This document shows, piece after piece, positions 1 through 34,091 of a stretch of DNA of 34,091 nucleotides. The stretch's first letter is position 1. The number at the start of each line of letters is the position of its first letter. The DNA is from Dokdonella sp. (GTDB lineage Bacteria; Pseudomonadota; Gammaproteobacteria; Xanthomonadales; Rhodanobacteraceae). The stretch spans positions 1-34,091 of the forward strand of contig JAHCAR010000026.1 in NCBI GenBank assembly GCA_019634795.1, read 5' to 3'. The notes under the pieces were generated by a model that was not told the DNA's origin, searched no databases, and saw only the letters and a list, made by a program, of their open reading frames with translations. A program made the position numbers and the translations under genes.

Positions 1-362
1 TCCACCTTCGGATGCGCGGATCGTGCCAAATCGACGAGCCGCGAGAACAGGCGTTCACCTTCCTCGGGGCTGGCCGCGCCGCTGAATCCGGCCCGCATGC
101 CGCTGCGGGTATCGGCGGCGAGGGTGAACTGCGAGACCAGCAGCAGCTCGCCGGCGACATCCGTCAGCGATCGGTTCATACGCCCCTCCTCATCGGCGAA
201 TACGCGATAACCGAGCAGGCGCTCGAGCATGCGGCGCACCTGAGCCTCGCCGTCGCCACGTTCGACCGCGACGAAGGCCAGCAGGCCAGGGCCGATGCGG
301 CCGACGACCTCGCCATCGACGCTGACGCTGGCTTCGCTGACGCGCTGGATCAGGGCGATCAT
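1..362 (-). CDS. dtd: D-aminoacyl-tRNA deacylase, 3' end outside window
   Basis: The enzyme hydrolyses the ester between a D-amino acid and tRNA, keeping D-residues out of protein synthesis in the cytoplasm. About 120 residues are visible. They begin [18 protein letters not shown], and continue with the KMNxSL-like segment RMNRSL near residue 61 and the family hallmark SQFTLAADT at 77-85, which lines the active site. Family members are about 145 residues long, so roughly 25 are missing, including the C-terminal Gly-cisPro motif region, which cannot be checked. The start is the ATG at 360-362. The gene diverges from the acyltransferase beginning at 470. Identification rests on the full N-terminal pattern and is secure; whether the gene is intact cannot be judged. 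Confidence 0.93.
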
Positions 363-433
363 GTCGGACTCCGCGGGAAGGCTCCCGCATCGTCGCCTTT
401 GCCGGCGCGGTCGGTCAAACCCGCTCAAGCCGC

Positions 434-439
434 TAGAAT
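434..439 (+). promoter_or_regulatory. Putative -10 element (TAGAAT) for the acyltransferase gene
   Basis: TAGAAT is preceded by GC, giving GCTAGAAT, 31 bp before the ATG at 470. There is no good -35 hexamer 16-18 bp upstream. The same GCTAnnnT form precedes several other genes in the window, which is the main reason to believe it. Confidence 0.4.
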
Positions 440-469
440 CGGGATTTCCCCCATTCCCTACCTGGTGCG

Positions 470-1366
470 ATGACCTGGCCGATCCGACTGCTCTATGCGC
501 TGCTCTGGCTGGCCGGGTTCCTGCCGCTGCGCGTCCTCCATGGCCTCGGCAGCCTGATCGGCGATTTCGCCTGGTGGACGCGCATGCGCGAGCGGCGTAT
601 CACCGAAATCAACCTGGCCCTGCTCGAAACGCGGGGCGAGGCCGTTCCGGGACCCCTCGACGCGCGCACGGTCCTGCGCGAGGCCGGCAAGTCGGCCGTC
701 GAAGTCGCCCGGATCTGGTGCACCAGGCCGAATAGGGCGCTCAAGCTGGTCCGCGAGGTTCGCGGCGGCGAACTCTTCGAGCAGGCCCTGGCCAGTGGCC
801 GCGGGGTCCTGATCGCCGCTCCGCATCTCGGCTGCTGGGAACTGCTGAGCTTCTGGCTGGCGGCACGCACGCCGCTGGCGATCGTCTATCGGCCGCCGCG
901 AAACGCGGCCCTCGAACCCTTGCTGATCAAGGCGCGTGGCGCGACCCGGGTCGAGCAGGTGCGCGCCGAAGGGGCCGGCGTCCGCAGTCTGTACCGCCGG
1001 CTCGCCGCGGGCGGCGTGGTCGGCATCCTGCCCGATCAGCAGCCCAAGCAGGGTGAAGGCGAGTTCGCGCCGTTCTTCGGCATCGAGGCCCTGACCATGG
1101 TCCTGCTGCCGCGCCTGGCCGAACGCACCGGTGCTGCCGTGCTGTTCGCCTTCGCCGAACGCCTGCCGCGCGGCGCAGGATTCCGTATCCACCTGCAGGC
1201 GGCGCCGCCGCGAATCGCCGACACCGACCTCAAGGCCGCCTGCACGGCCCTGAACCGGGGTGTCGAGGACTGCGTCCGGCTGGCGCCGAACCAGTACCAG
1301 TGGCACTACAAGCGTTATTCGATCCGGCCAACACCTACCGATCGCAACCCATACTCGCGCCGCTGA
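470..1366 (+). CDS. Lipid A biosynthesis (LpxL/HtrB-family) acyltransferase
   Basis: This 298-residue inner-membrane protein belongs to the lysophospholipid acyltransferase family that adds secondary acyl chains to the lipid A precursor in Gram-negative bacteria. A hydrophobic N-terminal segment (about residues 5-32) would anchor it. The catalytic HxxxxD/E motif is seen as HLGCWE at 119-124, and the substrate-side block GILPDQQP follows at about 185-192, then PFFG. Length and motif order match LpxL/LpxM proteins of about 300 residues. Which acyl position or chain it uses cannot be told from sequence, so no symbol is given. It starts at the ATG at 470, diverges from dtd, and converges on rho with a 100-bp gap that contains the rho terminator. 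Confidence 0.88.
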
Positions 1367-1411
1367 GCAAAGCCCTGAACCCTTGGGCGCTGCTTCTCGT
1401 TTTGAGTCCCG

Positions 1412-1439
1412 AAAAGCAAAAGGCCACCTCGCGGCGGCC
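1412..1439 (-). terminator. Intrinsic terminator of rho
   Basis: Read on the minus strand, a 7-bp stem GGCCGCC/GGTGGCC (one G-U pair) closes a GCGA tetraloop and is followed at once by TTTTGCTTTT. It lies 28 bp beyond the rho stop codon and separates rho from the convergent acyltransferase gene. Confidence 0.8.
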
Positions 1440-1466
1440 CCTGCCGGAATCGATGGCACGCAGCAA

Positions 1467-3251
1467 TCAGCCGCGCTTCATCGAATTGAAGAACTCGTCG
1501 TTGGACTTGGTGTTCTTCATCTTGTCGAGCATGAATTCCATCGCCGCGAGCTCGTCCATCGGATGCAGCAGCTTCCTGAGGATCCAGATCTTCTGCAGCA
1601 TGTCCGGTTCGATCAGCAGTTCCTCGCGGCGCGTGCCGGAGCGGTTGATGTCGATGGCCGGATAGACGCGCTTCTCGGAGATGCGCCGGCTCAGGTGCAC
1701 TTCCATGTTGCCGGTGCCCTTGAATTCCTCGTAGATCACCTCGTCCATCTTCGAGCCGGTCTCGACCAGCGCGGTGGCGATGATGGTCAGCGAGCCGCCT
1801 TCCTCGAGGTTGCGCGCGGCGCCGAAGAAGCGCTTCGGTCGCTGCAGGGCATTGGCGTCGACGCCGCCGGTCAGGACCTTGCCCGAGGACGGAATCACGG
1901 TGTTGTAGGCACGGGCGAGGCGGGTGATCGAATCGAGCAGGATGACCACGTCCTTCTTGTGCTCGACCAGGCGCTTGGCCCGCTCGATGACCATCTCGGC
2001 CACCTGCACGTGGCGCGTGGCCGGTTCGTCGAAGGTCGAGCTGATCACCTCGGCGCGCACGCTGCGCTGCATTTCGGTGACTTCCTCCGGGCGCTCGTCG
2101 ATCAGCAGGATGATCAGGTGCACGTCCGGATGGTTGTGCACGATCGCCTGGGCGACGTTCTGCAGCATCATCGTCTTGCCGGCCTTGGGCTGGGAGACGA
2201 TCAAGCCGCGCTGGCCGCGTCCGATCGGCGCGACGAGGTCGAGGATGCGCCCGGTGATGTCCTCGGTCGAACCGTTGCCGCGCTCGAGCTTGAAGGATTT
2301 GCGCGGGAACAGCGCGGTCAGATTTTCGAACAGCGCCTTGTTCTTGGAGGCCTCGGGTGGCTCGCCATTGATGTGGTCGACCTTGAGCAGGGCGAAGTAA
2401 CGCTCGCCTTCCTTCGGAGGGCGGATGCGTCCGGCGATGTAGTCGCCTGTGCGCAAATTGAAGCGACGCGTCTGCGAAGGGGAGACGTAGATGTCGTCGG
2501 GCCCGGCCAGATAGGACTGGTCGGGGCCACGCAGGAAGCCGAAGCCGTCCTGCAGGATCTCGAGCACGCCTTCGCCGTAGATGCCGCCTCCCGATTTCGC
2601 ATGCGCCTTGAGGATGTTGAAGATCACATCCTGCTTGCGCGCGCGGGCCACGCCTTCCTGGATGCCGAGGGTCTCGGCCAACGCAATCAGCTCATTGGCG
2701 TTCTTGCGCTTGAGTTCGTTGAGGTCGATCAGCGGGCCATTGTCGCGGCTCGGATCGTATTCCTCGTCATCGCGCGGCAGGCCGCGATGGGCATGGTTCT
2801 GCTGGCGGTTGGCGCCGCCGCCACGGTTGCGGTCGCGGTCGCGTCGTCCGCGCGGGCCCTGGCGCTGCTGGCCCTGCTGCTGGTTGCGCTGCGGCTGGTT
2901 GCCACCCTGGCGCTGGCCGCCGTTGCCGCCCTCCTGGTTCGAGCCTTCGGCATTGGAGCCGGACGCTTCGCCGCCGCCCTGGTTGCCGTTGTCGCCGTTG
3001 CTGTCGGCACGCTCGCTCGAGAACCGCTCGGAAACCGAGCGATTGTCGGGAGCGTCATCCTGGCGATTGCCGTCGGCAACGGCCGCGGCCTTCTCTGCGC
3101 GAGGGGGCGAGGACTCGGAGGCCGGTTCGGCGTCGCCGGACTTGTTCTCGGACTTCGCGGCACGTGGCGCCCGCGGCTGCCGCTGGCGCGGCTCGGGACG
3201 AGCTTGAGGCGTGGCGGATTCGCCACTTTCTGGATTATCGATATCGGACAC
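1467..3251 (-). CDS. rho: Transcription termination factor Rho with long disordered N-terminal extension
   Basis: Rho is the hexameric RNA-dependent ATPase that ends transcription of untranslated RNA. The last ~420 of 594 residues follow the classic Rho order. These are the Rho N-terminal helical domain starting [16 protein letters not shown] at about residue 174, the cold-shock-like RNA-binding domain ([20 protein letters not shown]), Walker [10 protein letters not shown], Walker [17 protein letters not shown], and the Q- and R-loop region [14 protein letters not shown]. The first ~173 residues are low-complexity, rich in Gly, Gln, Asn, Arg and Ser, with no recognisable fold. The GTG at 3249-3251 is chosen because AAGAGG precedes it by about 9 nt; the frame stays open to an ATG at 3332. 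It lies downstream of trxA, the same order as in other gammaproteobacteria, but has its own likely promoter. Confidence 0.97.
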
Positions 3252-3339
3252 GGACGGACCTCTTGGGTGCCGTAGGGAAAAAGGGATTCCGGGGGGTGCT
3301 GCGGAAGGCGGAGCGGTTGCGCTCCTGATCACTAGGGCT

Positions 3340-3368
3340 AACTTAGCACCGCGAAATGCGGGCGTCTA
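3340..3368 (-). promoter_or_regulatory. Putative sigma-70 promoter of rho
   Basis: On the minus strand the -35 hexamer TAGACG (3363-3368) and the -10 hexamer TAAGTT (3340-3345) are separated by exactly 17 bp. The -10 is preceded by GC, giving GCTAAGTT like other promoters here. The predicted leader to the GTG at 3251 is about 80 nt. It starts directly beside the G-rich heptad repeat. Confidence 0.5.
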
Positions 3369-3379
3369 GCTTTGGAGAC

Positions 3380-3562
3380 GGGAACGGGGAATAGGGAATG
3401 GGGAATGGTTCAGAAGACGGGAATGGAGAATGGGGAGTAGAGAATGGGTTTGAAGCGGACTGGCCTGCGGTGTCGACCGAGAAGGAGGTCCGGATCAACC
3501 GCAAGATCGGGTATTCAGGAAAGCCGCGTTGCCGCTCTTTCCATTCCCCATTCCCCATTCCC
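3380..3562. repeat. Inverted pair of GGGAATG heptad arrays between rho and trxA
   Basis: The left arm, 3380-3446, holds about eight heptads of GGGAATG or one-base variants, with a short interruption at 3408-3418. The right arm, 3542-3562, holds three perfect copies of the complement CATTCCC. The arms could pair across about 95 bp. The G-rich strand also has the regular G3 spacing of a potential G-quadruplex. The element fills most of the rho-trxA gap and abuts the rho promoter. The same heptad is found at 7051-7088 and, degenerate, near 447-460. Confidence 0.8.
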
Positions 3563-3568
3563 GACCCT

Positions 3569-3898
3569 TCAAGCTATCGCACTATCGATCAGCTGGGTCA
3601 GCTGGGTCTTGCTGACGGCGCCGATCTGGGTCGCCTCGACCTTGCCGTCCTTGAAGATCATCAGGGTCGGGATGCCGCGTACGTTGTAGTTGCGCGGGGT
3701 CTTCTGGTTGTGGTCGATGTTGATCTTGGCGACCTTGAGGCGGCCGTCGTATGTGGCGGCGAGCTCGTCGAGGATCGGGGCGATCATCTTGCACGGGCCG
3801 CACCACTCGGCCCAGAAATCGACCAGGACCGGTTCGGATGATTGCAGGACTTCAGCATCGAACTGATCGTCGCTGACGTGGGCGATTTGCTGGCTCAC
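3569..3898 (-). CDS. trxA: Thioredoxin 1
   Basis: A cytoplasmic protein-disulfide reductase of 109 residues, the usual bacterial TrxA length. The active site WCGPC (residues 32-36) sits in FWAEWCGPCKMIAP. The buried Asp in LVDF and the cis-proline loop GIPTLMIF are present, and the protein ends in a typical amphipathic helix. The start is the GTG at 3896-3898, chosen because a perfect GGAGG (3905-3909) lies 6 nt upstream and the protein then begins MSQQIAHV. It is divergent from rhlB and upstream of rho, the conserved rhlB/trxA/rho arrangement. Identification is not in doubt. Confidence 0.97.
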   Translation of the reverse strand: MSQQIAHVSDDQFDAEVLQSSEPVLVDFWAEWCGPCKMIAPILDELAATYDGRLKVAKINIDHNQKTPRNYNVRGIPTLMIFKDGKVEATQIGAVSKTQLTQLIDSAIA

Positions 3899-3963
3899 GC
3901 GGAACCTCCAGGTAAATAAGGTTAAGAAACATGCCGTTTCGAGCGGGCGGAAGCGCGTTCCGC

Positions 3964-3969
3964 TACAAT
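3964..3969 (+). promoter_or_regulatory. Putative -10 element (TACAAT) for the rhlB leader transcript
   Basis: GCTACAAT matches the GCTAnnnT pattern seen before other genes. No convincing -35 was found. If used, transcription would start near 3976 and leave a leader of about 305 nt before the rhlB ATG, containing the large hairpin at 4080-4232. Confidence 0.4.
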
Positions 3970-4079
3970 TGCCCGGCTTGACGGCGTGGACTGCACTATG
4001 AGCCTGCGCCCATTCCGGTCCATTTCAGCCCAATCGGCTGCCCTGCGCAAGTTGGGGGCGGATCGGTTCCGCACAAGGA

Positions 4080-4232
4080 GCCTTGGCGGCAGCAATTTCG
4101 GTTCGCGAGACAGCCGTTCGCACTTTCACCGGCCATTCGCGGGGTTCTGCAGGCATTTCCTGCATATCCGCGAGCGGTTTTCCGGGAAGCGACGACGGCT
4201 ACTCAAGCTCGCGAGATTGCTGCCGCCAGGGC
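4080..4232 (+). ncRNA. Large rod-like hairpin in the rhlB leader, candidate cis-regulatory RNA
   Basis: The segment folds on itself almost end to end. 4080-4096 pairs with 4216-4232 (13 bp perfect, extended to about 17 with one G-U). TCGCGAG at 4103-4109 pairs with 4208-4214. AGCCGT at 4112-4117 pairs with 4195-4200, continued by TCGC/GCGA. TCGCGG at 4137-4142 pairs with 4168-4173, and TGCAGG at 4148-4153 pairs with 4159-4164 around a 5-nt loop. It ends 48 nt before the rhlB ATG. It could be a leader RNA controlling rhlB, or a DNA palindrome of MITE type. I do not recognise it as a known RNA family. Confidence 0.5.
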
Positions 4233-4280
4233 GCCTGATCCGCAGTCGAATGCACTGCGCCTTGACGAGATACCCACTGA

Positions 4281-5993
4281 ATGTCACATCAACAACCGCT
4301 TACCGACACCGTTTTTGAAAGCTTCGACCTGCATCCCAGCCTGCTGGCGGGACTCAACGACACCGGATTCGTGCGCTGCACGCCGATCCAGGCGCTGACC
4401 CTGCCGATTGCCCTGCAAGGTACCGATATCGCCGGCCAGGCGCAGACTGGCACCGGCAAGACCGCCGCCTTCCTCGTTGCTGTACTTAACCGCCTGCTGA
4501 CCAGGCCGGCCCTGGTCGAGCGCAAGTCCGGCGATCCGCGCGCGGTGATCCTTGCGCCGACCCGCGAGCTGGCGATCCAGATCGAGAAGGATTTCCGCAA
4601 CATCGGCCGGCATACCGGGCTGACCTCGGCCCTGGTCTACGGCGGCGTCGACTACGACAAGCAGCGCGAAATGCTCAAGCAGGGCGTCGACATCGTCATC
4701 GCCACGCCGGGCCGGATCATCGACTACCTCAAGCAGCACGTGGTCTCGTTCCGCGCCGTCGACGTCTGCGTGCTCGACGAGGCCGATCGCATGTTCGACC
4801 TCGGCTTCATCAAGGACGTGCGCTTCCTGATGCGGCGCATGCCCCCGCGCGAGCAGCGCCAGGGCATGCTGTTCTCGGCGACCCTGAGCCACCGCGTCCT
4901 CGAACTCGCTTACGAGCACATGAACAGCCCCGAGAAGGTGACCGCGGAAACCGAGTCGGTCACCGCCTCGCGCGTGCGCCAGGTCGTCTACTTCCCGGCC
5001 AACGAGGAAAAGATCCCGCTGTTGCTGAACCTGCTCGACAAGGTCCAGGAGCATCGCAGCATCGTCTTCATCAACACCAAGGTCATGGCCGAGCGTGTCA
5101 CCCGCGCCCTCGAGCGGCACGGCCATCGCGTGGCCACGCTTTCGGGCGACGTGCCACAGGCCAAGCGCGAACGCCTGCTCGCACGTTTCCAGAAGGGCGA
5201 CATCGAAATCCTCGTGGCCACCGACGTGGCCGCACGCGGATTGCACATCCCGGCCGTTTCGCACGTGTTCAATTTCGACCTGCCGCAGGACCCCGAGGAC
5301 TACGTGCACCGCATCGGCCGCACCGCGCGCCTCGGCGCCGAGGGCGATGCGATCAGCTTCGCCTGCGACCGTTATGCGATGGGCCTGCCCGATATCGAGG
5401 CCTATATCGAGCAGAAGATCCCGACCGCCTCGGTGGACCCCGAAATGCTCGTCGTGCCGCCGCCGCGCGTGCGCGAGCGCCCGGTGTATTCGGAGGAGGA
5501 TGCCGCCGCCAACGCCGCGGACGACCTGCGCAATACCGCCGGCGCCCCGCCAAAGGAACAGAAACCGCGCCAGGGCGGGCCGCGTTCCGCGGGCCGGCCG
5601 GCCCGCGGCCGCGACGGCGAACGTCGCCCCGGACGCGAATCGCCGCGCGCTCAGCGCCCGGCGCCGGCCAGCGCCGTGCCCGCGACCGATGCGTCCGCCC
5701 CGGCGGCCGCGGCGGGTCAGGCTGGGGAGGCGCCAAAGAAACGCCGTCGCCGCGGCGGTCGCGGTCGCAATCGCGCCGCGACCGGCGAACCGGTCGTGCA
5801 GACGGCGCAGGACTCGCCGTCCGGGTCAGGGCGTGCGGAGACGCAGAAGCCCGAGCGCAAGCCGCGTCGCGAGCGCGCCCCACGCGTCGACACTGCAGCT
5901 GGCAAGGCCGCGCCCGAAGCCGCCAGCGTCGCCGGCCTGCACAAGAAGCCGGGATTCTTCAACCGCATCGCAAGTTTCTTCGGCCGTCACTGA
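4281..5993 (+). CDS. rhlB: ATP-dependent RNA helicase RhlB (DEAD-box)
   Basis: RhlB unwinds RNA, classically as the helicase of the RNase E degradosome. The 570-residue product has every DEAD-box motif in order: Q motif with F15 and Q37, AQTGTGKT at 54-61, PTRELA at 93-98, DEAD at 166-169, SAT at 199-201, [12 protein letters not shown], and HRIGRTAR near 337. After about residue 400 comes a ~170-residue tail rich in Arg, Ala and Pro with [11 protein letters not shown]-type clusters, probably disordered and RNA-binding. The tail ends in a conserved-looking [11 protein letters not shown]. Divergence from trxA-rho supports RhlB rather than another DEAD-box paralogue. The start ATG at 4281 has only a weak Shine-Dalgarno sequence, and a strongly structured leader lies just upstream. 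Confidence 0.93.
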
Positions 5994-6000
5994 GGGATGC

Positions 6001-6019
6001 GCGCCGGCCAGGCCGGCGC
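6001..6019 (+). terminator. Terminator-like hairpin after rhlB
   Basis: A perfect 9-bp palindromic stem GCGCCGGCC/GGCCGGCGC around a single A lies 7 bp after the rhlB stop. There is no immediate T run (TTTT appears only at 6031), so it may need Rho or act as an RNA end-protecting stem. Confidence 0.4.
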
Positions 6020-6080
6020 AGGCCATCGTCGTTTTCGCAACGCGTCCGCCACCGCGTCGATCCTGTCGGCGCGGGCAATT

Positions 6081-6089
6081 TGCTAGAGT
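6081..6089 (+). promoter_or_regulatory. Putative extended -10 promoter of gspC (TGCTAGAGT)
   Basis: The extended -10 TGCTAGAGT lies 12 bp before the ATG at 6102 and 33 bp before the in-frame ATG at 6123. If it is used, the second ATG is the more comfortable start. No -35 match was found. Confidence 0.4.
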
Positions 6090-6101
6090 CCGCGTCGAAC
6101 C

Positions 6102-7046
6102 ATGTCATGGGAAAGCGTGCCGATGCTGAGTCGCCTGAAAGGGACCGGATTGACCGGGGCCGGTCGTGACCGCTGGTCCGAGCGGTCGGCGCTGATCTCC
6201 ACGTTCATGCTCGCCCTGCTGCTGGTCTGGCTGCTGGCGAGGACGTTCTGGATGCTGGTCCCGCGCGACGAAGGGCTTGCCGGCGTGTCCGCCCAGGCCG
6301 TGGTCACGGCCGGCGACCGGCCCGCCATCTCGATCGCCAAATGGCATCTGTTCGGCAACGCGCCGCAGCGCCTGCCTGCTCAGAGCAATGCCCCGGCCAC
6401 GACCCTGAACCTGAGCCTGCGTGGCACCCTCGCCGACGCCGATCCGCACCAGGGCATCGCAGTGATCGCCGACGCCCAGGGCGTGGAACGGGCCTGGCGC
6501 GCCGGCGAGCAGATCTCGGTCGGGGTCAGCCTCGACGAGGTCTATGCCGATCGCGTGGTCCTGCTCCACGACGGCGTCCAGGAGGTCCTGAACCTGAGCC
6601 GGGACGAGCAGACCGGCCGCGTCGCGCCGCTGCCGATGAACCAGCGCGGCGGTGCGCCACTGCGCAACACCGCGCCTGCCCCGGGTCCCGGCGCGATCAC
6701 GAACTTCGCGCCGATCAACGTGCCGCAGGGCTCGATCAACTGGCAGCAGGCCATGGACAAGGTCGGCGGCAGTCCGGCCGAGATGGCGAGGAACGTCCGC
6801 GTCGACCCGGTCATCGACAATGGCCGTATCACCGGGGTGCGCGTTTCCGTCATCAATGGCGATGCCGCCCTGCTCGGCCGGCTCGGCCTGCGTCCGAGCG
6901 ACATCGTCACCGCGGTCAACGGCGTACCGGTCGATTCGGTGGCGCGCGGCCAGCAGATCCTCGAGAGCCTGCGCGACGCCAACAGCGTGCGCGTCACGGT
7001 CACCCGCGAGGGCCAGCCCACCGAAATCAACGTCCAGTTGCGTTAG
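6102..7046 (+). CDS. gspC: Type II secretion system inner-membrane protein GspC
   Basis: GspC links the inner-membrane platform of the type II secretion system to the outer-membrane secretin. The 314-residue protein has a short cytoplasmic N-terminus and one membrane segment at about residues 30-52. A periplasmic homology region follows at about 75-165 (AKWHLFGNAPQ through VLLHDGVQEVLNL), then a Pro/Ala linker. A C-terminal PDZ domain at about 215-314 contains GRITGVRVSVINGDAALL and LGLRPSDIVTAVNGVPV. It is followed by gspD and gspE on the same strand. An alternative start at the ATG at 6123 would remove seven residues and fits the promoter better. Confidence 0.92.
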   Translation: MSWESVPMLSRLKGTGLTGAGRDRWSERSALISTFMLALLLVWLLARTFWMLVPRDEGLAGVSAQAVVTAGDRPAISIAKWHLFGNAPQRLPAQSNAPATTLNLSLRGTLADADPHQGIAVIADAQGVERAWRAGEQISVGVSLDEVYADRVVLLHDGVQEVLNLSRDEQTGRVAPLPMNQRGGAPLRNTAPAPGPGAITNFAPINVPQGSINWQQAMDKVGGSPAEMARNVRVDPVIDNGRITGVRVSVINGDAALLGRLGLRPSDIVTAVNGVPVDSVARGQQILESLRDANSVRVTVTREGQPTEINVQLR

Positions 7047-7050
7047 GGCC

Positions 7051-7088
7051 GGGATTGGGGATTGGGGAATGGGGAATGGGGAATGGGG
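7051..7088. repeat. GGGAATG heptad array between gspC and gspD
   Basis: Two GGGATTG and three GGGAATG heptads plus a final GGG run without interruption, 5 bp after the gspC stop codon. The plus strand has six evenly spaced G3-G4 tracts, a potential G-quadruplex. It is the same heptad as at 3380-3562. Confidence 0.85.
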
Positions 7089-7118
7089 CCTGAAACCGCA
7101 CACCAGCAGGCGGGCTTT

Positions 7119-7126
7119 GCTACGCT
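7119..7126 (+). promoter_or_regulatory. Putative -10 element (TACGCT) upstream of gspD
   Basis: TTGCTACGCT fits the extended -10 form TGCTAnnnT. It would give gspD a transcript of its own with a leader of about 108 nt, downstream of the heptad array. No -35 is evident, so support is weak. Confidence 0.25.
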
Positions 7127-7240
7127 TGGCGGAACCGCAGCTGCCGGGTCTTCGGTCCTCTTCACACTGCAGCCCGTAACGCGTCCCGTGCCGTCGCCGA
7201 ATCGAACAATTGCCAGCAATCCGACCAAGAGCCCGACCCG

Positions 7241-9295
7241 ATGAATTGTGTCTCCGTTATCCGCATCGCCATGCTGGCCGCCAGTCTGCTCTTCGCCAAT
7301 GCCATGGCGCAGAGCCCGCAGTCCGCGGTGTCGGCGAATGCCGATGGCCGGCATACGCTGAACCTCAAGGATGCCGACATCCAGGCCCTGATCGCCACGG
7401 TCTCCGAGATCACCGGCAAGAACTTCATCCTCGGTCCGAACGTGCAGGGCAAGGTCACGGTCATTTCGGCCAAGCCGATGAAGCCGGACGAAATCTACGA
7501 CGTGTTCCTCTCGGTCCTGCGCGTGCACGGCTACGCCGCGATCGAGCAGGGCAGCATGATCAAGATCGTGCCCGAGGCGATGGCCCAGCAGGACGGTTCG
7601 GCGGCGCTCAATGGCGACCGCGAGCATTCCGCCGACGAGCTGATCACCCAGATCGTTCCGGTCAAGCATGTCTCGGCCAACGAACTGATCCAGATCCTGC
7701 GCCCGCTGATGCCGCAGGGCGGCCAGCTGATCGCGCATGCCTCGTCGAACTCGCTGGTCATTTCCGATCGTGCCGGCAACGTCACCCGGCTGGTCAACAT
7801 CATTCACCGCATCGATACCGTCTCCGACGCCGAAGTCGAGGTGATCCCGCTGGCCCATGCGAATGCCGCCGAGATGGCGCGCACGCTGACCTCGCTGGCC
7901 GAGGACAAGGCGGCCCAAGCGAACGCCGAGGCGCCGCGCGTGTTCGCCGATTCGCGGACAAACTCGATCCTGCTGGCCGGCGCCAAGAACGCGCGGCTCA
8001 AGCTGCGCGCGCTGATCGCGCATCTCGACACGCCGCTCGAAAACGGCGGCGATACCCAGGTCATCTACCTGCGTAACGCCAACGCCAAGGATCTCGTGCC
8101 GATCCTGCAGGGCGTGGCCGCGACCCTGACCGGCATCGCTCCGCCGACTGCGCTCAAGCCCGGTGAGGCGGCCGGACCGGCCAGTGCCTCGACCGCGACC
8201 ATCCAGGCCCACGAGCAGACCAATTCGCTGATCATCAGCGCGCCGCCGGCGGTTTTCCGTTCGCTGGCCTCGGTCGTGCGCCAGCTCGACGTGCGTCGCG
8301 CCCAGGTGCTGATCGAGGCGATCATCGCCGAGGTCGCCGACTCGACCGCGAGCGAGATCGGCGTGCAGTGGTTCACCGCGCCGCAGACCGAGGGCGACAC
8401 GATCGGCCAGGGCCTCATCGGCGGCACCAACTTTCCCGGCCCGAACGGCAACTCGAGCCTGACCGGACTGGCGACCAATCCGCTCGGCCTGTCCGGTCTC
8501 GGCGGCCTCTCGCTCGGCTATGTCGACGGTACGATCAAGATCCCGGGCACGGACAAGGAGATCCTCAACCTCGGCGCCCTCGTGCGCGCCCTGCGCGGCG
8601 ACGGCAAGACCAACATCCTGTCGACGCCCTCGATCCTGACCCTTGACAACCAGGAGGCCGAGATCAAGGTCGCTCAGGAAGTGCCGTTCCTGACCGGCTC
8701 GTACACGAATACCGCAAGCAGCGGCAGCAACGGTCAGGTTACCAACCCGTTCCAGACCATCGAGCGCAAGGACGTCGGCCTCGTCCTCAAGGTCACCCCA
8801 CACGTCAACGAAGGCGATGCGGTGCGCATGGAAATCCACCAGGAAGTCTCCTCGCTGGCACCGCCGGTCACCGGCGCGGTCGACCTGGTCACCAACAAGC
8901 GCGAACTCTCGACCAGTGTCCTCGTTTCCGACAATGCGCTGCTCGTGCTCGGCGGCCTGATCGACAGCAATGTCAGCGACAGCAACAGCAAGGTGCCGGG
9001 TCTGGGCAGCATTCCGATCATCGGCAACCTGTTCCGCTACCGCTCGAACAAGAACGAGAAGCGCGACCTGATGGTCTTCCTGCGCCCGCAGATCCTGCGC
9101 GACGCCGCCACCGAGGCCGCCGTCTCGAACGAGAAATACAACTACATGCGCACCGAGCAACTGCGTCTGCGCGAGGACTCCGCGCCGCTGACCCCGCGCA
9201 GCGAACGGCCGCTGCTGCCCGAGACGCATGATTTCCTGCGTGATCCCGCGCTCGGCGCGGCCACCGACAAGCCGGCAGGCCAAGGTCGGCGATGA
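7241..9295 (+). CDS. gspD: Type II secretion system secretin GspD
   Basis: GspD forms the outer-membrane channel through which folded exoproteins leave the cell. The 684-residue precursor begins with a signal peptide (MNCVSVIRIAMLAASLLFANAMAQS). The N0 domain follows (LNLKDADIQALIATVSEITGKNF, about residues 38-110), then N1-N3 repeats with the typical VIPLAHANAAEMARTL and VIYLRNANAKDLVPIL blocks (about 125-365). The secretin domain runs at about 370-625, including QVLIEAIIAEV, VPFLTGS and the signature VPGLGSIPIIGNLFRY. No lipidation Cys is present at the expected cleavage site. AAGAG precedes the ATG. The TGA overlaps the gspE ATG as ATGA (9292-9295), implying translational coupling. Confidence 0.96.
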   Translation: MNCVSVIRIAMLAASLLFANAMAQSPQSAVSANADGRHTLNLKDADIQALIATVSEITGKNFILGPNVQGKVTVISAKPMKPDEIYDVFLSVLRVHGYAAIEQGSMIKIVPEAMAQQDGSAALNGDREHSADELITQIVPVKHVSANELIQILRPLMPQGGQLIAHASSNSLVISDRAGNVTRLVNIIHRIDTVSDAEVEVIPLAHANAAEMARTLTSLAEDKAAQANAEAPRVFADSRTNSILLAGAKNARLKLRALIAHLDTPLENGGDTQVIYLRNANAKDLVPILQGVAATLTGIAPPTALKPGEAAGPASASTATIQAHEQTNSLIISAPPAVFRSLASVVRQLDVRRAQVLIEAIIAEVADSTASEIGVQWFTAPQTEGDTIGQGLIGGTNFPGPNGNSSLTGLATNPLGLSGLGGLSLGYVDGTIKIPGTDKEILNLGALVRALRGDGKTNILSTPSILTLDNQEAEIKVAQEVPFLTGSYTNTASSGSNGQVTNPFQTIERKDVGLVLKVTPHVNEGDAVRMEIHQEVSSLAPPVTGAVDLVTNKRELSTSVLVSDNALLVLGGLIDSNVSDSNSKVPGLGSIPIIGNLFRYRSNKNEKRDLMVFLRPQILRDAATEAAVSNEKYNYMRTEQLRLREDSAPLTPRSERPLLPETHDFLRDPALGAATDKPAGQGRR

Positions 9296-10785
9296 GCGAA
9301 CCGGCACGCGTCGAGAGCCGGCCGGCGCGGCCCGGATTCGGCTTCGCCCGGCGCCACGGCGCCACCCTGACCGCCTGGCATGCCGATTCGGCCGAGATCG
9401 CCTGTCGCCAGGGCGTGCGTCCCGAAGTGCTCGCCGAACTGCGCCGTCATCTCGGCGTCGAACTGCACCTGACGCCTTACGAGCCGGTGGCCTTCGAGCG
9501 CCTGCTGCGTGACCTCTACGAACAGGGCGACGACGCCCGCGCGATGGTCTCGGACCTCGACGAGCGCCTCGACCTCAAGACCCTGGCCGACGAGCTGCCG
9601 GAACCCGAGGATCTGCTCGAAAGCGAAGACGATGCGCCGATCATCCGCCTGATCAATGCGCTGCTGACCGAGGCGGTCAAGGAAGGCGCCTCGGACATCC
9701 ACGTCGAACCGTTCGAGAGCCGCCTCGTCGTGCGCTTCCGCATCGACGGCGTGCTGCGCGAAGTGCTGGCGCCACAGAAGGGCATCGCCAATGCCGTGGT
9801 CAGCCGCATCAAGGTCATGGCCAAGCTCGACATCGCCGAGAAGCGCCTGCCCCAGGACGGCCGCATCGGCCTGCGCATCGCCGGTCGCCCGGTCGACGTG
9901 CGCGTGTCGACGATACCGGCCGGCCACGGCGAGCGCGTCGTGCTGCGCCTGCTCGACAAGCAGGCCGGGCGACTCGACCTGGCCCAGCTCGGCATGGATA
10001 CCGATTCGCGGACCCGCCTCGAGTCGATGATCGCGCGCCCGCACGGCATCCTGCTGGTGACCGGCCCGACCGGCTCGGGCAAGACCACCACGCTCTACGG
10101 CGCGCTGCTCAAGCTCAACGATTCCTCGCGCAACATCATGACGGTCGAGGATCCGATCGAGTACTACATCGACGGCATCGGCCAGACCCAAGTCAATACG
10201 CGCGTGGACATGACCTTCGCGCGCGGACTGCGGGCGATCCTGCGCCAGGATCCGGACGTGGTCATGGTCGGCGAGATCCGCGATCTCGATACCGCCGAGA
10301 CCGCCGTGCAGGCCTCGCTGACCGGCCACTTCGTGTTGTCCACGCTGCACACCAACTCGGCGGTCGGCGCGGTCGCGCGCCTGCGCGACATGGGCGTCGA
10401 GCCGTTCCTGCTTTCCTCGAGCCTGGTCGGCGTGCTCGCCCAGCGTCTCGTGCGCGCACTCGATCCGGCCCTGCGCGAGCCGTACCAGGCCACGCCGGCC
10501 GAACTGGCGGCGTTCGGCCAGCCTGCCGATGCGATCGTCACCCTGTACCGCCCCCGCGCCGACGCCGGCAATCGCCATGCCGGCTACAAGGGCCGCACCG
10601 GCATCTACGAACTCGTGCCGATCGACGAGACCATGCGCCGCCTGATCCACGAAGGCGCCTCCGAGGCCGAACTCGAACGCCATGCCCGCAGTCGCGCGCC
10701 GAGCATCCTCGAGGACGGCTGGCGCAAGTGCGTGGCCGGCGTGACCACGACCGAGGAAGTGCTGCGCGTCACACGTGAGGAATGA
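9292..10785 (+). CDS. gspE: Type II secretion system ATPase GspE lacking the zinc tetracysteine motif
   Basis: GspE is the cytoplasmic hexameric ATPase that drives pseudopilus assembly. The 497-residue protein has a variable N-terminal domain (about 1-105) and an N2 PAS-like domain (SDIHVEPFESRLVVRFRIDG, near 134). The RecA-like core has Walker A GPTGSGKT (258-265), the Asp box, Walker B VVMVGEIRD (about 323-331) and the His box GHFVLSTLHTNS (345-356). The C-terminal zinc subdomain of most GspE proteins normally carries two CxxC pairs. Here that stretch (388-437, from AL-DPALREPY to GYKGRTGIYEL) has no cysteine, and the only two Cys in the protein are C38 and C480. Domain order still fits GspE rather than PilB. 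It is coupled to gspD, and no gspF follows. Confidence 0.94.
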   Translation: MSEPARVESRPARPGFGFARRHGATLTAWHADSAEIACRQGVRPEVLAELRRHLGVELHLTPYEPVAFERLLRDLYEQGDDARAMVSDLDERLDLKTLADELPEPEDLLESEDDAPIIRLINALLTEAVKEGASDIHVEPFESRLVVRFRIDGVLREVLAPQKGIANAVVSRIKVMAKLDIAEKRLPQDGRIGLRIAGRPVDVRVSTIPAGHGERVVLRLLDKQAGRLDLAQLGMDTDSRTRLESMIARPHGILLVTGPTGSGKTTTLYGALLKLNDSSRNIMTVEDPIEYYIDGIGQTQVNTRVDMTFARGLRAILRQDPDVVMVGEIRDLDTAETAVQASLTGHFVLSTLHTNSAVGAVARLRDMGVEPFLLSSSLVGVLAQRLVRALDPALREPYQATPAELAAFGQPADAIVTLYRPRADAGNRHAGYKGRTGIYELVPIDETMRRLIHEGASEAELERHARSRAPSILEDGWRKCVAGVTTTEEVLRVTREE

Positions 10786-11280
10786 CGCCTGCGTCAACCG
10801 TCGCCGGCGTATAGCCAGGTGTGCGGCGCTTGTCCGGTTGATGCGGCGCAGCAGCTGTCGCAGTTTGCTCGTCAGAGCCGCGAACTCATCGGTGAAGTCG
10901 CTATTTCCGTCTTTCTTTACCCGACCATCGTGGGCCTACAAATCGTCGAAGCGCTTCACAACAGCGACGCGGGTCAAATCGGCCCTCGCGCCGCCGCATT
11001 TTCGCCTCGAAACTCTCCCTGATTGGCCCTGACATACAGCCACCGAGAACCGTTCGTGCTGAGCGTAGCTTGCGCCAGCAAGCGAAGTCGAAGCACCGAC
11101 CAGGGCGACCCTTCGACTCCGGCCCTGCGGGCCTACGCTCAGGGCGAACGGTCATCGATTGGCTGAGCGTTGAGGCTAGTCAGGAAACTTTCTGCCGCCC
11201 AGACTCCCGATACCCCGGTGGTGCAGGAGCGGGTTCAGTCGCGATACGGTTTTGGAGACAACTCGGCTCGAACCGAACGA
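10786..11280. other. Intergenic region between gspE and the DUF937-like gene
   Basis: No coding sequence is convincing here. The short open frames lack family similarity and a ribosome site. The start holds a small TGACGC/GCGTCA palindrome overlapping the gspE stop, without a T run. The only other structured part is the palindromic repeat at about 11049-11153. gspF would be expected here in a full type II operon and is absent. Confidence 0.6.
11049..11153. repeat. Cloverleaf-forming palindromic intergenic repeat
   Basis: The ends CCGTTCGTGCTGAGCGTAG and CTACGCTCAGGGCGAACGG pair over 17 of 19 positions. Inside the closing stem lie three hairpins: CTTGC/GCAAG with a short loop, AGTCGAAG/CTTCGACT around a ~16-nt loop, and GGCCC/GGGCC with a TGC loop. 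The whole gives a four-arm layout. It looks like a dispersed palindromic repeat rather than a tRNA, since it has no T-loop consensus or acceptor end. Confidence 0.7.
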
Positions 11281-11943
11281 TCAATTTCGCTTGCCGAACG
11301 CGCCGAGCAATCCCGCGCCGGCCTGCAGCATTTCGCCCATGCTGACCTCGCCGTCGCCATCGGCATCGAGCACGCCGCTGAGCAGGCCGCCGACGCTGCC
11401 CTGCTGCAGGCGGTTGTTTTCCTGGCCGAGGATGCCGCTCAGGCCATTGGCATCGAGGCCCTGCTTGCGCGTCATGTTGCCGAGTGCCGCCATGACCAGC
11501 GGTGCGAGCATGGCCAGCAGTTGCGCGGCGCCCTGGTTGCCGAGTCCGCTGGTCTGGCCGAGCCCGCGCGCGGCCTGTTCGCGGCGGCCGCCGAAAATGT
11601 GACCGAGGATGGCGCCGCCGATGCCGGACCCGGCACTGTCGGCGTTGCCGCCGCCGAGCACCGAGCCGAGAACTTCGCCGATGCCGCCGCCGCTGCCACC
11701 ACCGAGCACCGAACCGAGCAGGCCGCCGATGTCGACGCCGGCGTGGTCGCGCTCAAGCGCGGAATGCAGGGCGCTGGCTCCTTGCGGGGAACTTGCGTTG
11801 CGCGCGAGACCGCCCATCAGCAGCGGCAAGGCCTGCTGCACGGCGTTGCTGGCCTGGGCCGGATCGACCCCGAGCTGGCTGGCAATCGATTCAATATGGG
11901 ATTGATCCAGTTGTTCAAAAACTCTTGAAGTCAGTTCGCTCAT
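11281..11943 (-). CDS. DUF937-like protein with a C-terminal EF-hand loop
   Basis: A 220-residue protein of unknown function. The N-terminus (SELTSRVFEQLDQSHIESIASQLGVDPAQASNAVQQALPLLMGGLARNA, split here as the first ~50 residues) has the helical pattern of DUF937 proteins, including the alternating LPLLMGGLARN helix. A Gly-rich middle (about 70-120) repeats GGLLGSVLGGG and IGEVLGSVLGGG. A second helical block, LLAMLAPLVMAALG, follows. Residues 193-204 (DADGDGEVSMGE) match a 12-residue EF-hand loop with D, D, D, E, S and E at the ligand positions, so calcium binding is likely. No signal peptide is seen. The ATG at 11943 gives MSELTSR. It stands alone between gspE and a divergent HPt gene. Confidence 0.7.
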   Translation of the reverse strand: MSELTSRVFEQLDQSHIESIASQLGVDPAQASNAVQQALPLLMGGLARNASSPQGASALHSALERDHAGVDIGGLLGSVLGGGSGGGIGEVLGSVLGGGNADSAGSGIGGAILGHIFGGRREQAARGLGQTSGLGNQGAAQLLAMLAPLVMAALGNMTRKQGLDANGLSGILGQENNRLQQGSVGGLLSGVLDADGDGEVSMGEMLQAGAGLLGAFGKRN

Positions 11944-12057
11944 CGCTTGATCCCTCCGGGTCGGAGTGCCAAGTTATCATGCTGCGGACGGCGCGCCATC
12001 GCCGCGGGGCAAGGATTCGTCAAACTTCGTTACGCGGGCTTGCATCGGTCGATTCTG

Positions 12058-12066
12058 CGCTAGTCT
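12058..12066 (+). promoter_or_regulatory. Putative -10 element (TAGTCT) for the HPt gene
   Basis: GCGCTAGTCT again shows the GCTAnnnT form, 37 bp before the ATG at 12103. CTTGCA at 12039-12044 is a poor -35 at a 16-bp spacing. Confidence 0.35.
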
Positions 12067-12102
12067 TGCGTCGATGTTTCGTGCCTTGGAGGAACAGCCG
12101 CA

Positions 12103-12477
12103 ATGAGCGAGGTCGACGGCCGACTTGCCGAGCTGGGCGCACGCTACCGGGCCTCCCTTCCGATCAAGCGCGCCAGTGTGGAGCTGGCCTGGCAGGCGCT
12201 GAATTCGGGAGCCCCGGATCCGGTCCGGCTCGACAGCCTGCAGCGCGTCGTGCATCGCATCGCCGGCTCGGCGGCTTCCTATGGCTACGACGAAATCGGC
12301 TCGCTGGCGGCGCGGGCCGACGAGGGGCTCGAATTGCTGCGTGAGCTCGGAGTCGCTGACGTCAAGGCAGCTTCGGTCGCCGCGGCCCTGTCCGAACTGG
12401 CGCCCGTTATCGAGCGCCTCATCGACGCGCTCGCCCAGGATTCCGGCCCGGCGCCGTCGGTGAGCCGGACCCACTAA
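12103..12477 (+). CDS. Stand-alone HPt (histidine phosphotransfer) domain protein
   Basis: A 124-residue protein made of one HPt domain. The motif VHRIAGSAASYGYDEIG puts the phospho-accepting His at residue 51, within the usual H-x-[LI]-[AK]-G-[SG] pattern. The surrounding helices, with ALNSGAPDPVRLDSLQRV before and LAARADEGLELL after, fit the four-helix bundle. It should shuttle phosphate between a hybrid kinase and a response regulator. Neither lies next to it, so its partners are elsewhere. GGAGG at 12088-12092 is 10 nt from the ATG. The arginase gene follows 127 bp downstream on the same strand, but its own leader suggests a separate unit. Confidence 0.8.
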   Translation: MSEVDGRLAELGARYRASLPIKRASVELAWQALNSGAPDPVRLDSLQRVVHRIAGSAASYGYDEIGSLAARADEGLELLRELGVADVKAASVAAALSELAPVIERLIDALAQDSGPAPSVSRTH

Positions 12478-12604
12478 AGTTGCGGGCGGCCCTGCGTTTC
12501 CACCGGTTTCGCACTGTCCTTGAGCGCTGATTGCCAGTTCCCTCAATTGGCCAGCGAGGATGCGGAGCGTTATCCTGCGCGCCCCGATCAAGGATATACA
12601 CACC

Positions 12605-13525
12605 ATGCAGCGCGACACCCAGGTTTCCCTTATTGGCGCACCCACGGACATCGGCGCCGGGCATCGCGGTGCCTCGATGGGTCCCGAGGCGCTGCGCGTG
12701 GCAGGTATCGGCCAGGCGCTGACCCAGCGCGGCATCAAGGTCGTCGATCGTGGCAACCTGAGCGGCCCGATGAATCCGTGGACCGGTCCATCCAATGGCT
12801 ACCGGCATCTCGCTCAAGTCGAGGCCTGGAATCGTTCGGTGATGGAGGCTGTCGCGGCCGAACTCGACCAGGGCCATCTGCCCGTGCTGCTCGGTGGCGA
12901 CCATTGCCTGGCCATCGGTTCGATCACCGCCGTCGCCCGGCACTGCAAGGCAAAGAACAAGCGGCTGCTGATTCTCTGGCTCGATGCGCACGCCGACTAC
13001 AACACGAGTTCGGTGACACCGTCGGGCAACATCCATGGCATGCCGGTGGCCTGCCTTTGCGGCCTCGGACCGCGTGAGCTGACCGAACTCGGCGGAAATG
13101 CGCCGGCGATCACCCCTGATTGCGTCCGCCAGATCGGCATCCGTTCGGTCGATACCGGCGAAAAGAAGCTGGTTCGCGACGCCGGCCTCGATATCTACGA
13201 CATGCGCTACATCGACGAGATCGGCATGAAGCGCGTGATGGAAGAGGCGCTCTCCGACATCGACGAGAACACCCACGTGCACGTGAGTTTCGATGTCGAC
13301 TTTCTCGACCCCGAGATCGCGCCAGGCGTCGGCACCACCATTCCGGGCGGACCGAACTACCGCGAGGCGCAGCTGTGCATGGAAATGATCGCCGACCGCG
13401 GCGGGCTCGGCTCGCTCGACATCATGGAGCTCAATCCGGCGTTCGACGACCATAACAAGACCGCCGTGCTGGCGGTCGATCTGGTTGAAAGCCTGTTCGG
13501 CAAGAGCACCCTGATGCGCGACTGA
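12605..13525 (+). CDS. rocF: Arginase
   Basis: Arginase hydrolyses L-arginine to ornithine and urea with a dinuclear manganese centre. The 306-residue protein shows the metal ligands of the ureohydrolase family in order: GGDH (H100), DAHAD (D127, H129, D131) and SFDVDFLDP (D230, D232). The NTSSVTPSGNIHGMP loop and ELNPAFDDHNKTA near the C-terminus match arginase rather than agmatinase. Length is typical. The ATG at 12605 is preferred because AAGGA lies 10 nt upstream and the protein then begins at the family core (TQVSLIGAPTDIGAGHRGASMGPEALR). An in-frame ATG at 12560 would add 15 unconserved residues. No urea or ornithine genes are adjacent. Confidence 0.93.
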   Translation: MQRDTQVSLIGAPTDIGAGHRGASMGPEALRVAGIGQALTQRGIKVVDRGNLSGPMNPWTGPSNGYRHLAQVEAWNRSVMEAVAAELDQGHLPVLLGGDHCLAIGSITAVARHCKAKNKRLLILWLDAHADYNTSSVTPSGNIHGMPVACLCGLGPRELTELGGNAPAITPDCVRQIGIRSVDTGEKKLVRDAGLDIYDMRYIDEIGMKRVMEEALSDIDENTHVHVSFDVDFLDPEIAPGVGTTIPGGPNYREAQLCMEMIADRGGLGSLDIMELNPAFDDHNKTAVLAVDLVESLFGKSTLMRD

Positions 13526-13983
13526 GTTCCGCGCCACGCGTTCTCACCGGGTCCGGATGCACGGGATTTTCCCTTGACGAGGTGCTTCGTCGGGATCCGG
13601 CCGCGCGTTGCTTGATTGTGACAACCATCGTAAGGGTCGATTCCCCGATTCGGGTCAAAGGCGTCCGATGCGGTGACGCCTCGCGCGCGCATGCGCGAAG
13701 CGCGGCGCGCTCCCCGCCCCAGCATGGCGCCAGGCGAACGGTCTGCTCCTGATGCCGGTTTCGCTCCTCGCGCGTGGCATGTTGCTTGCTAGTCATACGG
13801 GGACGAGTGCAGCGCCCTTGACCATCTCCGGCCCCAGCGCCGGCGACCACCGCAGTGCAGGCATAGCGGCTGCGGGCGGGATACATCTGCCGGAATCGGC
13901 AGGCGGATCTGGACGATAGCCAGGACAACCCGGATCGGGTTCGCCCTGGAGCACGCACGACGAACCTCGCACAGGCCACTCGC
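13526..13983. other. Intergenic region before the diguanylate cyclase gene
   Basis: There is no supported gene in this 458-bp gap. TGCTAGTCA (13787-13795) is a possible extended -10, giving a leader of about 180 nt. Small hairpins such as TGCCG/CGGCA near 13892 are present. I looked for a cyclic-di-GMP riboswitch because of the downstream GGDEF gene and saw no consensus for one. Confidence 0.5.
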
Positions 13984-15549
13984 ATGTTCGCTCGAAAGCA
14001 CAATGACCAGCCGCAACTGGCGAACCTGATGGAGCCGCCGGAGCGCAGCTCCCTGCTTGGACGATCGATGGTGATCTCCATACTGGCATTGATCGCGGTC
14101 GTTACGCTGGGCACCAACACCCACCTTTTCGCCCCGCCGCTGCTGGCCCTGCTGCTGACCGCCGCGGTCGCCGCGGTGCTCGTGTCGATGCGTCGGGCCA
14201 GCGCTGGCAATGGCAGGCGCAGCATCGCCGAGGGATTCGCCGACCGCGAGTGCGCCGAAGCCGGCGTCGTCGGAGAATCGCTGTTCGTCGCGACGCCGAT
14301 CCCGACCCTGCTCGTCGACTGCGAATTCCTCGAAATCGTCGCGGCGAATTCCGCGGTCGCCAATCTGTACGGTTTCGCCCAGCGCGATCTGCGCGGCTTG
14401 CGCATCTCGAAGTTGCAGCAGTCAACAACGGGTGATTCCCACAGCGACGATGCAGTGCCGGTTAGCGGCCTCGTTCGCCATCGTCGTGCCGACGGCAGTT
14501 CGCTCTGGGTCGAGCTGAACGTGCAGAAGATCAGCCATGCCGGGCGTGCCGTCTGGCTGATCGTCGTTGTCGATGTCACCGCGCGACTCCAGCTCGTGCG
14601 CGGGCTCGAAGAAAGCGAACGCCACTACCGGGAACTGATCGACCTGAGCCTCGGCATCGTGTTTACCCACGATCTGAATGGCATGCTGACCCTGGTCAAC
14701 CCGGCCTTCGCCCGCGCCCTAGATATTCCCGCCGAGGACATCATCGGCAAGAACCTGTCCGATTTCGTCGTGCCACGCCAACACGACGCGTTTTCGCAAT
14801 ACCTGCTCAATGTCGGGCGCAACGGCACCGACTCGGGCGCCGTACACATGCTCAGGCGCGACGGCGGCGAACTGGTCTGGGAGTTCCGCAACCAGATGCG
14901 GACCCTGGCTGACGGCAGCCGCGAAGTGCTTTGCTGCGCCATCGACATCAGCGAGCGCAGCCGCAACGAACACCGGCTGCTCGAAAAGAGCCGCAAGGAC
15001 CCGCTCACCGGTTGCTACAACCGTCGCCACCTCGCCGCGTTCCAGGCCGACGCCAGGCCCGGCGCGTGCTGGGCCAGCGTGGTCATCGACATCGACCACC
15101 TCAAGCGCTACAACGACACCTACGGGCACCGGGCAGGCGATCAGGCCATCGTTCGCGTGGCCCGCTTCCTCGAGCGCATCGTGCGCAAGGACGACTCCAT
15201 CGTTCGCCTCGGCGGCGACGAGTTCGTGATCCTGCTGCAGCAGTGTGACCAGGCCACGCTGGAGTCCTTTGCCGCACGCCTGCAGGGCGCGCTGGCGACC
15301 CAGGAAACCGTACCGTTTTCATACGGCCTCGCGATGCGCAAGAACGACGAGGACCTCGAACAGACCATTCATCGCGCCGACCGCCAGATGATCGAGCGCC
15401 GCGTGATCGAGCGCAGCAGCATTCGCCTCGACGTGCCACGCGAGCCACGTCGCCGCGAGGCACGTCGTTCGGTCATCCGCATCCATCCCGAAATCGGTGC
15501 GGTCGAACCCGCGCCAGCGACATCGGTTTCGCTCGAAGCCGAAGGCTGA
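13984..15549 (+). CDS. Membrane-bound PAS-PAS-GGDEF diguanylate cyclase
   Basis: The protein makes the second messenger cyclic di-GMP from two GTP. The 521 residues start with two membrane helices (about 29-44 and 51-69), then two PAS sensor domains (about 95-200 and 210-325, the second ending REVLCCAIDISER). The cyclase domain begins DPLTGCYNRRHL at 339. The catalytic motif is an intact GGDEF at 410-414. RKDD at 401-404 lies exactly five residues before it, the RxxD inhibitory I-site, so product inhibition is expected. No EAL domain is present. A basic tail follows (about 460-521). The ATG at 13984 has a weak ribosome site; M16 is an alternative. It converges on the metallopeptidase gene with only 21 bp between stops. 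Confidence 0.9.
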   Translation: MFARKHNDQPQLANLMEPPERSSLLGRSMVISILALIAVVTLGTNTHLFAPPLLALLLTAAVAAVLVSMRRASAGNGRRSIAEGFADRECAEAGVVGESLFVATPIPTLLVDCEFLEIVAANSAVANLYGFAQRDLRGLRISKLQQSTTGDSHSDDAVPVSGLVRHRRADGSSLWVELNVQKISHAGRAVWLIVVVDVTARLQLVRGLEESERHYRELIDLSLGIVFTHDLNGMLTLVNPAFARALDIPAEDIIGKNLSDFVVPRQHDAFSQYLLNVGRNGTDSGAVHMLRRDGGELVWEFRNQMRTLADGSREVLCCAIDISERSRNEHRLLEKSRKDPLTGCYNRRHLAAFQADARPGACWASVVIDIDHLKRYNDTYGHRAGDQAIVRVARFLERIVRKDDSIVRLGGDEFVILLQQCDQATLESFAARLQGALATQETVPFSYGLAMRKNDEDLEQTIHRADRQMIERRVIERSSIRLDVPREPRRREARRSVIRIHPEIGAVEPAPATSVSLEAEG

Positions 15550-15570
15550 GGCGAAGTCGAAACGGCGCGG

Positions 15571-16905
15571 CTACTGGAAGCCGCTGGCGAAGATCTGGTC
15601 GACGCCGAGGGTCAGACAGCTGGGCGTATTGGCGGCGACGCGGTTGCGGATCACGGTGATGTGGGTCGGGCTGAAGATCTGCACGTTTTGCCCGCAGCCG
15701 GCACTGCTGACATGGCAGTAGCTCATGACCGTGCCCTTCGGTGCATTCGGCGTGCCGGTCGGGCAACTGACCGGCCCTGAATAGCAACCACTCTCGCCGG
15801 CAAAGCATTGGTCGATCGTGTTCGTGCCGGTCGGTGCGGCACCGGTCGTCACGTTCGTGCAGTGCGTGTGCGAGGCACCGAAATTGTGGCCGAGTTCGTG
15901 GCCGACGATGAAGGCGCTCGAAGCGACGCCGATCGCCGGGTTGGTGAAGATCTGGTTGGTGCTGTAGCTGCCGCCGCTGCTGTTGGTGCGGCAATAGGCG
16001 TTGACCCAGGCGATCCCCGAGGCCGAATTGCCCGATGACGAATTGCCCGACAGCAGCATCGCAAACGCGCGGGTGACGGCACTACCGCCGCTGCTGTAAT
16101 TGTTCTGCCAGTAGGTGCCGAATTCGCCGAGCATGGCCGATGTGGCCGAACTGTCCGAGTTGGCGTATGGATCCGATGTCGTACGCAGGAAGGTCGTGCC
16201 CTGCTGCAGGTGCACGTCAAGGTCGCGCTCGTACATCACGTTCATCTGCGCGAACAGATCGGCGATCCAGGCTGTTGCCTGGGTGGTGTTGCCGCCGAAA
16301 CGCTTGCTCATGAAGGTGGTGTCGGTGTCTACCGCGACCACGGCATTGCGCAAGGCGCCGGTCGGACTTTGCGCATCCAGCAGGTGTTCCAGTGGCTCCG
16401 GTGCGGCGTTCGGATCCGGCAGTGAGTCGTCGTTGGCTACGAAATCCAGCTTCGTGCCGGGGGGCAGGGCGGCTTCGGCACTGACCGCATGCAGGCGCCA
16501 GCCGCCACTCGTGCGTTCGCTGCGCAGGACAAAGGCTCCGGTCGGCCCCGATCCGGCGCCGTAAGGCTCGCTGCCCGAATTCGGGTCGAAAGAGAGTCCG
16601 ACACGCGAGCTGCCATCCTTGCTGTAGCCGACCAGATGGATGCGGCGGCTGCGCGGAAGCTCGTGCTCACCATTGGAGTCCACGACGATGATGCGTGCTC
16701 CCGGTGCATAGACATCGATTCGACGGAAATCGAATTCTGCGAGGATTCCGGGTCCCGCCGGAAACTCCGGAACGGCGATATTCTCGTCGAGTGCCGAACG
16801 CACCATCGAATTCAGAGTCGCCGCGTCCAGACTCACCGTGCCCGGTGCCCCGACAGCAAGTTTCGCAAACGCGAGGAACAGCGCAAGAACAACCAGTTGC
16901 CGCAT
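15571..16905 (-). CDS. Secreted reprolysin-like (M12B-type) zinc metallopeptidase with C-terminal IFASGF motif
   Basis: A predicted exported metzincin protease of about 444 residues. A signal peptide ends near AKLAVGA. A pro-region of about 170 residues precedes the catalytic domain. The zinc site is HELGHNFGASHTH (first His about residue 336), the extended metzincin HExxHxxGxxH, and the Met-turn is TVMSYC. Several Cys pairs in the catalytic domain suggest disulfides and an extracellular site. The protein ends DQIFASGFQ, nearly the same last residues as the second metallopeptidase at 23641. The ATG at 16903-16905 is chosen; the frame also allows a TTG two codons earlier, which has the better-spaced GAGG. 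It is the first of three secreted protease genes on this strand and is probably a type II secretion client (inference). Confidence 0.85.
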   Translation of the reverse strand: MRQLVVLALFLAFAKLAVGAPGTVSLDAATLNSMVRSALDENIAVPEFPAGPGILAEFDFRRIDVYAPGARIIVVDSNGEHELPRSRRIHLVGYSKDGSSRVGLSFDPNSGSEPYGAGSGPTGAFVLRSERTSGGWRLHAVSAEAALPPGTKLDFVANDDSLPDPNAAPEPLEHLLDAQSPTGALRNAVVAVDTDTTFMSKRFGGNTTQATAWIADLFAQMNVMYERDLDVHLQQGTTFLRTTSDPYANSDSSATSAMLGEFGTYWQNNYSSGGSAVTRAFAMLLSGNSSSGNSASGIAWVNAYCRTNSSGGSYSTNQIFTNPAIGVASSAFIVGHELGHNFGASHTHCTNVTTGAAPTGTNTIDQCFAGESGCYSGPVSCPTGTPNAPKGTVMSYCHVSSAGCGQNVQIFSPTHITVIRNRVAANTPSCLTLGVDQIFASGFQ

Positions 16906-17122
16906 TTCCAAATCGCCTCGACTTGATCAAATTCGTGCGACAGCCTCCAGCAATCTGCCCCGACGTGTCGAGGACTCGCTCACAAAAGCGGCGTTCAGCG
17001 TATCCGGGTTGCCCAAATGGTGGGCGGCAAAAGGTCCGTAGCCGACGGAATCCGAAAAGATTCGAACAAAAAAAGGGCGCCCCGAGGGGCGCCCTTTGCA
17101 GGGATCCAAAGTGATCCGCTTT
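16906..17122. other. Gap between subtilase and metallopeptidase genes
   Basis: Apart from the terminator at 17068-17097, no feature is evident. The metallopeptidase therefore needs its own promoter in the remaining ~160 bp. GGATACGCTGAA on the minus strand is a possible -10 region, unsupported by a -35. Confidence 0.4.
17068..17097 (-). terminator. Strong intrinsic terminator of the subtilase gene
   Basis: On the minus strand a 12-bp perfect stem (AAAGGGCGCCCC type, 17072-17083 with 17086-17097) is followed by a run of seven T. It lies 26 bp after the subtilase stop and insulates the downstream metallopeptidase gene. Confidence 0.9.
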
Positions 17123-20100
17123 CTACTCATCAGCTCCGATCGATGGCGTCGTCGGCGAACGCGGATCTCCGTCGAAGTCGTCGGTTACACCTGCAATCGG
17201 AGTGCCTGCTCCGATAACCGGGCTGCCGGCCTGCCGATGCAGGTCCACGGTGGCCGACGTGCCGGTCGGGGCGACGAACAGCGGATTGACCGCGATGCTG
17301 TTGGCGTCCAGGCCAGCGGCCATCGGGCCAGCAGCACCGCCAACGCCATCCGCGAACAGATCGTTGTAGTCACTGGTTGCGCCGGTGGCTGCGGATAACA
17401 GTCCCGCAGTGTTGACAGCGGAGCCCGATGCATTGCTGCGCGCATTCCAGAAAATGTTGTCGAGGTAATTGCGCGTACCCGTGGTCACGTTGCTGACAAA
17501 GGCGAATGTATTGCTCGACGAGGCCACGCCAGTACCGCCGATATAGACGCTGTTGTTGTAGATGTTGTTGGTCCCGGCGACCTCGAACATGCCGTACATC
17601 ACGATACCGGCCGTGATCGAATTTCCATCCGCGTCATATCCCAGCCGCACCATGTTGTTCTTGTAGGTGCCGCTGCCTGCCACCGGCAGGATGCCGGCGA
17701 TCTGGCTGTTCAGCGCGGTCGAGTTGACCACTAGAGAATGCACGAAGTTGCGTTCGACGATACTCCCGGAGTTGTTGGCAAAACTCGTGTACATCGCATA
17801 GATCGAGTTGTTGATCGTGCCCGCATTATTGACTAGCGAACGGAAGGTGTTTTGCGAAATCACGTTAGCGCCGGTGCTTCCGGTCGTGAGCAGGCCCGCT
17901 ATGACAATCGTGCTGGCAGTGGTGCTGTTGTTGGTGATGTTTTGCACCAGGTTGCCTACGGCGGCGAAGGTTGTGTTTCGCACCTCCATGCCGTAGACCA
18001 CGCCACCCGTCAGGTTGTTGACGATAGCGCCGCCTGCCGTGGACCCGCCGATCGTGTTGTTGTTGATCGTGCGCGTGATACCCCCGGTCGTGGACGACAC
18101 AATCCCTCGGATGCCGGTGGCTGTACCGGCTCCCCCATTCTGGTTGATCGTGATCGCACCGATCGTGTTGTTCGACACCGATAGCCCGCTGACGAAGTTG
18201 AAGTCAAGTATCGCGATGGCTGGGGCGGTGTTCGCGGTGGTCGAACTCGAGTTGATGACGATCGTTGACGCGCCATCGAGACTGCCGACCGTGTTATTCA
18301 GCGCGTTGGCCGGCGCGTCAAAACTCGGTCCCCCGACCTGGATCCCAATGAATGCAGAGCTCGAGGTAGTCGTTGAATTGCGCGACGTGGACTGGTTGAT
18401 GCCCGATACCGTATTGCCCTGCACGGTGCTCGGCGTGGTCGTGCCCGAAGCATTAAGCAGGATGCCGCGGAACTCGTTCGACGAGCCGTTGATCGTGGTT
18501 GTCCCGGTTCCATCCGCTGCGCCGAAGCCGATCACGTTGCCGGTGATCTGGAACGCGTTGCCGCCATTCGCATTGCTCGACGCATCGATCAGGATGCCGG
18601 TGTGGCGCAAGGCCGTGCTCGTGAACGTACGCGGGGCCGTCTGGTAGATCCGGTTGTTTGCGATCGTCCAGTCCGTGTTGAAGTTGTACACGGAGATGGC
18701 CGCGTTGGACGTGCCTGCTGCAAACGAGTCGTGGATCTTGTTGCCGCTGATCGTGTTGCTCGCGTTGGCATTGGCGACGCTGGTGCCAAGGCCCTGGATC
18801 GCCTTGGCCGGCAGGCTAGCTCCGGCAGGTCCGATGTCGTTGTTCGAGATCGTGTTGCCGCTGTTTCCACCAGCCACTGTGCTCGTGCTGAACAGCACGG
18901 TGCCCGTAGCTGCCGTCGTACCGCCCGTCGCCGAACCGAGGATCGTCGCATTCGTGACCACGTTGCCGGTGGCACCCTCGATGAAGCGAATGGTGGATGT
19001 GCCTGTCGTGCCGGAAGCCGTGGTATTCGACAGGGTCAAGGCGTTGCCGCCGCTGTTGAGACCGTCGATCGTGACGTTGTCGGCGCCATTGAGGCCGACC
19101 AGCGGGCTGCCTGCCGCGATCGCACCACTTACGGTGCGCGCGGCGCCGCCAGCCGGCTTGATCGTGGCCGCCGTGTACGACGACGCACCCGAGCCGCTGG
19201 CGTTGAGCACGGCGCTGGCCGTCTCGGTCGAGTCGGCGCAGACGTCGACCGTCAGCACGCCCTGGTGGGTGCCCGCATTGACCGCGTCGAAGGCGTCCTT
19301 GAGGGTCGGGTAACCGGTCGGTCCGGGCGTGCCGGCCGTGGCCTTGACCTCGACCGGGCTACCGGTCTGGCACGGTGGAATCGTGGTCACGGTCAGCGTC
19401 GCGCTGGCCGGCGCGGCGTTGTTGCCGTTGTTGGTCTGCAGGGCCCCGGCCGCGACCGTGTTGTCGTAGCTTCCTGCCGAAGACGAGGTTACGTCGACCG
19501 ATACCGTGCAGCTGCCAGTGGCCGGGATCTGCGCGCCGCTGCCGAGTGTGACCGAGCCCGAACCCGCCACGGCGGTGACAGCACCGCTGGGGCAAGTAGT
19601 GCTTGATGCCGGGGTGGCCGCAACCACGAGTCCAGCCGGGAACGTGTCGACCAGGTCAGCGCTGAGGGTCGAAATGGTCGGACCGGCGTTGTTGAGGGTC
19701 AGCGTCAACGTGCTGGGAACGTCGACCACCACGCTGCTCGGCGAGAACGCCTTGCTCAGGGTCGGCGGCATCGCGCCACCGTTCGGAACCGTGAAGGTCA
19801 GCGGTACCGTAACCGTGGCGGCATTGGTAGCGTTGCTGCCGATGCACAGGGTCGCGGTGTAGGTGCCGGCGCTCAGGCCGGTTGCATCGAACTCGACCGG
19901 TATCGTCTGCGAGCCGCCGAGTCCGAGCGAGCCGGAGGTGGTGGTCAGGTTGACCCAGGCCGGCAGCGCGCAGTTGACCGTGCCCTGGACGAAGGCCGAC
20001 ATCGCCGTCACACCGGTGAAGTTGTAGAAGTTGGCGTTGTCGAAATACGGCTCATAGACCACCGGCGCATTGCCGATCTGTGCATCGGGGCTGGTGCGCC

Positions 20101-23100
20101 ATGCCCAGAGCAGGCTGGAGCTGCTGCTGTTGATGGTCGGATAGACCGTCATCCAGTAGCGGCCGGCCGGCAGGTCGAGCGACGGGACGCCGGCGGCGGC
20201 CAGGTTGAGCTGCAGGTTGCCGCCCGTGGTCGTGATGCCGGTGCTGGTGCCGATCGTCGAGGCGTAGGTCCAGACCGGGGCACTGCCGAATCCTTCCGGA
20301 GCACCGGCCGGTTCGCCGGCGTTGTCGGCATAGATGCTGAAGCTCACCGACGGCGTGTTGCCCGTGGTCAGCGAACTGCCGCCCGGCAGGGTGAATCCGT
20401 TCGCACGCAGGGTCGTGACGTGCGTGGTTCCCAGTGTGTCGAAGTTCTGCGAGATGTAGTCGCCTTCCATGTCGGGCACGTAGTAGCCGCCCAACTCGCC
20501 ACTGCCCGAGGTCGTCGTGTTGAGCGGGGTGACCTGCGCGGTGCCTGACGTCGTCACAGACCAGTTGAGGGTCGGATTGCCGATATTGGTGATGGTCAGG
20601 TCATTGCTGACCGTAGTATCAGAGCTGCCTGAAATCAGCGATGGCGCGGTTTCAATCTTTGGTCCGGACGGACTGAGCGCGATCGGCAAATGCAACGTCG
20701 GTTCGTCGCCACCGGCCGGGGTCAGGATCAGTTCGCCGAGATTCCATTGCGCCTGGGTCATCATCAGGCCATGCGCCGTTACGCTGATCGTGCTCGAGCC
20801 GCTCGAACTGACCGAGAAGGATGCCGGCGAGAACTCAACGGAGCCGGCCGGGAAACCGGTGACGGACAGCGTGTAGGTCTGTGGGCCCGAGCGTGCGCGG
20901 CGGAACGTGCGAGAAAAAGTGGCATCGCCAACAAAGTCGTACTTTGAAATACTGGCCAGGTTCAGCGTCGAAATGTCGCCGCCGATCGCCGGATTGGCGG
21001 CCACGAAGTTCGCCGAGGTCTCATCCATGATCAGGCCGACCTTGGAGGCCGAGGCCAGATTGACACGACCGGAGCCGTAGTCCCAGAGCCTGACCGGGGT
21101 GCCATCCTGGTTGACCGCACCGAAGCTGTTCGAGCTCAGATTGAGGGCGGACTTGACCTGTGTCGGCGACCATGTCGGATTCAGCGCGCGCATGAGCACG
21201 GCGGATCCGGCCATGTGTGGACTCGACATCGAGGTGCCGTTGAGCAGGATCACGCCATTCGGTCCGACCAGGCTGGAGGCGCCGACCGCAAGGATGTCCA
21301 CGCCGGGAGCGGTGATGTCGGGTTTGACCATGCCCTGGCCACCGACGAGACGCGGTCCGCGGAAGCTGAACGAGGCGATCTGGTCACCCGGGCCCGGGAA
21401 GGCACGCGCGGCGATGTCGATCGATACCGTCGCCGTGGCCGGATTGGAGCCGGCCTCGAGGTTGGTCCAGTCGCTCATCAACATCGACCACGAGGTGTCG
21501 GCGGCACCGAGATTAAGGTAGACGGCATCGACGAAAATGACGCCGACAGCACCGGCTGCAAGCGCATTCGCCCGACGCGTGCCGCTGCCGCAGGAGCTGG
21601 CGGTACCGTCCAGATGAAGCACGGCCACCGCGCCGCGGGAGACATCGGGTGGCGGATCGGAATCGAAGCCGTCAAAGAAGATGCGGTCGGTCGGTGCGCC
21701 TGTGCGGACAAAGGTGTTGGCCGGGTAGGCGGCACAGCCGTCGGTGGAGCCGTTGGCAAAATTCGGGCTCTTGATCAACGGCACGTCGACGAGGTTCTCG
21801 GTCGGCAACGGGGCGCCGCCCGGTCGCATCGGAATGTCCTGCGTGTTCGCCGGCGGCGAAGCCTCGCTGGTCAGATCGAGGCTGACCGCGAGAATGCGAT
21901 CTTCAGTCGAAGCGGCGACGGTCTCGACCCACGGTTCCATGTGGTTGACCTGGCCTTGCGGATTCGGCACCGAAGTGCTCGTGTTGCCGGCCGATGCGGC
22001 GACGAATGCGCCGCCAGCCACGGCATTGCGGAAGGCCGTCGATGTTGCATCGGTCCACGGCGAGGTGCCGCCGCTGATCGAATAGTTGATGACGTCGACG
22101 CCGTCGACGACGGCCTGGTTGGCCGACTGCGAGGTCGCCGTTGACGGACAGCTCGTGGTCGGGCAGGCCAGGTAGGCGATCACGTTGGCATGCGGGGCAA
22201 CACCGGAAATCGTGAATGGCCCGCTGGCGTAGACCGCGTTCCACTGGTTGCCGGCCACCGTGCTCGCGGTATGCGAGCCGTGGCCTTCGATGTCGGTACC
22301 GGTCGTGCCGGGTGCGGCGAAGTTGTAGATGCCGATCAGCTTGTCGTTGCACTTGCCGGCGTCGACGCCACCCGGGGCGCACTGGCCGAGGTAGTTGCCG
22401 GCGCCGAGCGGATTCTGGTGGGCATAGCCGTCGATCGGGCCGACCGCGGCGAAGGCCGGGCTCTCCCAGTTGATGCCCGAGTCGATATCGCCGAACAGGA
22501 TGCCTTCACCCTTGGTGGCGACACCGCTCGCGGTCATGCCGCCCCAGATCGCCGGTGCGCCGATGAAGGCCGGCCCGCGATCGGTATCGAGCTGGAGCAG
22601 GTGTTCGCGCTCGATGAACAGCACGTCGGGGCGCTTCATGACCGCGGAGGCTTCGGCACTGTCGAGGCGAACGATCACGGCATTCAGCGCATGCTGCATG
22701 CGGGCCATGACATCGAGCGGCCGGTTCAGCGTGGCGCTCAGATTGTCGAGGAAGGCCTGTTGCTTGACCTGAAGGTGACTGATGTAGGCGAGGGCCGCCG
22801 GCGACTTGACGTCGACCTTGCCCGTGATCACGCCACTGCGCACCACATTGCCGGGGGCCGGAATGCCCGCGACGCTGCCGTCGTAAGTGGCTACGGGCGC
22901 GTCCTTGAAGACGATCGTGTAATACGCGGCGCCCTCGGCCGGCGAGGCGTTCAATGTATTGGTGGTCGCCAGGACTGCCGTCGGCAATGTCTGGCTCAGT
23001 TCGATAATCGGGTTGTAGGCGGCCGACGCCGACGAGGCGAGTCCGGTAAACAATGTCAGGGCAAGAGCGCTTGCCAGCGGTGTTGTGCGGCCAACCATGC

Positions 23101-23128
23101 CGCGCATCACGGAAGATGACGACTTCAT
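17123..23128 (-). CDS. Giant secreted subtilisin-like (S8) protease with PA insert, DUF11-like and parallel beta-helix regions
   Basis: A 2001-residue exported serine protease. A signal peptide ends near ASSASA (residue 36). An I9-type propeptide follows (about 65-175). The catalytic triad is D216 in DIDSGIN, H283 in EGHGSHTAS and S633 in NGTSMSSPHMAG. A protease-associated domain is inserted at about 450-560 (VAVLHLDG and AGAVGVIFVDAV). Its start contains RIFFDGFD (482-489), like the C-terminal motif of the neighbouring peptidases. Beta-sandwich domains follow to about 1100, then a DUF11-like repeat (SKAFSPSSVVVDVPSTLTL). The last ~800 residues are a parallel beta-helix-like region rich in NTISNNxI and NNTIG turns. 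The protein ends DFDGDPRSPTTPSIGADE. The ATG at 23128 (MKSSSS) is chosen over upstream starts because the signal peptide follows it. It probably acts on external polymers. Confidence 0.88.
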   Translation of the reverse strand: MKSSSSVMRGMVGRTTPLASALALTLFTGLASSASAAYNPIIELSQTLPTAVLATTNTLNASPAEGAAYYTIVFKDAPVATYDGSVAGIPAPGNVVRSGVITGKVDVKSPAALAYISHLQVKQQAFLDNLSATLNRPLDVMARMQHALNAVIVRLDSAEASAVMKRPDVLFIEREHLLQLDTDRGPAFIGAPAIWGGMTASGVATKGEGILFGDIDSGINWESPAFAAVGPIDGYAHQNPLGAGNYLGQCAPGGVDAGKCNDKLIGIYNFAAPGTTGTDIEGHGSHTASTVAGNQWNAVYASGPFTISGVAPHANVIAYLACPTTSCPSTATSQSANQAVVDGVDVINYSISGGTSPWTDATSTAFRNAVAGGAFVAASAGNTSTSVPNPQGQVNHMEPWVETVAASTEDRILAVSLDLTSEASPPANTQDIPMRPGGAPLPTENLVDVPLIKSPNFANGSTDGCAAYPANTFVRTGAPTDRIFFDGFDSDPPPDVSRGAVAVLHLDGTASSCGSGTRRANALAAGAVGVIFVDAVYLNLGAADTSWSMLMSDWTNLEAGSNPATATVSIDIAARAFPGPGDQIASFSFRGPRLVGGQGMVKPDITAPGVDILAVGASSLVGPNGVILLNGTSMSSPHMAGSAVLMRALNPTWSPTQVKSALNLSSNSFGAVNQDGTPVRLWDYGSGRVNLASASKVGLIMDETSANFVAANPAIGGDISTLNLASISKYDFVGDATFSRTFRRARSGPQTYTLSVTGFPAGSVEFSPASFSVSSSGSSTISVTAHGLMMTQAQWNLGELILTPAGGDEPTLHLPIALSPSGPKIETAPSLISGSSDTTVSNDLTITNIGNPTLNWSVTTSGTAQVTPLNTTTSGSGELGGYYVPDMEGDYISQNFDTLGTTHVTTLRANGFTLPGGSSLTTGNTPSVSFSIYADNAGEPAGAPEGFGSAPVWTYASTIGTSTGITTTGGNLQLNLAAAGVPSLDLPAGRYWMTVYPTINSSSSSLLWAWRTSPDAQIGNAPVVYEPYFDNANFYNFTGVTAMSAFVQGTVNCALPAWVNLTTTSGSLGLGGSQTIPVEFDATGLSAGTYTATLCIGSNATNAATVTVPLTFTVPNGGAMPPTLSKAFSPSSVVVDVPSTLTLTLNNAGPTISTLSADLVDTFPAGLVVAATPASSTTCPSGAVTAVAGSGSVTLGSGAQIPATGSCTVSVDVTSSSAGSYDNTVAAGALQTNNGNNAAPASATLTVTTIPPCQTGSPVEVKATAGTPGPTGYPTLKDAFDAVNAGTHQGVLTVDVCADSTETASAVLNASGSGASSYTAATIKPAGGAARTVSGAIAAGSPLVGLNGADNVTIDGLNSGGNALTLSNTTASGTTGTSTIRFIEGATGNVVTNATILGSATGGTTAATGTVLFSTSTVAGGNSGNTISNNDIGPAGASLPAKAIQGLGTSVANANASNTISGNKIHDSFAAGTSNAAISVYNFNTDWTIANNRIYQTAPRTFTSTALRHTGILIDASSNANGGNAFQITGNVIGFGAADGTGTTTINGSSNEFRGILLNASGTTTPSTVQGNTVSGINQSTSRNSTTTSSSAFIGIQVGGPSFDAPANALNNTVGSLDGASTIVINSSSTTANTAPAIAILDFNFVSGLSVSNNTIGAITINQNGGAGTATGIRGIVSSTTGGITRTINNNTIGGSTAGGAIVNNLTGGVVYGMEVRNTTFAAVGNLVQNITNNSTTASTIVIAGLLTTGSTGANVISQNTFRSLVNNAGTINNSIYAMYTSFANNSGSIVERNFVHSLVVNSTALNSQIAGILPVAGSGTYKNNMVRLGYDADGNSITAGIVMYGMFEVAGTNNIYNNSVYIGGTGVASSSNTFAFVSNVTTGTRNYLDNIFWNARSNASGSAVNTAGLLSAATGATSDYNDLFADGVGGAAGPMAAGLDANSIAVNPLFVAPTGTSATVDLHRQAGSPVIGAGTPIAGVTDDFDGDPRSPTTPSIGADE

Positions 23129-23146
23129 ATATTTCCCCAAAGTAAA

Positions 23147-23162
23147 ATGTGAATAGACACAT
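23147..23162. promoter_or_regulatory. Operator-like palindrome before the subtilase start
   Basis: ATGTG-N6-CACAT is a perfect 5-bp inverted repeat immediately upstream of the subtilase ribosome-binding region. The TGTG and CACA halves are 6 bp apart, not the 8 of a CRP/Clp site, so the binding protein is unknown. Confidence 0.3.
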
Positions 23163-23511
23163 ACGGTCAATCCGCCACGCATCGCGGCAGAGCGAACAAA
23201 ACCGGTGGAACCCCCTTGGACGTGCCTCCTGAATCGCACCATTGCGGGCGATCGTGGCGGATAGTCTTCCTATCCCGCCCCTTGCGCAATAGGTTTTGGG
23301 CGCTGGCGCAAACTATTTTTTGGGGCCCCGGGGAAGTCGTTCAGGTCGAACAATCCGGGGCTTCGGAGCGGGACCGGGCCGTTCGATTCGCGCGCCCTAT
23401 CGATTGCTGAAACGGACCTCTGGAATGGCTATCGCTGTGCGCCGCTTTGGGGCCGTCGACGGTGCAGTGCATCGGCTGACCCGGGGCTTCTCAACGCAGC
23501 AGGTTCTGCCG

Positions 23512-23543
23512 CCGTCAGGCCGTCAGGCCGTCGGGCAGTCAGG
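23512..23543. repeat. Short 8-bp tandem repeat (CCGTCAGG)
   Basis: Two exact CCGTCAGG units are followed by CCGTCGGG and CAGTCAGG, four units in all, 98-130 bp beyond the stop of the second metallopeptidase gene. Confidence 0.6.
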
Positions 23544-23640
23544 CCGAACCGCCGGGGGAGTGCTCGAACGAGGCGGATCGAATCGCTGGCGGCAAGCAGG
23601 GTCGAAGCCGACGCGACATGCGCGACGGCCTCGCCCGCCC

Positions 23641-25611
23641 TCAGTCGAAGCCATCGGCGAAGATCTGGTCGGAACCGACAATCGTGAAGTTGCCAGGATT
23701 GACGGCGAAAAAGAGATTGTCCGCGCAGCGGACCAGAACCCGGGCCGTGCCGGATTGCAGGTTGGGCACCGCAACGAGTGCGCTGCCGATGTTCGGAACG
23801 GAGGCGGCCAGCGATGCCACGGGGACATCGAAATCGGTTCCGGTGTAGAGGTCGATATCGACGTTGGTGCAGGAAACCGGGGGGACATCGGTTCCCGCAA
23901 CATTCCAGGTCACCGTCTCGCTGGCGCTGACCGCGGCGTTCCAGGTGGCGCCGGCGAGAGGGGAAGTGACTGTGAACGGTCCGGCCGTGTTGACCACCTG
24001 CAGGCCCAGGTTCTGGCTTTCCGTTGTGCCGCCGCCGGCCACGTTGTCGAATACGGTCAGGCGGAAATTGAGCGCGCGGGTGGTGGTCGGCAGGATTTCG
24101 CCGATCGTCGAGGTGCCGGTCAGCAGCTTGGCGAAGTTCGGAACCGTGCGGGTCGGCGTCGGGGTCGGATTGAACGAGCGGATGATCGGGCCATTGCCGG
24201 GGTCGACATTGATATCGACGGTCGCGGCGCCGAGGTCGTACTGTTCCCAGCCGAAGGTCAGGGCGGCGCCGGGGGCCACGCTCGTGGCCGAGCCGGTCAG
24301 GGCGAAGGGCGTGTCGGCCGGTATGGTGTGACCGCTGAGGGCGGCCACCACGGGCGACTGGTTGTTCGGCGCGGTCACCGAGCAGGCGCCACCCGAGCCG
24401 TTCGTGAAGTTGCCGATTTCCTGCAGGCTCTTGGCGTGGAAATACGGATCCGAGTGCGGCTGCAGGTTCGGCGAGCAGACTCCTGCGTAGGCCATGATGG
24501 TCGAGCCGCTGCCGGGCTCGTACGCAGCCGAAGCGGCGCGGTTGCCGCCGCAGCTGTTGTTGAAGGTGTGGTTGCCGCCGAACTGGTGGCCCATTTCGTG
24601 GGCCACATAGTCGATGTAGAAGGTGTCGCTGGTCAGGCTGGCCGGGTTGCTCAGGCCGGTCGTGCCACGGCCCTTGCCGGATCCGCAGACCACGCCGAGT
24701 CCGGCGACTCCGCCGCTGCCCGTCGTGAAGACGTGGCCGATATCGTAGTTCGCACTGCCGATCACCGCATTGAGGTTCGGCGTATTCTCGTTGATCGCCC
24801 CGCTTCCATTCGAGTAGGGATCGGTGCCCGCGTCCGGATAAATGATCAGGTCGTTGTTCGGCACCAGGGTCATGTGCACGGAAAAGTCGTTTTCGTAGAC
24901 CTCGTTGACCCGGTTCATGGCCACGGTGACCGCGGCGAGCCCGAGTGCCACGGATGGCGGGTTGGCGCCGGCAATGGCGGCAACGTAGTTGTGGTTGGCC
25001 GCAACGGCGGCGCGATAGCCGCGCCGGGTGGTGCCGGTCGTGGTCCGGATCGCCGGCGAAGCGAACAACTCCGGCTCGCGGATCTCGTGCGTGCCGCAAA
25101 CGAACGGCTCTCCGGCGCCGGCGATTGCGTCACGGCGGAAGCTGACATAGGCGCTGCCGGTGCCGAACTCGACCGGCCTGACCAGCCAGGATTCGCTGCC
25201 GGCGAAGACCATCGCGTTGAGGCCGAGTGGCGATACGTCGATGCGTGCATGGCGGCCGCCGGCGTCACTGCCGACGTAGCTGCGAATCTGCGGATAGCGG
25301 GAGGCAAGTTCGGCCGGCAAGGTGCCCGAGTCGGACAGCATGAAGCTCGCAAACCCGCCTGCCGGCATCGGCAGGGAAAGTTCACGACCGACCCCGCCGT
25401 CCTGCAACAGTTCGGCGCTCAAGGCTGCGAAGTCGAGATCGAGACTGCGCAACGAAGCCGGCGCCGTCACGCCTTGCGGCATGGCCCGGCCGGGCGCATC
25501 GCGCCAGTAGCCGGCCCCATCGGACGGCGCGGCCATCGATGGCGCGCCGGCAAGAATGAACGACAAGGCAAGTCCGGCAAGCGCGAGTGCGCGCGGAAGT
25601 CGCTGGATCAT
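23641..25611 (-). CDS. Secreted reprolysin-like zinc metallopeptidase with C-terminal IFADGFD motif
   Basis: A 656-residue exported metzincin. A signal peptide runs to about APSMAA (residue 28). A pro-domain (about 30-195) precedes the catalytic domain. The zinc motif HEMGHQFGGNH gives H338, H342 and H348 with catalytic E339, and the Met-turn is STIMAYAGVC. Two beta-sandwich domains follow (about 415-540 and 543-645), suited to substrate or surface binding. The last residues are SDQIFADGFD. Seven of the eight codons coding this end are identical to those ending the metallopeptidase gene at 15571, including synonymous positions. The ATG at 25611 is preferred because AGGGGG lies 7 nt upstream and the signal peptide starts there; the frame extends 24 codons further without signal-like features. 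It is a likely type II client (inference). Confidence 0.87.
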   Translation of the reverse strand: MIQRLPRALALAGLALSFILAGAPSMAAPSDGAGYWRDAPGRAMPQGVTAPASLRSLDLDFAALSAELLQDGGVGRELSLPMPAGGFASFMLSDSGTLPAELASRYPQIRSYVGSDAGGRHARIDVSPLGLNAMVFAGSESWLVRPVEFGTGSAYVSFRRDAIAGAGEPFVCGTHEIREPELFASPAIRTTTGTTRRGYRAAVAANHNYVAAIAGANPPSVALGLAAVTVAMNRVNEVYENDFSVHMTLVPNNDLIIYPDAGTDPYSNGSGAINENTPNLNAVIGSANYDIGHVFTTGSGGVAGLGVVCGSGKGRGTTGLSNPASLTSDTFYIDYVAHEMGHQFGGNHTFNNSCGGNRAASAAYEPGSGSTIMAYAGVCSPNLQPHSDPYFHAKSLQEIGNFTNGSGGACSVTAPNNQSPVVAALSGHTIPADTPFALTGSATSVAPGAALTFGWEQYDLGAATVDINVDPGNGPIIRSFNPTPTPTRTVPNFAKLLTGTSTIGEILPTTTRALNFRLTVFDNVAGGGTTESQNLGLQVVNTAGPFTVTSPLAGATWNAAVSASETVTWNVAGTDVPPVSCTNVDIDLYTGTDFDVPVASLAASVPNIGSALVAVPNLQSGTARVLVRCADNLFFAVNPGNFTIVGSDQIFADGFD

Positions 25612-25818
25612 GGATTGGCCCCCAGGGCTGCAAAACGGGAAGCCGGCTGGGCGGTGCCCGGGCCGGTGCCCCGATCCTCGCACGCCATGGCGTGCGAATA
25701 CAGTGACCTGGCGACCAGCCCCGGATACGCGGCCAGGACCCGTGATGCTGCGACCGCAGACCGGCTCGTACTCCGCCCACCCGCCCCAAGGAGGACTGCA
25801 TGGGCTTCAGTACGCGCA

Positions 25819-25845
25819 ACCGCCCCCGCAACATGCGGGGGCGGT
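25819..25845 (-). terminator. Perfect 12-bp hairpin after the exported-protein gene
   Basis: ACCGCCCCCGCA and TGCGGGGGCGGT pair perfectly around a 3-nt ACA loop, 18 bp beyond the stop at 25863. There is no T run on either strand, so it may terminate only with Rho or stabilise the 3' end. Confidence 0.5.
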
Positions 25846-25862
25846 CATTGCCCTTCAGCAGC

Positions 25863-26705
25863 TCAGCGATAGCGACCCGGCGGATCCGGAACGAAGCCGT
25901 TCGGGAACGGCTCGGGTTCGCGGCTGGCCAGCGGACGACGCGGGATGATGCCGCGGGCGGCCAGGTTGCGGTAGCTGTCATACCAGATGGCGACGGTCTC
26001 GGCCGGGCGACTGCTGGCACGCTCGAAGCGTGTGGTGCCGACTTGGGACCATTCGCGCTCGCCATGGCCCGTGCCGAGACGTTCACGCTGCGGCCGGCTC
26101 TGCGCGATGGCGTCGGCCGAGCGCGACTTCGAGGCCATGCCGGCGGCCGGTGGTTCGGCGGCACCTGCCATGGTTTCGGCGGATTCGGCATCCTTGGCCC
26201 AGGGACGCGTGGCCGGCGGGGCGGGAGGCTGCGCGCGATTGTCACGCTCCTCGGCAATCCAGCGCTCGCTGCGCTCGGTAAACACGGCCACGCCGATCAC
26301 ACCGACGTTCATCGGCCGCCCGGTCTGGGCCGCATAGCTGTCCGGCAAGGCGGTGAAATTGAACTGGGCGATCTCATTGAGGTTCTTGCGCCAGCCATTG
26401 ATCTCGGTCGATTCCCAGGGGCCGAGCACGTAGCCGCTCTGGTTGGCGTTGGCAGTCTCGCCGCTGACCGCATTGACGCCATCGACCGAAAGCACGGCGA
26501 GCAGGCGTCCGCCGGTCCGGTTGACCATGCGCACGGCGTAGCGATGGCCCGGCTTGCCGGCGACGTAGAGGCGACCGTCGCTCATGTAGGTGCGCAAGGT
26601 CGTTCCGGTGTCGCGATCGACCACGGCGAGATCGAGCAGGTTGCCGGCAAAGACCGGCGAGGCGGCGCTCAGGGCGAGCAGGGCGGAACAGAGCAGGGCA
26701 CGCAT
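25863..26705 (-). CDS. Exported protein of unknown function
   Basis: I do not recognise a named family. The 280-residue product starts with a clear signal peptide (MRALLCSALLALSAASPVFA, cleavage before GN). Residues 21-150 look like a compact beta-rich domain, with NLLDLAVVDRDTGTTLRTY, GKPGHRYAVRMVNRTGGRLLAVLSVDG and GYVLGPWESTEINGWRKNL. A Pro/Ala/Glu-rich linker (about 150-220) and a conserved-looking end (FERASSRPAETVAIWYDSYRNLAARGI, here in two parts) follow. No lipobox, membrane helix or enzyme motif is visible. AGGAG lies 7 nt before the ATG at 26705, which settles the start over longer upstream frames. It diverges from trpS and follows no obvious operon partner. Confidence 0.75.
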   Translation of the reverse strand: MRALLCSALLALSAASPVFAGNLLDLAVVDRDTGTTLRTYMSDGRLYVAGKPGHRYAVRMVNRTGGRLLAVLSVDGVNAVSGETANANQSGYVLGPWESTEINGWRKNLNEIAQFNFTALPDSYAAQTGRPMNVGVIGVAVFTERSERWIAEERDNRAQPPAPPATRPWAKDAESAETMAGAAEPPAAGMASKSRSADAIAQSRPQRERLGTGHGEREWSQVGTTRFERASSRPAETVAIWYDSYRNLAARGIIPRRPLASREPEPFPNGFVPDPPGRYR

Positions 26706-26850
26706 GGGGCAACTCCTGTTGCGGGTGGGTGATCGGTTCAACGCGGCCCTGCAGCGTTCGGGGTTGACCCGAGCCGGCCCGTTTGGCTGGCGTTTATCCG
26801 AGCGATGGTCCCGGACTCGGCTGCGTTGTGCGGACGCAGAGCTCGAATTC

Positions 26851-26858
26851 GCTAGACT
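26851..26858 (+). promoter_or_regulatory. Putative -10 element (TAGACT) of trpS
   Basis: GCTAGACT lies 32 bp before the trpS ATG and follows the GCTAnnnT pattern. No acceptable -35 is found at 16-18 bp. Confidence 0.4.
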
Positions 26859-26889
26859 TGGCGGCCTGATCCAGCGTCCCGACCCGAAA

Positions 26890-28278
26890 ATGACCGACAA
26901 GATCCGCACCCTGACCGGCATCACCACGACCGGCACTCCGCACCTCGGCAACTATGTCGGGGCGATCCGGCCGGCCATCGAAGCGAGCCGTCGCGACGAT
27001 GTCGAGTCCTTCTATTTCCTCGCCGACTACCACGCCCTGATCAAGTGCGAGGATCCGGCCCGCATCGCGCAGTCGCGCCTGGAAATCGCCGCGACCTGGC
27101 TCGCCCTCGGCCTCGATACGGATCGCGCCTTCTTCTATCGGCAGTCCGACATCCCCGAGATTCCCGAGCTGACCTGGCTGCTGACCTGCGTCACCGCGAA
27201 GGGCCTGCTCAATCGCGCGCACGCCTACAAGGCCGCGGTCGACCGCAACCTGGCCGACAACGAGGACGGCGATGCCGGGGTCAGCGCCGGATTGTTCATG
27301 TATCCGGTGCTGATGGCCGCCGACATCCTGATCTTCAACGCGCTCCGGGTGCCGGTCGGGCGCGACCAGGTCCAGCACATCGAGATGGCCCGCGACATCG
27401 GCCAGCGCTTCAATCACCTCTATGGCGACGCCTACCGCGCCGTCACCAAATCGAAGGACGATCCGTTCGTGCTGCCCGAAGCGGTCACCGACGACAACGT
27501 CGCCACGCTGCCCGGCCTCGACGGCCGCAAGATGTCGAAGAGCTACAACAACACGATCCCCTTGTGGTTGCCCGCGAAGGAGATGAAAAAGGCGATTCTC
27601 GGCATCGTCACCGATTCGCGCGCGCCGGGCGAGGCCAAGGACCCCGAGGGTTCGAACCTGTTCGCGATCTACCAGGCCTTTGCCAGCCCCGCAGAAACCT
27701 CCGCCATGCGCCAGGCGTTTGCCGACGGTATCGCCTGGGGCGAGGCCAAGCAGCGGTTGTTCGAGCGTCTGGAGGCCGAACTCGGCGATGCCCGCGAGCG
27801 CTACGAAACGCTGATCGCCCGACCCGATGAAATCGAGGACCGCTTGCTCGCAGGGGCAGCCAAGGCACGTGAGCGCAGCGCACCGTTGCTGGCCGCCTTG
27901 CGCGAGACGGTCGGTCTCGGCAGCGTCCGTGCGCTGTCGGTCGCGCGCATGGCGGATTCAGCCGCGGATTCCGCGCAGGAGTCACCGCCGCAGTGGAAGC
28001 GGTATCGGGAGTCCGATGGCAAGTTCTACTTCCGGCTCGTCGATGGCCAGGGCGAGACCTTGTTGCAGAGCGGCGGCTTCGACGATCCGCAACAGGTCGG
28101 AGCGATCATCGGCGAGCTCGGCTCACTCGGTTCACAAGCGACCGGGCTCTCCGGCGATCGCTTCTCCTCGCCGCACTTTCAACAGGTCGGCGACATCGCC
28201 CGGATCCACCAGGCCCTGGTCGCGCTGAACAGGCTGGACGAGGAGAAGAAGGCAAAGAAGGCAGCCAAGCAACCCTGA
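26890..28278 (+). CDS. trpS: Tryptophan--tRNA ligase with C-terminal extension
   Basis: A class I aminoacyl-tRNA synthetase that charges tRNA-Trp. The HIGH-equivalent TPHLGN is at 16-21 and KMSKS is intact at 214-218 in GRKMSKSYNN. The tryptophan pocket blocks (FLADYHAL, GLFMYPVLMAADIL, VGRDQVQHIEMARDI) are present. The 462 residues exceed the usual ~335 by about 120. After about residue 345 comes an extension with WKRYRESDGKFYFRLVDGQGETLL at 369-392 (given as one domain, not one motif), followed by a basic tail EEKKAKKAAKQP. The extension resembles a small strand-rich domain and might contact tRNA. The ATG at 26890 is chosen because synthetase homology begins there; the frame is open upstream to 26590. 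No Shine-Dalgarno sequence is obvious. Confidence 0.94.
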   Translation: MTDKIRTLTGITTTGTPHLGNYVGAIRPAIEASRRDDVESFYFLADYHALIKCEDPARIAQSRLEIAATWLALGLDTDRAFFYRQSDIPEIPELTWLLTCVTAKGLLNRAHAYKAAVDRNLADNEDGDAGVSAGLFMYPVLMAADILIFNALRVPVGRDQVQHIEMARDIGQRFNHLYGDAYRAVTKSKDDPFVLPEAVTDDNVATLPGLDGRKMSKSYNNTIPLWLPAKEMKKAILGIVTDSRAPGEAKDPEGSNLFAIYQAFASPAETSAMRQAFADGIAWGEAKQRLFERLEAELGDARERYETLIARPDEIEDRLLAGAAKARERSAPLLAALRETVGLGSVRALSVARMADSAADSAQESPPQWKRYRESDGKFYFRLVDGQGETLLQSGGFDDPQQVGAIIGELGSLGSQATGLSGDRFSSPHFQQVGDIARIHQALVALNRLDEEKKAKKAAKQP

Positions 28279-28520
28279 GCTGACATGCGCCGGTGCGCGC
28301 GTCCACCTCGGCAGGCCTTCGATCACCGACGCGCGAGGCACTCGGCATCGGGTGCCTGCAGAAGAATTTGCATCTACCTCTGACTGGAGGGGAACAGAGA
28401 GTGGTGGCCGCGCATCGAGGGTGCTGGCATCGGACTTCGCCGGCCCACCCTCATCAGCCTGTCGGCAGCTTCTCCCGCCAGCGGGAGAAGCATCCCGGGT
28501 CGGATTGACCGGAACTATTT
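28279..28520. other. Non-coding region between trpS and the tandem repeats
   Basis: No gene is supported. A palindromic hairpin CTTCTCCCGCCAGCGGGAGAAG-type element at 28469-28490 (22 bp in total, 9-bp arms) is an inverted relative of the one inside each downstream repeat unit, followed by CATCCCGGGT. Confidence 0.5.
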
Positions 28521-29127
28521 CTTGCCTGCGCCGGCAGGCGGAACGCCCAGGAGCATGCTGCGCGGAGATTTTCCTTCTCCCGCTGGCGGGAGAAGTCCCC
28601 GCAGGGGGATGAGGGTGGTGGTCCGAACTTGCGGACACCCGCACGACGCGTCGAACCAGGCATTCGTCGGCGGCTGGCAGCACTGCGCTGCGAATACCGA
28701 CCAGGAAGGCCCTTCAGCCTCTCTTGCCTGCGCCGGCAGGCGGAACGCCCAGGATCGTGCTGCACGGAGATTTTCCTTCTCCCGCTGGCGGGAGAAGTCC
28801 CCGCAGGGAAATGAGGGTGGTGGTCCGAACTTGCGGACACCCAGACGACGATTCGAACCGCGACATTCGTCGGCCGCTGGCTGCACTGCGCTGCGAATGC
28901 CGCCCTGGAAGGCCCTTCGACCTGTCTTGCCTGCGCCGGCATACGGAACGCCCAGGATCGTGCTGCACGGAGATTTTCCTTCTCCCGCTGGCGGGAGAAG
29001 TCCCCGCAGGGGAATGAGGGTGGTGGTCCGGGCTTGCGGACACCCGCACGATGATTCGAACCCCGGCGTTCGTTGGTCGCTGACTGCGCTGCGCTGCGAA
29101 TGCGGCCCAGGAAGGCCCTTCGGACTG
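28521..29127. repeat. Three tandem ~202-bp repeats with REP-like hairpins
   Basis: Units begin at 28521, 28723 and 28926 (periods 202 and 203 bp), each starting CTTGCCTGCGCCGGCA. Each contains a first hairpin around GCCGGC, a second palindrome CTTCTCCCGC/GCGGGAGAAG (28574, 28776 and 28979), the string ATGAGGGTGGTGGTCCG, and ends in GGAAGGCCCTTC. Copies differ at scattered positions. The period is not a multiple of three throughout and the open frame through it has no family similarity, so it is not treated as coding. Direct spacing excludes CRISPR. Confidence 0.85.
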
Positions 29128-29208
29128 CCGGTGCCGCTCGCCGCTGACGCAGCAGACATGAATTTGGGCCACTATGTAGCAGATTCTTCCCTGATCGGAG
29201 GCGCTGCC

Positions 29209-30132
29209 ATGATTCGGGCCATCGTTGGGCATCCGCTGCGAATCATCGTACTCTGGGGTGTGCTGTTGGTGACATTGCCCGCTTCGCACCCGGCATTTGC
29301 CACGAGCGTCGGGGTGCTGCCCGCCTGGGTCTGCACCCATCCCGATGCGTTGTTCGTGGACGGCTTCCAGCCAACCCAGCCCATCACGCGGCTGCCGTCG
29401 AACGGCAGTGGCGGGGCAGTTGGCAGCATCTCGCGGTCGGTCAGTGTGCCCGGATACGGCACGCATACCGTGTATCTCTCCGTTCCCGCGTCCTATTCGC
29501 CGGCGCATCCGGTGCCGCTGGTGCTGGCCCTGCACGGCCAGGCCGGACCGGGCCAGGGCGATGCCGCGGCGCAGACGGCACGCAATACCTGGGCCCCGGT
29601 GGCCAGCGCGAATGGCTTCATCGTCGTTGCTCCGGTCGGTACCGAGGCCTTGGGCGGCTGGGTGCCGCCGCCACCGAACCCGAGCGACTACGACATTTTT
29701 GCCGCGGCCATCGCCGATGCCGAGGCCGCCTACAACATCGACCGAAGCCGCCGCATCGGCTGGGGATTCTCGGCCGGCGGACATGTCATGTACGACATCG
29801 TCTTCAACGATCTCGGTGCGCCGCTCTCGATCGACACATTCGCCGCCTTCGCGGTCAGTGCCGGCGCCATGAGCTCGTTCGCCTGCAGCAGTGAGGCCGA
29901 ATGCGATGCGATCGTCGCCGCGGCACCCCGCCATATTCCGATCGACATCCATGTCGGCAATGGCGATTCATTGGCGACTCCGGCAATTGATGACTACAAC
30001 CGGTTCCGGGATCACGGCTGGGTCCGATACAGCGATCTCTGGTTCACCCTGTTCGTCGGTATCCACAATTATTCGACGGCACAGCTCGGCGAGATCTGGA
30101 CGCACCTGTGTCCTTTCCAGGCCCTGCCCTGA
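29209..30132 (+). CDS. Secreted alpha/beta-hydrolase esterase (PHB depolymerase/feruloyl esterase-like)
   Basis: A 307-residue exported hydrolase. The signal peptide covers about residues 1-32 (to HPAFAT). Next comes a short segment with DALFVDGFQ at 46-54, an IFxDGF-like motif, then the hydrolase domain. The strand-turn PLVLALHGQ carries the oxyanion HG, and the nucleophile elbow is GFSAGG with Ser188. GNGDSLATPAIDD and IHNYS supply plausible acid and His regions. The overall pattern resembles LpqC-type polyhydroxybutyrate depolymerase or feruloyl esterase proteins; the substrate is unknown. GGAGG at 29197-29201 lies 7 nt before the ATG at 29209. The frame runs upstream through the repeats but is not counted. 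Its stop lies 7 bp from that of convergent dusB, with a small CCTGAG/CTCAGG hairpin between. Confidence 0.8.
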   Translation: MIRAIVGHPLRIIVLWGVLLVTLPASHPAFATSVGVLPAWVCTHPDALFVDGFQPTQPITRLPSNGSGGAVGSISRSVSVPGYGTHTVYLSVPASYSPAHPVPLVLALHGQAGPGQGDAAAQTARNTWAPVASANGFIVVAPVGTEALGGWVPPPPNPSDYDIFAAAIADAEAAYNIDRSRRIGWGFSAGGHVMYDIVFNDLGAPLSIDTFAAFAVSAGAMSSFACSSEAECDAIVAAAPRHIPIDIHVGNGDSLATPAIDDYNRFRDHGWVRYSDLWFTLFVGIHNYSTAQLGEIWTHLCPFQALP

Positions 30133-30139
30133 GCAGGCC

Positions 30140-31126
30140 TCAGGCGGCCAGCGGTTCGAGGTCGGCGAGGCGGTCAAAGTAGTCGCGCGTCATGCGCAAC
30201 TGTGTCGCGGCGCAGTCGGTGCCGTTGACGACGGCACGGAACGCGGCGTTCTCGGGCCGGTCCTTCGCATACCAGCCCAGGTGCTTGCGTGCGATGCGCA
30301 CGCCGGGCAGTTCGCCGTAGAACGCGTAGAGGGCTTCGAGGTGGCCGACCAGGATGTCGCGCACTTCCAGTGGCGAAGGCGCAGCAAGCGTTTCCCCCGT
30401 GTCGAGGAAATGCGCGATCTCGCCAAAGATCCACGGACGCCCCTGGGCGGCGCGGCCGATCATGACGGCATCGGCGCCGGTCTGCGCAAGGACCTGCGCG
30501 GCCTTGTGCGGCGAGTCGATGTCGCCATTGGCAATCAGCGGAATCCGGATCGCATCGCGGATCGCGGCGATCGTCTCGTATTCGGCCTCGCCCTGGTAGA
30601 GGTCGGCGCGCGTGCGCCCGTGCACGGCGAGTGCGGCGATACCGGCATCCTCGGCAATGCGCGCGACGCGCACGCCATTGCGGTTTTCGCGGTTCCAGCC
30701 GGTGCGGATCTTCAGCGTGACCGGCACTTCGACGGCCCGGACCACGGCGCTGACGATGCGCGCGACGAGCCCTTCGTCCTGGAGTAGCGCCGAGCCGGAA
30801 TAGACGTTGCAGACCTTCTTTGCCGGGCAGCCCATGTTGATGTCGATGATCTGTGCGCCGAGGTCGACGTTGTAGCGGGCCGCATCGGCCAGCATCTGCG
30901 GGTCGTAGCCGGCAATCTGCACGCTGACCGGATCGGGCTCGCCGGTGTGGTCGGCGCGGCGCTGCGACTTGGCCGTGTGCCAGAGGCGCGGATCGGCCGT
31001 GGTCATTTCGGACACGGCCAGGCCCGCGCCGAGCCGCTTGCACAGCTGACGGAACGGCTTGTCGGTGACCCCGGCCATCGGCGCGAGCACGACAGGCGGG
31101 TCGATCTGGAAAGGGCCAATCTTCAT
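30140..31126 (-). CDS. dusB: tRNA-dihydrouridine synthase B
   Basis: A flavoenzyme that reduces uridine to dihydrouridine in the D-loop of tRNAs. The 328-residue protein has LAPMAGVTDKPFR at the FMN site (14-26) and DINMGCPAKKV with catalytic Cys100. The FMN-phosphate region HGRTR and NGDI, then ADAVMIGRAAQGRPWIF, place it in the DusB branch. In many gammaproteobacteria fis follows dusB in one operon. Here the next gene downstream is the convergent esterase, so fis is not linked. The ATG at 31126 has no clear Shine-Dalgarno sequence. It lies 36 bp after the helicase stop on the same strand and may be partly read from that operon. Confidence 0.93.
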   Translation of the reverse strand: MKIGPFQIDPPVVLAPMAGVTDKPFRQLCKRLGAGLAVSEMTTADPRLWHTAKSQRRADHTGEPDPVSVQIAGYDPQMLADAARYNVDLGAQIIDINMGCPAKKVCNVYSGSALLQDEGLVARIVSAVVRAVEVPVTLKIRTGWNRENRNGVRVARIAEDAGIAALAVHGRTRADLYQGEAEYETIAAIRDAIRIPLIANGDIDSPHKAAQVLAQTGADAVMIGRAAQGRPWIFGEIAHFLDTGETLAAPSPLEVRDILVGHLEALYAFYGELPGVRIARKHLGWYAKDRPENAAFRAVVNGTDCAATQLRMTRDYFDRLADLEPLAA

Positions 31127-31162
31127 TCGCGAAATAATGTCGGGGCGCGCAAACCCTACGAG

Positions 31163-33238
31163 TCAGCGCCTCTTATCCAAATCATCCAGGAATTCCGAGA
31201 CAGGCTCGACCCCGCTGACCAGCAAGTCTTCGCGGGCTCGGGTGCACGCAACATACAGGAGATGCCGCTCGGTGGCATAGATCTCGGCCAGATCACCATC
31301 GTCCGTGACCTGCTCGATTCGGGACTGCAGCGGAACGACTTCGTCATCGCAAGCCATCACTGCAACAGCGCGAAACTCCAGGCCCTTGGCGAGATGCATG
31401 GTACAGACGGTGGCCTTTCCGACCGTGGACCGCATGCGCTCGTCGAGCGTGACGTAGGGGATGCTCGCCAGGCTCAGGGCTTTCGCTGCGCGTTGAAGTT
31501 CGGCGTCCGAGCGGACGATGACGCCGATTTCATGGGGCTGTGTGCTTGCAGTGGCCCGCTCCTTCAGCCAGGCGGAAACGAATTGGATCTCGTCCTCAAC
31601 CGAGTCTGCACGAACAACCAACGGCTTCGGGCCGTTGAATACCGATACCGTGCCTTTTCTGACTTCGATGAGGCCATCCACGTCGGACACGGACTCGCCA
31701 AGCAGGCAATCGGCGCAGGCGCGGATCTGGTGTGAGGTCCGGTAGTTCACGACGAGCGTTCGCGATCGGCCGCGCACGTCCACGCCGAGCGACTTCCACG
31801 AGAACGGCGTCTGGAAGATGCGCTGGCCCAGATCGCCTGCGAAGAAGAGAGCATTGGGTCGGTCGCGTCCGATCGCAGCGAGGAACCGGAGTTGCGCAAT
31901 GGAGATGTCCTGCGCCTCGTCGACGACGATGTGCTCAAACGGCGGATGCGGCCGCTCGGCAAGTTCGGTCGCCAGGCGCGTGAACACGCCGGCCATGGTC
32001 GTTAAGCCGTCGGCGATCAAGCCAGAGCGAACCGCATCGAAGACGCTCCACAGCGTCTGGCGCTGCGCATCGGACAATCGTGTCTTGCGACCGAGTCGCT
32101 TCACGTCCCGATACTCATCCCAGGACCCGATCTGCCAGGCATCGACCACCTGGTCCCACTCGTTCAGCAGGAAGGGAGTGCCGAAGCGAAGATTGCCCAA
32201 CTGCTCGGCAGCCCGGGTCATTCGCGCCGTGAGGTCCCCGCGCGACAGCAGGCGCACGGGGCCAAACTGGCTTTCGTGCAGGCGGAGGCCTGCCGCGTCC
32301 ATGGACATGACATCGATGCGTTCAGCCAGACGCGGTTCCGAACTGATCAGGCGCCGCAGCTTCGCGCGCAGGGCGTTGGCCAAACTGTCCGAGAACGTCG
32401 TCAGCAGGACACGCGCCTCGGGATTGTTGCGCGCCAGATACACGGCGCGATGCAACGCGACGATCGTCTTGCCTGTCCCTGCTGAACCAGAAACCCGGGC
32501 AGGTCCCGAAAAGTCCCGTTCGACGAGCTGTCGCTGCTCGGGGTGGAGGAAGATCGTCCACTTGTCCCACGGCGCCGACAAGGCGCGTTCCAGTTCCTCG
32601 ACGCTGGAAACCACACGAAAGCGACGCTGTGCATCGGGATGCTCGAATGGGCTGGTCTCAGGTGCCGAGGGCTTCGCAGCCTTGGGCTCACCGCCGGTAG
32701 CGAGTTCGAGCAGCGCCTCGGCCGCCTCGGCAGGAAGGTGGTCTACCAGGTCCAGCAGCGTGTCTTCCGTGGCTTGCCGTACGTCCCCGATCCACTCCTG
32801 CGGCACACCGTAGCCAAGCAGCAGCTTTTCCGACGTCGAGGAGAACAGCGCCGGCTTTGCGGCCGATACAGGCGCCTCGACGTAGACGGGGACGCGAACC
32901 TCCTCTACGCGCTCACGGATTTCGACGAACTGCGCTGCGCCAGTCTTCGGGTGCACGTCGAGCTTGCGACGCTCGGCCCAGCGATAAGCGCGGTCGTGGT
33001 GGTCGACGTAGCAAAGCAGCAAGCTTCCATTCGATCGATGCACGATCAGCCGAATGTCCGCATTCACGCGCACCGACCAGAAGTTGCTGTCCCGCGCGTT
33101 GTCGAGCTTGTGGAAGCTCATGCCCGGGTTGGCCAGGTTGAGCTGCAGGTCGAACGCCGTGGTCTTGACGGCCTTCTGCTCGTCGCTGGTTAGGCGGGCG
33201 AGGCTGTCGGTGAAGGTGTCGGCTATTCGGAAATGCAT
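31163..33238 (-). CDS. UvrD/Rep-family helicase with RelE-like N-terminal domain
   Basis: A 691-residue superfamily 1 helicase. Motifs: Walker A GSAGTGKT (251-258), II VVDEAQD (438-444), III FFAGDLGQ (465-472), IV NYRTS (498-502), V TMHLAKGLEF (613-622) and VI YVACTRARE (662-670). All catalytic residues look intact. The first ~95 residues, with NFWSVRVNADIRLIVHRS and YVDHHDRAYRWAERR, show the beta-hairpin pattern of RelE/ParE toxins. It is followed by a ~150-residue linker with short helical segments. The ATG at 33238 overlaps the upstream stop as TGATG; GTG at 33241 is equally possible. It is the third gene of a coupled operon with a DUF4276/TOPRIM-like gene and an ATPase, resembling Gabija in content. 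A role in phage defence is inferred, not shown. Confidence 0.88.
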   Translation of the reverse strand: MHFRIADTFTDSLARLTSDEQKAVKTTAFDLQLNLANPGMSFHKLDNARDSNFWSVRVNADIRLIVHRSNGSLLLCYVDHHDRAYRWAERRKLDVHPKTGAAQFVEIRERVEEVRVPVYVEAPVSAAKPALFSSTSEKLLLGYGVPQEWIGDVRQATEDTLLDLVDHLPAEAAEALLELATGGEPKAAKPSAPETSPFEHPDAQRRFRVVSSVEELERALSAPWDKWTIFLHPEQRQLVERDFSGPARVSGSAGTGKTIVALHRAVYLARNNPEARVLLTTFSDSLANALRAKLRRLISSEPRLAERIDVMSMDAAGLRLHESQFGPVRLLSRGDLTARMTRAAEQLGNLRFGTPFLLNEWDQVVDAWQIGSWDEYRDVKRLGRKTRLSDAQRQTLWSVFDAVRSGLIADGLTTMAGVFTRLATELAERPHPPFEHIVVDEAQDISIAQLRFLAAIGRDRPNALFFAGDLGQRIFQTPFSWKSLGVDVRGRSRTLVVNYRTSHQIRACADCLLGESVSDVDGLIEVRKGTVSVFNGPKPLVVRADSVEDEIQFVSAWLKERATASTQPHEIGVIVRSDAELQRAAKALSLASIPYVTLDERMRSTVGKATVCTMHLAKGLEFRAVAVMACDDEVVPLQSRIEQVTDDGDLAEIYATERHLLYVACTRAREDLLVSGVEPVSEFLDDLDKRR

Positions 33239-33840
33239 CACCCACCTTCATTAGAAGTCACTAAGTTGACGTCCCACTCTTTACAAAGCTTGCGGAACGA
33301 ACGACTGTTGTCGAACGCTTGCTGCATGTCTATCGCTGCAGCGAACGCCGGTTGGTCGAGCACCTCGCTGTATGTTCCACCTTCCATATTTCGGCGAATC
33401 CAGCCCTTCGCGTCGCGCGGAGATTCGGCATCGACCGTGGCGCCCTCCGGGTAACGGAAGCCCCTACTTCCATCGAGGGAACGCCCAGCCGCAATGAACC
33501 ATGCTTCGAATTCGCGATTGGCAATGACAACGGAGATCCGCCGGCGCGGCAAAAGTTGCTCTGCGCGTCGGTACAAATCTGCCGCTAACGTTGCTGGACA
33601 GTCATCGTCTGCATCCAGCAACACTAGCACCCAACCTTGATCGCCGCACTTTGCCGCAGCAAGCAGCAATTGCTTTCGAAACTCATCCTCGCGATTGAGA
33701 AATCGGTCACGGTGGACGCGAATGGGGCGCAACGGGTGTGCATACTGGTCGGCAGGGCGCCAAGCGTGCATGCGCCGCAATAACTCAGGAAGCGCAGCCA
33801 CCTCGCCGTGGCCCTCGACGATCGTAGCGATCTGAATCAT
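33238..33840 (-). CDS. DUF4276-family, TOPRIM-like protein
   Basis: A 200-residue protein. The N-terminus IATIVEGHGE (VEGxxE at 8-13) and the DxD-type LLDADDD at 74-80 give the acidic pattern of a TOPRIM fold: Glu after the first strand, an Asp cluster after the third. NREFEAWFIAA at 108-118 is typical of DUF4276 proteins. TOPRIM domains cut or join nucleic acid with Mg2+, so nuclease activity is possible but not established for this family. The ATG at 33840 overlaps the ATPase stop as ATGA, and its own stop overlaps the helicase start. Both overlaps imply one co-translated system. Base composition appears somewhat less G+C-rich than the housekeeping genes, which may indicate transfer. Confidence 0.75.
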   Translation of the reverse strand: MIQIATIVEGHGEVAALPELLRRMHAWRPADQYAHPLRPIRVHRDRFLNREDEFRKQLLLAAAKCGDQGWVLVLLDADDDCPATLAADLYRRAEQLLPRRRISVVIANREFEAWFIAAGRSLDGSRGFRYPEGATVDAESPRDAKGWIRRNMEGGTYSEVLDQPAFAAAIDMQQAFDNSRSFRKLCKEWDVNLVTSNEGG

Positions 33841-34091
33841 GCAGATGGCATCTCATTGAACAGGTCGGAGTTTGCTGCTTTCTCCTGTCGTTCGATACTC
33901 TCGCGATCTGGCGCAAGTTGGTCCATTCTTAACAGCTCGCCAGCCGAAAAGAGATGTTCGCGCATGACCTTGCGTGATGCATCATCCAACGGAGCAATCT
34001 TCGTCTCACCTCCATCTGAAACCACAGCCAGTACTGCGTCGGCATCAATGCTTTGATCGTCCAGCAGATCCGGGCTGTGACTTGTCACAAG
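33837..34091 (-). CDS. ABC/AAA-type ATPase, C-terminal end only (5' part outside window)
   Basis: Only the last 84 residues are visible. They open with LVTSHSPDLLDD, the H-loop (switch histidine) block near the C-terminus of SMC/OLD/AAA15/AAA21-type ATPases that act with TOPRIM partners. The sequence continues SIDADAVLAVVSDGGETKIAPLD-like residues and ends AGELLRMDQL and NEMPSA. The Walker A, signature and Walker B motifs must lie outside the window, so its completeness is unknown. The stop TGA at 33837-33839 overlaps the ATG of the DUF4276 gene. The frame continues through the window edge, so the start is not shown. Naming rests on the short H-loop block and the context. Confidence 0.7.
   Translation of the reverse strand, partial: LVTSHSPDLLDDQSIDADAVLAVVSDGGETKIAPLDDASRKVMREHLFSAGELLRMDQLAPDRESIERQEKAANSDLFNEMPSA

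Follow-up and report, generated by a model that had tools for sequence, protein, structure and literature searches.

Three overlapping genes at the end of a Dokdonella sp. contig, which encode an ATPase, a TOPRIM-like protein, and a helicase, raise the question of whether they make up one defense machine or belong to a larger structure that the contig cuts short. The window that we analyzed is the whole contig as far as its coordinates show (G000:C19:1-34091; 34,091 nucleotides). All three genes lie on the minus strand and, as a preliminary description of this DNA had recorded, overlap in series: the last 84 codons of the ATPase gene (33837 to 34091), with a frame that stays open to the contig end and a remainder beyond it; a gene for a 200-residue protein (33238 to 33840); and a helicase gene (31163 to 33238). 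The ATPase stop and the next start share ATGA at 33840 to 33837, and the stop of the second gene and the helicase start share TGATG at 33236 to 33240. We took the ATG at 33238 as the helicase start; the listed open reading frame begins one codon earlier, with GTG at 33241. Thirty-six bases 3′ of the helicase gene lies dusB (30140 to 31126, minus strand; named as in the preliminary description), a chromosomal neighbor outside the operon. Scans of the window with Rfam at the gathering threshold and for tRNAs returned no matches. We conclude that the window very probably holds the 3′ half of an inserted operon just upstream of dusB, in the order restriction enzyme (REase), methyltransferase (MTase), HEC-01A, HEC-01B, and RelE-UvrD helicase, in which HEC-01 is a self-sufficient cargo in a slot of a constant backbone. 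The operon runs past the contig end, outside the view of the first reading.

By sequence, the first two genes match the PADLOC candidate system HEC-01, in both its A and its B models. The readable ATPase end, about the last fifth of the protein, matches HEC-01A (PDLC04178) at 4e-28 over profile positions 322 to 394 of 399. The same model also gives matches at E 0.001 in every one of the 14 control genomes, so that weak matches carry little weight; the next best match in the window's own genome was 5e-7. Five other matches in that genome, on four other contigs and in frames of 360 to 1175 codons, were considered as the full ATPase and proved to be different genes, and the HEC-01A model search found the missing ATPase part nowhere in the own assembly. 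The full-length ATPase of a related locus, L048, matches HEC-01A at 8e-179 and is nearer to HEC-01A than to AriA. Meanwhile, the 200-residue protein matches HEC-01B (PDLC04196) at 3e-86 and Pfam DUF4276 at 4e-14, and the HEC-01B model had no match in any of the 14 control genomes. Six of its residues (E9, D76, D78, E110, E112, and R142) are invariant in 45 sequences, namely, the window and 44 of the 80 related loci described below, and the acidic ones (E, DxD) probably represent TOPRIM motifs. A predicted structure of this protein (pLDDT 91.9) had no significant match with Foldseek alone, and its four best matches in a second look were TOPRIM regions of OLD proteins. The earlier proposal of a split ATPase with a separate TOPRIM-like partner thus holds, now under the name HEC-01.

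If, as had been suggested, the three genes formed one Gabija-like machine, with the ATPase as sensor, the TOPRIM protein as a separate nuclease, and a UvrD helicase, the helicase should accompany the pair. We used the best 80 of 187 candidate HEC-01B relatives, of which 73 have at least 2.2 kb of downstream sequence and 73 have 4 kb upstream. Most of these 80 retain the A-B order and the 4-base overlap. A RelE-UvrD helicase follows the pair in two of them (L048 and L064) and was not seen in the other 78. A type III MTase lies upstream in three (L048, L049, and L064), including both loci with the helicase, and the remaining 77 show neither gene. The expectation that the three genes would be found together in other genomes was therefore borne out in L048 and L064, but there only inside a restriction-modification operon. 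Scans of viral contigs with DUF4276 revealed no relative.

The helicase itself has a different set of companions. It is a protein of 692 residues with N- and C-terminal UvrD Pfam domains (8e-18 and 2e-20) that cover residues 232 to 676 (31166 to 32548, minus strand). Its N-terminal region (minus strand, 32954 to 33238, limits approximate) may be RelE/HigB-like: residues 37 to 82 match Pfam HigB/RelE weakly (6e-4, under the curated cut-off), residues 1 to 87 match a RelE-like PHROG family at 0.009, and the region is conserved in 12 sequences (the window, L048, L064, and 9 of 11 viral loci). In the same alignment, the motifs that we take to be Walker A, DEAQD, GDxxQ, NYRTS, and VACTRA are invariant or nearly so and intact in the window, in agreement with the earlier view of an intact UvrD-type helicase. 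An AlphaFold model of the full-length protein was poor (pLDDT 69, pTM 0.42), and nothing beyond the UvrD matches was taken from it. Related helicases occur on 11 IMG/VR contigs, some of which may be plasmid or host pieces, and in 47 plasmid records, 8 of which we examined; phage records contained no match at E 1e-20.

We collected 41 loci through the helicase at 48% identity or more; viral contigs contribute 11 of them, plasmids 6, genomes of the same order 5, and those of the class and phylum 19. Of 17 further genomes, 14 were taken in. They are partly nonindependent, in that the window and 40 of the 41 form 37 clusters at 90% identity. The count excludes L048 and L064, which were brought in by HEC-01, and five loci below 40% identity (L154, L155, L161, L162, and L163). 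None of those five has the type III MTase named above, and upstream all five have a match to L155's large DEAD/DEAH helicase, in L154 a partial one. In 38 of the 41 loci, that MTase precedes the helicase, which is therefore the closing gene of a restriction-modification backbone. The REase could be seen in 31 of these 38; among the other seven, L137, L139, L158, L191, and L199 start within the MTase or right at it, and in L143 and L144 about 1.5 kb of upstream sequence gave no match. The constant backbone is a BPTD_3080 REase, an MTase (PADLOC MTase_III), and the RelE-UvrD helicase. In L048, which has the five-gene order that we predict for the window, the REase matches NF046055 with a score of 1344 (cut-off 800) and the MTase matches PDLC03632 with an E value of 0.

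Phylogeny separated the two parts further. In a helicase tree, built like our others by quick search with SH-aLRT as the only support, the window's helicase is sister to that of L156 (80% identity, SH-aLRT 99), and the three HEC-01-bearing operons fall in three places, with a single clade rejected (p-AU 4e-44). Because of this scatter, the helicase and the HEC-01 pair do not share one common history. There are observations that a Gabija-like machine would explain: the genes are tightly coupled, their order recurs in L048 and L064, and the helicase matches GajB profiles (best, 4e-25), but a NERD+UvrD profile fits better (2e-30), and many UvrD-like helicases would match. Set against these are the co-occurrence counts, the MTase operons in which the helicase is found with many other cargos, and the differing helicase histories, and on the strength of the counts and the tree we reject the Gabija-like machine as very improbable.

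What occupies the backbone between MTase and helicase varies. This slot is empty in 6 of the 38 backbones, and elsewhere it holds PDC-M32, IetAS, Lamassu, HEC-07, a divergent HEC-01, and others. Thirty-two slots are longer than 30 bases; of the contents, 21 proteins from 17 loci were scanned against PADLOC, and the cargo of 7 of the 17 had no match. Comparison of related backbones that differ in their cargo or lack one (L048 with L148 and L149; L146 with L138) placed the slot borders, in L048/L149 and L146/L138, at the last codons of the MTase and the start of the helicase. The window can be compared in the same way with L156, whose order is REase, MTase, a 231-residue protein, and helicase: their DNA homology begins at window base 33240, at the helicase start, so that the TGATG also marks the helicase-side border.

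Variation of this kind bears on a second alternative, in which HEC-01 was recruited as a working part of the restriction-modification system, for example, as a second line triggered by failed restriction. In favor of such a role, the overlapping start and stop codons imply coexpression, and the window's HEC-01B groups with those of L048 and L049 (SH-aLRT 95), both of which lie behind the MTase as predicted for the window. However, since slots of sister backbones hold unrelated modules or, in those six cases, nothing, no particular cargo is needed. The HEC-01B of L064 also groups with HEC-01B from outside this operon, although a single clade of all four was not rejected (p-AU 0.31), for which reason we do not claim that HEC-01 entered repeatedly. 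We regard recruitment as unlikely, and self-sufficient cargo as the better description of HEC-01.

The far end of the predicted operon was found in the same genome. At the end of contig C34 lies an N-terminal REase piece that matches NF046055 at 4e-93 (profile positions 1 to 218 of 970); its first 234 residues are readable, and the match stops at base 248615 of 248616. This piece is 86% identical to the REase of L156, the highest value among the loci compared. The insertion site could be read from genus-mates. dusB is present in 10 of 10 genus genomes searched, the window's own included, and of the nine genus-mates with dusB we examined eight. In four (L217, L218, L219, and L223), dusB adjoins the genes of the C34 end and the operon is absent. 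Homology with the empty site of L217 breaks off at window base 31111 and, in L187, at base 11579, which places the junction within the 5′ end of dusB (31111 to 31126). dusB had been named as the boundary, and the break indeed falls in its first codons. The two junction stretches that we compared have no 9-mer in common, and accordingly no target-site repeat was seen.

The middle genes of the operon would then lie in the assembly gap between C34 and C19. No type III MTase (PDLC03632) was found in the own draft assembly, which is 85% complete, and it is expected in this gap. Such a gap could instead contain other cargo, or its REase or MTase could be broken, and the locus could be the relic of a defense island rather than one working operon. 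The incompleteness of the draft, the missing MTase, and the slots of relatives, which reach 7.2 kb, leave room for this reading; yet no stop interrupts the readable pieces, and their conserved residues are intact, and we consider a relic improbable.

Within the intact operon that we favor, HEC-01 would be an autonomous ATPase-TOPRIM module, similar to OLD and PARIS, that rides along with the backbone. Its ABC/OLD-type ATPase would most likely sense infection and control the DUF4276 protein, which may act as a metal-dependent nuclease effector in a sensor/effector pairing like that of OLD and PARIS. The helicase is most likely a partner of the restriction enzyme and might translocate on or unwind cut or unmodified foreign DNA, with the RelE-like domain perhaps contributing binding or cleavage specificity. 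The defense context first assigned to the three genes is supported, and the operon as a whole may protect against phages.

More broadly, the locus appears to be less a new Gabija-like system than a good example of defense-gene swapping at one fixed position. This corrects a tempting misreading as a Gabija/PARIS hybrid and offers in its place a general pattern open to mining. We tentatively propose, at somewhat less than even odds, that the REase-MTase-slot-RelE-UvrD operon is a dedicated platform on which defense modules are exchanged between fixed borders; recombination in the conserved 3′ end of the MTase gene and 5′ end of the helicase gene would be the probable route. One backbone would in this manner collect and spread complete second systems (HEC-01, IetAS, Lamassu, HEC-07, and PDC-M32), and the cargos without a PADLOC match would be candidate new systems. 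Because the borders are exact to a few bases, related backbones are variously filled or empty, and in 7 of the 17 loci scanned the cargo matches no PADLOC family, embedding yields a short list of testable candidates. The slot also makes it possible to test how defense modules swap and whether embedded modules depend on the host operon. No title or opening of an abstract in the openly licensed PMC literature was found to describe an MTase-helicase slot; it may already be in print, since our search covered openly licensed PMC papers, to which the 2024 Payne preprint does not belong.

That preprint is reportedly the founding description of HEC-01 (Hma-embedded candidate 01; PADLOC-DB 2.0.0), with which the window shares the A and B families, their order, and the 4-base overlap. 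PADLOC models HEC-01 as two genes, and the window adds a helicase and a predicted restriction-modification operon. OLD is one fused protein, and PARIS pairs an AAA ATPase (AriA) with a TOPRIM protein (AriB) that belongs to DUF4435, whereas the TOPRIM-like partner here matches DUF4276 and had no DUF4435 match among those listed in the Pfam search. Gabija resembles the locus in having ATPase, TOPRIM-like, and UvrD-like helicase genes, but in Gabija the ATPase and TOPRIM parts are fused in GajA, and GajB is not known to carry a RelE domain. Here, ATPase and TOPRIM are two genes without fusion, and the helicase is part of another operon's backbone rather than a constant partner of the pair. The likeness to BPTD_3080/MTase_III restriction-modification lies in the REase and MTase of L048 and in the window genome's own REase start; the third backbone gene and the cargo slot set the operon apart. 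Finally, embedded defenses are known in the form of DarTG2 or PrrC in type I restriction-modification systems and as Septu and HECs in Hma (PMC12255303, PMC12629846, PMC12988326), where, as in the window, a module sits between the genes of a host system. Our case differs in its host, a BPTD_3080/MTase_III operon, and in a slot whose borders are fixed at the end of the MTase and the start of the helicase.

The three genes at the end of the window (31163-34091) are read from the minus strand: first an ATPase (truncated by the contig end), then DUF4276, then a RelE-UvrD helicase, with dusB 36 bases after the helicase. The names dusB (from the preliminary description) and ribokinase are provisional labels. 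What can be read of the ATPase, 84 residues, corresponds to the last fifth of the PADLOC model HEC-01A (PDLC04178, 4e-28). The DUF4276 protein, 200 residues long, matches HEC-01B (PDLC04196, 3e-86) and Pfam DUF4276 (4e-14). In specificity controls at E 0.001, the HEC-01A model found matches in every one of 14 control genomes, and the HEC-01B model in none of them. Both UvrD domains, N- and C-terminal, are recognised in the helicase, whose N-terminus also shows weak similarity to HigB/RelE. The DUF4276 protein is uncommon in the window's own order: 2 of 60 related genomes have a match, counting the window's own.

The preliminary description had joined these genes into one Gabija-like system. 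The gene overlaps it claimed were confirmed in the sequence, but the helicase did not hold its place among relatives. Using a profile from a six-relative alignment and one genome per species, we took the best 80 of 187 HEC-01B candidates. A homologous ATPase end was immediately upstream of DUF4276 in 76 of these best 80, usually with the same 4-base overlap; it was not found in L050 (where the contig begins), L119, L123 or L125. A window-type helicase followed the pair in only two of the 80 (L048 and L064), with at least 2.2 kb of downstream sequence present for 73. Therefore, the ATPase-DUF4276 pair is a unit, and the helicase is no regular member of it. L048 and L064 both carry a methyltransferase (MTase) as well, and L049 combines MTase and HEC-01 but lacks the helicase; the fetched stretches of the other 77 of the best 80 held neither MTase nor helicase. 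On a Streptomyces plasmid (L041, 6751-13563), 1.1 kb separates an ATPase-DUF4276 pair from an ATPase-helicase pair whose annotation is Gabija-like. One DUF4276 copy (L056, 8001-8603) has one in-frame stop.

A helicase search of viral contigs, plasmids and whole genomes gathered 41 loci with at least 48% helicase identity. A homologue of the L048 MTase (PADLOC MTase_III PDLC03632, E 0) lies upstream on the same strand in 38 of them, the exceptions being L145, L152 and L192. Its middle varies, as would be expected if target recognition lies there. Of these 38 loci, 31 also have a restriction endonuclease (REase) homologous to that of L048, a member of the NCBIfam BPTD_3080 family (NF046055); in five of the remaining seven, the fetched stretch begins at or inside the MTase. 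A second RelE-UvrD branch (33-34% identity) sits behind a DEAD/DEAH helicase of about 2,100 residues (L155, L161, L162 and L163), preceded in L155, an IncY-type E. coli plasmid, by a DNA methyltransferase. This is a different, defence-like operon.

Between MTase and helicase there is a slot of 3 bases to 7.2 kb, below 30 bases in 6 of the 38 loci (L141, L147, L148, L149, L194 and L201). When L048, with HEC-01 as cargo, was aligned with the empty slot of L149, DNA similarity ended at the last MTase codons and restarted at the helicase ATG. The same two borders appear between L146 and L138, which share about 86-90% identity in their backbones but carry different cargos. Between the window and L156, DNA homology runs from the helicase start onward, with none before it within the stretch compared.

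For 21 slot proteins, drawn from 17 loci, we searched PADLOC, and for 20 of them also Pfam. Ten of the 17 loci gave PADLOC hits with E-values of 1e-5 or lower: PDC-M32A (L157), a divergent HEC-01A followed by a 215-residue protein with acidic motifs similar by eye (L158), IetA and IetS (L160), PDC-M68B adjoining an ABC-3C domain protein (L188), LmuA, LmuB and PDC-S05 (L191), an HNH protein (L196), HEC-07 (L197 and L199), an OLD/AriA-like ATPase (L200) and a single weak match of 7e-6 (L144). By BLAST, the same IetAS is present in L190, and the same PDC-M32A in L137, L138 and L139. Slot proteins of the other seven had no PADLOC match; for L193, Pfam detects an AAA domain. Those of L156 (10406-11101), L146 (3321-4073), L150 (6393-6986), L153 (5789-6613), L198 (5311-5955) and L202 (5347-5985) match neither PADLOC nor Pfam (E 0.001) and are candidate new defence modules. 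Many operons have a second variable space, between REase and MTase, of up to 4 kb (L153, L160, L193, L197, L202 and L205), which in L160 holds an NYN-domain protein.

A probable further piece of this backbone lies in the window's own genome. The L048 REase has one match there, 71% identical, at the extreme end of contig C34 (247914-248615 of 248616). This piece matches NF046055 (4e-93, profile positions 1-218) and is 86% identical to the L156 REase; the MTase was not found in the assembly. Among eight genus-mates opened around dusB, four (L217, L218, L219 and L223) have the two C34-end genes directly adjoining dusB, arranged as expected and without an intervening operon. For L220, L221 and L222, the closer C34-end region is within 400 bases of dusB, and ribokinase is absent or farther away. 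The eighth (L224, genus-mate G007, 5316-6083) has other neighbours and a shortened dusB, matching from residue 100 only; this is a rearrangement at the same spot, uninformative either way. Homology to L217 stops at window base 31111, within the first dusB codons, and at base 11579 of L187. Because of the REase piece, the genus-mate gene order and these stops, C34 and the window's contig, C19, most likely represent the two flanks of a single insertion, of which some 6 kb (the rest of the REase, the MTase and the ATPase start) is most likely missing from the draft. The empty site includes about 65 bases (L217 6786-6850; first dusB codons and the sequence immediately upstream) that find no match next to the insert (window 31111-31163), so dusB may have lost its own leader, perhaps its promoter, or have it supplied by the operon. 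Elsewhere in the window (28459-29126), a unit of about 203 bases occurs in three tandem copies, 78-100% alike to the reference copy and spaced 202-203 bases apart. Since the copies extend over the beginning of the open frame at 28522-30132, its true start is probably further in.

Cargo and backbone gave different trees. The DUF4276 tree groups the window with L048 and L049 (SH-aLRT 95) and places L064 elsewhere, although one clade of all four was not rejected (p-AU 0.31). The helicase tree makes the window the sister of L156 and puts L048 with L148 and L149, and L064 with L158 and L140; a single clade of window, L048 and L064 was rejected (p-AU 4e-44). These groupings indicate that cargo and backbone have reassorted.

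In the openly licensed PMC literature searched, no description of such a slot in BPTD_3080/RelE-UvrD operons turned up. The slot is thus seemingly an unreported variant of a known arrangement, as passages in earlier papers describe defence systems embedded in others: Septu and HECs in Hma, and DarTG2 and PrrC in type I restriction-modification (PMC12988326, PMC12255303, PMC12629846). Several HECs, HEC-06 among them, were antiviral in assays according to a passage that does not name HEC-01 (PMC12988326). Judging from protein families, the helicase most likely works for the restriction-modification backbone, and HEC-01 itself is most likely OLD/PARIS-like. As in OLD and PARIS, which combine a sensor ATPase with a TOPRIM nuclease effector, the HEC-01 ATPase would be the sensor and the TOPRIM-like protein HEC-01B most likely the nuclease effector.
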